A stretch of DNA of 64,000 nt from Faecalicoccus acidiformans (lineage in GTDB: Bacteria > Bacillota_I > Bacilli_A > Erysipelotrichales > Erysipelotrichaceae): the NCBI RefSeq assembly GCF_014202635.1, contig NZ_JACHHD010000004.1, positions 1-64,000 of the forward strand, read 5' to 3'. Position numbers and translations under genes: made by a program. The notes under the pieces were generated by a model. It saw only the letters and a list, made by a program, of their open reading frames with translations. It had not been told where the DNA came from and made no database searches. Positions 1 to 64,000 of the stretch are shown here, in pieces. How positions within the stretch are numbered: the stretch's first letter is position 1; every line of letters begins with the position of its first letter.

Positions 1-61
1 TTTATTCAAGGATCGTATCGATCAGTACATACGGCTTTAAGATAAAAGCTCTATAAAAAGT

Positions 62-98
62 AGCCAGGCAACTCTGAAAGAGCTACCTGGCTTTTGGT
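62..98 (+). terminator. Terminator-like hairpin at left edge
   Basis: AGCCAGG (62-68) pairs with CCTGGCT further on, with a CTC/GAG inner pairing and a GAAA loop, followed by a short T run (CTTTT). It probably ends a gene lying to the left of the window. All three plus frames are open from position 1 and stop between positions 38 and 56, so the end of that gene cannot be assigned to a frame. Confidence 0.5.
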
Positions 99-180
99 GC
101 ATATGCGAGATTGGTTTGTCCAAAATAAGATACTTCAGATAGTGTCAACAGGTAATTAAAAAATTACTTACACACTTTTC

Positions 181-207
181 TTGACAAACCCCAATTAATA
201 TTATAAT
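181..207 (+). promoter_or_regulatory. Orphan sigma-A promoter
   Basis: TTGACA at 181-186 and TATAAT at 202-207 match both consensus hexamers, though the 15-bp spacer is short. Two perfect palindromes lie just downstream: ATCAAATTTGAT at 225-236 and TGTTAT-TT-ATAACA at 238-251. No intact gene follows on the plus strand; the next thing is the left end of the IS21-family remnant. It may have driven a gene since displaced by the element. Confidence 0.45.
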
Positions 208-334
208 GTTTGTTAAGTGAAGAAATCAAATTTGATATGTTATTTATAACACTTTTTTTAAAACAAAATGTTTTATAATTAATATAATCTTTTTCTGCAC
301 AAGTGCATTCTAAATTAGAATTTATTACTGATTA

Positions 335-420
335 TTACGGAGTGAGAAGTCCACTCAATACGGCAAAATAAGTCCATGTATTACGGTGACGAAGTCCATT
401 TGATTCGTTATACAAGTCCA
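335..420 (+). repeat. Four ~22-bp repeats, IS21-type left end
   Basis: The heptamer AAGTCCA occurs at 347, 370, 392 and 414, with spacings of 23, 22 and 22 bp. Most copies are preceded by a (T)TACGG-like block (335-340, 359-363, 381-386). IS21-family elements are known to carry several transposase-binding repeats inside each terminus, which fits the position about 130 bp before istA. The outermost TG of the element could not be placed. Confidence 0.6.
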
Positions 421-553
421 TCAGAAATTAAATTTTTTATCATGATCATTTATAAGTGGCGTAGCCTGGTTTTATTCTATCCTCTTGTTCTATAAGATAT
501 GTATGCGATGCTTATCGCATTTTAATATCTTGTGGAATCGGAGGTGTTTTTTT

Positions 554-2105
554 ATGCGAGATGTTAAAAGAGTTTTGGAAATGAGATCTCAAAACCATAG
601 TCAGCGAGATATTGCGCGCGCCACAAAAGTATCAAGAGATACAGTTAGAAAAATATTCAATGCCGCTGACTCTAAAAAAATCTGTTGGTCATCTATTCAA
701 GAAATTAGTGAATACGATGTCCAAAAACTATTGTTCGAAGAAGAGGTGAAAATCAATCTGTCAATCAAGCAGCCGGATTTCGACTATGTTCATAAGGAAC
801 TGTTAAAACCCGGCACGACGATCAAACTGTTGTGGGAAGAATATGCAGATGCTTGTCGGTCCATCAATGTCCCTTTCTATCAGTACAGTTACTTTTGTGA
901 AAGATATCGTGATCACGTGAAAAAGCACAACCTGACCATGCATATCAATCACAAGCCAGGTGATAAGATGATGGTGGATTGGAATGGAACATGGAACATG
1001 TATGTACATTTATGATCGGTACACCGGTGAAAGAATCACTGCTTATCTATTTGAAGCCACCCTTCCATTCAGTATGTGCAGCTTTGTCCGTGCCTGTCCG
1101 AGCATGAAGATCGGCGACTGGATCGATTGCCATATCCACGCTTTCCGGTATTTTGAAGGTGTTACCCGATTACTTGTCCCCGACAATCTGAAAACCGGGG
1201 TTATCTCCAACAGAAAATATGAAGATCCTGTTCTCAACAAGTCCTATCAGGAAATGGCAGATCACTATGATACGACAATACTTCCTACCAGAGTACGTAG
1301 GCCGAAAGATAAAGCAGCGGTTGAGAGTGCGGTCGGAGATTGTACGATAGCTATCGTTGGAAAACTTAGAAATCGAAAGTTTTTTTCATTCGAAGAACTG
1401 AATGAAGCGATACTCAAAGAATTGGATACGTTTAATTCAAAACCTTTTCAAAAGAAGGAAGGCTCTAGAAAATCGGTCTACATGGATGAAGAATTTCCAT
1501 TTATGAAACCTTTACCGAAATACCCTTTTGAATTGAGTGAATGAAAGCGTGCCAAAGTCCAGCTTAATTATCATATATCGGTTGAAAAAATAAACTATTC
1601 CGTTCCCTATGAATATGTCGGTCATTATGTGGATGTGAAACTCACAAAACGTTCGGTGACCGTCTACTATAAGATGAACCAGGTATGTTCCCATGATCGT
1701 CTTTATGGACGGATCAATCAATATTCAACCAATGAGAGCCATATGCCGGAAAAACATCAAAGATTCCTCTGGAACAAGGACCGTTTTATACGATGGGCCG
1801 CTTCAATCGGTGAAAGTACAACGACAGTCGTCCAGAAATTATTCAACCGATATAAAGTGGAGGAACAGGCCTATAAGGGGTGTATGTCCCTTCTGAAATT
1901 ATCGGATAAATATGGAAAGACTAGACTGGAAGATGCGTGTCAATTGGCGTTGGAGCACATCAGCCAGCCTAGCTATAGAAATATTAGAATGATACTGCAG
2001 TCAAATCAAGACAGGAAGAAGAAAACCCAAACTTCTCAAAAGGAGACCGTCGAGTATGCCTTTGTGAGAGGGAAAGACTATTATGGAGGAAAACGGAATG
2101 GATAG
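554..2105 (+). pseudogene. istA: istA transposase of IS21 family, frameshift and stop
   Basis: This was an IstA DDE transposase. Translation would start at ATG 554 behind GGAGGTG (541-547); an N-terminal helix-turn-helix (SQRDIARATKVSRDTVRKI) follows, then the first catalytic region ending VDWNGT. A tandem 7-bp duplication GGAACAT (986-992 and 993-999) shifts the frame; removing one copy restores VDWNGTCMYIYDRYTG. The middle part carries PDNLKTG and KDKAAVES typical of the integrase core. A TGA at 1542-1544 interrupts the frame at PFELSE-stop-KRAKVQLNY, where IstA proteins usually have Trp, so TGG to TGA is likely. The same frame then runs to 2105 and overlaps the istB start. It is certain to be non-functional without recoding. 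Confidence 0.85.
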
Positions 2106-2454
2106 AAAAGAATTGATCATGAAACTCAAACAAATGAAGTTACCGGTCATAGCGGAACGATATGAAATGCAGTCATCCGATCCTGATTACAGCCAGCTAT
2201 CGTTCGATGAAAGATTTGGCGAAATGATAGACATGGAATATGACAGTCGAATCAATCATACGATAGAGAAAAATATCAGAAACGCTAAATTCTATGATTC
2301 TACAGCGAACTTAGAATCTATTGACTATAATCCTGAAAGACAATTGAACTGTTCCCAGATGGAAGAACTGGCAACCAATAGATATATCGACAACGGATTA
2401 AATATAATATTCGTAGGTGCATCTGGATGCACCGATAATAATGATATTTAATCC
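2098..2454 (+). pseudogene. istB: istB helper ATPase, truncated at Walker A
   Basis: IstB is the AAA+ helper of IS21 transposition. ATG 2098 follows GGAGG at 2085-2089. About 110 residues are intact (LIMKLKQMKLPVIAERYEMQ, then DYNPERQLN and ATNRYIDNGLNIIFVGASGC), but the sequence breaks exactly in the P-loop, where GKT should follow GASGC. The reading frame ends TDNNDI at 2451. The sequence beyond the break is an imperfect reverse complement of the last 29 bases (see the inverted repeat entry). It has no ATPase domain and is not functional. Confidence 0.8.
2395..2454. repeat. 29-bp imperfect inverted repeat at istB break
   Basis: The left arm 2395-2423 and right arm 2426-2454 are separated by 2 bp. 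The outer 11 bp (GGATTAAATAT) and inner 8 bp (GGTGCATC) are perfect; the middle 10 bp differ at 6 positions. The left arm encodes GLNIIFVGAS on the plus strand, and the right arm encodes GLNIIIIGAS on the minus strand. The differences are synonymous or conservative at protein level, so the right arm looks like a piece of a second, diverged istB in inverted orientation. Confidence 0.7.
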
Positions 2455-3036
2455 ATTTTAATATTCTTTTTAATCTAAAACTGGATTTGGAATTTTCAAC
2501 TCTACCATAATATGCCTCTCTTCTCTACAAGAATTATAACAAATGGAATTAGTTGCTATAAGATTCAAACTAACAAAGATATACTAAACGAAATATCATT
2601 CCTAGTTTGAACAAATATTAGGATTATGCTAAAACTAACTTGTAGGAAGTGTTTTAGGCCCCTTATTTGGCCTTAGGCACTTCCTACTTTTTGTATGCAT
2701 AATTTGATGATTCTCACTTGTTATACATTTGATATTTCTGCCATCTTACGTTATACATACAAACAATCATATCAGTCTAATTTTTGTAAAGCTTTATAAT
2801 AGCTTTCATTACATCTATAAAAAGTAATTTTGGTCTGCAAAGTCAAACGCTGATCTTTTTTTAAATTAGAGACGAAAATTCAGAATATTGGAAACGGGAT
2901 TAATTCTCTGATGGTGATAAAACGTAAATTTGAAGTGATAAAATAAAAGTGCCAGGATGTTACCCAAAGCTCAGGAGTCTTAAATAATACATTCAAAAAT
3001 CGGAGATGATCCGAGAAGCAAAATACAATATATTAC
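2455..3036. other. Gene-free stretch after the IS remnant
   Basis: No reading frame here resembles a protein. The only clear structure is the plus-strand terminator at 2642-2692. A 12-codon minus frame starting near 2501 behind AGAGAGG ends quickly and is not convincing. A direct repeat GTTATACAT occurs near 2720 and 2750. This is likely degraded accessory DNA. Confidence 0.5.
2642..2692 (+). terminator. Strong orphan terminator
   Basis: A perfect 10-bp stem GTAGGAAGTG (2642-2651) with CACTTCCTAC (2678-2687) encloses a second stem AGGCC/GGCCT and is followed by TTTTT. Only the plus strand has the U tract. No intact gene lies upstream, so it probably belonged to a lost gene. Confidence 0.75.
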
Positions 3037-3078
3037 AATAAAAATAACTAAGATGAAAATCTATATCATCTTGGTTAT
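3037..3078 (-). terminator. Terminator of the hxl operon
   Basis: On the minus strand a 13-bp stem with one mismatch (3066-3078 pairing with 3044-3056) is followed by a U-rich tail (TTTTATT). It starts 4 bp after the stop of the cupin gene. Confidence 0.75.
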
Positions 3079-3081
3079 GTA

Positions 3082-3435
3082 TCATCGGTTATAATCATCT
3101 TCAATACGTACTACATCATCAAGATGAGGCGTGCTCACTTCGATAATTGTAGTATCTTCTAAAGCTGTATTTCTGTGACGATAAGTTGGTGGATTGTGAA
3201 TGATCTCTCCTGGGCCATAAATATGAGTTTCCAATTCTCTATTCTCATTATCTTCTAATACTTCCAGCTTACCGCTTAGGATATAGATATGTTCCTCTTT
3301 TTTATGATGGTATTGGAAAGAACACCTTTGTCCTTTTTTAAAGAATATTTCTTTTAGGGCATAGTTATCTGTAACAGCGATCCATTTTTCATAACCCCAT
3401 GGTTTTTCTACATATTTATTTAATTCTACTTTCAT
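3082..3435 (-). CDS. Cupin protein, sugar-phosphate isomerase-like
   Basis: A 117-residue single-domain cupin. Metal-binding motif 1 is visible as QYHHKKEEHIYILSG and motif 2 as PPTYRHRN. The opening KPWGYEKWIAVTDNYALKEI resembles the C-terminal domain of type II mannose-6-phosphate isomerase / GDP-mannose pyrophosphorylase proteins. ATG 3435 has GGAG just upstream. It is the last gene of the hxlA-hxlB-cupin operon, 3 bp behind hxlB, and is followed by a terminator. The position suggests it acts on a phosphosugar or sugar in the same pathway, possibly as an epimerase or isomerase, but the substrate cannot be read from sequence. Confidence 0.75.
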   Translation of the reverse strand: MKVELNKYVEKPWGYEKWIAVTDNYALKEIFFKKGQRCSFQYHHKKEEHIYILSGKLEVLEDNENRELETHIYGPGEIIHNPPTYRHRNTALEDTTIIEVSTPHLDDVVRIEDDYNR

Positions 3436-3438
3436 ATC

Positions 3439-3999
3439 CTACTCCATATTGGCATGACGACCAAACATTGTATCCGAGTCCATTCCTTTTCTTTCCATTA
3501 ACATCATGATGGAAATATCCATAAAGATTCCCTCTGATTGTTCAAATAAAGAACCCATAGGTTGAATGGATACGACTTCTCCTTGTTTAGCACTTTTAGG
3601 ACTTGGAGCACTTATTTCAACAACTACATCAGCTATCTTAGCAATTGTTGATTCGGGATTAATGGTAATTAAAGCCACCTTAGCCCCAACTTCTTTGGCT
3701 TTCATCGCATGGTTGACTAAACTCTTAGTTTCTCCAGAGCCACTGCAAACAACTAAAAGTCCATCTTCCTTGATATTTGGTGTGCATGTTTCTCCAACGA
3801 CATAGCTGGCTTTTCCCATATGCATCAGACGCATTGCGAATCCTTTGATTTGAAATCCGCTTCTCCCTGCTCCTGCGCAAAACACTTCATCTGCTGCATC
3901 AACCAATTCTACAAATTCTTCTGCAGAGTTTGTATCAATTTTTGTCAGTGTATGTGTTAGTTCATTCAATACCCTTTTTGCATATTCTTGATTATTCAT
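3439..3999 (-). CDS. hxlB: 6-phospho-3-hexuloisomerase
   Basis: A 186-residue SIS-domain isomerase that interconverts 3-hexulose-6-phosphate and fructose-6-phosphate in the ribulose monophosphate pathway. Visible signatures are AGAGRSGF near residue 43, CSGSGET near residue 85, the MGSLFEQ motif and the family C-terminus FGRHANME. The length matches the family. ATG 3999 is preceded by GGAGG. It lies 9 bp downstream of hxlA, its pathway partner, which strongly supports the assignment over other SIS proteins. Confidence 0.9.
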   Translation of the reverse strand: MNNQEYAKRVLNELTHTLTKIDTNSAEEFVELVDAADEVFCAGAGRSGFQIKGFAMRLMHMGKASYVVGETCTPNIKEDGLLVVCSGSGETKSLVNHAMKAKEVGAKVALITINPESTIAKIADVVVEISAPSPKSAKQGEVVSIQPMGSLFEQSEGIFMDISIMMLMERKGMDSDTMFGRHANME

Positions 4000-4008
4000 A
4001 CTTTCCTC

Positions 4009-4635
4009 CTACTTTAAATGAGATTTCATTTCTTTTGAAGTGGCAGCACGATCTTTAGCGTTACAGATAGCTCCACCAACTACGATTATTTCAGCACCTT
4101 CATTTACGATGTCATCGATCGTTGCAAGTTTTACACCTCCAGCAACTGCACTTTTGGCGTTCTTGATGACTTTATTAACGATCTTTAATTCTTCTAAAGG
4201 ATCTTTTCCGCTTGCCTGTACATCAAATGCAGTATGAACGCAAATATAATCAACACCCATTTCATCAATCTCGATTGTTCGTTTTTCTAAATCTTTTACC
4301 GCAATCATATCTACCATGATTTTTTTGCCATATTTCTTAGCAGAACGTACACAGCCCTCAATAGTTTCGTCATTGCTGACACCTAAAACAGTGACAATGT
4401 CAGCTCCAGCTTCAAAACACTTATCTGCTTCAAATTCACCAGCATCCATGATCTTTGCATCAGCTAAAACTTCGATATTATCAAATTTTTCTTTAATAGC
4501 GCGAACTGGAACCATACCCTCTTCAATAATAAAGGGTGTTCCCACTTCGGCAATATCGATATACCCCTTTGTTTCTTCTAATAATTCTAGACACTCATCT
4601 AAACTCAATGTATCCAGCGCAGCTTGTAACTTCAT
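4009..4635 (-). CDS. hxlA: 3-hexulose-6-phosphate synthase
   Basis: A 208-residue TIM-barrel of the orotidine-phosphate-decarboxylase superfamily that condenses formaldehyde with ribulose-5-phosphate, or runs in reverse to make ribulose-5-phosphate. LQAALD at the N-terminus, EVGTPF, ADAKIMDAGE, GADIVTVLGV and the phosphate-binding AVAGGVK and IVVGGAI are all present. ATG 4635 is chosen because AGGAGG lies 5 bp upstream (4641-4647); an upstream in-frame extension lacks this. The close relative 3-keto-L-gulonate-6-phosphate decarboxylase is the alternative, but the adjacent hxlB argues for HxlA. Many non-methylotrophs use this pair for pentose supply or formaldehyde detoxification. Confidence 0.87.
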   Translation of the reverse strand: MKLQAALDTLSLDECLELLEETKGYIDIAEVGTPFIIEEGMVPVRAIKEKFDNIEVLADAKIMDAGEFEADKCFEAGADIVTVLGVSNDETIEGCVRSAKKYGKKIMVDMIAVKDLEKRTIEIDEMGVDYICVHTAFDVQASGKDPLEELKIVNKVIKNAKSAVAGGVKLATIDDIVNEGAEIIVVGGAICNAKDRAATSKEMKSHLK

Positions 4636-4693
4636 AATGTTCCTCCTATCTGACATCCATAGAATAGTCAATTTTGTACTTAAAAACAATAAA

Positions 4694-4776
4694 AATATTG
4701 GTATTTCCCAAATAAAAACAATATAATATTGGAAATACAACTATTTTGCCAATATTAAAAATATATTGCCAATTTA
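4694..4776. promoter_or_regulatory. Operator-like repeats between hxlA and deoR-type gene
   Basis: AATATTGG occurs at 4694-4701 and 4725-4732, its exact inverse CCAATATT at 4749-4756, and a near copy CCAATTTA at 4769-4776. The first two are direct repeats 31 bp apart; the set forms a dyad centred near 4740. The 158-bp gap holds both divergent promoters, so these are the likely binding sites of the DeoR-family regulator. Confidence 0.55.
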
Positions 4777-4793
4777 TTACCAAGGAGGTATCT

Positions 4794-5558
4794 ATGTCAA
4801 AATCATCATTATCAAGACAAAACGAGATTTATCAGAGCATTTTGTCAAAAGGCAGAATCTACGTCAGCGAATTAAGTGAATCATTCCATGTGAGCACAGA
4901 AACGATTCGAAAAGATCTTGATATTTTAGAACAGCAAGGATTGATTTTAAAGAAACATGGATATGCGGAAATCATGAATGATTATTTCCAATTACCATTA
5001 AACGTAAAAATTTCAGAACACGCCTTAGCAAAACAAGCTATTGCGAAAAGAGCTCTTGAATATATCAAAGATAACTCCATGATTTTTCTTGACCCCGGAA
5101 GTACTACACTTGCTCTAGCTAAATATCTTCCCTTAAAGAAAGGATTGACCATTGTTACTAATTCATTAGCTATTGCACAACTTGTTTCTGATATGAAACA
5201 CGATTTGATTTTTACTGGAGGAAAGCTGCAAAGAAAAGGAAAAGCTTTTGTTGGCGCTTTTACCGCCAACAATATCGATGCGATTCAAATTGACACTGCT
5301 TTTATGGGTTGTGATGGATTTCTGAATACTGATGGGCCAACAACATTTTCATTTGAAGAAGTTTTGATCAAACAACATGTCATTAAAAAAGCATCTCAAA
5401 AGATTTTACTTTGTGATGCTTCTAAATTTAAAAAAACTGGAACATACACCTTTGCCAGCTTTAAAGATTACGATATTATAATTACAAATCCGGTTTCAAA
5501 CAAGGAAAAAGAACTGATTAAAGATGCAAAAGACGTTATATATATTCAAGCTGAATAA
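4794..5558 (+). CDS. DeoR/GlpR-family transcriptional regulator
   Basis: A 254-residue repressor-type protein. The N-terminal helix-turn-helix reads GRIYVSELSESFHVSTETIR followed by KDLDILEQQG, the DeoR signature. The C-terminal sugar-phosphate-sensing domain has the isomerase-like blocks FLDPGSTTLALAKYL, TNSLAIAQLV, LIFTGGK and CDASKFKKTGTYTF. ATG 4794 follows AAGGAGG (4782-4788). Divergent orientation from hxlAB-cupin with shared repeats suggests it controls that operon in response to a phosphosugar intermediate. Its last codons overlap its own terminator hairpin. Confidence 0.88.
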   Translation: MSKSSLSRQNEIYQSILSKGRIYVSELSESFHVSTETIRKDLDILEQQGLILKKHGYAEIMNDYFQLPLNVKISEHALAKQAIAKRALEYIKDNSMIFLDPGSTTLALAKYLPLKKGLTIVTNSLAIAQLVSDMKHDLIFTGGKLQRKGKAFVGAFTANNIDAIQIDTAFMGCDGFLNTDGPTTFSFEEVLIKQHVIKKASQKILLCDASKFKKTGTYTFASFKDYDIIITNPVSNKEKELIKDAKDVIYIQAE

Positions 5559-5565
5559 CGTCTTT
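5529..5565 (+). terminator. Hairpin overlapping DeoR stop codon
   Basis: AAAGACGTTAT (5529-5539) and ATAACGTCTTT (5555-5565) form a perfect 11-bp stem across the stop codon. The following T tract is weak. Confidence 0.55.
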
Positions 5566-5623
5566 CAATGTTAATATGAAATGGTTCTACTTTCCCTATA
5601 ATCATACCCCTCAATAAAAGACT

Positions 5624-5651
5624 AAAAAAGATCCACCTAAAATGATGGATC
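5624..5651 (-). terminator. Terminator of the ybeY-HU operon
   Basis: On the minus strand GATCCA pairs with TGGATC around a 10-base loop, followed by TTTTTT. It lies directly behind the 26-codon frame that follows the HU gene. Confidence 0.75.
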
Positions 5652-5655
5652 TGGA

Positions 5656-5736
5656 TTATAGAAGCATACCAATCAGCATCGAAACAATGATTAATATACA
5701 AAATAAAACAATAAAAAATCTTTTGATAATCGACAT
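5656..5736 (-). CDS. Possible 26-residue membrane peptide
   Basis: ATG 5736 starts one base after the HU stop codon; the frame encodes MSIIKRFFIVLFCILIIVSM then LIGMLL, a short positive N-terminus followed by one hydrophobic helix. The stop lies just before the operon terminator, so the frame fills the gap almost exactly. The upstream sequence (AGAAGA inside the HU gene) is only a weak ribosome site. Function unknown; it could be a chance frame. Confidence 0.35.
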   Translation of the reverse strand: MSIIKRFFIVLFCILIIVSMLIGMLL

Positions 5737-5737
5737 A

Positions 5738-6034
5738 TTAATCTTCTTTTGAATTACAAATCTTTTTTAAACTTATACTAGGTTTAAACTTTGGCAATTT
5801 TGTCGCATGAATCATCATTTTTTCTTTTGTAACAGGATTAATTCCCATGCGCTCTTTACGATCAAAAATCACGAACTTGCCAAATCCAGCAATATCTACT
5901 TCACCTTCTTGTGCTAGAGCATCTGTGATCTCTTTAAAAATGAGCTCGACGGCATGCCCGGCTTCTTTGCGTGAAATCTTTAAATCATTATGAATGGTTT
6001 CTGTTAAAGATTCCTTATTTACAAATTTCGCCAT
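5738..6034 (-). CDS. HU-family DNA-binding protein
   Basis: A 98-residue histone-like protein of the HU/IHF family that bends DNA as a dimer. The body region EVDIAGFGKFVIFDRKERMG, the INPVTKEKM arm and the KLPKFKPSISLKK end are typical. ATG 6034 is preceded by AAGGGA. It lies one base downstream of gpsA as the last sizeable gene of the operon. The tail CNSKED is slightly longer than in Bacillus HU. Confidence 0.92.
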   Translation of the reverse strand: MAKFVNKESLTETIHNDLKISRKEAGHAVELIFKEITDALAQEGEVDIAGFGKFVIFDRKERMGINPVTKEKMMIHATKLPKFKPSISLKKICNSKED

Positions 6035-6035
6035 A

Positions 6036-7031
6036 TTAGAATTCCCTTTTTAATTCGCGTAACATTAAATCTGAAGCACATGTTTTAGGTTCTTTTCCCT
6101 CAAACAAAATTTGATAGACTTCTTCACAAATCGGCATATCAATACCATGCTGACTGGCCACACGATGAACAATTTTAGCTGTACGTACGCCTTCTACTGT
6201 CTTCTTATTGTTTTTTAAAAAATTTTCAACCGTATTTTCCTTTCCAATCTGATATCCAGCTTGGAAATTACGAGAATGAACGCTGGAGCACGTAACAATC
6301 AAATCTCCAATTCCAGTGAGGCCCATAAAAGTTTGTTCTTTGCCACCAAAAGCTGTACCATATCGAATCATTTCTTGAAGGCCTCTAGTAATAAGAGCAG
6401 CTCTCGTATTGTCCTGGTAACCAAGGCCAGACAAGATTCCAGAAGCAATCGCCATAACGTTTTTAATAGCTACTCCTAATTCGCTGCCGACCTCATCATC
6501 CCCTGTATATATTCTTAGATATTGATTCGAGAAAAGTTCTTGTATCGTTTGAGAATCCTCTTCCTTTAGACTAACGGCATCGATCGTAGTTAATAAACGA
6601 ATGACTACTTCTTCTGCATGGCTAGGACCGATCAAAGAGACAACACTACTTAAATGATCAGGTGAAATCGAGCGACGAATAACTTCGGACATTCTTTCGT
6701 TCGTTTCTGGATGAAAACCTTTTGAAACATTTACAATAATGACTTTTTTCGATAATAACGGATCAATTTGTTGACAAATCGATTCAATCGCAATCGTTGG
6801 AACCGCTAATAAAACAATATCTGCATCCTGAACAACTGTTAAATCTAAGGTTGCTTTTAATTCCGGATTTAGCAAAACATCATTAAAATATTTTGAATTC
6901 TTATGATTGTTATTGATATCTTCAATTTCAGAAGATTCAATACCATATAAGATGACATCCTGGTGATTATCTTGAAGTACTTGCGCTAATGCAGTTCCCC
7001 AGCTTCCACTTCCAACAATAACAGTTTTCAT
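6036..7031 (-). CDS. gpsA: Glycerol-3-phosphate dehydrogenase [NAD(P)+]
   Basis: A 331-residue GpsA that makes sn-glycerol-3-phosphate from dihydroxyacetone phosphate for phospholipid synthesis. The N-terminal dinucleotide fold shows VGSGSWGTALA, the catalytic-domain lysine region AIKNVMAIASG, and GLTGIGDLIVTCSS follows. ATG 7031 has AGAAGAG about 9 bp upstream; a TTG at 7040 overlapping the der stop is the alternative start. It follows der in the operon, an arrangement also seen in Bacillus. Confidence 0.95.
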   Translation of the reverse strand: MKTVIVGSGSWGTALAQVLQDNHQDVILYGIESSEIEDINNNHKNSKYFNDVLLNPELKATLDLTVVQDADIVLLAVPTIAIESICQQIDPLLSKKVIIVNVSKGFHPETNERMSEVIRRSISPDHLSSVVSLIGPSHAEEVVIRLLTTIDAVSLKEEDSQTIQELFSNQYLRIYTGDDEVGSELGVAIKNVMAIASGILSGLGYQDNTRAALITRGLQEMIRYGTAFGGKEQTFMGLTGIGDLIVTCSSVHSRNFQAGYQIGKENTVENFLKNNKKTVEGVRTAKIVHRVASQHGIDMPICEEVYQILFEGKEPKTCASDLMLRELKREF

Positions 7032-7036
7032 ACAAA

Positions 7037-8344
7037 TCAACTCTTCTTTCTAGCTAAAATTCGAATCGGAGTACCTTCAAACCCGAAAGCTTCACGAATC
7101 TTGTTTTCAATATAACGTTTGTAACTAAAATGTAACAATTCAGGATCATTGACAAACAAAACAAAGGTAGGCGGTTCAACACCGACTTGACTGGAGTAAT
7201 ATATTTTTAGTTGTTTTCCATTATGCGGCTTGGCTGGGTTCATCATTTGAGCATCCAAAATGACATCATTTAATACATTCGTTTGAATACGTAGTGTACA
7301 ATTGTCATGAACTTGTTGGATTGCCGGCAATATTTGATTGATCTTTTGACCAGTCAAGGCAGAGACAAACACAATAGGAGCATAGTCTAAATAGAGAAAA
7401 TGTGCTCGAATCTCCTTAGTTATCTTCTGCATGGTCTTATCGTCTTTTTCTACAGTATCCCATTTATTATAGACGATGATGACACCCTTCCCGGCTTCAT
7501 GCGCCAATCCAGCCACATGTTTATCTTGCTCACGAATACCTAATGATCCATCAATTAAGAACAATACAACATTGCTGCGATCAATTGCGTTCAAAGCACG
7601 AAGTATCGAATATTTTTCAATATCTTCATAGATTTTTCCTTTTTTTCGGATTCCGGCTGTATCGATAATAATATACTCTTCCCCTTCGTATTTAAAGGGC
7701 GTGTCAATTGCATCACGTGTTGTACCTTCTATATTCGATACGATGACTCGATCTTCTTTTAAGATAGCATTGACCAAAGAGCTTTTTCCCACATTAGGTC
7801 TTCCAATGACACAAAATGAGGTCATTCCATCATAGCTGGAGATATTTTTGGGCGGCATGATCTCGGTTACTTTATCTAAGACATCACCGATACCAATTCC
7901 GTGGACACTGCTGATGCAGAAAAGATCTCCAAGGCCCAGAGAGTAAAACTCAAAAGCATCCATCTGTAATTTTTCATTGTCAACTTTATTTACAACAAGA
8001 AGGACTGGTTTGTTTGAACGTACTAGTTTTTTAGCAATTGCCATATCATCAGACATGACACCTTCTTTAGACGAAACCAAGAAAAGTATTACATCCGCTT
8101 CTTCAATCGCAATATCAACTTGCATATTGATTTCTTCGGCAAAAGGTTGTTCATCGATTTGTATACCGCCAGTATCAATAACACGATAAGTTTGTGTCAA
8201 CCATTCCACTTCGCCGTAAATTCGATCCCGTGTAACTCCAGGAGTATCATCTACGATGCTTTTTCGCTGACCGATCAAGCGATTAAAGAATGTAGATTTA
8301 CCGACATTGGGTCGACCAACTATTGCAATCGTTCCCTTGATCAT
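7037..8344 (-). CDS. der: Ribosome assembly GTPase Der (EngA)
   Basis: A 435-residue double-GTPase required for 50S subunit maturation. Two G domains are visible: [12 protein letters not shown] with DTPGVTRD and NKVD in the first, and [12 protein letters not shown] with DTAGIRKK and NKWD in the second. A C-terminal KH-like domain ends ILARKKS. Length is standard. ATG 8344 follows AAAGGAGTGA. It lies between cmk and gpsA. Confidence 0.97.
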
Positions 8345-8366
8345 AGAATCACTCCTTTCTTATCTA

Positions 8367-9023
8367 TTACACTATATCTTCAATAATATCCTCTATTTTA
8401 TTAAGGACCTCTTCAATTGTGAGGTCTGAAGTATCCACCACAACAGCATCTTCGGCAATTCTTAGTGGTGAATTCTTCCTATGCATATCTTGATAATCTC
8501 TCGCTACGATATCCTGGAAAATCGTTTCATAATCTGCATCTATACCCTTTTGCACATATTCATCGTAACGGCGCTGTGCTCTTGCCTTGCTTGAGGCATC
8601 CATATAGATTTTAACTTCGGCATCAGGTAAAACAACCGTACAAATATCTCTTCCATCCAAAATAAATCCTTTATTTTTCGCAATCTCTTGCTGTAAAAAG
8701 ACTAACTTTTTTCGCACGGCTTCCAGTTTTGATATTTTCGAAGCTGCCATGGAAATTTCATTTAAACGAATTGAGTTTGTTACATCTTCCTGATTTAAAT
8801 AAACTCGATCCTGATCAAATGCAATCTGAATAGAATCCAAAGCATTCTGTACCGATTCTGAATCATTTAAATCAATTTGATTGTTCTTGAAATAGTAAGC
8901 GACACAACGATACATAGCCCCAGTATCTAAGTGTGTCATATGATAATGCTGAGCTAAAAGATTTGCGATCGTACTTTTTCCAACCCCGCTAGGGCCATCG
9001 ATTGCAATGTTAAATTTGCCCAT
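8367..9023 (-). CDS. cmk: Cytidylate kinase
   Basis: A 218-residue CMP/dCMP kinase. The P-loop IAIDGPSGVGKSTIA is at the N-terminus, followed by YHMTHLDTGAMYR and the nucleotide-binding GRDICTVVLPDA; the LID region KARAQRRYDE and RDYQDMHRKNSPL also fit. ATG 9023 has TAGGAG upstream. It is co-transcribed with the preceding unknown tail-anchored gene and with der. Confidence 0.96.
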   Translation of the reverse strand: MGKFNIAIDGPSGVGKSTIANLLAQHYHMTHLDTGAMYRCVAYYFKNNQIDLNDSESVQNALDSIQIAFDQDRVYLNQEDVTNSIRLNEISMAASKISKLEAVRKKLVFLQQEIAKNKGFILDGRDICTVVLPDAEVKIYMDASSKARAQRRYDEYVQKGIDADYETIFQDIVARDYQDMHRKNSPLRIAEDAVVVDTSDLTIEEVLNKIEDIIEDIV

Positions 9024-9028
9024 AACAC

Positions 9029-9940
9029 TTAAGCTCCTATCTGTGTCAAAAAATACAAAGTAGCAGCAATGCTTGCTAATAATAAGATAACTAAAACAAC
9101 AAGAATTACGTTAACGATCATTCCAGAGCGACTTTTAGGCTCTTTTTCCATATCCTCAATATCACGTGTACTCATGCGAATTTTGGCAGATGGCATATCT
9201 GGTGAAACAGTCTTTCTTTTTTCAGATTTCTTGGATTTTGATGACTTTTTCACTCTTTTCGATTGAACAGGCTCTTGATCCGCCTCTTTTACTTCTGCCT
9301 GAGTAGAAGGCTTGGTATCAAATAAGGATAAATGATCTGTATCAATCGTATCATCAACCAAAAAATCATTATTTCCTAAGAATACGCTTTTATTTTCATC
9401 ATGAGAAAGAGTGATTGAGTCTTCCTCTGCCCGCTCTTGTTCAACCTCTGGAACAGAAACAGTCTCTGGCTTTGTCATTACTGGATTGATGCGCGTCAAT
9501 TTTTGATTCGGCATATATGTCGCAACACCATCTACATCCATAGCTGGTTTTGACATTCGCATCGTAGTTCCTGATTCTTCTTCATCAACTGGTAAAATAT
9601 GTGTATTTCGTCTAGTGATACCAGAGCGAGAGTCTAACTGATGCAAAATGTTGATTTGTGTATCGTCGGTATAACGGTTTCCTTTTTCAATGTTATACTG
9701 TTTCACTTCTCCTAAAAGATCTTCCATTACGGGACTCTGTTTAGGGGCATCTTCATAAGTAAATGTTGAAGTGGCAGCATGATGGTCACTGGCATGTGAT
9801 AATGCTTTATGTTGTGTACGCGAAAGGCGTGCAAAGCCTGTTTGTTGATTGATCTTATCTTCTTGAGCAGCTGTTGTTTCTTCATCCAGCCGGTTTCTCA
9901 ATTCTTGATATCTTTTCGTTCTTGATAATTTTTCTGCCAT
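9029..9940 (-). CDS. Unknown tail-anchored hydrophilic protein
   Basis: I do not recognise this 303-residue protein. The N-terminus is basic and polar (MAEKLSRTKRYQELRNRLDE). The middle is low-complexity and acidic with many Ser, Thr, Asp and Glu residues, then comes a Lys/Ser-rich patch near residues 230-245. A single hydrophobic segment lies at about 274-298 (MIVNVILVVLVILLLASIAA), leaving only a few residues outside. That suggests a cytoplasmic, largely disordered protein held in the membrane by its C-terminus. It has a strong ribosome site (TAGGAGG) and sits between recO and cmk. A cell-envelope or division scaffold role is conceivable but unproven. Confidence 0.6.
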   Translation of the reverse strand: MAEKLSRTKRYQELRNRLDEETTAAQEDKINQQTGFARLSRTQHKALSHASDHHAATSTFTYEDAPKQSPVMEDLLGEVKQYNIEKGNRYTDDTQINILHQLDSRSGITRRNTHILPVDEEESGTTMRMSKPAMDVDGVATYMPNQKLTRINPVMTKPETVSVPEVEQERAEEDSITLSHDENKSVFLGNNDFLVDDTIDTDHLSLFDTKPSTQAEVKEADQEPVQSKRVKKSSKSKKSEKRKTVSPDMPSAKIRMSTRDIEDMEKEPKSRSGMIVNVILVVLVILLLASIAATLYFLTQIGA

Positions 9941-10016
9941 AAAATCCTCCTAAAGCATTCTTTACTATTATACAAAATCTATGATAGAAATTCTATAATT
10001 CCTTTATAGTTCTGAT

Positions 10017-10745
10017 TTAGGCTAAGGAATTGATACTCATAATCTGTTTGACGAAATCTAGACTTTTTAAATGAATCTGTGCATAATACTCAAACCATTC
10101 ACACCAATAAATAACGTCTCGCAACAAAAACTGAAATCGTTCTTTACAAAGATCAATGTCCTTTTCCCGAGCGTGAAAAATCGAATAGATCTTGATTAAC
10201 TCTTCTTTCGTGTCGGTTTTCTTTTTCCTATTACAGTCAGAGCACAAAAAACCACCCTGCGCCTTGCTTAAAACTTGTAAATGATCTGTTCTTTGACAAA
10301 GTATACAACCATCTGTATATGGCTGAATTCCTTCGTTGATCAAGATTTCCTTTAATAACCAAACCACACAAAAATAAAAGTCCTGGTCTGGTTTCACAAC
10401 CGAACGAAAAACGGATAATAAATCATTTAAATAGGTAGGATGCGTGTCTATTTTTAAAATAATATCGCGCAAAACAAAAGCTAAACTTTGCCGTAGAAGA
10501 TTGTTATGGAAAGGAAAAAAATCAATGCATGTTCCATGAAGAAGCAATGTAAAGCCTTGGGATCTTGAATGAATCTGCCATCGAACATAAGAAAAACACT
10601 GTGCACAGCTCTTTAGTTTGGAAGAGGATTTTTGAAAACCGCGAATCCTTACGGTTATTATTTTTGTATCTGTTAAGAGCCAAGCAAGAGCATCATTTTC
10701 TTTATAATCTTGAATTTTTAATACGATCCCCTCTGCTTCAGTCAT
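10017..10745 (-). CDS. recO: DNA repair protein RecO
   Basis: A roughly 242-residue RecO, which loads RecA with RecF and RecR. The OB-fold start EAEGIVLKIQDYKENDALAW is typical, and a zinc-binding set CILC (with DG before) and CSDC is present near residues 145-170. Several nearby ATGs (10745, 10748, 10757) and a TTG (10766) are possible; 10745 gives the usual start and overlaps the era stop by 8 bp, implying translational coupling. It directly follows era, as in Bacillus. Confidence 0.9.
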   Translation of the reverse strand: MTEAEGIVLKIQDYKENDALAWLLTDTKIITVRIRGFQKSSSKLKSCAQCFSYVRWQIHSRSQGFTLLLHGTCIDFFPFHNNLLRQSLAFVLRDIILKIDTHPTYLNDLLSVFRSVVKPDQDFYFCVVWLLKEILINEGIQPYTDGCILCQRTDHLQVLSKAQGGFLCSDCNRKKKTDTKEELIKIYSIFHAREKDIDLCKERFQFLLRDVIYWCEWFEYYAQIHLKSLDFVKQIMSINSLA

Positions 10746-11634
10746 CATTGAATTCATCCAATCCAAATTCTTTGATTTTTAAATCTTTATTTCTCCAGTT
10801 TTTTTCGACGCGAACATAAAGATCGAGAGTAACAGGACATTTAAATTTATCTTTTAACTCTTTCTGAGCAGAAAGTCTGATTTTTTTTATCATGCTTCCT
10901 TGTTTTCCAATCAAAATTCCTTTTTGCGAGTTTCGATCAACAACGATGACAGCTTCTAAATAAAGATGATTATCTCTATTATCTTTGTTCTCCAATAAAA
11001 CCGCCACACTGTGAGGAATTTCCTCTTTCGTATTAAATAGTATTTTCTCGCGGATAATCTCTGTAATTTGGAAATCTTCTCCGTGATCACTCTTCATCTC
11101 TTCCGGATATAAAGGAGTGCCTTCAGGTAAAATGTCTTTGATGACATTTAATAATTCTTGCAAATTATCCTGTTCCTTTGCACTGATAGGTATAATTGCA
11201 TGAAAAGAAGCTTTCTGATTCCACGAAATCAAAACATTCATTAGTTCCTCTTTAGACAATAAATCAATTTTATTAAGAATCAAAATAATCTTTTTTTGCA
11301 TAGAATCGAGCCTATCTAAAATAAATGCATCTCCTTTTCCAAAAGATTGATTCGCGTCAACGATCCAAGTGATACAATCACAATCTTCCATAGCCATGTA
11401 TGCATTTTTATTTAAAACTCTACCCAATTGTTGTTGTGGTTTATGAATACCTGGAGTATCAACAAAAACAAACTGTGCATCATCCTGGGTCAAGATGCCA
11501 GCAATATTATTTCTTGTTGTATTCGGTTTATCGGACATGATTGCGATTTTTTCCTTTAACAGTGCATTCATCAAAGTACTTTTACCAACATTAGGTCGTC
11601 CTATAATGGCAATAAATCCTGATTTATATGACAT
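10738..11634 (-). CDS. era: GTPase Era
   Basis: A 298-residue GTPase that binds 16S rRNA and assists 30S maturation. G1 [13 protein letters not shown]3 DTPGI, G4 NKID and the C-terminal KH domain GSMIKKIRLSAQKELKD are visible. Length is standard. ATG 11634 follows AGGAGAG. Its stop overlaps the recO start. Confidence 0.97.
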   Translation of the reverse strand: MSYKSGFIAIIGRPNVGKSTLMNALLKEKIAIMSDKPNTTRNNIAGILTQDDAQFVFVDTPGIHKPQQQLGRVLNKNAYMAMEDCDCITWIVDANQSFGKGDAFILDRLDSMQKKIILILNKIDLLSKEELMNVLISWNQKASFHAIIPISAKEQDNLQELLNVIKDILPEGTPLYPEEMKSDHGEDFQITEIIREKILFNTKEEIPHSVAVLLENKDNRDNHLYLEAVIVVDRNSQKGILIGKQGSMIKKIRLSAQKELKDKFKCPVTLDLYVRVEKNWRNKDLKIKEFGLDEFNDD

Positions 11635-11645
11635 AAATATCTCTC

Positions 11646-11990
11646 CTAGAATAACTTTGGCAAGAAAATCATCAAACCAATAGCAGCGCTCATGACACTG
11701 ATCAACAAAACAGCCGCTGCTGCCATATCCTTAATTTTCTTCCCTTGGGGTGTATGTTTTAAAGAAATATAATCTACTAGATTTTCTATGCAAGAATTAA
11801 CAATTTCCGCAAAAATTACAGCGCAAATGCAAATTAAAATTAAAATCCATTCTAGAACTGTCAACCGGAAAAGAAACCCTGCAATTATTACGATTAAGCC
11901 AAAAACAAATTGTAATAGGATGCTGCGATCCATTAACGCATATCGAAATCCACTAAAAGCATATTTAAATCTACCTTTTAACCAGTTCAT
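11646..11990 (-). CDS. dgkA: Undecaprenol/diacylglycerol kinase
   Basis: A 114-residue integral membrane kinase with three hydrophobic helices. The family motif appears as AEIVNSCIENLVDY, followed by GKKIKDMAAAAVLL. In Firmicutes this family phosphorylates undecaprenol, recycling the lipid carrier for wall synthesis. The start overlaps the end of ybeY by 20 bp, so the two are probably translationally coupled. Confidence 0.92.
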   Translation of the reverse strand: MNWLKGRFKYAFSGFRYALMDRSILLQFVFGLIVIIAGFLFRLTVLEWILILICICAVIFAEIVNSCIENLVDYISLKHTPQGKKIKDMAAAAVLLISVMSAAIGLMIFLPKLF

Positions 11991-12426
11991 CCAAAATCAC
12001 ATCCTGTAAATGGAACATCTCTTGTTCTTCATCCGGTTTCATATGATCGTATCCTAATAAATGTAGTAGACCATGGCAAAAGAGAAAACAAGCCTCTCTT
12101 CTTTTAGTATGTCCATATTCATTTGCCTGATCTGTAATGGCTTGGACATTGATAAAAATATCCCCTAATTCATTTTCTTCTTCTTCAAGCAAAACATTCG
12201 ACATATCATCGTGCAAAGCAAAACTTATAACATCCGTACTTCTATCGATGCTGCGATAGGTACGATTGATCTCGTGAATTTCTTCAGGTGTTACAAAAAT
12301 CACACTCAAAATATAATCGTTTTCTAATTGGAGAACATCACACGTTCTTTTCAAAATTGCTAAAAAATCTTTTTTATAACGATAGACATTTGCATCTTTT
12401 GCTTGATTGATCAAAACTACTTCCAT
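11971..12426 (-). CDS. ybeY: Endoribonuclease YbeY
   Basis: A 151-residue metal-dependent RNase involved in 16S rRNA processing and ribosome quality control. The signature HGLLHLLGYDH is near the C-terminus and STDVISFALHD lies in the middle. It heads the ybeY-dgkA-era-recO operon. There is no ribosome site ahead of ATG 12426: the TATAAT of the promoter ends only 7 bp upstream, so the message is probably leaderless. Confidence 0.94.
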   Translation of the reverse strand: MEVVLINQAKDANVYRYKKDFLAILKRTCDVLQLENDYILSVIFVTPEEIHEINRTYRSIDRSTDVISFALHDDMSNVLLEEEENELGDIFINVQAITDQANEYGHTKRREACFLFCHGLLHLLGYDHMKPDEEQEMFHLQDVILDELVKR

Positions 12427-12439
12427 ACACGATATTATA
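12427..12439 (-). promoter_or_regulatory. ybeY -10 box giving a leaderless start
   Basis: On the minus strand TATAAT (12439-12434) is followed by ATCGTGT and then the ATG of ybeY at 12426, so transcription should start at or one base from the start codon. The -35 at the 17-bp spacing is weak (TAGAGG). Confidence 0.5.
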
Positions 12440-12717
12440 CACTACAATAGTGAAAACCTCTACTTTCTAGTTATCTTGTTCAGTACTGAAAAATAGCGAT
12501 AAAACTTTTACAAGCTTTTAAGAGCCCTTTGCATATTGAAAGATTAACGATTTTTAAATTTGTATCATAAAAGAAAACCTAGCAGAGATAGTTTCCAACT
12601 AGGTATATTATAATTCTATTTTTTTAGATATAGTGTTTAAACACCTTTTTTAAACTCCAATTTATAAAAATATTCCAACTTTTTTCTCATTAATCACAGT
12701 ATAGAAGTTATCCTACT
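12440..12717. other. Intergenic stretch before ybeY
   Basis: This AT-rich gap between the ybeY promoter and the ccpA-like terminator contains no protein-like frame. Its one clear element is a second terminator-like hairpin at 12571-12604. Nothing else was recognised. Confidence 0.5.
12571..12604 (-). terminator. Second terminator-like hairpin after ccpA-like gene
   Basis: On the minus strand ACCTAG (12604-12599) pairs with CTAGGT (12582-12577) and is followed by TTTTCTT. It backs up the primary terminator at 12718-12750. Confidence 0.5.
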
Positions 12718-12750
12718 AAAAAAGGAAGATCATTGCGTTAAAGATCTTCC
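12718..12750 (-). terminator. Terminator of DUF948-YtxH-ccpA operon
   Basis: GGAAGATC (12724-12731) and GATCTTCC (12743-12750) form an 8-bp stem; the minus strand continues with six U residues. It lies 9 bp after the regulator's stop codon. Confidence 0.8.
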
Positions 12751-12758
12751 CAAAAAAA

Positions 12759-13772
12759 CTAATTTGTTGTTCCTTTTGGAATAAAGGAGTAGCCAAGTTC
12801 GATCTGTTTACTATCTTTATTTTTGATAGAATCATCATCAACTAACATTTTCGTTAACAGACGCATAGATACTGCTCCCATATCATATTCCGGAATATTA
12901 AAGGTTGAGATATTAGGACGAGTCATTGATAAATACTTGTTGTTTAAAATGCATACCATCTGACAATCATCTGGAATCTTATATCCAGCTTCTTGGCAGG
13001 CGTTCAATAGAGCGATTGCCTGAGAATCACGGAATGTAAATACAAATTGACTCGGCTTATGGCTTTTAAAATAATCAGTTAAAAAGTTATAGGAACTCTT
13101 ATAAGTGTCATCATAAGAAATATATTTTTTGAATTCCAGACCTTTTTTTGTAAACGCCTTTTCAATGCCAGAGCGCAATTGAGCCATCATGCTCAAGTTC
13201 AATTTATCCTCAACCAAGGAAATATCAGTGATTCCCTTATCAAACAGCTGATTGACCATATCATAGGCCATTTGTTCAAAGTTTACATAGACATTCCCTA
13301 CATTATCGATTCCGGTTTCAGCTAATTGACTGCCTACGACCACCATAGGAATTTGATATTCCTGTAAAACTTCCATTTCATCTTCCGAGAAGTTATCATT
13401 GAAAAGAATAACTCCATCAACATGGGATTTTATAATGGATTCAATAACATCTTGCATCTTTGAAATACCTTTTGATGTCGTATGAAACATTATATTGTAA
13501 TTGTATATTTTCGCAACATCCATCAAACCGTTTAGGATTTTACCATTGTAAGCAAATAATTTTTCGCTCATTACGATTGATACAGTCGTAGTTTTGGAAA
13601 GTGCCAAACCTTGAGCGATTGCATTCGGTTTATATCCTAATTTTTCAATAGCTTCTTGAACACGCTGTTTTGTATCTTCACGCACAACATTGCTGTCATT
13701 GATAACACGGCTGACAGTTGCCAAAGAGACATCAGCTTCTTTGGCAACATCATAAATGGTGATTCGTTTCAT
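12759..13772 (-). CDS. ccpA: LacI-family regulator, probable CcpA
   Basis: A 337-residue LacI/GalR regulator. The DNA-binding head ITIYDVAKEADVSLATVSRV is followed by GYKPNAIAQGLALSKTTTV, and the periplasmic-binding-protein-like core fills the rest (VDGVILFND, PMVVVGSQL, FTFRDSQAIAL). The head is close to CcpA, the catabolite control protein. In Bacillus ccpA also lies downstream of ytxG-ytxH and murC, which supports the name. I could not confirm the HPr-Ser-P contact residues, so a sugar-specific LacI paralogue remains possible. The ribosome site AGGAGG lies inside the end of the preceding gene. Confidence 0.75.
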   Translation of the reverse strand: MKRITIYDVAKEADVSLATVSRVINDSNVVREDTKQRVQEAIEKLGYKPNAIAQGLALSKTTTVSIVMSEKLFAYNGKILNGLMDVAKIYNYNIMFHTTSKGISKMQDVIESIIKSHVDGVILFNDNFSEDEMEVLQEYQIPMVVVGSQLAETGIDNVGNVYVNFEQMAYDMVNQLFDKGITDISLVEDKLNLSMMAQLRSGIEKAFTKKGLEFKKYISYDDTYKSSYNFLTDYFKSHKPSQFVFTFRDSQAIALLNACQEAGYKIPDDCQMVCILNNKYLSMTRPNISTFNIPEYDMGAVSMRLLTKMLVDDDSIKNKDSKQIELGYSFIPKGTTN

Positions 13773-13774
13773 AA

Positions 13775-14353
13775 TTATTCGGAATCCTCCTGTTTATTAG
13801 GTGTCTCAGTGTGATCTCTCTTATCAAAGAATTTTCGAATACCAGAGAAGACTGCATCATTCACCTTTTGAGTTACGTCTTCGGCAACATCCACAGCATT
13901 TTTCAAGTTTTCGCTCTCGCGTAAAACATCTAATTTTTGATCTGCCGTATCAACTATATTCTTTATGTTTTCGTTGCGCATTAAGACATCGGCACCAGCC
14001 TTTAATCCATCACCAATTAAAGATCCGGCTCCTACTAAGAAATCTTTTCCTGCAGACATGGTATTTTTAAACTGTTCAGAATTACTTATTTCAATAGCTT
14101 TGTCTTTTGTTGTTTTTAAAATACGAATGGATTCATCCTTAGCTTTATTCAAACCTTCCTTTACCTTTTCTGGTTCAGTATTATTTTTGATCCAGATTTG
14201 AAGATCATCAAAAATAGCTTTGATTTTTTCTTTCGCATCAGAAATAATTCTTTCATTCTCTGTATTATTTTCTTCCTCTAATGTTGAAAGCTCAGTTAAT
14301 GCCTCTTCTTTTAACTCTTCTACCACATCTACTGTTTTGTTTTCTTCACTCAT
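13775..14353 (-). CDS. YtxH-like coiled-coil stress-type protein
   Basis: A 192-residue hydrophilic, Lys/Glu-rich protein with long predicted helices (residues 40-100 and 115-170) and a short Gly-containing segment FLVGAGSLIGDGLKAGADVL. Composition and position between a DUF948 protein and ccpA match the YtxH neighbourhood, but the N-terminal membrane anchor of true YtxH is missing, so the relation may be by context only. ATG 14353 follows GGAGGAAAG and overlaps the upstream stop by 4 bp. Function is not known beyond an association with envelope or stress. Confidence 0.55.
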   Translation of the reverse strand: MSEENKTVDVVEELKEEALTELSTLEEENNTENERIISDAKEKIKAIFDDLQIWIKNNTEPEKVKEGLNKAKDESIRILKTTKDKAIEISNSEQFKNTMSAGKDFLVGAGSLIGDGLKAGADVLMRNENIKNIVDTADQKLDVLRESENLKNAVDVAEDVTQKVNDAVFSGIRKFFDKRDHTETPNKQEDSE

Positions 14354-14736
14354 ATGCTTTCCTCCTCTTTTTTATTTTCTGATGCTGAAACTATCGTTTC
14401 ATTCACATCATTAGGAACATTGGAATTTTTTTGTTGAATCCAACTTTTTAGTTGATCCAAATTGGACATAACGAATGATGCCGTTGACTTTACAGCTTTT
14501 TTTGTTGTTTCGTGAACTTCATCCACTGTACGAGAGAGATTTTCAGCTGTCTGCAAAGGAACATCCAATTTACGAATTTGTTCTTCAGTCGTCGTTAGCG
14601 TTTTTGTCGCACTTTTTAACGTAACAAGCAATTCTTTTAGAATAAGAATCAAATATATTAATACGACAACACCTAAAACCGGTAAAATCCATCCGGCAAC
14701 TTTAGCGATTGTAGAAAAAAACGTGTCTACTGTCAA
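14350..14736 (-). CDS. DUF948 (YtxG-like) membrane protein
   Basis: A 128-residue protein with one N-terminal transmembrane helix (about residues 8-33, VAGWILPVLGVVVLIYLILI) and a coiled-coil tail containing LKSATKTLTTTEEQIRKLD, the DUF948 hallmark. The start is TTG 14736, supported by AGAGGTGG immediately upstream. It heads the DUF948-YtxH-ccpA unit. The family is membrane-anchored and of unclear function. Confidence 0.72.
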   Translation of the reverse strand: MTVDTFFSTIAKVAGWILPVLGVVVLIYLILILKELLVTLKSATKTLTTTEEQIRKLDVPLQTAENLSRTVDEVHETTKKAVKSTASFVMSNLDQLKSWIQQKNSNVPNDVNETIVSASENKKEEESI

Positions 14737-14754
14737 ATTACCACCTCTTTTTGT

Positions 14755-14783
14755 ATTATAACATTTCCAAAATTCGATTTCTA
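14755..14783 (-). promoter_or_regulatory. Promoter of DUF948-YtxH-ccpA operon
   Basis: On the minus strand TAGAAA (14783-14778), a 17-bp spacer and a perfect TATAAT (14760-14755) lie just upstream of the TTG start. Confidence 0.6.
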
Positions 14784-14871
14784 TTTATTTTTGAAAATAT
14801 TTTCATATTGATGAAAACGCTTAAATCATTGAAAATAGTGATGAGAAAGTACTGTTATATAAATCTGAAAG

Positions 14872-14901
14872 AAAAAAGGACCTTATATTTCGATAAGATC
14901 C
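14872..14901 (-). terminator. Terminator of pepV-murC operon
   Basis: A 9-bp stem including one G-U pair (14893-14901 with 14878-14886) is followed on the minus strand by UUUUUU, 15 bp after the murC stop. Confidence 0.75.
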
Positions 14902-14915
14902 CATTGATAAAAAAA

Positions 14916-16241
14916 CTATAATGAATCTGAAGATTCAATTTCTTTACACAACATATCCTTTAATAGATAAATATCTTTACTGGACATGAAAACATAAACT
15001 GCAGGGCCCATTTCTTTTAAAATTTTTGCTGAAGTTTCGTCAATATCTAATAATAGAGATCCAGGACATAAATCTAAAAGATCTTGAATGGTTACCGTGA
15101 TCGAAGAATCTTCACGTACTGCATTTTTTGGAAAATCACAAAGAACAACTTGATCTGCTGTGTTTAGACTCTGAGCAAAGTCATCCAAAAAATATTGAAG
15201 ACGAGAATAGCGATCGGGTTTATATAGAGCTACAATTTTATGATTCGGATATTTTTTTCGTGCAGAATCGATCATATACCGAACGGCTGTTGGATGATGA
15301 GCGTAATCATCGATCAAAACACTATCTTTTACTTCTTCAATCACAAAACGTCGAGCAATGCCTTTATAATCTTTTAAGCCTTGAACAATGTTTTCAACCG
15401 GCATTCCTAATACGTGACATAAAGCAAAACAACCTAAGGCATCTTGCAAGAAAGGATCTCCAACTTCTGATAGTTCTATGTGTGCAATCCGTTTTCCGTG
15501 GTATTCACAATCAAAACGCATCCCGAAAGGACCTTGTTCGATATGGGTAGCTCGATAATCGTTGTCGGGCCCTAATCCATAGGTTGAAACAGGTGTTGAG
15601 TATTTCAAATGGCGCAAATGAGGGTCGTCCCCAAATACAACACAATGCTTCTTTGTCTGCGATACAAAAGACTGAAATGCATTCAAATAGTCATCCATGT
15701 CTTTATAATAATCAACATGATCCAGTTCGATATTTGTAATAATAGAATAATCAGGATGATAAGCTAAAAAATGCCTTTGAAATTCACATGACTCTAAAAC
15801 AAAATACTTTGCTTGCTTTGGCATATGGCCATGGCCATCTCCAATAAGATATCCAGTTGGTGCATAGTTAGGCAAAACAGTACCCAGAATTCCTGTTGTC
15901 GTTGATTTACCATGCGTACCCGCTACACAGATTGAATCATATGATTCAAGTAATTTACCTAAATATTCATTATAATAATATGTTTTTACGGTTGGATTTG
16001 CATACGCCGCTTTCACTTCAGGATTCGTTTGATCAAATGACAATCCGATGATTGCAGTATCGTGATCTTTGATGTTATTCGCATCAAATTTTGTGATCTC
16101 AATACCTCTTTTTTCCAGTTCATCTTGTGTAAATATATATTTCTCAATATCACTGCCATTTACTTCTTTGTTTTCGTCAAATAAAATCGTTGCCAAAGAA
16201 GCCATGCCGGTGCCTTTGATCCCGATAAAATGATAAGCCAT
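14916..16241 (-). CDS. murC: UDP-N-acetylmuramate--L-alanine ligase
   Basis: A 441-residue Mur ligase that adds L-Ala to UDP-MurNAc in peptidoglycan precursor synthesis. N-terminal FIGIKGTGMASLA, ATP-binding AGTHGKSTTTG, NIELDHVDYY and the C-terminal DDYAHHPTAVR and YKPDRYSRLQ are all present. ATG 16241 follows GAGGTGATA. It ends the pepV-trmB-trx-unknown-murC cluster. Confidence 0.97.
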   Translation of the reverse strand: MAYHFIGIKGTGMASLATILFDENKEVNGSDIEKYIFTQDELEKRGIEITKFDANNIKDHDTAIIGLSFDQTNPEVKAAYANPTVKTYYYNEYLGKLLESYDSICVAGTHGKSTTTGILGTVLPNYAPTGYLIGDGHGHMPKQAKYFVLESCEFQRHFLAYHPDYSIITNIELDHVDYYKDMDDYLNAFQSFVSQTKKHCVVFGDDPHLRHLKYSTPVSTYGLGPDNDYRATHIEQGPFGMRFDCEYHGKRIAHIELSEVGDPFLQDALGCFALCHVLGMPVENIVQGLKDYKGIARRFVIEEVKDSVLIDDYAHHPTAVRYMIDSARKKYPNHKIVALYKPDRYSRLQYFLDDFAQSLNTADQVVLCDFPKNAVREDSSITVTIQDLLDLCPGSLLLDIDETSAKILKEMGPAVYVFMSSKDIYLLKDMLCKEIESSDSL

Positions 16242-16257
16242 AGAATATCACCTCGAT

Positions 16258-16911
16258 TTAGTCTTCTTGAGAAAACAATGTTGTTTGCTGGTTCTTTTCT
16301 TTTGGCGCCGTCTCAAGCATATCATCTAGTGATAAAGAACTTTTTGAGGTTTTCCGTTCTGATTTGGCTGACTGGGTGTTCATTTTTGGAATGCGTCGAG
16401 CAGGCTGCACCACATCCAGTTTATCTCCGTACATTGGAGAAAGAACGGTCATATAATCTTCTGGTTGATCCGGCTTGTGTAGATCGATTGCATTATGAAC
16501 TTTAGAATTATCCTTTTTATCTTCTTCCATATTTCCGAATATTGGAGAAATAATAGGTTTATATTCTAAATCTTCCTGTGAACGACGAATTTTCATTGTT
16601 TTAGAACGATCAAAATGATACGGTTTTTTTCTTGGCTTTGGTTCTTCACTGGCAATGCTGTCAACATCTAAGCCAGTAAATAAACTAGAATGTGTTTCTT
16701 CTCTTTTTTCGGTTGCTTGACCAAATTGTGCTATTTCAGGTTCTTGAATCGTCGTAGTATCTAAAGAAATCGCAGGTTCAACGAACGTTGGTTTCTCTTG
16801 TTTTACGACTTGGGGTTCCTGCTGTACAGAACGTTCTTCTTCAACTTCTGTTTCCGTCTCTTCTGGTTCAACTTCCTCGGTAAAAATTGCCTGCATTAAA
16901 TCTTTAAACAT
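16258..16911 (-). CDS. Unknown acidic protein with SPIFG/SPMYG motifs
   Basis: I do not recognise this 217-residue protein. It begins MFKDLMQAIFTEEVEPEETE and has a Glu-rich stretch to about residue 40, then a mostly polar, disorder-prone body without hydrophobic helices. Two similar short motifs stand out: ISPIFGNMEE at 121-130 and LSPMYGDKL at 157-165, each preceded by an acidic stretch. Other short blocks are SSLFTGLDVDSI at 75-86 and the C-terminal TTLFSQED. The pattern looks like a scaffold with linear binding motifs. It lies between thioredoxin-like and murC genes, so a role in wall synthesis or division is a guess from context. The ribosome site GGGGGA is good. Confidence 0.55.
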   Translation of the reverse strand: MFKDLMQAIFTEEVEPEETETEVEEERSVQQEPQVVKQEKPTFVEPAISLDTTTIQEPEIAQFGQATEKREETHSSLFTGLDVDSIASEEPKPRKKPYHFDRSKTMKIRRSQEDLEYKPIISPIFGNMEEDKKDNSKVHNAIDLHKPDQPEDYMTVLSPMYGDKLDVVQPARRIPKMNTQSAKSERKTSKSSLSLDDMLETAPKEKNQQTTLFSQED

Positions 16912-16913
16912 TT

Positions 16914-17243
16914 TTATTCCCCCAAACTATTATTTTGATTTAGATAATCTTCAATTTCTTGTCTTGTTTTTCGCAAAGTAGAAACGAATCTAGAAATTTC
17001 TTTTCCATTTCTAAAGCTTACAAAGCTGGGAATGCCCATGATTTCCAGCTCTTGAGCCAGATCAATCATTTCATCACGATCGATCTCATAGAAGGTAAAA
17101 TTTTCAAATTCCTTTTCAACTTCAGGCATAAAAGGTTTAATAAACATACAGTCACCACACCATTTTGTAGTAAATAACATAACACTGATGGTGGAAGCCT
17201 GAATTGCCCGATCAAACTCTTCTCTTGTATGAATTGTTATCAT
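16914..17243 (-). CDS. Thioredoxin-like protein, WCGDC active site
   Basis: A 109-residue single-domain thioredoxin fold with the redox motif TTKWCGDCMFIKPF at about residues 26-39 and the cis-proline region MGIPSFVSF. The active site is CGDC rather than CGPC, which should alter redox potential. No signal peptide is present, so it acts in the cytoplasm. It resembles YtpP of Bacillus in size and context, next to trmB and murC. Its start overlaps the trmB stop by 4 bp. The physiological partner is unknown. Confidence 0.85.
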   Translation of the reverse strand: MITIHTREEFDRAIQASTISVMLFTTKWCGDCMFIKPFMPEVEKEFENFTFYEIDRDEMIDLAQELEIMGIPSFVSFRNGKEISRFVSTLRKTRQEIEDYLNQNNSLGE

Positions 17244-17878
17244 TTCGCATAATCTCCTTTTTTAAACACACAGCGGTAAATCGGTTGCCCTAAACGAATA
17301 AATTTTTCTTCATATTCCGTGATAGAATCTTCCGGATGCGGATCTCGTCGGTAATCAACAGAGAGTTCAGACAATACAAAGCCTGTATTTAAGAATTCAA
17401 CTACTGAAAACTCGAAGAGTGGGCCGTTATCGGTTTTCATTTGTATTTCACCATATGAACTCAAAAGAGAGCGATATACATTTAAAAAACCAGAACTGCT
17501 GAGTCTTCGCTTGGCATAACGTTTCTTCGGCCACGGATCGCTAAAATTCAAATGTAAGACATCGATTTCCCCTGAATCAAACCATTGACCTAGATCAGCT
17601 GCATCTCCATGGATCAAAACCAAATTATCACATTCGGATTCATCAAATTTTTTTGCAGCGATTCCAGCAGCACTTTCATTCTTTTCCACCGCAATGAATA
17701 AATCATCCGGATAAAGCTTAGCCATTTCTAAGGAATAATTTCCTTTTCCACACCCAAGTTCTACATGGAGTTTCTTTTTATCTGAATGCCAGGAACCGCG
17801 TCTGTTTTCCGGATGAGCTGCCTTTTTTTTACTTTGTCCTAAATATTCAACAGCCCATTTTACTTTTCTCATTCTCAT
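17240..17878 (-). CDS. trmB: tRNA (guanine-N7)-methyltransferase
   Basis: A 212-residue SAM-dependent enzyme that makes m7G46 in tRNA. HVELGCGKGNYSLEMA is the SAM site, followed by the family signature LHLNFSDPWPKKRYAKRRL and the C-terminal TDNGPLFEF and TEYEEKF. ATG 17878 gives the usual MRMRKVKWAVEYL start, one base after the pepV stop; the longer upstream frame is inside pepV. No strong ribosome site is visible, so coupling to pepV is likely. Confidence 0.94.
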   Translation of the reverse strand: MRMRKVKWAVEYLGQSKKKAAHPENRRGSWHSDKKKLHVELGCGKGNYSLEMAKLYPDDLFIAVEKNESAAGIAAKKFDESECDNLVLIHGDAADLGQWFDSGEIDVLHLNFSDPWPKKRYAKRRLSSSGFLNVYRSLLSSYGEIQMKTDNGPLFEFSVVEFLNTGFVLSELSVDYRRDPHPEDSITEYEEKFIRLGQPIYRCVFKKGDYAK

Positions 17879-17879
17879 A

Positions 17880-19256
17880 CTAACTACACAGTGAGACAAT
17901 AGCCTCAGCATAGATTGCGATTGATAAAATCAAACTTTCCAGCTTGATTCCTTCATCGCGTTGATGACAACTGCCTACAAACTGATCGGTCGTTTTCTCA
18001 TCATTTGGAAATTCCGGTCCAAAAGAAACAAAATTCTCAAATTTACGAGCGTATGTTCCCCCGCCCAAAGTATAGGCACAAGAGAAAGTATCGTTTGTAT
18101 ATTTTTGATATACTCTCATCAATTCTTTTACAAGATTCGATTGAGGATCTACAAATAAAGGAACCGAGTCACTTTCCATTTGCGGAACAACATGACTGTT
18201 TAATGTCTTGCAATGTAGGTCAAACTGTTCCATTATTTCCTGTGCATTCATGTCATTAGGATAACGTATATCAATTAAAATCTTCGTTTCATTATCCTCT
18301 ATATCAATGATACCGGTATTCATGGTCAAGAAACCCATGTATAATCCTTGTTTATAGATTCCTAACGGCTTCCCTTGCCAATCTTTTAAAATTTTATAGA
18401 GATCTTGTGCCAATGTGTCATCATAGGAAGATCCAACAAAGTTTAACAAGTGCAGAGCGGCATTTTCACCAAGCCAAGGAGTCGCTGCATGTGCAAAAAC
18501 ACCATCGATATGGAAAGTTGTGTCCTCGATAGATCCAGTTAAACCATGTGATTTACAATAATAGGCAAACTCTTGTTTTTGTTTCTCAGTAATTGTATCC
18601 ATTGTACAATCTGCTTTTCCAATTACGATATTGGGACGACTTCCAGCATGCATGGAACGAATTGCGGTTTTATCTGTCGATCGCAAAACAACATGAAGTC
18701 CGCCCTTTTCCCCGTATATTACCGGAAAGTCTGCATCAGGTACGAAACCGATATTTGGAATTTCAGCATGTTTCTTATAGTAATCCATGCACTCCATTCC
18801 GCTTTCTTCATCACATCCCGTAATCAGCATCACTCTGCGCTTTAAAGGAATGTTTTGTTCTTTTATAATCTTCAAAGCATAATAAGCAGCCAAAGCCGGA
18901 CCCTTATCATCAACAACTCCACGTCCAAATACATACCCATCATCAACTGTAACTGTTAGTGGATCCTTGGTCCAGTCTTCGCCAACGGGAACAATATCCA
19001 AATGGCCTAAGATCCCTAATGTCTGTGTCTGTTGGCCATATTCGATGACTCCCGCATATCCGTCTATATCTTTTGTTTGAAAACCATCTCTTTGTCCTAA
19101 AGCCAGCATTGTATCCAAGGCTTTACGACAGTTTTCTCCAAAAGGCGCATTATCTGTCTTAGTTGAAAGATCTCGAGTAGATTCAATAGAAACAAGCGAT
19201 TCAAGATCTTTTAAGTATTCATTTGTCTTTTCTTTTGCAAGTTTAATAAAGTCCAT
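17880..19256 (-). CDS. pepV: M20 family dipeptidase PepV
   Basis: A 458-residue dinuclear zinc dipeptidase of the PepV type (Xaa-His dipeptidase). Zinc-site motifs are GILGHLDIVPVGEDW, GRGVVDDKGPALAAYYALK and GCDEESGMECMDYY. The C-terminus carries LGGGTYARKFENFVSFGPEF, also typical. ATG 19256 is preferred over an in-frame GTG 18 bp upstream because GGAAGGGG lies 8 bp ahead of it. It starts the operon through murC and follows pnp. Confidence 0.92.
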   Translation of the reverse strand: MDFIKLAKEKTNEYLKDLESLVSIESTRDLSTKTDNAPFGENCRKALDTMLALGQRDGFQTKDIDGYAGVIEYGQQTQTLGILGHLDIVPVGEDWTKDPLTVTVDDGYVFGRGVVDDKGPALAAYYALKIIKEQNIPLKRRVMLITGCDEESGMECMDYYKKHAEIPNIGFVPDADFPVIYGEKGGLHVVLRSTDKTAIRSMHAGSRPNIVIGKADCTMDTITEKQKQEFAYYCKSHGLTGSIEDTTFHIDGVFAHAATPWLGENAALHLLNFVGSSYDDTLAQDLYKILKDWQGKPLGIYKQGLYMGFLTMNTGIIDIEDNETKILIDIRYPNDMNAQEIMEQFDLHCKTLNSHVVPQMESDSVPLFVDPQSNLVKELMRVYQKYTNDTFSCAYTLGGGTYARKFENFVSFGPEFPNDEKTTDQFVGSCHQRDEGIKLESLILSIAIYAEAIVSLCS

Positions 19257-19320
19257 TTCGTCAACCCCTTCCACGGTATTTTACCATATTTGCCATTGAC
19301 AAGAAATATAAGACTTCAAA

Positions 19321-19344
19321 AAAAAAGGAGATCAATCGATCTCC
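19321..19344 (-). terminator. Terminator of pnp
   Basis: GGAGATC and GATCTCC pair (19327-19333, 19338-19344) around a 4-base loop, followed on the minus strand by eight or more U residues. Confidence 0.85.
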
Positions 19345-19352
19345 TTGAAGAT

Positions 19353-21482
19353 TTATTCTTCTTCTTTTTTTGGCTTCGGCAATAACGCTTTTGCACTGAC
19401 ATTGATTCGACCTTTATTATCAATTTCTGTCACTTTAACATCGATCGTATCACCAAGTTTTAACACGTCTTCAACTTTTTCTACTCGATGATGCGAAATT
19501 TTTGAAATGTGCAATAAACCATCTGTATTTCCAAATAAATTGACGAATGCACCAAATTTTTCAATACGTACAACTTTTGCGGTATAAACATCCCCGACTT
19601 TAGCCTCACGAACGATTTCCGATATCATTTGTTTTGCCTTGTCGATGATATCGTAATCATGATGGTAAATGACAACTTTTCCATCATCGTCAATGTCGAT
19701 CTTAACATTATCACATTCCGCAATAATTTCGTTGATCATCTTGCCGCCAGGTCCGATCACATCTTTGATCTTGTCTGGATCAATTTCCATCATAGCGATT
19801 TTTGGAGCATATGGGCTCAGTTCTTTTCGAGGCTCTGGGATACAAGCCAACATGTTATCTAAGATCTCAAAACGCGCCTTATGAGCCTGTGCCAAAGCTT
19901 CTTCGAAAATTTCTTTTGTAATTCCAGTTACTTTGATATCCATCTGTAAAGCAGTAATACCATTTTTTGTTCCGGCTACTTTAAAATCCATATCGCCAAA
20001 ATGATCTTCCATACCTTGAATATCTGTTAATACTGTGTATTTGCCTGAATCATCATCCATGATCAATCCCATCGCAATACCAGCTACAGGAGCCTTTATT
20101 GGAACACCTGCTGCCATTAAAGACATAGTGCCGGCACAGATACTTGCCTGTGAACTGGAACCATTACTTTCCATAACATCCGCAACGGTACGAATCGTGT
20201 ATGGGAATTCTTCCAATGAAGGAAGAACCTGCAATAAAGCTCTCTCCCCTAAAGCTCCATGTCCGATTTCGCGACGACCTGGACTTCCCATTCGTCCAGT
20301 TTCCCCTACACAGTATGGAGGGAAATTATAATGATGCATAAAACGTTTTGTTTCCACTTCAGTCAAATCATCAATGATCTGATTTTCGTTAATAGCTCCT
20401 AATGTAGTCGTTGAGAGAACTTGCGTTTCCCCGCGAGTAAACAAGGCAGATCCATGAACACGCGGCAATAAATCTACTTGTGAATTCAATGGACGAATCT
20501 CATCGATTGCACGACCATCCGGACGTACCTTATCTTCAATGATCAAACGGCGAACCTCATCCGCTTCAATAGAACGGCAAATTTCTTTGGTTTCTTTGAC
20601 AGCTTTATTTTTGTCCGCTTCGCTGGCATACTCTTTAGCTTCGACCATTTGTACAGCTTCTTCTGTTAGTTCATCGATTTTTCCATATCTTTCCAATTTT
20701 TCTTTAATAGAAACTGCATCACGAATCTTTGTTTCAAACGAATTTCTAACTTCCCGGTCCAAATCTTCATTTACTGTATATAAAGGAACTTCTCGTTTTG
20801 TCTTGCCACAGGCTGCAACAATTTCTTCCTGGAAAGCACATAATTTTTTGATCTGTTCATGACCGAACATCAATGCCGCCAACATGTCTTCTTCGCTGAC
20901 TTCTTTTGCGCCTGCTTCTACCATGTTTAAAGCTTGTTTTGTTCCAGCGACTGTCAGATCAATGTCGCTCAATGCAGTTTGCTCAACGCTTGGATTGCAA
21001 ATGAGTTCCCCATTTACACGTCCTACTTTAACGCCCGCAATAGGTCCATTGAATGGAATATCGCTGATACACAGTGCCAAACTTGCTCCAAACATTGCAG
21101 ACATTTCAGCAGAACAATCCTGATCAACGCTTAATACTGTGTTAACAACCTGAACTTCATTACGGAATCCTTCTGCAAACAAAGGACGGATCGGACGATC
21201 GATCATTCGAGCCGTTAATGTTGCGTGTTCGCTAGGACGACCTTCACGACGCAAGAAACCGCCAGGGATTTTACCGACGGAATATAATTTTTCTTCAAAA
21301 CTTACAGTTAATGGAAAGAAGTCGATTCCTTCCTTAGGTTGGTTTGCTGCACAAGCAGTAGATAATGTCACCGTATCTCCATAACGGACTATCACGGCTC
21401 CATCCGCTTGTTTTGCAATCTCACCAGTTTCTACTGTGATCCCCCGACCACAGAACTCTAAATGAAACTCTTGTTTCGCCAT
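19353..21482 (-). CDS. pnp: Polynucleotide phosphorylase
   Basis: A 709-residue 3'-5' phosphorolytic exoribonuclease of mRNA decay. Two RNase PH domains are visible (N-terminal [20 protein letters not shown] and the catalytic half with [27 protein letters not shown] and [11 protein letters not shown]), followed by KH ([15 protein letters not shown]) and S1 ([20 protein letters not shown]). Length is standard. GAGAGG precedes ATG 21482. It follows rpsO, the common rpsO-pnp arrangement, but with its own terminator on each side. Confidence 0.98.
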
Positions 21483-21531
21483 ACTTTACCTCTCTTTTTT
21501 TACCTTTGTAAGTGTACCATAAGAAATAAAC

Positions 21532-21558
21532 AAAAAAAAGTAATCTTTCGATTACTTT
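21532..21558 (-). terminator. Terminator of rpsO
   Basis: AAAGTAATC and GATTACTTT pair (21537-21545, 21550-21558) and overlap the rpsO stop codon; on the minus strand a run of U residues follows. Confidence 0.8.
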
Positions 21559-21818
21559 CTCAGACCTAATTTAGAAATCAAAGTCTTATAACGTTCCAAA
21601 TCTTTCTTCTTAAGGTAAGCTAACATGTTTTTACGGCGACCAACCATTTTCATCAAACCTCTTTGAGAATGATAATCATGTTTGTGTTCCTTAAAATGTT
21701 CAGTTAAACGATTGATTTGGGCAGTCAATACCGCAATCTGTACTTCAGGAGAACCAGTATCTCCTTCATGGATTGCATACTCTTTCATGATTGCTTGTTT
21801 TTCAGCTTTCAATAACAT
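21552..21818 (-). CDS. rpsO: 30S ribosomal protein S15
   Basis: An 88-residue primary 16S rRNA-binding protein. [20 protein letters not shown] and the [19 protein letters not shown] block are diagnostic. ATG 21818 follows AGGAGGAAGAAAT; the longer upstream frame covers the leader. It is probably expressed from its own promoter at the end of hemW and autoregulated through the leader RNA. Confidence 0.98.
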
Positions 21819-21892
21819 ATTTCTTCCTCCTCTAATGTGTACTGATGATCCAGGAGAAAGGTCGGAAGATTCCAAACTCTTAGATCAAAAGC
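21819..21892 (-). promoter_or_regulatory. rpsO leader, possible S15 autoregulatory RNA
   Basis: The roughly 74-nt leader contains CTCCT about 24 nt before the ribosome site AGGAGG, which it could pair with and block, plus TGATC early and GATCA later that can close a junction. S15 autoregulation by leader RNA is established in several Firmicutes. The exact fold here is inferred by eye. Confidence 0.4.
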
Positions 21893-21898
21893 TTATAA

Positions 21899-21927
21899 AT
21901 GATATCAATTTTCACTTAAAAAATCAA
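21899..21927 (-). promoter_or_regulatory. rpsO promoter
   Basis: On the minus strand TTGATT (21927-21922), a 17-bp spacer and TATCAT (21904-21899). The -35 box is inside the last codons of hemW. Confidence 0.55.
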
Positions 21928-22996
21928 CTAAAATTGTATTTAAGATCTCCATTCCCTGTTCAGTTGGAAACAGATGATTCTTTTCGAAACAAAGATAAGT
22001 GCCCAAATATTTCTTTAACACATTTTTATACTGCATAAAAAAATCAAGTCCATACCGTTTTTGCCAAGCCGTTACATCCAGTCCGAATTGCGTACGCAAC
22101 GCCATCATAATGGAATCAAAAGCTCTTTCCTGAATCGTTTCAGATATAAAAGAGGGCATGGGTCCTCTATCACAATAAGATACAAGATCTTTTGTGTTCT
22201 CATAAAGAATTCCATTTTCTCTTCCGACAGCACCACATCCAATCCCGTAATAATCTTGATCCGTCCAATAGGATAGATTATGTTTGGAGTATTGTTGATT
22301 TCTGGCAAAGGAACTAATTTCATAATGTTCAAAACCATGATTTTTGCACATTTTTACGATTTGTTCAAACATATCCGCTTCTAATTCATCATCACATGAA
22401 CGGATGCCTTTTTTTCCAAATATCGAATTCTCTTCAATCTGCAAAGAATAGATTGATAAATGATCAATGCCCAGTGAAAAAAATGTTTCTAAATCCCGTA
22501 TAACATTATCTAGAGATTGCCCTGGCAATCCGTACATCAAATCAACCGAAAGATTATGAAAACCGAATTCTCTGGAAAGATTTATACTGTTCATTGCTTG
22601 TTTCGAACTGTGATGTCGACCTATCTTTTGTAATAAGGAATCCTGAAAGGTCTGTACACCGATACTTAATCGATTTACCCCCAATTGTTGAAATTCTTGC
22701 AGCTGATTTTCGGTGATAAATTCCGGATTGCATTCGACCGTCCACTCATAATCACTGTCCAAAAATTCCATCAAGGGAAGTGAAAGTGCCCGAAACATTT
22801 CTTTAGAAAGAATATTTGGTGTTCCGCCTCCGAAATATAGAGTATCCAAGCTGCTGATCGGTTTATTTTGTATTTCTTTATGGATTTGATCGATCCACTT
22901 CTCTTTTACTGCATTTGAGCTCACACTTTTACAAAAACCGCAATAATAACAAATGCTTCCGCAAAACGGGATGTGCACGTAACATGATTTCGCCAT
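21905..22996 (-). CDS. hemW: HemW radical-SAM heme chaperone-like protein
   Basis: A 363-residue radical-SAM protein of the HemW group (formerly oxygen-independent coproporphyrinogen oxidase-like). The cluster motif appears as CGSICYYCGFC, with the extra Cys typical of HemW, and LYFGGGTPNIL follows. HemW proteins lack coproporphyrinogen oxidase activity and bind heme. Its ATG overlaps the lepA stop by one base (TAATG). The lepA-hemW order is widespread in Firmicutes. Confidence 0.9.
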   Translation of the reverse strand: MAKSCYVHIPFCGSICYYCGFCKSVSSNAVKEKWIDQIHKEIQNKPISSLDTLYFGGGTPNILSKEMFRALSLPLMEFLDSDYEWTVECNPEFITENQLQEFQQLGVNRLSIGVQTFQDSLLQKIGRHHSSKQAMNSINLSREFGFHNLSVDLMYGLPGQSLDNVIRDLETFFSLGIDHLSIYSLQIEENSIFGKKGIRSCDDELEADMFEQIVKMCKNHGFEHYEISSFARNQQYSKHNLSYWTDQDYYGIGCGAVGRENGILYENTKDLVSYCDRGPMPSFISETIQERAFDSIMMALRTQFGLDVTAWQKRYGLDFFMQYKNVLKKYLGTYLCFEKNHLFPTEQGMEILNTILVDFLSEN

Positions 22997-24798
22997 TATT
23001 CATCATCCATTGAAAGAACAGCCATAAAAGCTTCCTGAGGAATTTCAACAGAACCGACTTTTTTCATTCGTTTCTTTCCTTCCTTTTGTTTTTCTAGCAG
23101 CTTCTTCTTTCGTGAAATATCTCCGCCATAACACTTAGCCAAAACATTTTTTCGAAGTGCTTTAATGTTTGTTCGGGCAATAATCTTTCCGCCAATGGCT
23201 GCCTGAACAGGGATTTCAAATTGTTGTTTTGGAATAATCTTCTTAAGTTTGATAGTCATCGCATTGCCGCGATTATAAGCAAAATCTTTAAAAACGATCG
23301 TACTTAGGGCATCGATGACTTGGCCATTGAGCAAGATATCCATCTTTACCAAAGCGCTCGGTTTATAACGGCTAAAATGATAGTCCAGACTAGCATATCC
23401 TTTAGTATAAGATTTCATTTTATCGAAAAAATCATAAATGATCTCGCTCAAAGGAAGTTCGTATACCATATTCATTCTCAGATCATCGATTACTTGCATA
23501 TCGATATATTCTCCGCGTTTCGCCTGGCACAATTCCATCATAGCACCTACATAATCTTTAGGGACCATGATTTCAGCACGAACATATGGTTCTTCGATAT
23601 GGTCGATGTTTTGAGCCGGCGGCAAAGCACTTGGATTATCGATTGCGATCATGGTTTTGTCTGTCTTGAAGACATGATATATAACGGAAGGAGAAGTAGC
23701 GATCAAATCTAAGTTATATTCTCTTTCTAATCTTTCTTCTACAACATCCATATGCAATAAACCTAGAAAGCCGCATCGAAAACCAAACCCTAATGCTTGG
23801 GATGTCTCGGGTTCAAAAGTCAGTGAAGCATCGTTTAATTTTAATTTTGAGAGTGCTTCTTTTAAATCTTCATAACGCGCATTATCTACCGGATAGAGTC
23901 CGCAGTACACCATAGGGTTCATTTCCCGATATCCATGCAAAGGAGCCTCACAAGGAGCATTGGCACTTGTTATCGTGTCTCCTACCCGTACATCTTCGAT
24001 ATTTTTGATGGCCGCGCTGATCCAACCAACCTCTCCTGTCTGTAAAGAGTTTTTAACAATCTCTTTAGGTGTACGAACTCCAACGTCGATCACTTCATAT
24101 TCGGCTCCCGTTGCCATGAAGCGAATCTTATCCTTCGGCTTGATCGAACCATTTTTTACGCTGACAAAAGCGATGACGCCACGATAAGAATCATACAGGC
24201 TATCAAAAACCAGAGCTTGTAATGGGGCTTGAGGATCTCCAGAAGGAGAAGGAAGTTTTTCAACTATCTGTTCTAAAACTTGGTCAACATTTAATCCTGA
24301 TTTTGCACTGATTTCAATCGCATCACTGCAATCGAGGCCAATCAAATTTTCGATTTCCTCTTTCACGACTTCTGGTTGTGCGCTCGGCAGGTCGACCTTG
24401 TTTAAAACCGGAAGAATCTCTAAATCATTTTCTAAAGCCAAGTATACATTTGCAAGAGTTTGTGCTTGCACGCCTTGGGCGGCATCAACGACCAGAACCG
24501 CTCCATCACAAGCAGCTAAAGAACGAGAAACTTCATAACTGAAATCGACATGGCCTGGTGTATCGATTAAATGAAAAATATAGTCTTCCCCATTTTTTGC
24601 ATGATAAATCAACTGTACGGCATTCAATTTGATCGTAATGCCGCGTTCACGCTCTAAATCCATAGAATCTAGAATTTGGTCACGCATTTCGCGCTTTTCG
24701 ACAGTATCCGTTAGTTCCAAAATTCGATCGGCTAAAGTAGATTTACCATGATCAATATGTGCAATTATTGAAAAATTACGAATGTGTTTTTGATCCAT
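22996..24798 (-). CDS. lepA: Elongation factor 4 (LepA)
   Basis: A 600-residue translational GTPase that acts on stalled or assembling ribosomes. G1 [15 protein letters not shown]2/G3 [10 protein letters not shown] and [13 protein letters not shown]4 NKVD, and the LepA-specific C-terminal domain ([20 protein letters not shown]) are present. ATG 24798 is chosen because AGAGGTG lies just upstream and [20 protein letters not shown] is the family start. Confidence 0.98.
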
Positions 24799-24808
24799 TT
24801 CATCACCT

Positions 24809-25741
24809 CTATTCACAAGTCATATCAATCAAAGACCGGCCTTGTCCGTTCGCAAAATCACTGCCTGATACAACAGGTTTTCCTTCCATTTGGCAGCGAA
24901 CGATTTCAAGAACACCATTGTGCAAGGCAAGACCATATCCATTCTTATACTTTCCAAGAAAAGATAATGGTTTCGAAATCGAGTGGTCATGATAATGAGC
25001 TTCTAATATTTTAAATTTTCGTTTCTTTATAAACACATACCCCCCTGGTTCCAGGGAAAGAGCACGTATTTGAGCAAAAATCTCCTGATCTGATCTGGAT
25101 AAATCTATTCTCTCATCATCTTTTGAAATCTTCTTTGCATAAGTAACCAAGGTTTTATCTTGTTCAGTATAAGAAGCATCTTCTCTACAAATCTTGTCGA
25201 AATCGCGAATCAGAAGACGGCTGGCAGCATCTGCCATTTTATCAAATAAAGAGCTTGTGGTTTCTTCTTCATCAAGTAAAATTCTCTCCTCAGAAAAAAC
25301 CGGACCCGCATCCATCTCAGACACCATCTTCATCAAACTCATACCGGATTCTTTATCTTGGTTCCAGACTGCTCTTTGGATAGGGGCCGCTCCTCGATAT
25401 TTGGGCAAAAGCGAACCGTGAAGATTCACACATCCAAACCGCGGAGCATTCAAAACTTCTTCTGGGACTATTTGTCCATAAGCACAAGTGATGATCAAAT
25501 CGGGTTGTATCTTTAATATAGGATCAAAATCTTCTTTGATTTTTTGTGGTTGAAAAACAGGTATCGCGTTATCCAGTGCACATTCTTTAACTGGTGAATA
25601 AACTACTTGTTGTTTTCTTCCCACTTTACGATCTGGCTGTGTTACAACTAGATCGATTGAAATTCCTGCTTGTAATATATTTTCTAAAAGAGTTTTGGCA
25701 ATCTTAGGGGTTCCCATAAAAACTGTTCGAACTTGTTTCAT
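24809..25741 (-). CDS. fmt: Methionyl-tRNA formyltransferase
   Basis: A 310-residue enzyme formylating initiator Met-t[24 protein letters not shown], the catalytic region [20 protein letters not shown] and [11 protein letters not shown] are all visible. Standard length. GGAGGAAATGCT precedes ATG 25741. It is divergent from rpsT and starts the fmt-lepA-hemW run. Def is not adjacent. Confidence 0.96.
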
Positions 25742-25791
25742 AGCATTTCCTCCAGTCCTGAGCTATTATACCCTATTTTTTAGAACTTGTG

Positions 25792-25820
25792 TTGCATTGG
25801 AAAAGATATTTTGTTATAAT
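25792..25820 (+). promoter_or_regulatory. rpsT promoter
   Basis: TTGCAT (25792-25797), a 17-bp spacer, and a perfect TATAAT (25815-25820). The AGGAGG site at 25839-25844 follows. Confidence 0.8.
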
Positions 25821-25852
25821 TCAAAAGCAATTTAAGTCAGGAGGTGCAAGCC

Positions 25853-26116
25853 ATGCCACAAATTAAATCGCAAAAGAAACGTGTTAAAACCAATAACAAA
25901 GCGCACAAATTAGTTGTATCCAAGAAAAGTGCACTGAAAACTTCCATTAAGAAAGTTTTAGCTGCCGTTGATGCCAACGATAAAGAAGCTGCTATCGCAG
26001 CTTATAACGAATGCTCTTCAAAATTGGATAAAGCTGTCGCTAAAGGAGTTCATCATAAGAACTATGCAAGCCGACAGAAATCACGTCTTGCTGCAGCTAT
26101 TAATAATATGAAGTAA
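25853..26116 (+). CDS. rpsT: 30S ribosomal protein S20
   Basis: An 87-residue basic protein that binds 16S rRNA. The N-terminus MPQIKSQKKRVKTNNKAHK and the closing RQKSRLAAAINNMK match S20. ATG 25853 is 8 bp after AGGAGG; a GTG at 25844 overlaps that site and is unlikely. It is monocistronic, with its own promoter and terminator, and convergent with holA. Confidence 0.97.
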   Translation: MPQIKSQKKRVKTNNKAHKLVVSKKSALKTSIKKVLAAVDANDKEAAIAAYNECSSKLDKAVAKGVHHKNYASRQKSRLAAAINNMK

Positions 26117-26145
26117 AAAAAGTTTCCGGTTGGAAACTTTTTTTA
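26117..26145. terminator. Bidirectional terminator between rpsT and holA
   Basis: AAAGTTTCC-GGTT-GGAAACTTT (26119-26140) is flanked by A and T runs, so it can stop transcription in both directions between the convergent genes. It overlaps the holA stop by three bases. Confidence 0.85.
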
Positions 26146-27075
26146 TATTTGGTTTAGAATAAAATTTTCGAATCCTTGATCTTTATCAATTTTTCCCATT
26201 TTTATATCTTGATCCAGATTTGCCAGTAAATTCAACGTATCTAACAATTCTTCGCTATGGAATGATTGCGCTTTTTCCATATTTAATTTTATGCGATACG
26301 GATGTGCTTTTAATTGGTTGGCGATTTGATTTTGATCCATTCCTTCGTCCATACAAACACGAACCTGAAATAAAAAACGAACTTGTGATGCAAGAAGACC
26401 AAGTATAGCTAGAGGCTCCATATTTTGGTTGCGAAAATTTCGATAAAACGCCAGGAAACGAATTGCATTCCGTTGAAACAAAGCATCGACCATCTTAAAT
26501 ACATCATTGACAGGCTCTGGCTGAATCAGTGCTTTTACATCCTCCAATCTGACATAATCAGCATATGTTTTCAATTTTCTGATTTCCGATTCAATTCGCA
26601 ACGTATCCATCCCTATATGAGAGCTGAACCAAGAAAATGCTTGAGGTTCCATGACTAGATTTTCTTTTTTGAGATATTCATGGATCAGAGTTCTCTGACT
26701 CTGATCATCCAAGGAAATGCAAGCATAGACTGTACTTTTTTGGATCAATTCTTTCACCAGTTTTTTTCGTTGGTCCAATTTAGCTCCATGATAGATAAGA
26801 ATAAGAATCGTCGATTGATCTTCTGCCCTTTCCAAGAAGGGAGAAATTTCATATTTGGTTGTATTTTTTGAAGATAAGAAAGTACATTGTTCTACAACGA
26901 TCATCTTCTTTTCATCAAATATGGAGAAAGAATCCATCTCCATCAACACATCCTCTTGAGAATCACGAGAAGCATCATAATGTACCACAGTATCAATATT
27001 GTATTTCTTTTTTAACGAACAGATTTTTTGTTGAATACGGCTAACATCTTCACCATATATAAGACAAATCATCAT
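26143..27075 (-). CDS. holA: DNA polymerase III subunit delta
   Basis: A 310-residue clamp-loader delta subunit. Typical features are LIYGEDVSRIQ at the start, DSFSIFDEKKMIVVEQC, IESEIRKLKTYA, and the C-terminal helical collar (LLASQVRFLFQVR, HPYRIKLNMEKA). Identity rests on these patterns and on the rpsT-holA-comEC-comEA order, which is the same as in Bacillus. Two adjacent ATGs (27075 and 27072) follow AGAGGGT. Confidence 0.9.
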   Translation of the reverse strand: MMICLIYGEDVSRIQQKICSLKKKYNIDTVVHYDASRDSQEDVLMEMDSFSIFDEKKMIVVEQCTFLSSKNTTKYEISPFLERAEDQSTILILIYHGAKLDQRKKLVKELIQKSTVYACISLDDQSQRTLIHEYLKKENLVMEPQAFSWFSSHIGMDTLRIESEIRKLKTYADYVRLEDVKALIQPEPVNDVFKMVDALFQRNAIRFLAFYRNFRNQNMEPLAILGLLASQVRFLFQVRVCMDEGMDQNQIANQLKAHPYRIKLNMEKAQSFHSEELLDTLNLLANLDQDIKMGKIDKDQGFENFILNQI

Positions 27076-27085
27076 ACCCTCTTTT

Positions 27086-29002
27086 CTACTTTTGTATTAT
27101 ACCAAAGATATTCGTTCCTGTCTGAAAAACACATAGTCCACGAAAGGATTGGATCTGTATCATTCCTACATCGCTTGTTCTTAAATTTGAAATACCTAAT
27201 GTCTGCATATTCTTTAATACCTCTATGTCCGGATGACCATATCGATTTTGATAACCAACCGATATTAAAGCGAGTTTGGGTTCTACTCGATTCAAAAAAG
27301 AATAAGAACTACTGGTACGCGACCCATGATGACCTGCTTTTAGAACATTACAGTTTAGTTGAGGATAAGCATGGATCAATTGTTCTTCAACATCCACAGA
27401 AGCATCACCCATCCATAAATAATCAAAACCATCATAAGAAAAATAGCTGATGATGCTTTTATCATTTTCATCTTTTGTTTGTCTGTTGACTAACAAAGAA
27501 TAAAACGGATATTCTACTGGAATTGTCTCATCGGACGATTGAATTATTTTATTGATTTTAATATTTTTTTTTAAAGAATCCACACCTCCGCTATGATCAA
27601 AATCATCATGCGTTAAAATAAGACAATCCAATTGCTTAATATGCTTTAACTCTAAATATGGCAAAACGATTTCCTCCATATTGTCGCGATATAAATTTTG
27701 ACCACAGTCAATCATAACTGCACTTTTATGGAATGGTTCGGTAATCAGGGTGCAGTCTCCTTGTCCGATATCAAAAACCGTAACACAAAAACGACAATCT
27801 AAAAAAGGCAAGATAAAAGGGATAAATGCTAATATAGATGCATATATAATTTTCCTTAATATTGATTCTGCTCTATATATTCCAAATAAAAGTAAAATAA
27901 ACGCAGCTACATAGACAAAACCTGCATCATAAAGCCATATCAATTGCGGAACAAAATCTAAGAAATTACTCCAGATTACAAACAAATCTACATTCAAACC
28001 CAATAATATCAACGAAAAAATGAAAAAGATCCCTGATGACTTTCTTAAAAGGCCAAAGAAAATCAAAACGATAAAATCAACCTCATGAAAATATAAATAT
28101 TGAAGCCCACATAAAACACTTTTTTCAATTAAATAACGAGTTCCAGTATCAGAACAAAGATGATAGATCAGGTTCATTGCAGTAGGAAGCACAAACGCAA
28201 ACGAAGAAGCTTTCTCGGGCATTAGGACAAAAAAAACAAAAGTACTTACAATAAATTGCACTTGCCAATCTTTCAAAAAGATCTTTGAAAAACGATGGCA
28301 AGCCATTCGTAAAATAGAGGTGGTAAACACAAACAGAGATCCCCATAAGATCAAAAGAAGAAAACTAAATCCGTATACAAAATATAAATGTGCACGCCAT
28401 CTTCGTAAATGTTTTTCTACGATCGAAACCAGTCCGACAACCGGTAAAGAAAGTCGACTCATCAATTCTGGCAGCGAATCATTATAAATACCATAAAGGG
28501 TCATTTTCCAATAAGGATCTTTTTTGGAAAAATAATCATAAATATCCCCTTTTAAAGACTGTTGTCTTCTTACAAGTGAGGTTTGATCAGCATTCGACTG
28601 AAAAAATATATTGTCTTCTTTTAAGTAATCCTCAAAAGAGAATAACGAAAGGTTTTTTAATGAGTGTACTTTTTCAAACTCTGAAAGATAAATCACATCA
28701 TAAAACATAGGATCATCGATCCCATAAACAATGACTTTAATATTTTGATTTTGTGCCAATACATAATTCTCTCTGATTTGATAAATGGTATATTCTCCCT
28801 CTTTTGGCGTTACAGGCGATTCATGATCTAAAACCAAAAAAAACAGGCTGAAAATCCCCCAAATGAAAAGCCATACGACTCTTTTAGAACATCCCGCCAA
28901 AACTGGCACATAAAGAAATATCCAGATCAAATCTAAAAAAGGGTCACCGATGATCAATGAAGCCCAACAACCTAGTACAATTAAAAAAAACATTTTTTTC
29001 AT
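27086..29002 (-). CDS. comEC: DNA uptake channel protein ComEC
   Basis: A 638-residue multi-helix membrane protein with a C-terminal metallo-beta-lactamase-like domain (VFDIGQGDCTLI near residue 415, ILTHDDFDHSGG, KAGHHGSRTSSS, SVGYQNRYGHP). ComEC forms the channel for incoming single-stranded DNA in natural transformation. It is about 100 residues shorter than the Bacillus protein, mainly in the membrane part. It overlaps comEA by 4 bp and precedes holA by 10 bp. The lack of any frameshift suggests it is functional. Confidence 0.92.
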   Translation of the reverse strand: MKKMFFLIVLGCWASLIIGDPFLDLIWIFLYVPVLAGCSKRVVWLFIWGIFSLFFLVLDHESPVTPKEGEYTIYQIRENYVLAQNQNIKVIVYGIDDPMFYDVIYLSEFEKVHSLKNLSLFSFEDYLKEDNIFFQSNADQTSLVRRQQSLKGDIYDYFSKKDPYWKMTLYGIYNDSLPELMSRLSLPVVGLVSIVEKHLRRWRAHLYFVYGFSFLLLILWGSLFVFTTSILRMACHRFSKIFLKDWQVQFIVSTFVFFVLMPEKASSFAFVLPTAMNLIYHLCSDTGTRYLIEKSVLCGLQYLYFHEVDFIVLIFFGLLRKSSGIFFIFSLILLGLNVDLFVIWSNFLDFVPQLIWLYDAGFVYVAAFILLLFGIYRAESILRKIIYASILAFIPFILPFLDCRFCVTVFDIGQGDCTLITEPFHKSAVMIDCGQNLYRDNMEEIVLPYLELKHIKQLDCLILTHDDFDHSGGVDSLKKNIKINKIIQSSDETIPVEYPFYSLLVNRQTKDENDKSIISYFSYDGFDYLWMGDASVDVEEQLIHAYPQLNCNVLKAGHHGSRTSSSYSFLNRVEPKLALISVGYQNRYGHPDIEVLKNMQTLGISNLRTSDVGMIQIQSFRGLCVFQTGTNIFGIIQK

Positions 29003-29481
29003 AAAGAAATCTGTTCTTTCAATTTTTCAAAAGTTTTATCTCCAATACCTTTCACGTCTTTCAAATCTTCTAGTGAACGAAATGGTTGTTCTTTTCGATA
29101 ATCAATGATCCTTTGAGCTATAGAAGGGCCTACTCCAGGAAGCGTGTCTAATTCATCTAGAGAAGCACTATTGATAGACACTAGATCTTTGGCATCCTGA
29201 ATAGAGGGGATGATCAAGACCGTATCTGGTGACAACTGTTCTATCAATGAAATAGATTGGATATCCGCATTATTCGTCAATCCACCTGCTTGCTCAATCG
29301 CATCTTCGGCTGTTCCTTCCCACTTCAAAGTTACAATACCTGGATTTTTTACTTCTCCTTTTACCTCCACTTCTTTAGTAGAAGGCTTAACAAGATCGAG
29401 AGAAACTGGTTGATAACGGCCATAATACGCAAAGCAAATCAAAGAGAGTCCCATAATAAAAAGAAGAGTACGCTTAAACAT
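28999..29481 (-). CDS. comEA: Competence DNA receptor ComEA
   Basis: A 160-residue membrane-anchored DNA-binding protein. One N-terminal helix (LLFIMGLSLICFAYYG) is followed by a SLBB-like domain (EVKGEVKNPGIVTLK) and tandem helix-hairpin-helix motifs (INSASLDELDTLPGVGPSIA, LEDLKDVKGIGDKTFEKLK). It binds transforming DNA outside the membrane and hands it to ComEC. ATG 29481 is the best of several clustered starts, with AAGGGTG upstream. Confidence 0.93.
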   Translation of the reverse strand: MFKRTLLFIMGLSLICFAYYGRYQPVSLDLVKPSTKEVEVKGEVKNPGIVTLKWEGTAEDAIEQAGGLTNNADIQSISLIEQLSPDTVLIIPSIQDAKDLVSINSASLDELDTLPGVGPSIAQRIIDYRKEQPFRSLEDLKDVKGIGDKTFEKLKEQISL

Positions 29482-29514
29482 AAACATCACCCTTCTTAAA
29501 TACGATAAACTTGT

Positions 29515-30003
29515 TTATTTGATCATTAAAATTTTAACTTTGTATGGTTCTTCTACACGCGTTACAGTTACGATTTCGTCTACCTTATGATCCATGATCG
29601 CTTCGGCCAACGGAGTGTTGTTCGACAATTTTCCATTTAACGGATCTGCTTCAATAGATCCGACAATAGAAAATGTATTCTCTGTATGATCTGACAAATC
29701 CTCTAAAGTAACGATGGAGCCTAATTTTACGACAGCGTTTTTGCTTGTTTTGCGTTTGCCATCGGATTCTTCGATGATCTCAGCATTTTTAATCATGGCT
29801 TCTAACTCGCGAATACGGGCTTCGACCTGTGCCTGATGTTCTCGAGCAGCATCATAATCCGCATTTTCAGAAAGGTCTCCCTGTGCGCGGGCCTCCTGCA
29901 ATTCAGCAATGACTTGCTGGCGGACATTCTGCACTAAATCCTCATGTTCTTTGACTAGATCGTTATATCCCTCTTGTGTGACATAAAATTTATCGTTTTC
30001 CAT
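29515..30003 (-). CDS. greA: Transcription elongation factor GreA
   Basis: A 162-residue protein rescuing backtracked RNA polymerase. The N-terminal coiled coil carries the acidic tip GDLSENADYDAAREHQ, with the D and E that act in transcript cleavage, and the C-terminal FKBP-like domain has SIVGSIEADPLNGKLSNNTP. AGAAGGTGA precedes ATG 30003. It has its own promoter. Confidence 0.97.
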   Translation of the reverse strand: MENDKFYVTQEGYNDLVKEHEDLVQNVRQQVIAELQEARAQGDLSENADYDAAREHQAQVEARIRELEAMIKNAEIIEESDGKRKTSKNAVVKLGSIVTLEDLSDHTENTFSIVGSIEADPLNGKLSNNTPLAEAIMDHKVDEIVTVTRVEEPYKVKILMIK

Positions 30004-30033
30004 ATACTCACCTTCTTATTTAATTGCATTGTG

Positions 30034-30064
30034 ATTATAGCATACACATTGATTTTTTCAATGT
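30034..30064 (-). promoter_or_regulatory. greA promoter with dyad on the -35
   Basis: On the minus strand TTGAAA (30061-30056), a 16-bp spacer and TATAAT (30039-30034). A perfect 7-bp inverted repeat, ACATTGA/TCAATGT (30046-30052, 30058-30064), covers the -35. Confidence 0.55.
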
Positions 30065-31150
30065 TTAATTCAGGATCAAGCCGAGTTCCTCACATATCGC
30101 AAGATGTTCCTCATAGGTTTTCGAATAATGAACCGTACCATCGCCATTGATATCTGCCGCAAAGAAATAATAATCTGAGGTCTCAGGTTCTAAAACTGCC
30201 ACTAGAGCATCTTCGCCCGGATTTAATATAGGGCCAATAGGCAGGCCTGAATTTAAATATGTATTGTAGGGCGATTCAATATCTGTTCTTGTCTCACAAT
30301 CTTTCGGATCATCAAATTCATCATATAGGGCATAGCAAACTGTTACACTAGATTCAAGATTCATCTGATCCCTTAATCGATTATAAAAAACTCCCGCAAT
30401 GGTCGGCATATCTCTGACGGAACCAGCTTCAAACTGGACGATGCTTGCAAGGGTGACAAGTTCATGAACAGAATACTCACTGGATTCAAATTCACTTTGA
30501 TGTTCTTCATAGATTTTACCAAATTGATCCAGTAATGTTCTTGTAATGGTATCCAAATCACTATTCATGTCTAAAAAATACGTTTCAGGAAATAAATAGC
30601 CTTCTAATGCAACGTTATATTCTGAATTACTTAAGTCTTCCAAATTTAAAAAAGAATAGTCAGCTGCCAATTCGCTTAAATAGTCTAAATCGTTCCATTG
30701 CGCTAAAATATCGCTTTGTGTATATTGAGGAAATAATTCAGAAATCGATGCGGCGATTTCTTTTGCCCAAGTACCCTCCGGAATCGTTAAAGTAACCGAT
30801 TCGCGTAAAACTTTGGTCTCATCAGCTATCGTTTCTAAAAGTTCGGAAACACTCATTCCATCATTAAGCTCAAAAGTACCGGCAAAATATTGATCATGAG
30901 AAGTCAGTTTTGCATAAAGATCAACGATTTGAACAGAAGAGATCAAACCTTCCTCTTTTAAATTCGATAAGACAGAATCAAATGTTTCGCCCTCTTCTAT
31001 CTCAAAATCAATTGTTGTAGAGCCATTCCCGGTTGCCCCCAAACTTTGCCAGACAAACACTCCGGTACCGGCAATTGCCAAAATCAGAATTGAAAGAACC
31101 AAGATAAGAATGCGCTTCCCTCTTGAGGTCTTCTTTATTTTTTTAGGCAT
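30065..31150 (-). CDS. mltG: Endolytic transglycosylase MltG
   Basis: A 361-residue YceG-family enzyme that cuts nascent peptidoglycan strands. A basic N-terminus and a single membrane helix (ILILVLSILILAIAGTGVFV, about residues 13-32) precede a LysM-like region and the catalytic domain, where LASIVQFEAGS carries the expected Glu, and YNTYLNSGLPIGPILNPG follows. ATG 31150 follows GAGGAAA; ATG 31159 is an alternative. Its start overlaps the DUF1292 gene. Confidence 0.93.
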   Translation of the reverse strand: MPKKIKKTSRGKRILILVLSILILAIAGTGVFVWQSLGATGNGSTTIDFEIEEGETFDSVLSNLKEEGLISSVQIVDLYAKLTSHDQYFAGTFELNDGMSVSELLETIADETKVLRESVTLTIPEGTWAKEIAASISELFPQYTQSDILAQWNDLDYLSELAADYSFLNLEDLSNSEYNVALEGYLFPETYFLDMNSDLDTITRTLLDQFGKIYEEHQSEFESSEYSVHELVTLASIVQFEAGSVRDMPTIAGVFYNRLRDQMNLESSVTVCYALYDEFDDPKDCETRTDIESPYNTYLNSGLPIGPILNPGEDALVAVLEPETSDYYFFAADINGDGTVHYSKTYEEHLAICEELGLILN

Positions 31151-31397
31151 TTTCCTCATCCTCTACAAAAGTATTGATCACTTCTTCGACCATACTCCAT
31201 TCTTCATCCGACTCAATAGGAAAGAGATTCCCTTTGTCATCATAACAAGAAGCGTAAACTTCTTCTGAATCGTGATCAGCATCCTGAAACACCACATACT
31301 GTTTCTGATAGTCATCACTGTCAAAAGTAAAAAGAATTGTCATCTTTTTTTCATTTCCATTTTCATCTTGTACATAAAGGCAATTTGAATCTAACAT
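31143..31397 (-). CDS. DUF1292 protein (YrzB-like)
   Basis: An 84-residue acidic protein. NGNEKKMTILFTFDSDDYQK, KQYVVFQDAD and a closing EEEVINTF-like region (EEVINTFVEDEE) match the DUF1292 family, of unknown function, which regularly sits near ruvX and ireB in Firmicutes. ATG 31397 follows AAAGGAA. It overlaps mltG by 8 bp. Confidence 0.88.
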   Translation of the reverse strand: MLDSNCLYVQDENGNEKKMTILFTFDSDDYQKQYVVFQDADHDSEEVYASCYDDKGNLFPIESDEEWSMVEEVINTFVEDEENA

Positions 31398-31435
31398 AAT
31401 TTTGGTTCCTTTCTTGGCAAAAAAAATAGGGTTGA

Positions 31436-31861
31436 TCAAAAACCCCCATTTTCTCGATCTAAAAATCCTTGTAAAATCTCAACCGCTGCGAGCTGATCAA
31501 TTACTTTTTTGCGCTTTTTTCTCGAAACATCCCCTTCTAACAAGATTCGAGTCGCGCTGACGGTTGTTAACCGTTCATCCCAGAGTGTAACTTCATAACC
31601 CTCTTTTTCTAATTCATCCGCGAACTGAATCGAGATCTGAGCACGTTCTCCAATATCTCCATTCATGTGCTTAGGAAGACCAAGAACAACTTTCTTTATT
31701 TCATACTCTTCCAATAAAGATAGAACCTGGTCAAAACAAAGGTCATAATCATCCTGGGGGAAACGAATTGTTTTTAAAGTTCGAGCAACCGTACCGGTAG
31801 CGTCGCTAATTGCAACCCCGCATGTTACACTTCCAAGGTCTAAGCCAATGACACGAGCCAT
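31436..31861 (-). CDS. ruvX: YqgF/RuvX-family putative nuclease
   Basis: A 141-residue RNase H-fold protein. GLDLGSVTCGVAISDATGTVA, VLGLPKHMNGDIGERA and LWDERLTTVSA hold the conserved acidic residues. The family acts in 16S rRNA 5'-end processing and is proposed as a Holliday-junction resolvase. Its ATG overlaps the ireB stop by one base. It lies in the conserved ireB-ruvX-DUF1292 set downstream of alaS. Confidence 0.95.
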   Translation of the reverse strand: MARVIGLDLGSVTCGVAISDATGTVARTLKTIRFPQDDYDLCFDQVLSLLEEYEIKKVVLGLPKHMNGDIGERAQISIQFADELEKEGYEVTLWDERLTTVSATRILLEGDVSRKKRKKVIDQLAAVEILQGFLDRENGGF

Positions 31862-32112
31862 TATTTTTCCAGATAGGCACGGACAAGTTCTTCAATAATC
31901 TCGTACCGTTCAATACGCTGAATCAAATTTCTCGCATTCTTGTGTGAAGAAATATACGCTGGATCATTACTGATCAGATAACCAGCAATCTGATTGACTG
32001 AATTGTATCCTCTTTCGTCCAATGCTTCACTTACTTCTCGCAAAATAGACTTGATGTTTTCACGGCGTATTTCTTCCGTGGTAAATGTCATAGTTTCCGT
32101 AATGTCTTTCAT
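31861..32112 (-). CDS. ireB: IreB regulatory phosphoprotein (UPF0297)
   Basis: An 83-residue helical protein. The family pattern is clear in RRENIKSILREVSEALDERG, GYNSVNQIAGYLISNDPAYI and KNARNLIQRIERYEIIEELV. In Enterococcus IreB is a substrate of the PASTA kinase IreK and affects cephalosporin resistance. ATG 32112 follows AAGGAGTG. A TATAAT-type -10 box at 32138-32143 indicates its own promoter after the alaS terminator. Confidence 0.95.
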   Translation of the reverse strand: MKDITETMTFTTEEIRRENIKSILREVSEALDERGYNSVNQIAGYLISNDPAYISSHKNARNLIQRIERYEIIEELVRAYLEK

Positions 32113-32182
32113 ACTATCACACTCCTTGGCTATACGTATTATACATGAAACAATTAAAAAAAGAAACACTTTGCATAAAGAT

Positions 32183-32216
32183 AAAAAAAGCGGGGATTTT
32201 ACTAACAATCCCCACT
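32183..32216 (-). terminator. Terminator of alaS
   Basis: A 10-bp stem (32207-32216 with 32189-32198; G-C rich core GGGGATT/AATCCCC) is followed on the minus strand by seven U residues. Confidence 0.85.
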
Positions 32217-32222
32217 TTTCGA

Positions 32223-34844
32223 TTAATTCAGACTATTTTTTATCGCTTCTATCGCCTCATCTAGCTTAGAAACATCCTTTCCTCCGGCTTGGGCCAGGTC
32301 TGGTTTTCCACCGCCGTTTCCGTGACAGATCTGAGATGCCATTTTGACAAGATTTCCGGAATGAATTCCTTTCGCTATTGCATTTTTTCCTGCACCACAA
32401 ACGAAGACAAGTTTATCATCGTTCACGCTGGCAAAGAAACAAATTAGATCCGGATCTTGACTCTTAAGATTGGATACGATCTCTTTTAAAGACTTTCCAT
32501 CCATATTCGAAACTTTTCGAATCAGCACTTTATAATCATTGACCTCTTTGGCGTCTTGCAGCCATTCTTTAGATTTCAAAGCCAAAATTTGATTTTTTAA
32601 ATTTTCATTTTCCTTTTGAAGTAATTTATTTTGTTCAAAGAAAGATTCCATCTTTTGGTCAAGTTTTTTGATGCTTTTTTGTTTTGCGATAGCTGCAATA
32701 TTTTCAAGCATCTTATGTTCCAACACAAAATCCTTATACGCTTCCATACGTGTCTTTGCGGTTATACGACGGATGTCCGAACCAATGCTTTCTTCGCTGA
32801 CAATCTTACACAAACCAATCTGCTCCGTATTGTCCACATGACAGCCTCCACAGAACTCTTTAGAAACCGATCCCATTGTCACTACGCGAACACGGTCTCC
32901 ATACTTCTCATTAAATAAAGCAGTAGCACCAGATTGACGTGCTTCCTCAATATCCATAACTTCTTTTGTAACCGGATAACCAGCTTGAATATATTGATTG
33001 ACCAGTTTCTCAACTTGTTCCAGCTGATCGGGAGTTACCTTTTCATAATGATTGAAATCAAAACGCAAGTATTCATCACAAACGTAGGAACCTGCTTGAG
33101 AGATGTGATCACCAACCACTTGCTTCAGAGCACTTTGGAGCAAATGTGTACATGAATGATTTGCAGTGATGGCCTCACGACGTTGACTGTCAACATGTTG
33201 TGACAATCGCATTCCTTCATTTAAAGATCCATCCTCAATAACAACATGAATCAAAGGCTGTGCATTAGGAGCTTTTTGAACATCTGTCACTCGCCCTTTA
33301 AAACCATCTGATTCTACGATTCCAGTATCAGCGACTTGTCCGCCGCTTTCCGCATAGAAACAAGTTTGATCTAAAATGATGTCGCCTTCATCCATGATAG
33401 AATCAACGCGATTGCCATCTTTAAATAGTCCTATGACTTTACCCTCTGTTGACAGATGATCATAGCCTATATATGTACTTGAATCGGTAAAATTCATAAG
33501 GTCCTGATGTTGAGACGAGAAGGATTCTTTTGTATTTCGTGCATTCCGTGCTCTTTCTTTTTGTTTTTTCATTTGTTCGTCGAAAGCTTCACGCGAGACA
33601 GACAAGCCACTTTCCTGCGCAATTTCCTGTGTCAGTTCAAATGGAAAACCATATGTATCATAAAGGCGGAATACAACTTCCCCGGACAAGGTTCCATCTG
33701 TTGCCTTATTTATTTCATCATCCAGTAATGCTTGTCCGTTTTTTAGTGTTTTCTTGAATGTATCTTCTTCAATTCGAATCAGTTTTTGATTCAACTGCAC
33801 ATGTTCCTGTAAGTAAGGATAAAAATCCTGCATCGTATCAGCTACGACTGGAACCAAGCGATACAAGAAAGATTCCTCTAAACCAAGTTTTAATCCATAA
33901 CGAACAGCGCGGCGTAACACTCGACGTAATACATAACCACGTCCGCTATTAGAGAAATTTGCTCCATCGCTCAAAGCAAAAGTAACCGTACGGATATGGT
34001 CCGCAATAACTCGATATGCCATTTTATATTCCCCATCATAAGGGTGTTTGGCAAGCTTTTCCGTCGCATGAATGATTGGCAAGAAAAGATCTGTATCAAA
34101 ATTTGTCTCGCCATCCTGAATCAAAGCTACTAAACGTTCCAGCCCCATACCAGTATCGATGTTCTTTTGTGGAAGTTCTGGATAATCTTTACGATCAATC
34201 GAAGGATCACAGTCATATTGTGAGAAAACAATATTCCAAACTTCAACATAACGATCATTTTCTAATTCTTCAAAAAACAGTCGTTCTCCTAAACCATCTG
34301 GATCATATTTTGGACCTCTATCAAAAAAGACTTCAGAATCTGGTCCGCCAGGGCCTTTCCCGATCTCCCAAAAATTATCCATGGTTCTTAAAATATGGCT
34401 TGGATCCACCCCGCATTTTTCAGTCCAGATTCGATAAGCATCATCATCATCAGTATATACGGAAACATAGAGGCGATTCTTATCGATTCCCATCCATTCA
34501 TCACTAGTCAAAAACTCCCAAGCAAACGGAATGGCTTCTTCTTTGAAGTAATCTCCGATACTAAAATTTCCCAACATTTCAAAAAAAGTATGATGTCTGG
34601 CTGTTTTTCCCACATTTTCAATATCGTTTGTTCGAATACTTTTTTGCGCATTGGCAATTCGATTGCTTCTTGGCTTCTCACTTCCATCAAAATACTTTTT
34701 TAAAGCAGCAACACCGGCATTGATCCATAATAAAGTAGGGTCGTTATTGGGGATCAAACTTGCTCCTGGTTCGATCATATGCCCTTTGCTTTTAAAGAAA
34801 TCCAAAAACATCTGACGAACTTGATTTCCTGTTAATTCACGCAT
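32223..34844 (-). CDS. alaS: Alanyl-tRNA synthetase
   Basis: An 873-residue class II synthetase. Motif 1 region SKGHMIEPGASLIPNNDPTL, the editing-domain zinc motifs NHSCTHLLQ and CGGCH, and the C-terminal oligomerisation domain GGGKPDLAQAGG are present. Standard length. ATG 34844 has AGGAGG at a proper distance; ATG 34850 is too close. Expression is controlled by the upstream T-box. Confidence 0.98.
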   Translation of the reverse strand: MRELTGNQVRQMFLDFFKSKGHMIEPGASLIPNNDPTLLWINAGVAALKKYFDGSEKPRSNRIANAQKSIRTNDIENVGKTARHHTFFEMLGNFSIGDYFKEEAIPFAWEFLTSDEWMGIDKNRLYVSVYTDDDDAYRIWTEKCGVDPSHILRTMDNFWEIGKGPGGPDSEVFFDRGPKYDPDGLGERLFFEELENDRYVEVWNIVFSQYDCDPSIDRKDYPELPQKNIDTGMGLERLVALIQDGETNFDTDLFLPIIHATEKLAKHPYDGEYKMAYRVIADHIRTVTFALSDGANFSNSGRGYVLRRVLRRAVRYGLKLGLEESFLYRLVPVVADTMQDFYPYLQEHVQLNQKLIRIEEDTFKKTLKNGQALLDDEINKATDGTLSGEVVFRLYDTYGFPFELTQEIAQESGLSVSREAFDEQMKKQKERARNARNTKESFSSQHQDLMNFTDSSTYIGYDHLSTEGKVIGLFKDGNRVDSIMDEGDIILDQTCFYAESGGQVADTGIVESDGFKGRVTDVQKAPNAQPLIHVVIEDGSLNEGMRLSQHVDSQRREAITANHSCTHLLQSALKQVVGDHISQAGSYVCDEYLRFDFNHYEKVTPDQLEQVEKLVNQYIQAGYPVTKEVMDIEEARQSGATALFNEKYGDRVRVVTMGSVSKEFCGGCHVDNTEQIGLCKIVSEESIGSDIRRITAKTRMEAYKDFVLEHKMLENIAAIAKQKSIKKLDQKMESFFEQNKLLQKENENLKNQILALKSKEWLQDAKEVNDYKVLIRKVSNMDGKSLKEIVSNLKSQDPDLICFFASVNDDKLVFVCGAGKNAIAKGIHSGNLVKMASQICHGNGGGKPDLAQAGGKDVSKLDEAIEAIKNSLN

Positions 34845-34867
34845 GATCATTCCTCCTTGTAGAAATT

Positions 34868-35070
34868 AAAAAAACGTTCCTATCTCTAGGAACGTAAAAT
34901 TACGCGGTACCATCCTAGTTCGTTTTCATTGAAAACGCACTTAATTGATCGTTAACGCTGATTGCGGCCGACTCCAAAGTAGCTTCAAAGATTCTCGCTG
35001 CAAGGCTTGCACCTACCGCCTCGTCTCTCAATGTCCTGATCCTCTTCTACTTATCTTTTTCAACATCAGA
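34868..35070 (-). promoter_or_regulatory. T-box riboswitch, alanine-specific
   Basis: The minus strand carries the conserved T-box TGGTACCGCG (34912-34903) and ends in a terminator, ACGTTCCT/AGGAACGT (34881-34874 with 34895-34888), followed by UUUUUU. The upstream stem I region contains GAAGCUAC with the alanine codon GCU (34983-34981) as likely specifier, matching the downstream alaS. Uncharged tRNA-Ala would pair at both sites and favour read-through. Confidence 0.9.
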
Positions 35071-35077
35071 CGAATGA

Positions 35078-35106
35078 ATGTTATCATCTTTTTAATATTT
35101 TGACAA
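35078..35106 (-). promoter_or_regulatory. alaS T-box promoter
   Basis: TTGTCA (35106-35101), a 17-bp spacer and TAACAT (35083-35078) on the minus strand. The -35 lies inside the last codons of the MocR-type gene, whose stop is at 35084-35086. Confidence 0.55.
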
Positions 35107-36382
35107 GTAGCCCAAGCCCCTCTATTAAATCATTTTGTTTTAGAGACGCAAAAGACAATGATAGTGTTTGATTTTCGATAGGATCTAAAGCTATTTCCTG
35201 CCAGCAGCATGTCTTCATCAAAGCGTTTGGATCAATATGTGGTATTTGGATACAATAACAAAAATAAACCTCTTTAAAAATCAAATTCGAAAAGTTTTTT
35301 TCTAAAATACGTCGAGTAATTTGTTCCTTGAATGCATATTCTTTTTTTAATTTTCGCAAATGCTTCTCCATGTGACCATCTTCCAAATAACGAGCTAAAG
35401 CCTGCTGTTCAAATTTAGAAGAAGTCGGTCCGAATTTTTCCTTGTTTGCCAGATATCGTTGAAGATACGCTCCGTTTAAAACCATGTAACTTAACCGCAA
35501 AGAAGGCAATAGCAATCGGGAAAAAGAACCAAAATAGATCACATTATCATAGGGAGAAGCTCCTTGTAACGAATGGCGGGGTTTCGATCGATAATTTAAC
35601 TCTCCATTGTAATCATCCTCTAAGATCAAAAATTTCCTTCGATATGAGATATCGATCAGAGCGTCTCTTGTTTCTCGATCCAGATATCTGAAATCCGGAC
35701 CAAAACAAGAACTGTTAATATAAAGTAAATCGACTTCTATGGTCTCTAAATCTTCAATCAGAGAATAAGAATTAAATAATACACACTTAAATCCAAAGGA
35801 TCGAAAAACATAAAGAACCTGACTGTCTACATGTTCTTCCATTCCAATCGTTAGAGATTTTGGACATAAAGAACAAAATTGATATAAAAGGGTTTGAAAA
35901 CTTGAGCCGACTAATATATTCTCCTCTGAGGATAAAACACCGCGTTGATGGTAAGCGTAATCACTTAAAGCAAACCGCAATCTTTTTTCCCCTTGAGCAT
36001 CTCCGTAAGTGGACATTGCTTTGGTATCTTGAAACACCTCTTTCATATATCGTTTCCAGATCTTCAGATCAAACGCCTCTAAACTTACAGAGTTTAAACG
36101 AAAATCATATTTTATCCGCATATCTTGATTTTCATTCGAAGCCGGTTGCATTTGATAATGGGCCAATCGATGTGGATTAATATCGACAACGTACCCCTTT
36201 TGCGGCAAACTTTTGATATAGCCATCTAGAATTAGACGATCATATGCATGTTCGATCGTTGTTTTTGATACTCCGAATAATTCTGTTGATTGGCGGATAC
36301 TAGGCAAAACCTCTCCTCTTTTTAAATAGCCTGCAAGAATATCTTGTTTTAGCTTTTCATAAACGAATTCATACTTTTTCAT
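35084..36382 (-). CDS. MocR/PdxR-type GntR regulator, degenerate PLP site
   Basis: A 432-residue fusion of a GntR-type winged helix (GEVLPSIRQSTELFGVSKTT and IEHAYDRLILDGY, residues 20-60) and an aminotransferase-like domain. Relatives bind PLP through a lysine in a GTFSK motif; here the sequence is FGSFSRLLLPSLRL with Arg289 (codon CGA). The usual TPSHQ-PTG segment is also replaced by NSSCFGPDF. The fold seems intact (EDDYNGELNY), so it may sense another ligand or no cofactor. It is divergent from an ECF S-component gene, its probable target. No terminator separates it from the alaS leader. Confidence 0.85.
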   Translation of the reverse strand: MKKYEFVYEKLKQDILAGYLKRGEVLPSIRQSTELFGVSKTTIEHAYDRLILDGYIKSLPQKGYVVDINPHRLAHYQMQPASNENQDMRIKYDFRLNSVSLEAFDLKIWKRYMKEVFQDTKAMSTYGDAQGEKRLRFALSDYAYHQRGVLSSEENILVGSSFQTLLYQFCSLCPKSLTIGMEEHVDSQVLYVFRSFGFKCVLFNSYSLIEDLETIEVDLLYINSSCFGPDFRYLDRETRDALIDISYRRKFLILEDDYNGELNYRSKPRHSLQGASPYDNVIYFGSFSRLLLPSLRLSYMVLNGAYLQRYLANKEKFGPTSSKFEQQALARYLEDGHMEKHLRKLKKEYAFKEQITRRILEKNFSNLIFKEVYFCYCIQIPHIDPNALMKTCCWQEIALDPIENQTLSLSFASLKQNDLIEGLGLLVKILKR

Positions 36383-36469
36383 AAACTGTCCTCTAAAAAA
36401 ATATCATAATTGTGTATTTTATAAAAGACACTTTTCGATTATTCTAATGACAAGAAATGAGGAATGAAC

Positions 36470-36970
36470 ATGATTGAACATCAAAATCTAAAACAAATAA
36501 TTTTTGCGAGTCTAGGAATTGCGATTGTCTTTGTCGCTACAATATTTATTCGGATCCCTAATACCATACATGGTTATCTCAATCTCGGAGATGGTTTTAT
36601 TTTACTGTTCGCAAGTATTTTAAATCCCGTCTTTGCATTTTTAGTTGGAGGGTTAGGCAGTGGTTTAGCTGATATAGCCGGTGGCTATGGTTTTTACTTT
36701 TTCTTCACTCTTACTATCAAAGGGTTAGAAGGATTGATCGTTTCTTATCTGATCAAAAATAATCAATCTTCTAAAATACGTATTCTTGCTTATCTTCTTG
36801 GGTCATTTATTATGGTAGCAGGTTATTTAGTGGCCGACTCAATCGTCAATCAAAGTTTTTGGCTTGGATTAGTGGGTGTAGCTGGTAATGTGATCCAAGC
36901 AGCAGCTGGTTTTTTGATTGCTCTGTTTGGCTTCCCGATCCTTAAAAAGATTCCTTATATATTCAAGTAG
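36470..36970 (+). CDS. ECF transporter substrate-binding (S) component
   Basis: A 166-residue membrane protein with five to six hydrophobic helices. LGDGFILLFASILNPVFAFL and GLGSGLADIAGGYGFYFFFT with IKGLEGLIV are typical of vitamin-type ECF S-components of the HmpT/PdxU-like group. S-components bind a vitamin and dock to a shared energising module, which is not in this window. Divergence from a MocR regulator suggests a B6 vitamer or related substrate, which is inference. ATG 36470 is favoured by GAGGA at 7 bp; ATG 36464 is nearer the site. Confidence 0.8.
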   Translation: MIEHQNLKQIIFASLGIAIVFVATIFIRIPNTIHGYLNLGDGFILLFASILNPVFAFLVGGLGSGLADIAGGYGFYFFFTLTIKGLEGLIVSYLIKNNQSSKIRILAYLLGSFIMVAGYLVADSIVNQSFWLGLVGVAGNVIQAAAGFLIALFGFPILKKIPYIFK

Positions 36971-37019
36971 TTATTCGAGCGGTTATTCAAAAGAAAGTTG
37001 AATTGCTTTAAAAAAAGTA

Positions 37020-37048
37020 TTGATTTCTAATTTTGAATTCGCTATAAT
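37020..37048 (+). promoter_or_regulatory. tRNA-Leu promoter
   Basis: TTGATT (37020-37025), 17-bp spacer, TATAAT (37043-37048), 10 bp ahead of the tRNA. Confidence 0.8.
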
Positions 37049-37058
37049 AACAAAGCAT

Positions 37059-37145
37059 CCCCGGGTGGTGAAATTGGTAGACGCAGTGGACTCAAAATCC
37101 ACCGGTAGCGATACCGTGCCAGTTCGAGTCTGGCCTCGGGGACCA
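37059..37145 (+). tRNA. tRNA-Leu (anticodon CAA)
   Basis: An 87-nt tRNA with a long variable arm typical of leucine. Acceptor CCCCGGG (37059-37065) pairs with CTCGGGG (37135-37141); the anticodon loop is CTCAAAA giving CAA, which reads UUG. The T-loop GTTCGAGTC is present and CCA is encoded (37143-37145). Confidence 0.95.
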
Positions 37146-37155
37146 TTGAATATTT

Positions 37156-37179
37156 CCACAGCTATGCTGTGGTTTTTTT
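37156..37179 (+). terminator. Terminator of tRNA-Leu
   Basis: CCACAGC-TAT-GCTGTGG (37156-37172) followed by seven T residues. Confidence 0.88.
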
Positions 37180-37203
37180 ATATCGATACAAAAAGAAAGG
37201 AAC

Positions 37204-37232
37204 TAGGAATTCATTTTGGATTCGTCTATAAT
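37204..37232 (+). promoter_or_regulatory. mnmA promoter, leaderless start
   Basis: A perfect TATAAT (37227-37232) ends 6 bp before ATG 37239; the -35 at the 17-bp spacing is weak (TAGGAA). No Shine-Dalgarno sequence lies within 25 bp of the ATG, so the message should begin at or next to the start codon. Confidence 0.55.
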
Positions 37233-37238
37233 TAAATT

Positions 37239-38408
37239 ATGAAAAAAGTGCTTGTAGGTCTTAGTGGTGGTGTCGATTCGGCAGTAGCTGCTTATTTATT
37301 AAAAGAACAAGGTTTTGATGTTACATGTTGTTTTATGAGAAATTGGGACTCCTATGCGAATAACGATATCGAAGGAAATCCCACGATCCAAGATGATATC
37401 TGTCCTCAAGAACAGGATTATTTAGATGCCAAAGCAGTGGCTGATCACCTGGGCCTCGAATTACAGAGAATTGATTTTATTCAAGAATATTGGAACGATG
37501 TTTTCATGACTTTTTTAAGTGAATATGAAAAAGGCAGAACACCAAATCCCGATATTTTATGTAATAAATACATTAAATTTGATGCTTTTTTTGAATATGC
37601 CATGAAAAATGGTTTTGACTATGTCGCTACCGGCCATTATTGTTCCAACCAAGAATTAAACGATTATATGTATTTAACGAAAGCGGCTGATCAAAACAAG
37701 GATCAAACTTATTTCCTTTGTCAAATCAATGAAAAGGCACTTAAAAAGACTCTTTTCCCTCTTGGTACCCTCACAAAGCCAGAAGTACGAGCAATCGCTC
37801 AAAAACTTCATTTAGACAGTGTTTCTTCAAAAAAGGACAGCACTGGAATTTGTTTTATCGGAGAACGAAATTTTCGCCAGTTTTTATCCAATTATCTACC
37901 AAGCCAGGAAGGAGACATCATTGATATAGACTCCGGAAAAAAACTTGCCAGACATATCGGTGTCCTTTACTACACAATCGGACAAAGAAAAGGCTTGCAT
38001 ATTGATCAAGAAAAAGGTCCGTGGTTCGTATGCGGTAAAGATGTAAAAAAGAATATATTGTTTGTTTGCCGTACAGATCATAAACAATGGCTTTATTCTG
38101 ATTCTTGTTTAGTAAAAGGAATCAACTGGCTCGTACCTGATCCTTATCAAATTCCGACCTCTGTAGGTTGTAAATTTCGATATCGCCAGCCCGATCAGCC
38201 TGTCCAGATTCAATTGATTTCGCATGACAGTGTCCTGGTCACTTACCCTCAAAAGATCGCATCGGTTACGGTGGGACAGGAAGCTGTATTTTACGATCAT
38301 CATATTTGCTTGGGAGGCGGTGTCATTGAAGAAGTCTACATTGACAACGAAGATTTAAATACCAAGATCTTAAACAGCTATCAGGAGAAACGATTTGGAA
38401 ACAATTAA
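37239..38408 (+). CDS. mnmA: tRNA-specific 2-thiouridylase MnmA
   Basis: A 389-residue enzyme installing 2-thiouridine at the wobble position of Lys, Glu and Gln tRNAs. The PP-loop KVLVGLSGGVDSAVAAYLL is at the N-terminus, and the two catalytic cysteines lie in TPNPDILCNKYIKF and STGICFIGER. HIGVLYYTIGQRKGL also fits. Translation seems to start without a leader (see promoter). Its last 14 bp overlap the recD2 start. Confidence 0.97.
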   Translation: MKKVLVGLSGGVDSAVAAYLLKEQGFDVTCCFMRNWDSYANNDIEGNPTIQDDICPQEQDYLDAKAVADHLGLELQRIDFIQEYWNDVFMTFLSEYEKGRTPNPDILCNKYIKFDAFFEYAMKNGFDYVATGHYCSNQELNDYMYLTKAADQNKDQTYFLCQINEKALKKTLFPLGTLTKPEVRAIAQKLHLDSVSSKKDSTGICFIGERNFRQFLSNYLPSQEGDIIDIDSGKKLARHIGVLYYTIGQRKGLHIDQEKGPWFVCGKDVKKNILFVCRTDHKQWLYSDSCLVKGINWLVPDPYQIPTSVGCKFRYRQPDQPVQIQLISHDSVLVTYPQKIASVTVGQEAVFYDHHICLGGGVIEEVYIDNEDLNTKILNSYQEKRFGNN

Positions 38409-40527
38409 GATCAAAGCATTGCTGGAACATATTATTTACCAAAACGAACAAACCCACTATGTGGTGGGTTCTTTTTCTGAGACTGAAACATACCATTATT
38501 TTGTGGCCGCCGGTTCTTTGAGCGATCCTATTGAAGATCAGGAATATGAACTCGTTGGACAATATACAAATCATCCAAAATACGGCCTCCAATTTCAAAT
38601 TCAATATGCCAATAAATTGCTGCCAAGATTCAAAGATTCAATCATTCGGTTTTTAAGCAGCTCTGATTTCCCCACCATCGGCTTAAAAACAGCTCAAGCA
38701 ATCTATGATACATTAGGAGAAGATTGTTTAGACATCATAAAAACCAGTCCTGAAAAGCTGGACGATGTACCAGGATTAAATCAAAAAAAGAAACAAATCT
38801 TAATGGAGGGAATCCACACTTTTGATCAGCATAGTGATTTTTATTATCAATGCATGGAATATGGACTTGATCAGAATAAAATCCTATTATTGGAACAGAA
38901 CTATGAAGATCCACAAACAATCCTTCAAGAAGATTGTTTCAGACCTTACTATGAAATTTATGGTTTTGGTTACCGGTCTGCTATAAAACTGGCAAATGGG
39001 CTCCAATTGCAGTCTGCAGATCCTCGGCGATTTGATGCGTTTATATATGAAACATTGCGTCAATTGACTATGGCCAGCGGAAATACATTCATACATTTTA
39101 TAACCTTGGCCAATCAATGTTCTTCCTACTCGACACAAGCTCTAGAAGAAAGTTTGAACCGTTTACAGAACATATCTGACTTTGATCGTGTAGAGGATCG
39201 AATCTACGTATTTGGTCTTTACCATGAAGAAAAAGAAATATCCCGTCTTTTAAAAGCACATCAGTTTCCGGTTGAGACCATCCTTGAAGAAGATTTGTCG
39301 CGCGAACTCGAACAAATTGAATTTCGATTCGGAATCACCTATGATACACAGCAAATTAAAGCAATCAAAACTTTCTTTCGATCTAGTATCAGTTTGCTTA
39401 ATGGCGGGCCTGGGACCGGAAAGACTACGACAGTTAAAGCTATACTGGAATTGATTCGTACCTTTTATGCGAATGCTAATATTCAGCTTTGTGCTCCCAC
39501 TGGCCGTGCCAGCAAACGACTGAGTGATTTATCTTACGGAGACAGCAAGACAATCCATTCTTTGTTGAAATGGAATAAAGAGGATAACACATTCGCTAAA
39601 AATGAAGAAGACTTGCTTGATATTGATTTTTTGATTGTTGATGAGTTCAGCATGGTCGATACACATCTTTTTTGTAGTTTATTGAAAGCTTTGCCTTTTA
39701 AAACCAGAATTTTGCTGATTGGTGACGAAGATCAGTTAGAAAGTGTCGGCCCTGGAAAAGTATTTCAAGATTTAATTGAAAGCGCTGTTTTCCCTATTGT
39801 ACATTTAGAAAAAATCTTTCGACAAAAGAATGGCTCTGGAATCGTTACTTTGGCAAGGGATATTCGTAAAGAAGAATTATGCCATTATCAGGAAGGCGTT
39901 ACTTTTTTAGAAAAAGATACTGCTGATATTCTTCCAACAATACAGAAGATTACAGAAGATTTGGATCATGATCACTTTCAAGTTCTTTCCTGTATGTATA
40001 AAGGGGCTGTTGGGATCGATGCTATCAATGAAGTTTTACAAGCTCAGTTCAATCCTTATGATTCCTCGAAAAATGAGATCAAAGTTGCTACAAGCATATT
40101 TCGTGAAAATGATAAAGTCATGTTACTTAAAAATCTTCCCGAAGAGGATGTATATAATGGAGATATCGGATATATCATTCAGGTCAAATCAACAAAAAAC
40201 GAAAAATGCATCTCCGTTGATTTTGGAAATAGAATCGTTGATTTCAAAACGGATTTTTTATACTATTTGAAACATGCGTATTGTATTAGCGTTCATAAAT
40301 CCCAAGGGAGCGAATACGATACTGTACTCGTCATAGTCGATCGCACAAATATTCATATGTTAAACAAACGTTTGATATATACGGCAATTTCCCGAGCAAA
40401 AAAACAACTCTATATTATCGGACAAAAGTCAGTATTTGAAAGACAAATACGACTTAAAGAGAGACGGATCCGACAAACAACATTACAGGCACAGATCTTA
40501 GACATTCTAAAATCAAAGAGCTCTTGA
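38395..40527 (+). CDS. recD2: RecD2-type DNA helicase
   Basis: A 710-residue SF1B helicase of the RecBC-independent RecD2 type. The N-terminal half carries helix-hairpin-helix elements (FPTIGLKTAQAIYDTLGEDC, LDDVPGLNQKKKQ). Motif I is LLNGGPGTGKTTTVKAI near residue 340, motif II FLIVDEFSMVD, motif III LLIGDEDQLESVGPG, and the C-terminus has the CISVHKSQGSEYDTV and YTAISRAK helicase motifs. Start codon TTG 38395 is supported by AGGAG 8 bp upstream. It is translationally coupled to mnmA. Confidence 0.93.
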   Translation: METIKIKALLEHIIYQNEQTHYVVGSFSETETYHYFVAAGSLSDPIEDQEYELVGQYTNHPKYGLQFQIQYANKLLPRFKDSIIRFLSSSDFPTIGLKTAQAIYDTLGEDCLDIIKTSPEKLDDVPGLNQKKKQILMEGIHTFDQHSDFYYQCMEYGLDQNKILLLEQNYEDPQTILQEDCFRPYYEIYGFGYRSAIKLANGLQLQSADPRRFDAFIYETLRQLTMASGNTFIHFITLANQCSSYSTQALEESLNRLQNISDFDRVEDRIYVFGLYHEEKEISRLLKAHQFPVETILEEDLSRELEQIEFRFGITYDTQQIKAIKTFFRSSISLLNGGPGTGKTTTVKAILELIRTFYANANIQLCAPTGRASKRLSDLSYGDSKTIHSLLKWNKEDNTFAKNEEDLLDIDFLIVDEFSMVDTHLFCSLLKALPFKTRILLIGDEDQLESVGPGKVFQDLIESAVFPIVHLEKIFRQKNGSGIVTLARDIRKEELCHYQEGVTFLEKDTADILPTIQKITEDLDHDHFQVLSCMYKGAVGIDAINEVLQAQFNPYDSSKNEIKVATSIFRENDKVMLLKNLPEEDVYNGDIGYIIQVKSTKNEKCISVDFGNRIVDFKTDFLYYLKHAYCISVHKSQGSEYDTVLVIVDRTNIHMLNKRLIYTAISRAKKQLYIIGQKSVFERQIRLKERRIRQTTLQAQILDILKSKSS

Positions 40528-40544
40528 TCTAAGAGCTCTTTTTT
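40515..40544. terminator. Bidirectional terminator, recD2 and DUF956 gene
   Basis: AAAGAGCTCTT and AAGAGCTCTTT flank a 5-base loop, with U-tracts possible on both strands, between convergent genes whose ends almost touch. Confidence 0.8.
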
Positions 40545-40912
40545 CGAGTTAAAATATTCATTATTCCACGCTTTAAGACAGTAAAGAATCCTAAAGAACG
40601 AAGCATTTTTTCAGAAGGAACGTATTTCTGCATCGCTCGCAAAAGTTCTTTATTTCGCTTTCCTGCGGAAAAAGAAAAATGACCGGATTCATATGTAAAT
40701 ATAGCGAACCGATTAATAAAATGACCAAAATAGACCGATGCCGCTATATAATCGATTTGGTTCCATGGGATTTGAATGAAATCTTCAACTCTTCGATCAT
40801 TATAATATTCAAAAGCTTGATCACCGATCATGATTTTTCCAGTGCTGGTCAAGCCTAAATAGGAAGTACCTTTCACCGTTAAGTCCACTTTTCTATTCAT
40901 TGATTGAACCAT
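40529..40912 (-). CDS. manO: DUF956 PTS accessory protein (ManO-like)
   Basis: A 127-residue cytoplasmic protein. VDLTVKGTSYLGLTSTGKIM, DRRVEDFIQIPWNQIDYIAA, and FGHFINRFAIFTYESGHFSF with AGKRNKELLRAM match DUF956, a family found next to mannose-type PTS operons; its exact role is unsettled. It follows EIID across a terminator hairpin, so it is probably expressed at a lower level by read-through. AAAGGAGG precedes ATG 40912. Confidence 0.88.
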   Translation of the reverse strand: MVQSMNRKVDLTVKGTSYLGLTSTGKIMIGDQAFEYYNDRRVEDFIQIPWNQIDYIAASVYFGHFINRFAIFTYESGHFSFSAGKRNKELLRAMQKYVPSEKMLRSLGFFTVLKRGIMNILTRKKSS

Positions 40913-40925
40913 ACGAATCCTCCTT

Positions 40926-40957
40926 TAAAAAAGGAACCTGTATTTGAACAGGTTCCT
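40926..40957 (-). terminator. Terminator between EIID and DUF956 gene
   Basis: AGGAACCTGT and ACAGGTTCCT form a 10-bp stem, followed on the minus strand by TTTTTT. It lies within the PTS operon and likely lowers expression of the last gene. Confidence 0.8.
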
Positions 40958-40966
40958 GCAACAACC

Positions 40967-41878
40967 TTACATTATCTTTAATAATACACCAATGATACCA
41001 ACGATAAATAAACCGATAATGATAACAATTGGAGAAACATTCTTTTTCAACAACCAACAAATAAATAATGTCAGGCATACAGCAAGAAGACCTGGAATCA
41101 AAGAATCTAGGTTTGCCTGTAATGAAGTGCTTGTTGTATCATAAAGAAACATTCCGCTGTCATATTGTTGTAAGATAGTTTTCAACGATTCACCTGTTCC
41201 ATCGAACTTGCTGAAATCTATGATATTAACAGCATCATTTTTTACAGTAGAAACAATCGGTGTCAAACTGATGCTTACCCAACGCTGAACCAACGCCCCG
41301 ATAATAAACATACCCAGGATGCTGGCACCTTGCGTAATCTTTCCTAACAATCCGCCAGAAAGGTCCTTTGTGATTGAGGTACCAACTTTATATCCAAATT
41401 CCTGTGTGTACCACATAAACGCATAACGTATTACGTTCCATAAAACAAAGAATAAAATAGGTCCTAAAATGTTCCCGCTCATCGCAAAAGAAGCACCTAA
41501 AGCGCCTAAAATTGGACGCATGGTAAACCAGAACGCCGGATCACCAACGCCGGCTAAAGGCCCCATCATACCTACCTTTACACCTTGAATCGCAACATCG
41601 TCAATTTGTGCCCCATTCGCACGCTCTTCTTCCATCGCAAGAGTCACACCCATAACAGGCGAAGAAACATAAGGGTGCGTATTATAAAACTCCATATGAC
41701 GCTTCAAGGCCGAGATTTGATCCTCTTTTTTTGGATATAGTTTTTTGATTGCAGGAATGATAGAGTAACACCAGCCGCCATTCTGCATACGCTCATAGTT
41801 CCAAGACCCTTGAAGGAACTGATGACGCCAACAAACTTTCATACGGTCTCTTTTATTTAAAGTAATTTTTTCAGCCAT
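40967..41878 (-). CDS. manZ: PTS mannose-family EIID component
   Basis: A 303-residue membrane subunit. RHQFLQGSWNYERMQNGGW near the N-terminus, EFYNTHPYVSSPVMGVTLAM and GPLAGVGDPAFWFTMRPILG are the EIID hallmarks. The hydrophobic helix sits at the C-terminal end (VSPIVIIIGLFIVGIIGVLL). With EIIC it forms the sugar channel of the mannose/fructose/sorbose PTS class. AGGAGGAAAGA precedes ATG 41878. Confidence 0.95.
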   Translation of the reverse strand: MAEKITLNKRDRMKVCWRHQFLQGSWNYERMQNGGWCYSIIPAIKKLYPKKEDQISALKRHMEFYNTHPYVSSPVMGVTLAMEEERANGAQIDDVAIQGVKVGMMGPLAGVGDPAFWFTMRPILGALGASFAMSGNILGPILFFVLWNVIRYAFMWYTQEFGYKVGTSITKDLSGGLLGKITQGASILGMFIIGALVQRWVSISLTPIVSTVKNDAVNIIDFSKFDGTGESLKTILQQYDSGMFLYDTTSTSLQANLDSLIPGLLAVCLTLFICWLLKKNVSPIVIIIGLFIVGIIGVLLKIM

Positions 41879-41898
41879 ATTCTTTCCTCCTTTAGATC

Positions 41899-42711
41899 CT
41901 AGTAATCATTCAAGATATCCCCTAGTGGGTCTCCTGTATTGGAAGAACCGCCAGAAGAAGATCCTCCGCTTTCTTTCAATGTCAAATAGATCAAAGCTAA
42001 AGCTACACCGATGACACCAAGTCCGATCAAGGTTAACTCTCCAATACAAGCTAAAACAAAACCTAAAGCAAAGAATGGCCAAGTTTCTTTTGTCGCCATC
42101 ATGTTAATGACCATAGCATAACCTACAGCAGCAACCATACCTCCGCCGACAGTCATTCCATTCGACAGCCATGTAGGCATTGCCTGCAATGCAGTCGTAA
42201 CCACATTGGAAGGCACAAAGCATAGAATTGCTGCAGGAATCGCGATACGAAGGCCTTGCATAGCAATCGCAATGTATTGCCAAATCTCTATTGTTTTGAA
42301 GCTGCCCTTTTCAGCGCCGCCATCCATAATATGAACAATAGGAATTGCCAAAGTACGACAAATCATTGTCAAGAACAATCCAGCTACTGACAATGGAACA
42401 GCAACAGCGATCGAAGTAGAAATTACACTATCCACGGCTGTAGAACCATCAAGACCCAATACCATGATAATGGCTGAAGCTACCGACGCTAAAGCAGCAT
42501 CCGGAGCAACGGCGGCACCGACGTTGGCCCAACCCAAAGCCATCAACTGAAGACTTCCAGCCAGCATGACACCCTCTGTTAAATGACCGCTGACTAAACC
42601 AATTAATGTACACGCAACCAATGGCTGATGGAACTGGAACTCATCTAAGATCCCTTCCATGCCAGCTAAAAAGGCTACGATCACGATCAATAAAACTGTA
42701 ATAAAACTCAT
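41899..42711 (-). CDS. manY: PTS mannose-family EIIC component
   Basis: A 270-residue membrane protein with about seven to eight helices. QFHQPLVACTLIGLVSGHLT, GSLQLMALGWANVGAAVAPD are strongly conserved in EIIC of this class. The C-terminus carries a Gly/Ser-rich tail (KESGGSSSGGSSNTGDP) that probably lies in the cytoplasm. GGGAGG precedes ATG 42711. It sits between EIIAB and EIID, the usual order. Confidence 0.95.
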   Translation of the reverse strand: MSFITVLLIVIVAFLAGMEGILDEFQFHQPLVACTLIGLVSGHLTEGVMLAGSLQLMALGWANVGAAVAPDAALASVASAIIMVLGLDGSTAVDSVISTSIAVAVPLSVAGLFLTMICRTLAIPIVHIMDGGAEKGSFKTIEIWQYIAIAMQGLRIAIPAAILCFVPSNVVTTALQAMPTWLSNGMTVGGGMVAAVGYAMVINMMATKETWPFFALGFVLACIGELTLIGLGVIGVALALIYLTLKESGGSSSGGSSNTGDPLGDILNDY

Positions 42712-42729
42712 AGTGATCCTCCCAATAAA

Positions 42730-43713
42730 CTACACAAGCTCTGCTTCGGCTCTCTTAATGATAGAATCCATATCTTCTGGACTATCCGCCGGGACTTTAC
42801 GAACATCAAATTCGACTCCCAGATTTTTTAAATCTTTGATTGTTTGAACATCATCTTTATCAAAGGCCAAGGCTTTTGTAACTGCAACTTTACCTTGCGA
42901 ATGAGCCATTGAACCAATATTCAATTTTTTGATCTCGACTCCCCCTTTGATGGCACGTAGAGCATCCTGCGGTGTTTCAAATAAGAGTAAAGCTTTGGTC
43001 GCACCAAAACGTGGATCTTTGTCAACCGCAATCATTTTATCAATCGGAACCACGTGGGCTTTTACGCCTGGAGGAGCAGCCTGAATGATCATGTTCTTTC
43101 TCAAATCATCATGAGCAACACTATCAGAAACTACAATGATACGATCAGGCGAAGTCGATTTTGTCCAAGTCGTAGCCACTTGTCCATGCAACAAGCGAGT
43201 ATCTACACGAGCCAAAACATATTTGATATGACCATCTCCTAATACGGTTCCTTCAGGAATAGCCTGCAAACTTGGAGCGCTGTCTTCAGGTGCAGTGTTC
43301 GATTCTTCATGCGGTTCCAGGTTTTCCGGAAGCGGTCGAACTCCCTCTCGGGCCGTGGTCACAATATGGGCTGCAATTTCATGAGCAGTTTCCATGCTCA
43401 TACGCGATGCATAAGTTTCAATCAGCATAGGTAAATTTAAACCTGTTACGATTGCCCACTTATCATGGCCTTCTTTTAAAGCGCTGGCTTGATTAAAAGG
43501 GGTGCCGCCCCAGAGATCAACGAGAAACAATACTTGTTCCTGATCTGAGAAAGAAGCTATGGCTTCTTCCATTTTTTTGCGAATGTCTTCTGGTCCTTCG
43601 CTAGGCTTCAAAATACACGGCTTCACATTGGCTTGGTCACCAAAGATCATAGAACCGGAATTATAGATGCCTTCTGCAAATTCACCATGACTCGCAAGAA
43701 TAATTCCTACCAT
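42730..43713 (-). CDS. manX: PTS mannose-family fused EIIAB component
   Basis: A 327-residue cytoplasmic protein. The IIA domain (residues 1-140) has the phosphorylated His in ILASHGEFAEGI (His9) and LWGGTPFNQA; a Pro/Glu-rich linker follows, then the IIB domain with VLARVDTRLLHGQVATTW carrying its His. It passes phosphate from HPr to the incoming sugar. It is the first gene of manX-manY-manZ-DUF956. Substrate is probably mannose, glucose or glucosamine, not decided by sequence. Confidence 0.95.
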   Translation of the reverse strand: MVGIILASHGEFAEGIYNSGSMIFGDQANVKPCILKPSEGPEDIRKKMEEAIASFSDQEQVLFLVDLWGGTPFNQASALKEGHDKWAIVTGLNLPMLIETYASRMSMETAHEIAAHIVTTAREGVRPLPENLEPHEESNTAPEDSAPSLQAIPEGTVLGDGHIKYVLARVDTRLLHGQVATTWTKSTSPDRIIVVSDSVAHDDLRKNMIIQAAPPGVKAHVVPIDKMIAVDKDPRFGATKALLLFETPQDALRAIKGGVEIKKLNIGSMAHSQGKVAVTKALAFDKDDVQTIKDLKNLGVEFDVRKVPADSPEDMDSIIKRAEAELV

Positions 43714-43740
43714 ATATACCTCCTAAACTAAATGTGTGGG

Positions 43741-43776
43741 CTTATGAAATAGAACAACTTCATAAGTATAATTATA
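43741..43776 (-). promoter_or_regulatory. man operon -10 box and 5' stem-loop
   Basis: A perfect TATAAT lies at 43776-43771 on the minus strand, with a poor -35, so transcription should start near 43764. CTTATGAA (43741-43748) and TTCATAAG (43759-43766) form a perfect 8-bp stem with a 10-base loop at the very 5' end of the message. A second dyad, TTCACAT/ATGTGAA at 43841-43865, lies about 90 bp upstream of the start and could bind an activator. No catabolite-response consensus was found. Confidence 0.5.
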
Positions 43777-43871
43777 CATGGCTACACATATCTATATTTA
43801 ACCATAATTTGCCATAAATCTCAAATTAAATCACAAACAATTCACATAATCTTACATAATGTGAATGGGAC

Positions 43872-43898
43872 AAAATAAAAAGCGGAATGTTTTCCGCT
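43872..43898 (-). terminator. Terminator of yneF
   Basis: AGCGGAA/TTCCGCT (43881-43887, 43892-43898) followed on the minus strand by TTTTATTTT. It overlaps the yneF stop codon. Confidence 0.8.
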
Positions 43899-44112
43899 AT
43901 CTACTTTGATTAATGGATTTCATGATTTGGCGAATCTGCGCTTCGCTAGGTTTACGTCCCATCTGCAAAAACATGGCACGAATCATTTTCTCATTGATTG
44001 GTGGATTCTCCTTTAACTCTTTTTCGAATCTTTTCTTAGTGAAGTAGAACCCTAATGCCCCGCCAATAGCGACGCCAATCAAAGTGTAAATTATTGAAGT
44101 TAACCATTCCAT
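43897..44112 (-). CDS. yneF: YneF family protein (UPF0154)
   Basis: A 71-residue protein with one N-terminal membrane helix (IIYTLIGVAIGGALGFYFTK) and the conserved cytoplasmic tail NPPINEKMIRAMFLQMGRKP, then SEAQIRQIMKSI. This is the UPF0154 pattern; function unknown, common in Firmicutes. GAGGATGA precedes ATG 44112. It has its own terminator. Confidence 0.92.
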   Translation of the reverse strand: MEWLTSIIYTLIGVAIGGALGFYFTKKRFEKELKENPPINEKMIRAMFLQMGRKPSEAQIRQIMKSINQSR

Positions 44113-44159
44113 AAAAAATCATCCTCACTGTTATAACTATAAGATATATTACTATTTTT

Positions 44160-45050
44160 TTATTCTTTTGACAACCGTTTGAAAGTTCGATTTCTTTGAA
44201 AGAGATCCGATCCTTCAACCAGCAAAACTGAAGAAAAGATCAATAAACCTCCAACGAGCATCACGATCGACTTTTGCTCATGCAATAGTAAGAAGCCAAA
44301 AACATTCGCAAATAGAGATTCCGTACACAAAAGCACACTGGCACTGGCTGCATCGGTGTATTTTTGAGCAAATGTCTGTAGCTGAAAAGCTAACCAAGTT
44401 GCCACTAAAATCATATAAAGGCAACTTAAGATTGCGTCCACAGAAATATGTGTTGGCCAAGTTTCCAATAAGAAACAACCTGGTATAGAGAGTAAAGCAG
44501 CCATGCTCATCTGGACTGCGTTAATCACCGTGACGTCTTGATCTTTTGAGGAATACTCCAAAGACAAAATATGGCACGCGAAAAAGAATGCACAAATCAA
44601 AGATAATAGATCTCCAAAAGATAATAAAATCGATCCTTGTGATAGAGACAAACAACCAATGCCGCACAAACAGACAACGCTGGCAAGGATCTGTATGCGC
44701 AATGGACGTCTATGAAACAGGATCCAAGCAATATATGGAACCAGAACAACATTAACAGCCGTCAAAAAAGCATTCTGGCCTGTATTTGTCAAATCCAGAC
44801 CAAATGTTTGAAACGCAAAAGCTGCATACAAAAAGATACCAGATAGAGCACCTTTTTTTAAGGCCTCTCGATTGATATGACATCCTTTTACTTTTACAAC
44901 ACACCAGCTAACGATGCTGGCTCCAAGAAAACGGATCCATAAAACAGTGAAAGGATCAAAGGTAGAGAGTGCCGCATCGGTGGCGATAAAGCCCCCACCC
45001 CAAATAGCTGCAACCAGCAGACATACAAAATTAGCTTTATTTTTCGTCAT
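44160..45050 (-). CDS. EamA/DMT-superfamily transporter
   Basis: A 296-residue membrane protein with ten predicted helices in two EamA repeats ([20 protein letters not shown] at the start; [19 protein letters not shown] opening the second half's approach; [18 protein letters not shown] near the end). These proteins export amino acids or metabolites or import nucleotide sugars; substrate unknown. ATG 45050 follows GAGGTTGATC and overlaps the parC end by 14 bp, so it is co-transcribed with parE-parC. Confidence 0.9.
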
Positions 45051-47535
45051 GATCAACCTCAAATAAAGTCATTTGTTGTGTCTCTTTCTCATGAATCCAT
45101 TCTCCATCCTCGATCGTTTCTAGAGTGGATGAAACCACAAAGTTTTCAATCAGACCGTAAGGAGTTGAGAATGTAGATTCTGGATTCATAAGAGGTACAG
45201 AAGCTGGAAAAACCGTGACTCTTTCTTTGGCATCCAGCACAACAGGAGCTTGAAGATCTTTTACTGGCTGTAAATAATAAACCTGACTTGGATTCGATTT
45301 TACAAACTTACAAATTCGATTTCCTTTGGCCGGACGTCGAAATTCTGGAATCTGAGCCTTCTTCAATCGTTTCATCTGCCCCTTTTGTGTCATAAACAAA
45401 ACTTGTCCATCGTCTTTCGTTAAAATACACACACAAGAAATAGAATCCTTTGATTCCAAATTCATGGCTTTGACACCTTTGGAACGCAAAGAGACAACAG
45501 GAACTTGATCAACGCCATACGAAAGGGCAAAACCATTCGTCGTCGCCAATAGAATCTTGTCATCTTGATGGAAAGACGGAATCGCCGCAATCATCTCATC
45601 GGCTACACCAATCTTCATACATAAGATTGTTTTATTTGCACGAGACACTTTTAATTCATGAAATGCAGTTCTCTTGATCATTCCATAACGGGAAGCATAA
45701 ATGATATCAACATTCTTTTCAAACTGATCAAGAATCAACGCCTGAATAATCTTTTCATTTGATTCGATCTTTAAATAATTATTCAAATGTTTGCCAAGGT
45801 CCTTCCATTTCGCTTCTTCGATGGAATATACCGGCAAATAACCATAGGTTCCTCGATTAGTAAAGAAAAGAAGTGTAGAACGAGTACTGCATTGTCCAGA
45901 AAATAAAATGGGATCTCCGTCTTTATGTCCACTCATGGCATCACCTGATGCATTATAAGAACGCAGACTTACTCTTTTTACATAACCATCTCGAGTCATG
46001 GTTACCATCACTTGCTCATCAGCAATCATCGCCATAGGATCAATCACAAGCTCTTCGATTTGATTTTGAATCAACGATCGGCGCGGAGATGAAAAAATTG
46101 TATTCATTTCTTTTAATTCTTTGATTAAAAGACTGTGTAGTTTTGTTCGACTTGAGATGATTCCTTCCAAAAAGCGTATCTCTTTTTGTAAAGAATCATA
46201 TTCATCTCGTAATTCTTGAATATCCGTATGCGTCAAACGATACAACCGCATCGTAACGATTGCTTCAGCTTGTTCATTTGTAAAAGAGAATCGTTCCATC
46301 AAACGATATTTCGCATCCTGCTTATCTTTGGAGGAACGAATCAAGACAATAATTTCATCCATAACTGACACTGCCTTGATCAGACCTTCTAATATATGAG
46401 CGCGAGTTCTTTTGGCATTTAAGTCAAATCGGCTGCGACGCAAAACAACCTCTTCCCGATGACTGATAAAGGAATCCAATGCTGTCGCTAGAGACATCTG
46501 TACAGGTGCCTTGTTGACGATTGCGATCATGTTGTAAGTATAAGAAATCTGTAAATCCGTATTTTTATATAAATAATTTAAAATAGATTCATCGCTGGCA
46601 TCCTTTTTCAGATCGACAACGATACGCAAGCCATTTCGATCGCTTTCATCCCGAACATCTAGAATCCCGTCCACTCCTTTGTTCAAACGGATATCGTCAA
46701 TCTTTTTGACCAACTGACTCTTGATTACTTCGTAAGGAATTTCTGTTACAATCAACTGTTTGATTGTCCTCGTTTCTTCCATATGAACTTTAGAGCGAAT
46801 CAAAATCTTCCCTTTTCCTGTCGAAAGAGCCTCTTTGATGCCATCGATTCCCATAACAATTCCACCAGTTGGAAAATCTGGCCCTTTTACAAACTGCATC
46901 AGTTCCTCTAATGAACATTCTGGATTTTGAATACGATAAATAGCCGCCTGGATGACTTCATTCAGGTTGTGTGGTGGAATGTTAGTCGCATAACCGGCTG
47001 CAATTCCAGAAATACCATGCGTTAACAAGTTTGGAAAACGAGTCGGTAAAACAGTTGGCTCCATTTTTTCATCTGAGAAGTTAGGAGCCCATTGAACCGT
47101 ATCTTTTTGAATATCTTGCAAAAGAAAATCACTGATTTTAGATAGTCGAGCCTCAGTATATCGCATAGCAGCCGCAGGGTCATCATCAATGGATCCGTTG
47201 TTCCCTTGCATATCCACCAGCGGATGAGTTATCTTCCAAGGCTGAGATAAACGCACCATCGCATCATAAACCGAACTGTCTCCATGAGGATGATAGTTAC
47301 CAATGACATTACCAACGGTCTTGGCACTTTTACGGTATGGCTTCTGATAAGTGTTTCCATCCTCAAACATCGCATATAATATTCTACGCTGCACAGGTTT
47401 TAATCCATCGCGCGCATCAGGTAGAGCACGCTCTTGAATGATGTATTTTGAATACCGGGAAAAGCGGTCCGCCATGATATCTTCTAATGAATTTTTTAAG
47501 ATATGCTCTTGATGTATGCCATTATTCTTTTTCAT
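45037..47535 (-). CDS. parC: DNA topoisomerase IV subunit A
   Basis: An 832-residue subunit that cuts and rejoins DNA to decatenate daughter chromosomes. The active Tyr is in [29 protein letters not shown] and the quinolone region [19 protein letters not shown] are visible. The C-terminal beta-pinwheel follows. ParC rather than GyrA is supported by the parE neighbour. ATG 47535 follows AGGAGGTG; the longer frame upstream lies inside parE, which it overlaps by 14 bp. Confidence 0.95.
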
Positions 47536-49459
47536 GACGCACCTCCTTTGCATAATCGTCTTCCAGTGTAAAAACGACATTATCTTCAATCCAGTTTCGG
47601 CGAAGCTCTGCTTTATCACCCATAAGCTCATGCACGCGGCGTTCAGCCATAACTGCATTTTCAATCGTCACACACAGTAAAGTTCTGGTTTCCGGATTCA
47701 TCGTTGTATCCCATAACTGTGACGCATTCATTTCCCCAAGTCCTTTGTATCGAGTAATCGTATACCCTTTTTTTAGTTCTTGTTTCTTATCTTCTAGTTC
47801 ATCATCGGTATAAAGGTAGTATTCTTCTTTCCCTTTTGCGATTCGATATAAAGGCGGTAAAGCGATATACAACATTTCATGATCGATCAAATCTCGCATG
47901 TATCGGTAAAAGAAAGTAAGTAAAAGATTCTGAATATGAGCTCCATCATCGTCCGCATCGGTCATGATAATAACTTTATAATAATTGGAGTCTTCAGCAT
48001 TGAAATCTTTTCCAACCCCAGCCCCCAAGGCATGGATGATCGTATTCAATTCCTCGTTCTTTTCAATATTTTCCAAACTAGCTTTTTCGGTATTTAATAC
48101 TTTTCCACGCAGAGGAAGGATGGCCTGATACTTTGAGTCGCGCCCTTGTTTGGCACTTCCGCCAGCAGAATCACCTTCGACAAGATATAATTCTTTACGA
48201 CGTGCGTCTTTGCTTTGGGCATTGGCCAATTTACCTGAGAGTACTCGTTCAGATTTTTTATTTCCTTTTCCTTTTCTGGCCTCCTCACGGGCTTTTCTTG
48301 CGGCTATACGCGCGCTGGCCGCTTTTAAGATCTTACGTACAAGAGCATTTGCAGTTTCTTTATTCTCTTCTAAAAAATAACGAAGATTTTCACTGACTAT
48401 CGATTCAGTCGCCGGCTTAGCCTCCGGTGTTCCCAATTTTTCTTTTGTCTGTCCTTCAAACTGGAGAAGATTTTCCGGAATGGTTAAATTAATGACAAGA
48501 GTCAGACCTTCACGAATATCATTTCCTTCAAAGCCTTTATCTTTGTCTTTCAAAAAACCATTCTTTCTGGCGTACTCATTAAAAACTTTCGTAAATGCTA
48601 ATTTGGCACCCACTTCATGACTGCCGCCATCTCGCGTTCGAACCATGTTGGTAAAACTAAAGACGTTTTCTTGATAATCATCAGTATACTGAAAGCACCC
48701 GCGAATACGGATCCCATTTGATTGTCCTTCAAAACTGACTGGCTCATGCATTGGTACATGATCTTGATCAATTTCCTGAATAAAGGCTTGAAGACCATTT
48801 TCATATTTATAGGAAGTTTCTCTTTTTCTGTTTCGAAGATCAGTGACAACCATTTCTAAGCCCTCTAATAGAAACGCATCTTCTTGAGCTCTTTCACATA
48901 TTTTGGAATAGGAAAATATATTTTGTTTAAAGATTTTAGGGTTCGGTAAGAACTGAACTGTACTTCCAGTACGATTTGTCTTGCCTATTTTTTTCAATTT
49001 TCCAATTTTTTTACCACCATCTTCAAATAAAAGGCTCCATACATCTTTTCCATCATAGACCGTTACCTTACACCAGCTGCTCAAAGCATTGACAACACTT
49101 GCGCCAACTCCGTGTAAACCTCCGGCACTTTGATAGCCTCCTGAGCTAGAAAATTTACCGCCAGCATGAAGTACAGTAAAAATGACTTCTAAAGTGCTGA
49201 CACCAGATTTGTGTTTCCCTACCGGCATTCCTCTGCCGTGATCCTCAACGGTAACGCTATTATCTTTATTCAAAGTAATCTGAATCTTATTTCCATAACC
49301 ATTTAATGCTTCATCAATTGCATTATCGACAATCTCCCAAACTAAATGATGTAGTCCGCGGCTGTCGGTTGATCCGATATACATACCTGGGCGTTTTCGT
49401 ACTGCATCCAGACCTTCCAATATCACTATACTATTTTCATCATAAGAACTTTTAGGCAT
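47522..49459 (-). CDS. parE: DNA topoisomerase IV subunit B
   Basis: A 645-residue GHKL ATPase subunit. [37 protein letters not shown] and [14 protein letters not shown] form the ATP site; the TOPRIM domain has [18 protein letters not shown] and [10 protein letters not shown]. The C-terminus has [13 protein letters not shown]. Start ATG 49459 follows AAAGGATGA. Lengths and the parE-parC order fit topoisomerase IV. Confidence 0.96.
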
Positions 49460-49484
49460 CTGATCATCCTTTCAACAATCTATG

Positions 49485-49513
49485 ATTATAAGGTAAAAAT
49501 CTGTATTTTTCAA
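49485..49513 (-). promoter_or_regulatory. parE-parC promoter
   Basis: TTGAAA (49513-49508), 17-bp spacer, perfect TATAAT (49490-49485) on the minus strand. Confidence 0.8.
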
Positions 49514-49597
49514 AAAGATTCCTCAAATCGCATACCGTGGATTTTCATTTAGTGCAAAAACTGATAAAATAAGGAAGAAATGAAAAGGTGATCGATC

Positions 49598-50221
49598 ATG
49601 AGTTTTCTGGTTTTATTAATTTGTATAGTAATGGGATACATTTTAGGCTCTATTCCATTTGCTCTTGTCGTTGGAAAAGTGTTCTATAAAACAGATATAA
49701 GACAATATGGTTCCGGCAATCTTGGAGGCACCAATGCCGGTAGAGTTTTAGGACGAAATGCCGGAATTGCTGTCATAGCTTGTGACATCTTAAAGGTAGT
49801 CCTTGCCATGGGGCTTGCCAGCTTGCAAAGCGAGGCTTGCAGTATCTGGTGTGGAGTCGCTTGTTGTTTAGGTCATTGTTATCCAGTATTTGCTCATTTT
49901 AAAGGCGGAAAAGCCGTCAGTACGATGTTTGGCTTTTTAGTCTCATTATGGTTATTTACATTCCATGATATCAGCTATGCCCTTGTTCCATTAGGCATGT
50001 TTCTTGTGATATTGTATCTGTTTAAATACGTGTCTTTGGCAAGCATTGCAAGTTCTATTTCAAGCTGTATGTATATTACGGCACAAATTCTCTCGCTCGA
50101 TTTGAATAATTTGATGATTATTCTAGCCAGCTGGCTCATGATGTTCCTGATTATCTATCGACATCGCTCTAATATTCAAAAAATAATGAATGCAACAGAA
50201 AATAAAATTAAGTGGATGTAA
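49598..50221 (+). CDS. plsY: Glycerol-3-phosphate acyltransferase PlsY
   Basis: A 207-residue membrane enzyme that acylates glycerol-3-phosphate from acyl-phosphate in phospholipid synthesis. The conserved loops are GSIPFALVVGK, YGSGNLGGTNAGRVLGRNAG and GHCYPVFAHFKGGKAVSTMFG. Five hydrophobic helices are evident. AAAAGGTG precedes ATG 49598. It is divergent from parE, and its transcript ends at the hairpin that also covers the comK ribosome site. Confidence 0.96.
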   Translation: MSFLVLLICIVMGYILGSIPFALVVGKVFYKTDIRQYGSGNLGGTNAGRVLGRNAGIAVIACDILKVVLAMGLASLQSEACSIWCGVACCLGHCYPVFAHFKGGKAVSTMFGFLVSLWLFTFHDISYALVPLGMFLVILYLFKYVSLASIASSISSCMYITAQILSLDLNNLMIILASWLMMFLIIYRHRSNIQKIMNATENKIKWM

Positions 50222-50233
50222 TAAATTCGTAAG

Positions 50234-50271
50234 AACACCTCTATAGAATAAAGACTAAAGAGGTGTTTTTT
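50234..50271 (+). terminator. plsY terminator covering the comK ribosome site
   Basis: AACACCTCT (50234-50242) pairs perfectly with AGAGGTGTT (50259-50267), followed by TTTT up to the comK ATG at 50272. The 3' arm includes the only ribosome site of comK (AGAGGTG, 50259-50265). Read-through RNA from plsY would thus hide this site. Confidence 0.7.
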
Positions 50272-50688
50272 ATGTCAGATAATTATCTATATTATGATTA
50301 TGCCACCAGTTCAGTCTGTAAAGTAAAAGAAGATATCCAAGAATATGTACCTGATTCCAGTATGCATCATTTCTTAGATCATCTTTGTATCCTTCATGGC
50401 TCCACACTGGAAGGAAGACGAGATGCTTTTCGTATATTGATGAATAAATCTCGCTTTATCCCTATTGTTGTCAATCAAAACCCTCACGAAATCTATTTTC
50501 CAATCAAATCCTTGAAAGACCCTACGAATACATGGATCTGTTATGAAAACATTGAAGGTTTCATCGAGCACAAAAAAACATGTACGATCGTTTTTAAAGA
50601 TCATACATGTTTAGAATGTGAACATCCTCAACGAATCAAAGATAATATACGAGCAATTCGAAGATATATCAAAACTTTAGATCTTTAA
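50272..50688 (+). CDS. comK: ComK-family competence transcription factor
   Basis: A 138-residue protein matching the central ComK region: GSTLEGRRDAFRILMNKSRF and IPIVVN correspond to the GRK...K-PI-V block, and EIYFPIKSLKDPTNTWI corresponds to the FFPT-S...WI block. The N-terminal part is shorter and the C-terminal tail of Bacillus ComK is missing, closer to short ComK paralogues. ComK activates DNA-uptake genes; comEA and comEC are present in this window. Start ATG 50272 with AGAGGTG. It converges on ridA with a 4-bp overlap of stop regions, and the ridA-side terminator lies within its 3' part. Confidence 0.8.
   Translation: MSDNYLYYDYATSSVCKVKEDIQEYVPDSSMHHFLDHLCILHGSTLEGRRDAFRILMNKSRFIPIVVNQNPHEIYFPIKSLKDPTNTWICYENIEGFIEHKKTCTIVFKDHTCLECEHPQRIKDNIRAIRRYIKTLDL
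50572..50612 (-). terminator. Terminator of rnjB-ftsK-ridA, inside comK
   Basis: On the minus strand AAACATGTA (50612-50604) pairs with TACATGTTT (50584-50576), with an inner GATC/GATC pairing and a G-U pair, and the strand continues with seven T residues. On the plus strand no T run follows. It lies about 75 bp past the ridA stop, within comK codons. Confidence 0.7.
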
Positions 50689-51116
50689 TTTTGACAATCT
50701 CCATCACAATGAGAACATCCTCCAGAACAACTGTGTTCCTTTTGGGCTTTCTCATAGCGTAATGTATTTACACCCAAGGCTTCTATACATACTAGAGCAT
50801 CGTTCTCTAGTCGATCCGCTTGTATCAATGTACAAGAAGGAAATGGAGGCTCTATAAACTTTGAAAATACATCTAAAAACTCTTTTTTGTCATCTAGATT
50901 TTTTAAATATACGGTAAATTTAACAAGATGATGCATTTTTAAACCAAAGGGTTCAACAGCATCCATTAAAGCGTTAGCACAGGATATCGTTTGTTCAGCA
51001 ATAGTATTTCCCTTTCCGGTTTGACCGCTGACATAGACAAAATCTCCCAGACTAACAGCTTTTGAAACACAGGATCCTTCCTCTTGGATTCCGCTGGAAT
51101 TTAAAAAGATATTCAT
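50685..51116 (-). CDS. RidA-like protein with Cys-rich tail
   Basis: A 143-residue YjgF/YER057c/UK114-fold protein. VSLGDFVYVSGQTG, VKFTVYLKNLDD and CIEALGV match the family. True RidA enzymes hydrolyse reactive imines using an Arg in FPARS; here the aligned segment is FPSCTLIQA, so Arg is replaced by Cys95. The C-terminus has an unusual tail SCSGGCSHCDGDCQN with Cys at 130, 134, 137 and 141, suited to metal binding. It probably has a different activity from RidA. It is the last gene of rnjB-ftsK-ridA, with AGGAG upstream of ATG 51116. Confidence 0.8.
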   Translation of the reverse strand: MNIFLNSSGIQEEGSCVSKAVSLGDFVYVSGQTGKGNTIAEQTISCANALMDAVEPFGLKMHHLVKFTVYLKNLDDKKEFLDVFSKFIEPPFPSCTLIQADRLENDALVCIEALGVNTLRYEKAQKEHSCSGGCSHCDGDCQN

Positions 51117-51128
51117 TTCAGTATTCTC

Positions 51129-53420
51129 CTATTCTTCATCTGAATCTTCTAAAGTATTTTTTACAAGAATGGCTCTAGGTTTTGAACCGTTGGCCGGGCC
51201 GATAATGCCCTGCTCTTCCAATGCATCAATCAATCGAGCAGCTCGAGAATATCCAACTGAAAATTTTCTCTGAATCAATGAAGTGCTGGCTCTTCGTGAC
51301 TGGATCACAAAACTTTTAACTTGTTCATAGAGCGGATCTAAACACTCGCCAGAGACTTCGCCTCCCTGGTTTTGTAGATCCTTAAGTTGTATAAACGCAT
51401 CATCATAATGTGGACATGCTTGCGTTTTAACATATTGAGCAATTCGATTGACTTCTTCATCATGGACAAAAACTCCTTGGATTCGTTTTGGCGTGCTTTC
51501 CCCATTAGGAAGATACAACATATCCCCATACCCGAGCAAGCGTTCTGCTCCTGCTTGATCCAAAATCGTCCTGGAATCTGTTGCCGAACTGACCGCAAAG
51601 GCAATTCGCGAAGGAATGTTCGCTTTAATAACACCTGTGATCACATCTACACTTGGTCTCTGTGTCGCAACAATCAAATGAATGCCGGCAGCTCTAGCCA
51701 ATTGTGTAATTCGCTGGATACTGGACTCAACTTCTTTAGCTGCGACCAACATTAAATCGGCTAATTCATCAATAATAATCACAATTCTAGGCAAAGGGCG
51801 AAGGCTTTCACCAGGATGATTTAGAACTTGCTCATTATAAGACTGAATATTACGAACACCTAAACGGCCAAACAGATCGTATCGATGTTCCATAATATTG
51901 ACAATAACTTTCAGCGCTTTATTTGCCAAGTCTCCATCAGTAATAACGGGCGCCAGCAAATGAGGTACATCATTATATGGCGTAAATTCAACCTTTTTAG
52001 GATCAATCAGCACTAATTTTACTTCATCGGGACGAGTGCGCATCAGAAAAGAAGAGATGATTGAATTGACACAAACAGATTTACCAGAGCCTGTGGCTCC
52101 TGCAATCAAAAGATGTGGCATTTTATCCAATTCACCGTAAACTGAGTTTCCCATCAAATCCTTGCCCAAACAAAATAGAAGTTTCTTTTCATTCATAGAT
52201 TTTGGAATGTTGCATAACAGCTCTTTGATCTGCACTTCCGTCTTCTCAACATTCGGTATCTCAATCCCGACTGCGTTTTTACCTGGAATCGGAGCCTCAA
52301 TGCGGATATCTTTAGCAGCAAGCGCCATTTTGATATCGTATTGAAGGTTGCTGATTTTATTGACTCGAACGCCAGTCTCGGGGCGAACTTCAAATTTTGT
52401 GACGCTTGGTCCAATATGGACTTGAACCAGGGTCGCTTCAACTCCAAATTCATGAAGGATCGAAATCAACTTCTGTCCTTGAATTTTGGCAGTTTGTGAA
52501 TTTACATTGTTCTTTTTTGAACGTTTCAAGATATCGTTTAAAATCGTGAACCGTGGCAAGCGATAATTCGCATAGGCTTCTTCTTCATTTGCGATATATT
52601 CTGCGGGTTCCGATTGTATGGGCTTTGAACCAACATCAAAGTCTTCTTCTTCTTTGGCATCCATGACCGTATGATAGGCCGGTTCCAGAACTTCGGGTTC
52701 GGCTTCTGGCAGAGTCAATTCAGGATCGATATCAAGAAATATTGAGGATGGATCCGTTGAATCTGTCTGTTGATGTTTGTTCTTTCGTTTCGGTGCAACT
52801 TTAGCCTGTTTCGGTTTTTCTTTAGAACTCGATTGCCGATTTCGAATTGCCTGAACCATATGATCATAACCAAACAAGAAGATTGCGATCAAAAATAAAA
52901 AAATAAGAATTACATAACATCCAGTAGAATCAAACAAGCTGTGAAGCATCCCGACAATCAGAGCCCCTAATAAACCACAACGGGTAATGTTGACTCCTCG
53001 TATATATGCAAATAAATCACTGATGATGGATTGAAGCGCACTCCAGCTTTGTCCTTGTGTCAATTCATGGAGCCCCTGCAGCAATAACCAGCCGATCATT
53101 GCCAACAATATGGCAGTCCAATAACGTGTGTTGATTTTTCGAAAATCAAAACGAAAGAGATCCAGAACACAGAAAAGCGTGACCATCAATAAAAAGAGTA
53201 TTGTCAGATTTCCGATAAAAAGTGAGATCAAATGAAAGATGATCTTTCCTACAACACCAAATTGAAACAAAGCAATGATGCTCAAAGCAACGCAAGAAAG
53301 GAGAAGACACACGCGGACAAGATTTGTGTCGTTCCTGGCTGCCTGTGTCTTAGTCTTTTTATTTCTTCTTGTTGATTTTGAGCGGGTGTTTGATTTACTT
53401 TTTGATTTGGCTGCCGCCAT
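51129..53420 (-). CDS. ftsK: DNA translocase FtsK/SpoIIIE
   Basis: A 763-residue septal DNA pump. A basic N-terminus, four membrane helices (about residues 35-185) and an acidic linker precede the motor: LLIAGATGSGKSVCVNSIIS (Walker A), IVIIIDELADLM (Walker B), then the C-terminal gamma winged helix (SLIQRKFSVGYSRAARLIDA) that reads orienting sequences. It lies between rnjB and the ridA-like gene; the rnjB-spoIIIE neighbourhood is also seen in Bacillus. Good ribosome site AAGGAG. Confidence 0.96.
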   Translation of the reverse strand: MAAAKSKSKSNTRSKSTRRNKKTKTQAARNDTNLVRVCLLLSCVALSIIALFQFGVVGKIIFHLISLFIGNLTILFLLMVTLFCVLDLFRFDFRKINTRYWTAILLAMIGWLLLQGLHELTQGQSWSALQSIISDLFAYIRGVNITRCGLLGALIVGMLHSLFDSTGCYVILIFLFLIAIFLFGYDHMVQAIRNRQSSSKEKPKQAKVAPKRKNKHQQTDSTDPSSIFLDIDPELTLPEAEPEVLEPAYHTVMDAKEEEDFDVGSKPIQSEPAEYIANEEEAYANYRLPRFTILNDILKRSKKNNVNSQTAKIQGQKLISILHEFGVEATLVQVHIGPSVTKFEVRPETGVRVNKISNLQYDIKMALAAKDIRIEAPIPGKNAVGIEIPNVEKTEVQIKELLCNIPKSMNEKKLLFCLGKDLMGNSVYGELDKMPHLLIAGATGSGKSVCVNSIISSFLMRTRPDEVKLVLIDPKKVEFTPYNDVPHLLAPVITDGDLANKALKVIVNIMEHRYDLFGRLGVRNIQSYNEQVLNHPGESLRPLPRIVIIIDELADLMLVAAKEVESSIQRITQLARAAGIHLIVATQRPSVDVITGVIKANIPSRIAFAVSSATDSRTILDQAGAERLLGYGDMLYLPNGESTPKRIQGVFVHDEEVNRIAQYVKTQACPHYDDAFIQLKDLQNQGGEVSGECLDPLYEQVKSFVIQSRRASTSLIQRKFSVGYSRAARLIDALEEQGIIGPANGSKPRAILVKNTLEDSDEE

Positions 53421-53434
53421 TTCACCAACTCCTT

Positions 53435-55123
53435 CTATTGATTGATTTCTAGGATAACCGGTAAGACCATCGGTCTTTTTGCGGTCTGTTTAAATAAATA
53501 CTTTGAAATTTTATCACGAATCTCATTGCGTGTTTGCATATTCTCATACGTTTTATTCTTCACGGCTTCATTAATGGTTTCTTCCATGATCTTTGCGACA
53601 TCTGTCGTAATATACTCTGCATCTTTTACATAGATCAGTCCGCGTGTTTGCACATCTGGACCATTGATGATCTTTTTCGTCTTGGCATCTAAACCTATCG
53701 CCAAGATCATAACGCCATCAGTAGAGAGGATCTCTCGATCTTTCAAGACGACACCTGCCATATCCCAGTTTTCTTTTCCATCGATCATGACATCGTGCAA
53801 TTCCAGTTCCATCGAACAAGAACGTAATTTTTGGTTTTCAAATGTCGCCACTTGGCCATTATCCAACAAAATGATTTGAGAAGGACTATAGCCCATTTCC
53901 ATTGCGATTTGAGAATTCATATAAAGATGACGATATTCGCCCTTGACTGGAATATAATACTTTGGCTTAGTCAAAAAGATCATCATCTTCAAGTCTTCTT
54001 TCGAAGGGTGCATGCTTAAAACATTCTTATCTAAAACAAGAATCTGCCCTTCTTCTTTATAGATGTCATTCTCCATGGACTTAAAGACTTTTTCGACACC
54101 TGGAATCACCGGCGAAGCAATGACAACCACATCATTTTGATCAAAATCGATGTCTTCTACTTCATCATTGGCTATATTTGACAATGTCTTAAACAAAGAC
54201 TTGCCCTGACCACTGATGATAACTACGACATCTGTTTTCTGCGTCTTGATCATAGAAGGATCCAAAATCAGTTCATGAGGAATGGAGAACCCCATTTCTT
54301 CCAAATTTCCAATCAGATCCCTTAATTCTTTAGTATAAAATATCATGGGACGCTGATAACGAATGCAGGCATCTATGATCTCCTGAATCCGATATACGCT
54401 TTGTGTATAGACACTGATAAATACCCGATTGTGCTCATTTTGTTCCAGCACACGTGCAAAACGATCTTCAACACGATGATTCGGTGAAGTATGACCTGTC
54501 CTTTCAGCACCTTTGCTTTCTTGTAAAAGAACCAGGACTCCTTCATTTCCAAGTTTAGTACATGTAGTAAAGTCTCCACGATAACTGTCATGAAGATCAT
54601 CATAATCCTCAATAAACTCGCCCGAATAAACGATATATCCCTGTTGAGAAGAGATTGCAACGCCAAACGTACCAGGATAAGCATGAGTCACTGGAAAAAA
54701 GACGACCTTATGATTTCCGATTTTTCTATTATCGTGTCTTTTAATGGTATAGATCTTTGCACCTGTGATTCTTTCTTTACGAAAAGCTTTATGGATGGCT
54801 TTGCTGGCTAGAGGAGAAGTATAAATATTGGCTTTTATATTTTTCATCAGATAAGGCAATGCTCCCATCACATCATCATGGCCATGGGTGATAAATATGC
54901 CGGCGATCCGATCTTGATTCTCAATCAAATAAGAAAAATCTTGAACTATAAATTCAATCCCTAAAGATTCTTTCTCATCCGGGAATTTGATACCTGCCTC
55001 AATGATATAGATATCCTGGTCAATTTCAACGACCAACATATTTTTTCCATCTTCATCCAAGCCGCCTAACGCAAAAATCCGTATTGTTTCTTTGAGGTTT
55101 TGTTTTTTATTATTTGTTTTCAT
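53435..55123 (-). CDS. rnjB: Ribonuclease J2-like protein
   Basis: A 562-residue beta-CASP metallo-beta-lactamase of the RNase J family. IRIFALGGLDEDGKNMLVVE and the C-terminal PKYYIPVKGEYRHL with LLDNGQVATFE are typical. The metal site is altered: HGHDDVMGALP replaces HGHEDHIGG (third His to Val), YSGEF replaces TGDF, and IPVKGEY replaces IPVHGEY. Such losses characterise RNase J2, the weakly active partner of RNase J1. Synteny with spoIIIE/ftsK supports J2. GAGGAAAT precedes ATG 55123. The J1 partner is not in the window. Confidence 0.88.
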   Translation of the reverse strand: MKTNNKKQNLKETIRIFALGGLDEDGKNMLVVEIDQDIYIIEAGIKFPDEKESLGIEFIVQDFSYLIENQDRIAGIFITHGHDDVMGALPYLMKNIKANIYTSPLASKAIHKAFRKERITGAKIYTIKRHDNRKIGNHKVVFFPVTHAYPGTFGVAISSQQGYIVYSGEFIEDYDDLHDSYRGDFTTCTKLGNEGVLVLLQESKGAERTGHTSPNHRVEDRFARVLEQNEHNRVFISVYTQSVYRIQEIIDACIRYQRPMIFYTKELRDLIGNLEEMGFSIPHELILDPSMIKTQKTDVVVIISGQGKSLFKTLSNIANDEVEDIDFDQNDVVVIASPVIPGVEKVFKSMENDIYKEEGQILVLDKNVLSMHPSKEDLKMMIFLTKPKYYIPVKGEYRHLYMNSQIAMEMGYSPSQIILLDNGQVATFENQKLRSCSMELELHDVMIDGKENWDMAGVVLKDREILSTDGVMILAIGLDAKTKKIINGPDVQTRGLIYVKDAEYITTDVAKIMEETINEAVKNKTYENMQTRNEIRDKISKYLFKQTAKRPMVLPVILEINQ

Positions 55124-55149
55124 ATTTCCTCGTTTCTTAATTTATTATA

Positions 55150-56583
55150 TCATATGGCTTCCCCATCGAGAGAGAATGTTTTTCCCTTTGTGATACGAAC
55201 TTGCACAAAAGTTCCTGGCTCTATATTGTGACCCGTAAAATTAACTAGTTTATTTGTATCTGTATAACCTGAATAAACATGATTATCTTTCTTGCTGAAG
55301 CCATCCACCAGCACAGTCACTACTCTGCCTTCATATGCTCTGTTTTTTTCAAGAGCATACTGATTCCATATTTTATTTAAACGTGCCAGACGTTTTGACT
55401 TTGTATCCATATCGATTGGATCATCCATAATGCTCGCTGGTGTTCCAGGGCGAGCCGAAAAGATAAACGTATAACAGTTATCAAATTTACACTCTTCCAC
55501 TAAAGAAATCGTATTTTCAAACTGCTCATCACTTTCATTCGGAAACCCTACAATAATATCTGTACTGATCGAAACATTAGGAATCCGGTCTTTGATTTTA
55601 TAAAAGAGTTCAAGATAAGACTCTCGTGTATAACGTCGCCCCATTCTTCGTAAAATTTCAGAATCTCCAGACTGCAGCGGCAAATGGACAAAAGGCATTA
55701 CATTGTCATATCGAGCAATCACATCGATCATATCATCGGAGAAGTCCCAAGGGTGAGATGTCGTAAAACGAATTCGAGGGATACCTGTCTTTGCACAAGC
55801 TTCTAATAAATCTGCAAAGTTAAGATTTGGATCGATATCTTTCCCATAGGCATTTACATTCTGTCCCAGTAAAGTGATTTCTTTATAACCTTGTTGTTTA
55901 AGTTCTTGTACTTCATTAAGAATCTCATGCATCTGACGAGATCGTTGTTTCCCACGCGTATAAGGCACGATACAATAGGTACAAAATTTATCGCACCCGT
56001 ACATGATATTGACCCAAGCTTTCGTTTTTCCAAAACGATGAACTGGTAAATTTTCGTAAACTTCCCCTTCTTTGGAATAAATCTTAACAACGCGTTTTTG
56101 TTCATGCATTACTTCATACAACATGGTCGGAAGATCTTGAATATTATGTGTCCCAAAAATCAAGCGAACTTGCGGATATTTAGAAAGTAGATTCTCAACA
56201 AAGCCCTCTTCTTGAGACATACAGCCACAAACACCGATCACAAGATCTTCGTTTTCACGATACAAACGTTTGAAATTTCCGATTTCACCCAATACTTTTT
56301 CTGTTGCATTTTGACGAATGGCACACGTATTGATTAAAATGACATCAACATGTTCAGGGGATTCACTTTTTGTAAATCCTAAAGAATCTAAAATTCCTGC
56401 CAATGTTTCGCTATCTCGTTCATTGGCTTGACAGCCATAAGTAGAAATATAATATGTCTTGTTTTGACCCATCCACTTTGCCTCTTCAGGAATCACAAAT
56501 TGGTCAAATCGTGGTACGGGGCTATTTGATCGTTTTCTCGCTTCATTCAAATCAGGCAAGATCCAATCCGGTCTTAGTTTCAT
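55150..56583 (-). CDS. miaB: tRNA 2-methylthio-N6-isopentenyladenosine synthase
   Basis: A 477-residue radical-SAM methylthiotransferase acting on A37 of tRNA. The N-terminal cluster site YYISTYGCQANERDSE, the NTCAIRQNATEKVLG segment and CGCMSQEE are followed by the radical-SAM motif YGCDKFCTYCIVPYTRG, and a TRAM domain ends the protein. MiaB rather than MtaB is indicated by CAIRQNA. AGGAGGTTTTC precedes ATG 56583. It is upstream of rnjB and downstream of ferredoxin. Confidence 0.96.
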   Translation of the reverse strand: MKLRPDWILPDLNEARKRSNSPVPRFDQFVIPEEAKWMGQNKTYYISTYGCQANERDSETLAGILDSLGFTKSESPEHVDVILINTCAIRQNATEKVLGEIGNFKRLYRENEDLVIGVCGCMSQEEGFVENLLSKYPQVRLIFGTHNIQDLPTMLYEVMHEQKRVVKIYSKEGEVYENLPVHRFGKTKAWVNIMYGCDKFCTYCIVPYTRGKQRSRQMHEILNEVQELKQQGYKEITLLGQNVNAYGKDIDPNLNFADLLEACAKTGIPRIRFTTSHPWDFSDDMIDVIARYDNVMPFVHLPLQSGDSEILRRMGRRYTRESYLELFYKIKDRIPNVSISTDIIVGFPNESDEQFENTISLVEECKFDNCYTFIFSARPGTPASIMDDPIDMDTKSKRLARLNKIWNQYALEKNRAYEGRVVTVLVDGFSKKDNHVYSGYTDTNKLVNFTGHNIEPGTFVQVRITKGKTFSLDGEAI

Positions 56584-56595
56584 GAAAACCTCCTA

Positions 56596-56625
56596 ATAAT
56601 ATTAAAAGTTTTGTATCTTATTCAA
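56596..56625 (-). promoter_or_regulatory. miaB promoter
   Basis: TTGAAT (56625-56620), 18-bp spacer, TATTAT (56601-56596) on the minus strand, right after the ferredoxin terminator. Confidence 0.45.
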
Positions 56626-56651
56626 AAAAAAAGCCAAGCACTCGGCCTGGC
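56624..56651 (-). terminator. Terminator of ferredoxin gene
   Basis: A GCCAGGC/GCTTGGC-type stem (56645-56651 with 56633-56639, one mismatch) is followed on the minus strand by nine U residues. Confidence 0.75.
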
Positions 56652-56666
56652 CTCACCTATCGATAA

Positions 56667-56840
56667 TTACTGAGAAATAGCTCCTACAGGGCAAGTTCCA
56701 ACGCAAGAACCGCAGTCGATGCAAGTTCCTTCGTCACAAGTAGACTTTCCTTCATCATCCATAGAAAGTGCCCCTACAGGACATCCACCAACGCAAGCAG
56801 CGCATCCGATGCAAGCATCTTTATCAATAGTTACAGCCAT
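56667..56840 (-). CDS. 2[4Fe-4S] ferredoxin
   Basis: A 57-residue bacterial-type ferredoxin missed by length cut-offs. The two cluster motifs are CIGCAACVGGCP (residues 10-21) and CIDCGSCVGTCP (residues 40-51). Start ATG 56840 follows AAGGAGGAG. It has its own promoter and terminator. It is a low-potential electron carrier and a plausible electron donor for radical-SAM enzymes such as the adjacent MiaB, although that link is inference. Confidence 0.95.
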   Translation of the reverse strand: MAVTIDKDACIGCAACVGGCPVGALSMDDEGKSTCDEGTCIDCGSCVGTCPVGAISQ

Positions 56841-56872
56841 ATTTAAGCTCCTCCTTATTTAACTTTATTTAT

Positions 56873-56901
56873 AGTATAGACGTTAAATTTAGGGGATTCA
56901 A
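56873..56901 (-). promoter_or_regulatory. Ferredoxin promoter
   Basis: TTGAAT (56901-56896), 17-bp spacer, TATACT (56878-56873) on the minus strand. Confidence 0.7.
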
Positions 56902-56929
56902 GCCAAAGTAGTAAGTGAAAACTTACTGT

Positions 56930-56962
56930 AAAAAAAATGGAAGACGGACGTTAAGAACGCCC
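56930..56962 (-). terminator. Terminator of rny
   Basis: A 7-bp stem with a G-U pair (56956-56962 with 56946-56952) extended by flanking G-C pairs; on the minus strand eight U residues follow. Confidence 0.7.
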
Positions 56963-56975
56963 GCCGATTTTTGTC

Positions 56976-58529
56976 TTATTTTGCCAGCTCTTGAGCTCGG
57001 ACTTCGCGAATCACATTGACTTTGATTTGACCTGGGTAAGTCAGTTCTTCTTCAATTTGTTCACGAATCTGACGTGCCAATTTTACACAAGTTTGGTCAT
57101 TAACAGATTCCGGATTGACCATGACACGAATTTCTCGACCGGCTTGGATCGCATAGGCGCTTTGGACACCTTCATAAGATGTTGCGATCTTTTCAAGGTT
57201 TTCAAGACGATCAATATATGCTTGTGCACTTTCCTTTCTTGCTCCAGGTCGAGCAGCACTGATCGTATCAGCTGCAATCACTAGATGACTCGTTAAGAAC
57301 TTAGGTTCTACATCGCCGTGATGAGAAAGAATCGCATTAAGAACAATTTCTTTTTCACCATGTTTCTTACAGAATTTATATCCAAGTTCAACATGAGATC
57401 CATCCTGCTGTTCAATGTTTAAAGCTTTTCCGATATCGTGTAAAAGACCTGCACGCTTAGCCATCTGTTGATTCAAACCAAGTTCGGCTGCCATAGCCCC
57501 AGCCAGATAAGCCACTTCCATGGAATGCTGCAAAGCATTTTGTCCATAAGAATAACGATATTTTAATGTACCGATCAGCTTAACGATTTCACGATCAATT
57601 TTGCCGATCCCGAGTTTAAAGATGGCATCCTCTCCGGCTTTTACGATCTCCTGGTTGATCTCCGTTTGATATTTTTTAACAACTTCTTCAATACGACCAG
57701 GTTGGATTCTACCATCACGAATCAAGTGTTCCAGAGCTAGACGAGCCACTTCACGACGAATAGGATTAAAACAAGTGATCGTAATCAAATCTGGAGTATC
57801 ATCGATATTTAACTCAACACCGGTAGCTTGCTCAAAAGACCGAATATTTCGACCCTCACGACCGATGATGCGTCCTTTCATCTCTTCTCCCGGAATGCTT
57901 ACAACGCTTACCGTGCGTTCCTGCGTTTCCTGCTGGGACATTCTTTCGATAGCTAAAGCAATGATATTTTGTGCTTTTTCCTTTGCGGTTGCCTTTGCCT
58001 CTTCTTCTTTGTCCTTAATATATGCGATTGTTTCATGTTCCATCTTTTTTTCTACAACTGAGAACAATTCTGACTTCGCATCCTGTTGCGACATCTTCGC
58101 AACTCCTTCCAAGATGACGATTTGTTGATCGATCTGATCCTGGAGCTTTTTCTCTTTGGTCTCTAAGGATGATAGTTTATCAGTAACTTTCTGCATTTTT
58201 TCGGTAATCTGACGTTCTTTTTGATTTAAAGCTTCATCACGAAAATTCAAATTATCTTCTCTACGAAGTAATTTGTTCTCAAGATTCTGAATTTCTTGGC
58301 GTCTTTCCTTGATGTCTTTTTCGGCTTCGATCTTTAAATCATGAGCCTGTGTCTTACCGTCTAAAACCGCCTGTTTTAATTTTGCTTGCGCTTCTGATTC
58401 GGCGTCTTTTAAAATTCTTTCTGCTTCTTGCTGATTTTTATTGAATCCGGCCTTGTTGTAAACGACCATGCCGCCGCCACCAAGTGCCAGTCCTATGATC
58501 CCTGAGATAAGAGCAGTAATTGGGTCCAT
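56976..58529 (-). CDS. rny: Ribonuclease Y
   Basis: A 517-residue membrane-anchored endoribonuclease that starts mRNA decay in Firmicutes. An N-terminal helix (ITALISGIIGLALGGGGMVV) leads into a long coiled coil (about residues 30-190), a KH domain (GEEMKGRIIGREGRNIRSFE) and an HD domain with LLHDIGKALNIEQ. ATG 58529 lies 7-8 bp from AGGAGG; ATG 58535 is too close. It is downstream of a promoter with a palindrome over its -35 region. Confidence 0.97.
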   Translation of the reverse strand: MDPITALISGIIGLALGGGGMVVYNKAGFNKNQQEAERILKDAESEAQAKLKQAVLDGKTQAHDLKIEAEKDIKERRQEIQNLENKLLRREDNLNFRDEALNQKERQITEKMQKVTDKLSSLETKEKKLQDQIDQQIVILEGVAKMSQQDAKSELFSVVEKKMEHETIAYIKDKEEEAKATAKEKAQNIIALAIERMSQQETQERTVSVVSIPGEEMKGRIIGREGRNIRSFEQATGVELNIDDTPDLITITCFNPIRREVARLALEHLIRDGRIQPGRIEEVVKKYQTEINQEIVKAGEDAIFKLGIGKIDREIVKLIGTLKYRYSYGQNALQHSMEVAYLAGAMAAELGLNQQMAKRAGLLHDIGKALNIEQQDGSHVELGYKFCKKHGEKEIVLNAILSHHGDVEPKFLTSHLVIAADTISAARPGARKESAQAYIDRLENLEKIATSYEGVQSAYAIQAGREIRVMVNPESVNDQTCVKLARQIREQIEEELTYPGQIKVNVIREVRAQELAK

Positions 58530-58575
58530 ACTCATACCTCCTATTTTTTGTTTTTTTTAAACAAAAACCATTAGT

Positions 58576-58619
58576 ATTATACATGATACACCACTTAAAG
58601 TCTATTGTTAAATAGACTT
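58576..58619 (-). promoter_or_regulatory. rny promoter with operator-like palindrome
   Basis: A perfect TATAAT (58581-58576, minus strand) has a non-consensus -35. The perfect 8-bp inverted repeat AAGTCTAT/ATAGACTT (58598-58605, 58612-58619) covers the expected -35 position (58599-58604), suggesting regulated transcription. Confidence 0.5.
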
Positions 58620-58795
58620 GATTTTTCACATAAATTAGAACAAATCCGCTAAAAAATTGAAATTTGTAACAACAATTGACCTGGTTTTCTAAAGAAAAAT
58701 TTGTGTTTCTTAAGTATTCGTCTCCATTGTTTTGTCTTTTTAAAAAAAACTAATTTCATCTTGAATTATCAGATACGGAAAATGAATCTATAGAC

Positions 58796-59242
58796 TCATT
58801 CTTTTTCCATCAAGAAGTTTGTTAATGCGATTCCTTTTCGAATCACATTATTTGTCTTTATCAATTTATAGCCTCTTTTTTCAAAAAAACCTTTTGCGGT
58901 GATCGAAGCATATGTCGTAATCTTGCATTGAGTTAACTTTTCTAACTGATCACATAACATTGTCGCAATGTGTTTGTGCTGATGATCCTTATGGACATAC
59001 AGCATATCCAAACAGCCTTGGTCATCAATATTTCCGAAACCAACAAGTACTCCATCATCAAAAGCAACAAGTGTATGCGATGATAAAAAGCGAGAAGTCC
59101 ACAAATCTAAATCTGGATAACCGTCAGCCCAAACATTCAGTTGTGCACGTGTATAATGTTTTCTGTTAATCGTATGAACAGTATCATAAAATAACTTGGT
59201 TATGGCTTTACAATCTTTCCTATCATACTTACGGATGATCAT
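58796..59242 (-). CDS. GNAT-family N-acetyltransferase
   Basis: A 148-residue GNAT protein. The acetyl-CoA region is visible as LDMLYVHKDHQHKHIATMLC, followed by EKLTQCKITTYASITAKGFF and EKRGYKLIKTNNV near the end, similar to YafP/PhnO-like acetyltransferases. ATG 59242 is chosen since AGGAG lies 8 bp upstream; the longer frame runs through the tRNA-Ala gene. Substrate unknown. No clear terminator follows. Confidence 0.88.
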   Translation of the reverse strand: MIIRKYDRKDCKAITKLFYDTVHTINRKHYTRAQLNVWADGYPDLDLWTSRFLSSHTLVAFDDGVLVGFGNIDDQGCLDMLYVHKDHQHKHIATMLCDQLEKLTQCKITTYASITAKGFFEKRGYKLIKTNNVIRKGIALTNFLMEKE

Positions 59243-59367
59243 AGGTATACTCCTTTTTTTGCTATGCATAATGATATTATAACGGGGTTTCATACGAGAT
59301 TTAAATTTCCTTTTGAAGCGTTTCTTGTATTGTTGGGCAACAAAACAGTATATTACCAATAAAGCAC

Positions 59368-59392
59368 AAAAAAAGCCTTTAAACAAAGGCTT
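59368..59392 (-). terminator. Terminator after tRNA-Ala
   Basis: AAGCCTTT/AAAGGCTT with a 4-base loop (59373-59392) followed on the minus strand by seven U residues. It ends the yceD-rpmF-tRNA unit. Confidence 0.85.
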
Positions 59393-59402
59393 AAAAGACG
59401 AT

Positions 59403-59478
59403 TGGTGGAGCGTAGGGGGTTCGAACCCCTGACCTCTACGCTGCCAGCGTAGCGCTCTCCCAGCTGAGCTAACACCCC
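59403..59478 (-). tRNA. tRNA-Ala (anticodon GGC)
   Basis: A 76-nt cloverleaf. Acceptor GGGGTGT pairs with ACGCTCC (with G-U pairs), D-arm GCTCAGCTGGGAGAGC, anticodon loop CTGGCAG giving GGC, T-loop GGTTCGAACC, and encoded CCA (59405-59403). It is 21 bp behind rpmF with only a weak hairpin between, so it may be co-transcribed with yceD-rpmF. Confidence 0.95.
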
Positions 59479-59483
59479 AAAAA

Positions 59484-59502
59484 GAAAAAGGGCAAGCCCT
59501 TA
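59484..59502 (-). terminator. Weak hairpin between rpmF and tRNA-Ala
   Basis: AAGGG-CTTG-CCCTT (59489-59502 region) then TTTCTTTTT on the minus strand. The short stem suggests partial termination or an RNA processing point. Confidence 0.4.
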
Positions 59503-59670
59503 TCCTTCGATAATTTTCTTGCCATTGTATTCTCCGCAAGAACACATTTTATGAGCAAGTTTATATTCACCACAGTTTGGACAGCGTGTTAAAGCCGGTT
59601 TCACCAATTTGTAATGAGTTCTACGTTTTGCCTTACGTGTTTTTGATCCTCTTCTCTGCTGAACAGCCAT
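59500..59670 (-). CDS. rpmF: 50S ribosomal protein L32
   Basis: A 56-residue protein with start [20 protein letters not shown], which is diagnostic. The zinc ribbon is CPNC (30-33) followed by CSC (43-45); most zinc-type L32 proteins have two residues between the second Cys pair, so this ribbon is one residue shorter. It follows yceD by 11 bp, the conserved yceD-rpmF pair. Confidence 0.96.
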
Positions 59671-59681
59671 GATTACACCTC

Positions 59682-60188
59682 CTAGTCATCATCCATTTTG
59701 AATTCATTTAACTTAGCCCATCGTGGATCGATCTTATCCTCTTTAGGATCCTGATCTGACAAAACCTGCCATCCATCTCCTTTAGGATATTGATCTCTTG
59801 GCAAACGAGTGATATGCATTGGTGCTTCATAAATCACTGCCTGCAGGATCTCCGGATTTAAATCGATCGTATCTTTTTTGACCACGATGATCTCATCATC
59901 GTCCTGTGTTACAGGATCGAACGAATATGTAACTTGCGACGTAGTGTCAAATATTACTTCCAGGTCTTCTAGAGTAATGGAATCAGGAACGATCATCACC
60001 CCATCCAATTCCAAATCGGAAAAGACCAAAGAAGATTGGTCAAACTGTAAAGTCCCAGTTATATGAACCTCTGGAATGGATTTGACTTGAGTATGACGTA
60101 GAAAATCGTTATCCTCCACAGAAATCCATTCATCAATAGATATGACTCCATTTTCCGCCATTTGGAAATCTTTTTTGGTAAATTTCAC
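59682..60188 (-). CDS. yceD: YceD/DUF177 protein
   Basis: A 168-residue protein of the DUF177 family (23S rRNA accumulation protein), which almost always precedes rpmF. The C-terminus [20 protein letters not shown] and [12 protein letters not shown] is typical. The start is taken as GTG 60188 because GAGGTG lies 6-7 bp upstream and the promoter places the transcript start near 60208, so the upstream ATG 60209 would be at or before the 5' end. Confidence 0.88.
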
Positions 60189-60214
60189 GATTTTCACCTC
60201 ATGTCGCATTTGAT

Positions 60215-60243
60215 ATTATATTAAAAGCACTGACGAAAGTCAA
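60215..60243 (-). promoter_or_regulatory. yceD-rpmF promoter
   Basis: TTGACT (60243-60238), 17-bp spacer, TATAAT (60220-60215) on the minus strand. It overlaps the divergent tmcAL promoter. Confidence 0.8.
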
Positions 60244-60258
60244 TATAAATGGTAAACT
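60230..60258 (+). promoter_or_regulatory. tmcAL promoter, leaderless start
   Basis: TGACGA-type -35 (CTGACG at 60230-60235), 17-bp spacer and TAAACT (60253-60258). The -10 ends 6 bp before ATG 60265 and there is no Shine-Dalgarno sequence, the same geometry as at mnmA. Confidence 0.45.
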
Positions 60259-60264
60259 ATATTC

Positions 60265-61284
60265 ATGAAAATAACAGGAATCATTGCGGAGTATAATCCT
60301 TTTCATCAAGGCCATATCTATCATATACGAAAAACACGTGAAATAACAAGGTGCGATTGCTTAGTCGTCATTGTTACAGGGTATTTTTCACAACGAGGAT
60401 TACCCTCCTTATTGCCAAAAAAAGAAAAAACTCGTTTAGCATTAGAATTTGGTGCAAATCTTGTTTTGGAATGTCCAGTCTGTTTTGGATCCCAAAGCGC
60501 AGACTATTTTGCTCGCTACAATATTCAGTCCTTATCCTGCATTCCAATTGACACTCTTTGTTTTGGCAGCGAAACCAATAATATCTCTACGCTAGAAGAA
60601 AAGCTAAAAGAAATGGAATCGACACCCGTCGATCCAAGATTAAGTTTCAATCAAAACTTAGAACGCAAAACAGGGCCTAATGACCTTTTGGCCATGTACT
60701 ATATAAAATATTGTCGCCAATTTGGGATACAACCCGTTTCGATTCAAAGAAATCCTATCTATCAAAGCGCGACGCAAACCAGAACAGATTTTTTTAACGG
60801 AAAAGATGTACCCTATAAATCCCTTTTCTTTATTGAGCAAAATTTTAATTCATATTATCCTTACCTATCTTTGACACTTCAATTAAGTTCTCCTGCAGAA
60901 CTTGCACAGTATCACCTTGTCAATGAAGGAATAGAACATCGATTACAGGCTGCGAGTCAAAAGGCAAAGAACTGGGATGAGTTTTTATCCCTGACCATTA
61001 CCAAAAATTATTCACGTTCCCGTATTCAAAGGACTTGTTTAATGATCTTATTAAAAATCAAAAAGTCAGAAATGATCGATCATGATTTCTTTCAACTGAA
61101 AGTATTGGGATTGGATTCTATAGGTAAAGAATGTTTAAAACATATCCATAAAGATCGACTGATCATGCGATTTAATCAAATGGATCCGTTTTTACAAAAT
61201 ATCGAATTAAAAACAAATATTTTATATAACAGCGTATTGAAGAGCCCTATTCAAGAAGGTCCGGTGATTCTCTATGATCGCTAG
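60265..61284 (+). CDS. tmcAL: tRNA(Met) cytidine acetate ligase TmcAL
   Basis: A 339-residue nucleotidyltransferase-like protein. The N-terminus GIIAEYNPFHQGHIYHI carries the HIGH-type motif, and VTGYFSQRGLPSLLPKKEKT follows. In Bacillus TmcAL makes N4-acetylcytidine in the elongator tRNA-Met anticodon using acetate and ATP. It is some 60 residues shorter than the Bacillus enzyme, with the C-terminal part reduced. The next gene overlaps it by 11 bp. Confidence 0.88.
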   Translation: MKITGIIAEYNPFHQGHIYHIRKTREITRCDCLVVIVTGYFSQRGLPSLLPKKEKTRLALEFGANLVLECPVCFGSQSADYFARYNIQSLSCIPIDTLCFGSETNNISTLEEKLKEMESTPVDPRLSFNQNLERKTGPNDLLAMYYIKYCRQFGIQPVSIQRNPIYQSATQTRTDFFNGKDVPYKSLFFIEQNFNSYYPYLSLTLQLSSPAELAQYHLVNEGIEHRLQAASQKAKNWDEFLSLTITKNYSRSRIQRTCLMILLKIKKSEMIDHDFFQLKVLGLDSIGKECLKHIHKDRLIMRFNQMDPFLQNIELKTNILYNSVLKSPIQEGPVILYDR

Positions 61285-61825
61285 TTTAATTTTGATTGTT
61301 TTGATCCTCCTGATCCTTATTACAACATTCCTCTACCGTCATTATTTTCCGCCTATCCCAAAAAAAGATGAGCATTATCCATATGCTATCTTATTAGGCT
61401 GCCCAAGTCATGATGACGGCAGCTACGCTTCGAGTCAGATCAAAAGATGTGATTTGGCAATTGAAGCATATAAAAAAGGATTCTATGACACTTTGATCCT
61501 AACTGGCGGAGCCGTCAAAAACCAATATATTGAAAGCGAACAGATGGCAAAATATATACTAAATAAAGAATCTGTCCCAGTTTGTTGTGAAAAGGAATCT
61601 CAAAATACATGGGAAAACTTTCTCAATGCGAAAAAAATTATAGGTGATGAACCCGTTCTTATTCTGTCCAGCGGTACACACATCCGCAGAGCTTGCGCAA
61701 TAGGCCGCCATTTTTTCAAAAAATATGGAGCCTTATGGTATGTGGATCATAAACCAAAACATATCATTCGCGAAATCATTTCTCGCTGTATCTACATTTC
61801 TATAGAATTAAAAAAGAAGCAATAA
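61274..61825 (+). CDS. YdcF-like membrane protein (DUF218)
   Basis: A 183-residue protein with an N-terminal membrane helix (IASLILIVLILLILITTFLY) and a DUF218 domain: YAILLGCPSHDDGSYASSQI, LILTGGAV, ESEQMAKYIL and SQNTWENF are the conserved blocks. Relatives include SanA and ElyC, linked to envelope integrity; the catalytic role is not known. It overlaps tmcAL by 11 bp, so it is translated by coupling. Confidence 0.85.
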   Translation: MIASLILIVLILLILITTFLYRHYFPPIPKKDEHYPYAILLGCPSHDDGSYASSQIKRCDLAIEAYKKGFYDTLILTGGAVKNQYIESEQMAKYILNKESVPVCCEKESQNTWENFLNAKKIIGDEPVLILSSGTHIRRACAIGRHFFKKYGALWYVDHKPKHIIREIISRCIYISIELKKKQ

Positions 61826-61843
61826 CGAAAATTGCTTCCTTTT
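61811..61843. terminator. Bidirectional terminator, ydcF-like and rel
   Basis: GAAGCAAT (61816-61823) and ATTGCTTC (61831-61838) form a stem with A and T runs on both sides, serving both convergent genes. Confidence 0.82.
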
Positions 61844-63999
61844 TATTGTATCGTACGGACAACTTCGTTCACACTCCGTACCTTTTTTAAATTAGAAATA
61901 ATCAATTGTAGATGATCGGCATCTCGAACCGTAATCCGAAGTTTAGTGGTCGCAGTCAAATCATTTTCATCCACACAGGAATCAACATGCTTTAAATAAG
62001 CATTACATTGCTGCAAAGTCGTAACGATGTCACTCAACAAAAAATTTCGATCATCACTATAGACTATCAATTTAACTTCATAACGCTTCTCATCAAGATT
62101 CTCAGCCCAACTCACTGGAATCAATCGTTTCTTTTCCTGTAAAATATTCGGGCAATCCGAACGATGGACCTTGACTCCCTGCCCTTTTGAAATATAGCCA
62201 ACAATTGTATCCCCTGGAATAGGAGAGCAGCAATTAGCTAATGATACTGCAATCGTATCAATTCCAGGAACGATGACACCGCAACTAGTAGCTTTTTGCT
62301 CTTTGGCAGGTGTTTTATTGAATTGCTTAAATATTTCCTCGTCGCTTAAACCCGATTGTCTTGTTTTTACCAAACGGTCAACTACCGACTGTATCGAGAC
62401 CCGCCGATTAGCGATGCCGATATAAAGATCATCCAAGTTTTTGAATGACAAAGAGCTTAGAATCGGCTCTATTCTCTTTGGCTGCAGTAAGGCTTCGTCC
62501 AACTTTTCTCGTTTGAATTCTTCCGCCAGTGCTTCCTGCCCTCTTTTGATCACTTCTCTGCGATCGACCGTCTCTTGCCGTTGTAAGAAAGATCGAATCT
62601 TATTGCGAGCATGCCCGCTTTTGACGATCTTGATCCAGTCTTTTGATGGCCCCGGTGAATTTTTGTTCGTTAAAATATCGACTACATCTCCGGTTTTTAA
62701 AGGCGTATTCAATGGGACGATCGCTCCATTGACCGTAGCACCAACTGTTTTATGCCCGACCTCCGTATGTACCCGATATGCAAAATCGATCGGTGTCGAT
62801 CCGCTTGGTAGAGCTATGACTTTTCCCCGAGGCGTCAAACAATAAACATTCGCTTCAAAAATATCTTTTTGAAGTACATTCATATATTCTAGTGGATCTT
62901 CACTCTCCTCGTCTGTCATCATCGAAAAATCTCTAAACCACGATAACTTATCTTCGATCTCTTTTTGTTCAATTTCCGGAGCCGAATTTGGCCGTTCTTT
63001 GTATTTCCAATGAGCCGCAACACCTCTCTCCGCAATCGCATCCATATCTTCTGTACGAATTTGGATCTCAAAAATATTCCCATGTTGTGGTTCTACGATC
63101 GTAGTATGAAGTGACTGATACATATTTGCTTTTGGCATTGCAATGTAATCTTTAAAACGTCCCGGAATCGGACGATATGTAGCGTGAATATAACCTAAGA
63201 TTTCATAACAATGAGTTACTGTATCTGTAACGATTCGAATCGCAAGAAGATCCAGAATTTCTTCAAACCGTTTATTCTTCGTCACCATTTTCTTATAAAT
63301 ACTATAAAAATGTTTAGAGCGGCCAAAGATGCGATATGGAATATGATAACTATCAAGAATGACTTTAATGTCCTCGATCATCATATCGACTTGTTCATTG
63401 CGCTCTTCTTCCCGTTGTTTTACCAACCCTTTGATCTCATTGTATTTTTTAGGGTCAATGTATTTGAAAGAAAGATCTTCCAGTTCATTTTTGATGGCAC
63501 TAATACCTAAACGATGTGCAATCGGTGCATAAACACTCAAAGTCTCCTGTGCAATCCTTTTTTGTTTTTCCGGTTTCATGAATTCCAGTGTTCGCATATT
63601 ATGCAAACGATCCGCTAATTTAATCAAGATCACACGAATATCTTTTGCCATCGCAATAAAGAGTTTACGATGATTGTTTGCCTGATATTCCTTCTCATCT
63701 TTAAATTGAATGTTACCAATCTTTGTGACAGCATCAACCATCGTAAGAATTTCTTCGCCAAATTCGGACTTGATCGTCTCTTCAGTGACTTCATCACAGT
63801 CTTCAACTGTATCATGAAGCAAACCAGCCGCAATCGTCTTAGGACCACAATGCATCTCCGCTAAAGTATCCGCCACCTGAATAACATGACTGACATAGGG
63901 TGCTCCACTCTTTCGAAATTGACCTTCATGATGTTTTTGAGCAAACTGATAAGCTTTTGTGATCAATTGAATGTTTTCTGGACGTTTGATGTACGTCTT
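61843..63999 (-). CDS. rel: Bifunctional (p)ppGpp synthetase/hydrolase Rel, partial
   Basis: A long RSH protein running off the right edge; 718 residues are visible and the true start is missing. The frame stays open through KTYIKRPENIQLIT to the last base. The HD hydrolase domain (SHVIQVADTLAEMHCG, LLHDTVEDCDEV), the synthetase domain (RIFGRSKHFYSIYKKM, RFKDYIAMPKANMYQSLHTT), TGS (VYCLTPRGKVIALPSGSTPI) and C-terminal ACT domain (RITVRDADHLQLIISNLKKV) are in order. Both catalytic halves look intact, so it should make and degrade the stringent alarmone. Confidence 0.96.
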   Translation of the reverse strand, partial: KTYIKRPENIQLITKAYQFAQKHHEGQFRKSGAPYVSHVIQVADTLAEMHCGPKTIAAGLLHDTVEDCDEVTEETIKSEFGEEILTMVDAVTKIGNIQFKDEKEYQANNHRKLFIAMAKDIRVILIKLADRLHNMRTLEFMKPEKQKRIAQETLSVYAPIAHRLGISAIKNELEDLSFKYIDPKKYNEIKGLVKQREEERNEQVDMMIEDIKVILDSYHIPYRIFGRSKHFYSIYKKMVTKNKRFEEILDLLAIRIVTDTVTHCYEILGYIHATYRPIPGRFKDYIAMPKANMYQSLHTTIVEPQHGNIFEIQIRTEDMDAIAERGVAAHWKYKERPNSAPEIEQKEIEDKLSWFRDFSMMTDEESEDPLEYMNVLQKDIFEANVYCLTPRGKVIALPSGSTPIDFAYRVHTEVGHKTVGATVNGAIVPLNTPLKTGDVVDILTNKNSPGPSKDWIKIVKSGHARNKIRSFLQRQETVDRREVIKRGQEALAEEFKREKLDEALLQPKRIEPILSSLSFKNLDDLYIGIANRRVSIQSVVDRLVKTRQSGLSDEEIFKQFNKTPAKEQKATSCGVIVPGIDTIAVSLANCCSPIPGDTIVGYISKGQGVKVHRSDCPNILQEKKRLIPVSWAENLDEKRYEVKLIVYSDDRNFLLSDIVTTLQQCNAYLKHVDSCVDENDLTATTKLRITVRDADHLQLIISNLKKVRSVNEVVRTIQ

Positions 64000-64000
64000 G

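Follow-up and report, generated by a model that had tools for sequence, protein, structure and literature searches.

An arginine-less RidA-fold protein with a cysteine-rich tail in Faecalicoccus acidiformans and its relatives in the Erysipelotrichaceae

A small gene of Faecalicoccus acidiformans encodes a RidA-like protein with cysteine at the site of the catalytic arginine and a C-terminal tail holding four cysteines. The questions raised by this locus are what such a protein may still do and whether the replaced arginine and the tail belong to one device. In the window, i.e. the whole stretch of 64,000 nucleotides that was analysed, the gene and its surroundings are arranged as follows.

50263..50688, plus strand: ComK-like gene (PF06338), convergent with the RidA-like gene (open reading frame, Pfam, HMM)
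50685..51116, minus strand: RidA-fold protein of 143 amino acids, Arg-less and Cys-tailed (open reading frame, Pfam, alignment, model)
51126..51130, minus strand: Shine-Dalgarno-like AGGAG, overlapping the ftsK stop codon (by eye)
51129..53420, minus strand: gene directly upstream, presumably FtsK/SpoIIIE-like as named from its sequence (open reading frame, gene order)

A RidA-like protein had been assigned to 50685-51116 in the initial annotation and this was borne out: the open reading frame is real and its product matched the Rid superfamily profile PF01042 well above the Pfam cut-off (E 3.3e-14, 53.3 bits against 27.3). With TIGR00004, the NCBIfam model of the RidA subfamily, it scored 48.5 bits, below the cut-off of 106.25. 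The ATG start is preceded by AGGAG 9 nt upstream and lies 12 nt from the end of ftsK, and at the other end the RidA-like and ComK-like genes run into each other's stop codons, sharing 4 nt (50685-50688). The nearest named records among the matches listed were from an uncultured Faecalicoccus (90% identity) and from F. pleomorphus DSM 20574 (61%).

A Rid fold was predicted by AlphaFold for the single chain, with a mean pLDDT of 88.7, and the best solved match to the model in Foldseek was 1xrg (TM 0.73/0.84). The predicted fold, Ser30 and the LGDF-x-Y-x-S motif are shared with RidA (YjgF/YER057c/UK114, PF01042), but the protein lacks equivalents of Arg105, Tyr17, Asn88 and Glu120, has a loop deletion of 8 residues and adds an extra C-terminal helix with the Cys tail. 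The positions concerned (active-site residues of RidA in E. coli numbering, which was checked) are given below.

51069..51071, minus strand: Cys16, new in the Arg-less clade (86-row alignment)
51066..51068, minus strand: Val17, site of Tyr17 of RidA (86-row alignment)
50874..50876, minus strand: Leu81, site of Asn88 of RidA (86-row alignment)
50832..50834, minus strand: Cys95, site of the catalytic Arg105 of RidA (86-row alignment)
50787..50789, minus strand: Cys110, site of Glu120 of RidA (86-row alignment)
50730..50762, minus strand: extra C-terminal helix, residues 119-129, bearing the tail; family motif [DN]T-x2-[YHLF]-E (alignment, model)
50694..50729, minus strand: tail C130-x3-C134-x2-C137-x3-C141, predicted to be disordered (sequence, codon evidence, model)

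The alignment of 86 rows comprised the best 80 of 120 confirmed loci, the window protein and five untailed controls. The column of Cys95, which had been proposed as the catalytic arginine site, is indeed occupied by Arg in 68 rows, i.e. in 59/59 Arg-keeping tailed and 9/9 untailed proteins, and in the remaining 18, Arg-less rows by Cys (7), Met (5), Val (3), Leu, Ala or Ser (one each). Three further active-site positions with a replaced residue (Val17, Leu81 and Cys110 in the window protein) and a conserved Cys16 were found beyond that annotation. The site of Tyr17 holds Val or Ile in 18/18 Arg-less proteins against Tyr in 59/59 Arg-keeping tailed ones, that of Asn88 Leu in 18/18 against Asn in 59/59, and that of Glu120 Cys (10), Ala (4), Ser (3) or Glu (1) against Glu in 59/59. 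Cys16 is present in 17/18 Arg-less rows, where 58/59 Arg-keeping tailed rows have Pro. The Arg-less rows also have the loop deletion in common (11 residues against 17-19), and Arg120 is conserved in 18/18 of them.

Arg105 is described as the determinant of deaminase activity in the available parts of PMC5619798 and PMC4433059, and Tyr17, Asn88 and Glu120 are named as active-site positions in that of PMC5979572; the accessible text of PMC4960622 contained no match for active-site residue names. According to the excerpt of PMC4433059, alanine at Tyr17 or Glu120 of Salmonella enterica RidA had little effect, so the weight of the argument for inactivity rests on the arginine. With Cys95 for Arg105 and Val17, Leu81 and Cys110 at the other positions, the window protein differs from the RidA subfamily at every one of these sites. 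The sequence lends good support to the earlier claim that it is unable to act as an ordinary imine deaminase, Arg and three other active-site positions being gone, and this activity has very probably been lost. A similar expectation, no imine hydrolysis, applies to the Arg-less subfamilies Rid4-Rid7, whose roles were called completely unknown in a 2015 survey (PMC4433059, as excerpted). The loss of Arg seen here appears separate from theirs, as it lies beside or within the Cys-tailed, Arg-keeping RidA proteins of a single bacterial family, in a tree built without Rid4-7 sequences.

Another reaction in the same pocket, using Cys16, Cys95 and Cys110, would be suggested by the three cysteines that the window protein has at or beside active-site positions and by the retention of Ser30, Gln32, Lys66 and Thr68 in 18/18 Arg-less proteins. 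Cys95 occurs in only 7/18 of these and Cys110 in only 10/18, however, and apart from Cys16 no invariant new catalytic set is present, which makes a re-tooled enzyme very improbable.

The four-Cys tail of the annotation is real as well. Residues 132-143 have a pLDDT under 50 and are modelled as disordered. None of the 48 ORFs in the window that reach 150 amino acids has more than one Cys among its last 14 residues, and the binomial chance of at least four Cys in 14 residues is about 4e-5 per protein. More telling than these chance figures is conservation, the tail being encoded in 26/36 family genomes. A tail is present in 77/86 aligned homologues (best 80 of 120 loci with the window protein and controls), so that the proposed refutation, its absence from all orthologues, does not apply. 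Since 59 of these 77 proteins keep the full active site, and Cys95 occurs in 7/18 Arg-less proteins, a joint function of Cys95 and the tail was not supported; in the homologue search proposed for the pair, the tail proved widespread and Cys95 restricted to part of the Arg-less clade. The exact spacing of the four cysteines as a recurrent element of the genome was discarded: the DNA pattern was found six times and its reversed control also six times, hence the spacing alone means nothing.

The tail varies widely in length and spacing among homologues, and its Cys number ranges from 2 to 22 over the 77 tailed proteins. In the Arg-less proteins it holds four Cys in 10/18, three in 1/18 and two in 7/18, the last seven retaining a single CxxC. 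A close system for comparison is found in other Erysipelotrichaceae (Holdemania, Traorella, Longicatena, Dielma and others), whose Cys-tailed RidA keeps Arg. This RidA shares the helix motif and the Cys tail with the window protein and, like the latter, in most cases adjoins a ComK-like gene; its active site is full and its tail has 4 to 22 Cys, where the Arg-less form has 2 to 4. At three loci (L098, L112 and L126) the Rid tail is also rich in His, with 11 to 18 of these next to 9 to 14 Cys, and in one protein found twice (L137 and L050) it runs to about 134 residues, contains 22 Cys and has internal repeats.

Codon changes in 26 close pairs were counted separately for the tail cysteines (43 synonymous, 4 non-synonymous) and for the other tail codons (121 synonymous, 105 non-synonymous); the Fisher p of 4e-7 is nominal, as some sequences recur across pairs. 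Strong purifying selection acts on the tail cysteines. The tail as a product of chance or of a frameshift was ruled out by its conservation and by this codon evidence. The Arg-less genes as a whole have an intact open frame in 18/18 cases, and the dN/dS of Arg-less pairs was 0.014 (with dS near saturation), 0.031, 0.026 and 0.093, one more pair being saturated. Such low values indicate that the Arg-less proteins are maintained and not decaying. That the gene is a drifting remnant heading for loss, as the vanished active site, the reduction of the tail to two Cys in 7/18 and the clean absence of the gene from one genome (G004) might suggest, is hardly credible in view of these ratios (0.01-0.1) and the open frames.

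A further possibility is a thiol redox switch or holdase, in which the tail and Cys16, Cys47 and Cys110 would be open to disulphide formation or to oxidants, turning the protein into a stress-activated chaperone. The conserved tail cysteines would agree with it, as would the new Cys16 of 17/18 Arg-less rows and the cysteine that 15/18 have as residue 47 (the window protein has Ala47 and Cys46). On the other hand, the hosts are gut bacteria and probably anaerobes, and relatives have multi-Cys tails rich in Gly, Asp and His, which resemble metal-binding tails more than a switch of two cysteines. A precedent exists in E. coli RidA, which turns into a chaperone on N-chlorination, though the switch is named for N-chlorination and not for a Cys tail in the part of PMC4284807 available. 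A redox switch is a possibility that we consider unlikely.

In the sample of the class examined, the tail was found in one bacterial family only. Cys-tailed RidA is encoded in 26 of the 36 family genomes searched (G000-G035), ten with the Arg-less and 16 with the Arg-keeping form. In the sister family, 22/24 genomes gave a match and none of these extended past query residue 121. Across 296 genomes drawn from the class, matches to profile A1 extended into the tail (model position at least 143 in an open frame, E up to 1e-10) in 19/27 genomes of the same family and in 0/93 other genomes with a match. Among named genomes, the tail is encoded at 76 of the best 80 of 120 confirmed loci, the four untailed ones being from Clostridia, Evansella, Spirochaetales and Paenibacillus.

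In a tree of 81 rows, a branch with support 100/100 separated the 18 Arg-less rows from the rest, and another (100/97) did so for the nine untailed rows. The tree has few columns, long branches (L077 and others) and a root drawn at the midpoint only, and where exactly the Arg-less clade belongs is uncertain. When the root is set among the untailed proteins, the Cys-rich tail is ancestral and arose before a single loss of Arg. The Arg-less clade has the helix motif, the tail and the ComK neighbour in common with the other tailed RidA proteins, which also supports common descent. One Arg-less member of the gut clade (L077) comes from a metagenome-assembled record titled Erysipelothrix rhusiopathiae, a label which may be wrong.

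The genome of F. acidiformans has two PF01042 genes, the one in the window and an untailed one with Arg. A second PF01042 protein was likewise found in 9/10 Arg-less genomes, the one without (G016) being 68% complete. All nine second copies keep Arg as judged by eye; eight are RidA-like and one (G014) is a longer, divergent Rid. More than one Rid was present in 4/16 Arg-keeping genomes, a contrast with p 0.004, uncorrected for the Arg-less genomes being one clade. The second Rid in most Arg-less genomes would fit a division of labour. Elsewhere, a 404-aa open frame (L192, G012:C33) seems by eye to join an aldose-epimerase-like domain to a RidA domain.

In 10/10 Arg-less genomes the tailed rid comes after an ftsK homologue and is convergent with a comK-like gene, with an extra ORF between at one locus (L039), and most Arg-less loci are presumably also flanked by plsY, parE and parC homologues. 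Using an HMM built from 17 ComK-like neighbours, whose source genomes are among the loci scanned, a ComK-like gene was found downstream at 60/76 tailed loci (best 80 of 120) in two opposite arrangements. At Arg-less loci it is convergent in 16/17, the 17th locus ending 203 bases past the gene; at Arg-keeping loci it is co-directional in 44/59, 42 of these within 400 bases. It was missing downstream in 15/59 Arg-keeping and 4/4 untailed loci by the same scan. PF06338 itself matched in 23/36 family genomes. Natural competence as the function of this neighbour is doubtful, as no match to ComEC (PF03772) was obtained in the F. acidiformans genome (99.7% complete); DprA (PF02481) is present. No metal-transport or Fe-S gene was recognised next door in the gene orders, where most neighbours were named from their sequences.

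The pairing raises the possibility that the tailed Rid binds the ComK-like protein or its degradation machinery, its cysteines giving a metal- or disulphide-dependent contact. The contrast of tailed with untailed loci and the occurrence of the pair in two genomic places and orientations speak for such a partnership. Both arrangements may, however, derive from one ancestral adjacency; the 15 Arg-keeping loci mentioned do without the gene, one genome (G004) has comK without a tailed Rid, and two (G015 and G022) hold the pair on separate contigs. We regard this explanation as improbable, somewhat more so than the redox switch. At the locus in G004 (L208, G004:C10:13000-24000), ftsK adjoins the comK-like gene and the tailed Rid gene is cleanly absent between them, from which it follows that the gene is dispensable there.

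The reading that we prefer is a catalytically dead, tailed RidA serving as a trimeric scaffold with metal- or cluster-binding tails, and we give it an even chance of being right. The fold, the loss of four active-site residues, the single origin of this loss, the shared tail, the selection, the backup Rid and the ComK pairing were computed; the trimeric state, the binding of metal or cluster, the role and any contact with ComK we infer. In the ancestor of most Erysipelotrichaceae, a RidA lineage would have gained a Cys-rich C-terminal tail, one gene then serving both the deaminase and the tail jobs. In the clade of Faecalicoccus, Faecalitalea, Holdemanella, Catenisphaera, Ileibacterium and Allobaculum, imine deamination would have been left to the second, untailed Rid, and the tailed copy would have lost its active site and retained the function of its tail. 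The RidA fold is normally a trimer and could display three flexible Cys tails, which may bind thiophilic metal (an ion of iron, zinc or copper) or else an iron-sulphur cluster; what is bound would probably be handed over or sensed, possibly with the ComK-like regulator next door. A bolder version, which we hold to be unlikely, is that RidA in most members of the family combines an imine deaminase with a metallothionein-like tail tied to the ComK-like regulator, and that in one clade the enzyme half is dead and the tail half has become a metal- or thiol-responsive control module for the regulator.

Among the literature titles and abstract openings listed, with one topic only partly covered, none described such a protein. 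Within this one family, the Arg-less form can be compared with tailed relatives that keep Arg and with a separate Rid that has it, and the tail cysteines provide a handle, and the ComK-like gene a neighbour, for probing the roles of Arg-less Rid proteins. If true, the scaffold reading would illustrate in one case how an enzyme can become a metal or thiol protein without catalysis.

Whether the tail binds a metal or cluster, as had also been suggested in the annotation, is judged about evenly balanced. Binding is the leading guess because of a weak likeness to Feo motifs and the Cys/His-rich tails of relatives, and it is helped by the purifying selection on the tail cysteines. Against the scaffold reading speak the wide variation of the tail in length and spacing, the lone CxxC of 7/18 Arg-less proteins, the dispensability of the gene in G004 and the gene orders, in which no metal-transport or Fe-S neighbour was recognised. 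The window tail matched PF12669 (FeoB_associated) with 17.6 bits and E 0.0048, below the cut-off of 27 bits and over profile positions 22-43 only; it was the best of a set in which 5/48 members matched at E up to 0.05, and the likeness may be due to composition alone. FeoB-associated proteins and FeoC likewise have a short motif of four Cys at the C-terminus, in which the first spacings are similar. FeoB-associated proteins are, however, membrane-anchored and not of the Rid fold, whereas in the window protein a predicted Rid fold precedes the tail in place of an N-terminal membrane helix; FeoC is a winged-helix protein, not a Rid fold. According to the portion of PMC8749426 available, the Cys motif of PF12669 is commonly associated with iron binding, its last spacing is 6-8 against 3 in the window tail, and the Cx4Cx2Cx5C of E. 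coli FeoC forms a [4Fe-4S] cluster. F. acidiformans has a FeoB-associated Cys-rich protein of its own (L147, G000:C1:25890-26018), which ends in CTGDCSSCGSQSCH, a tail resembling that of the Rid protein.
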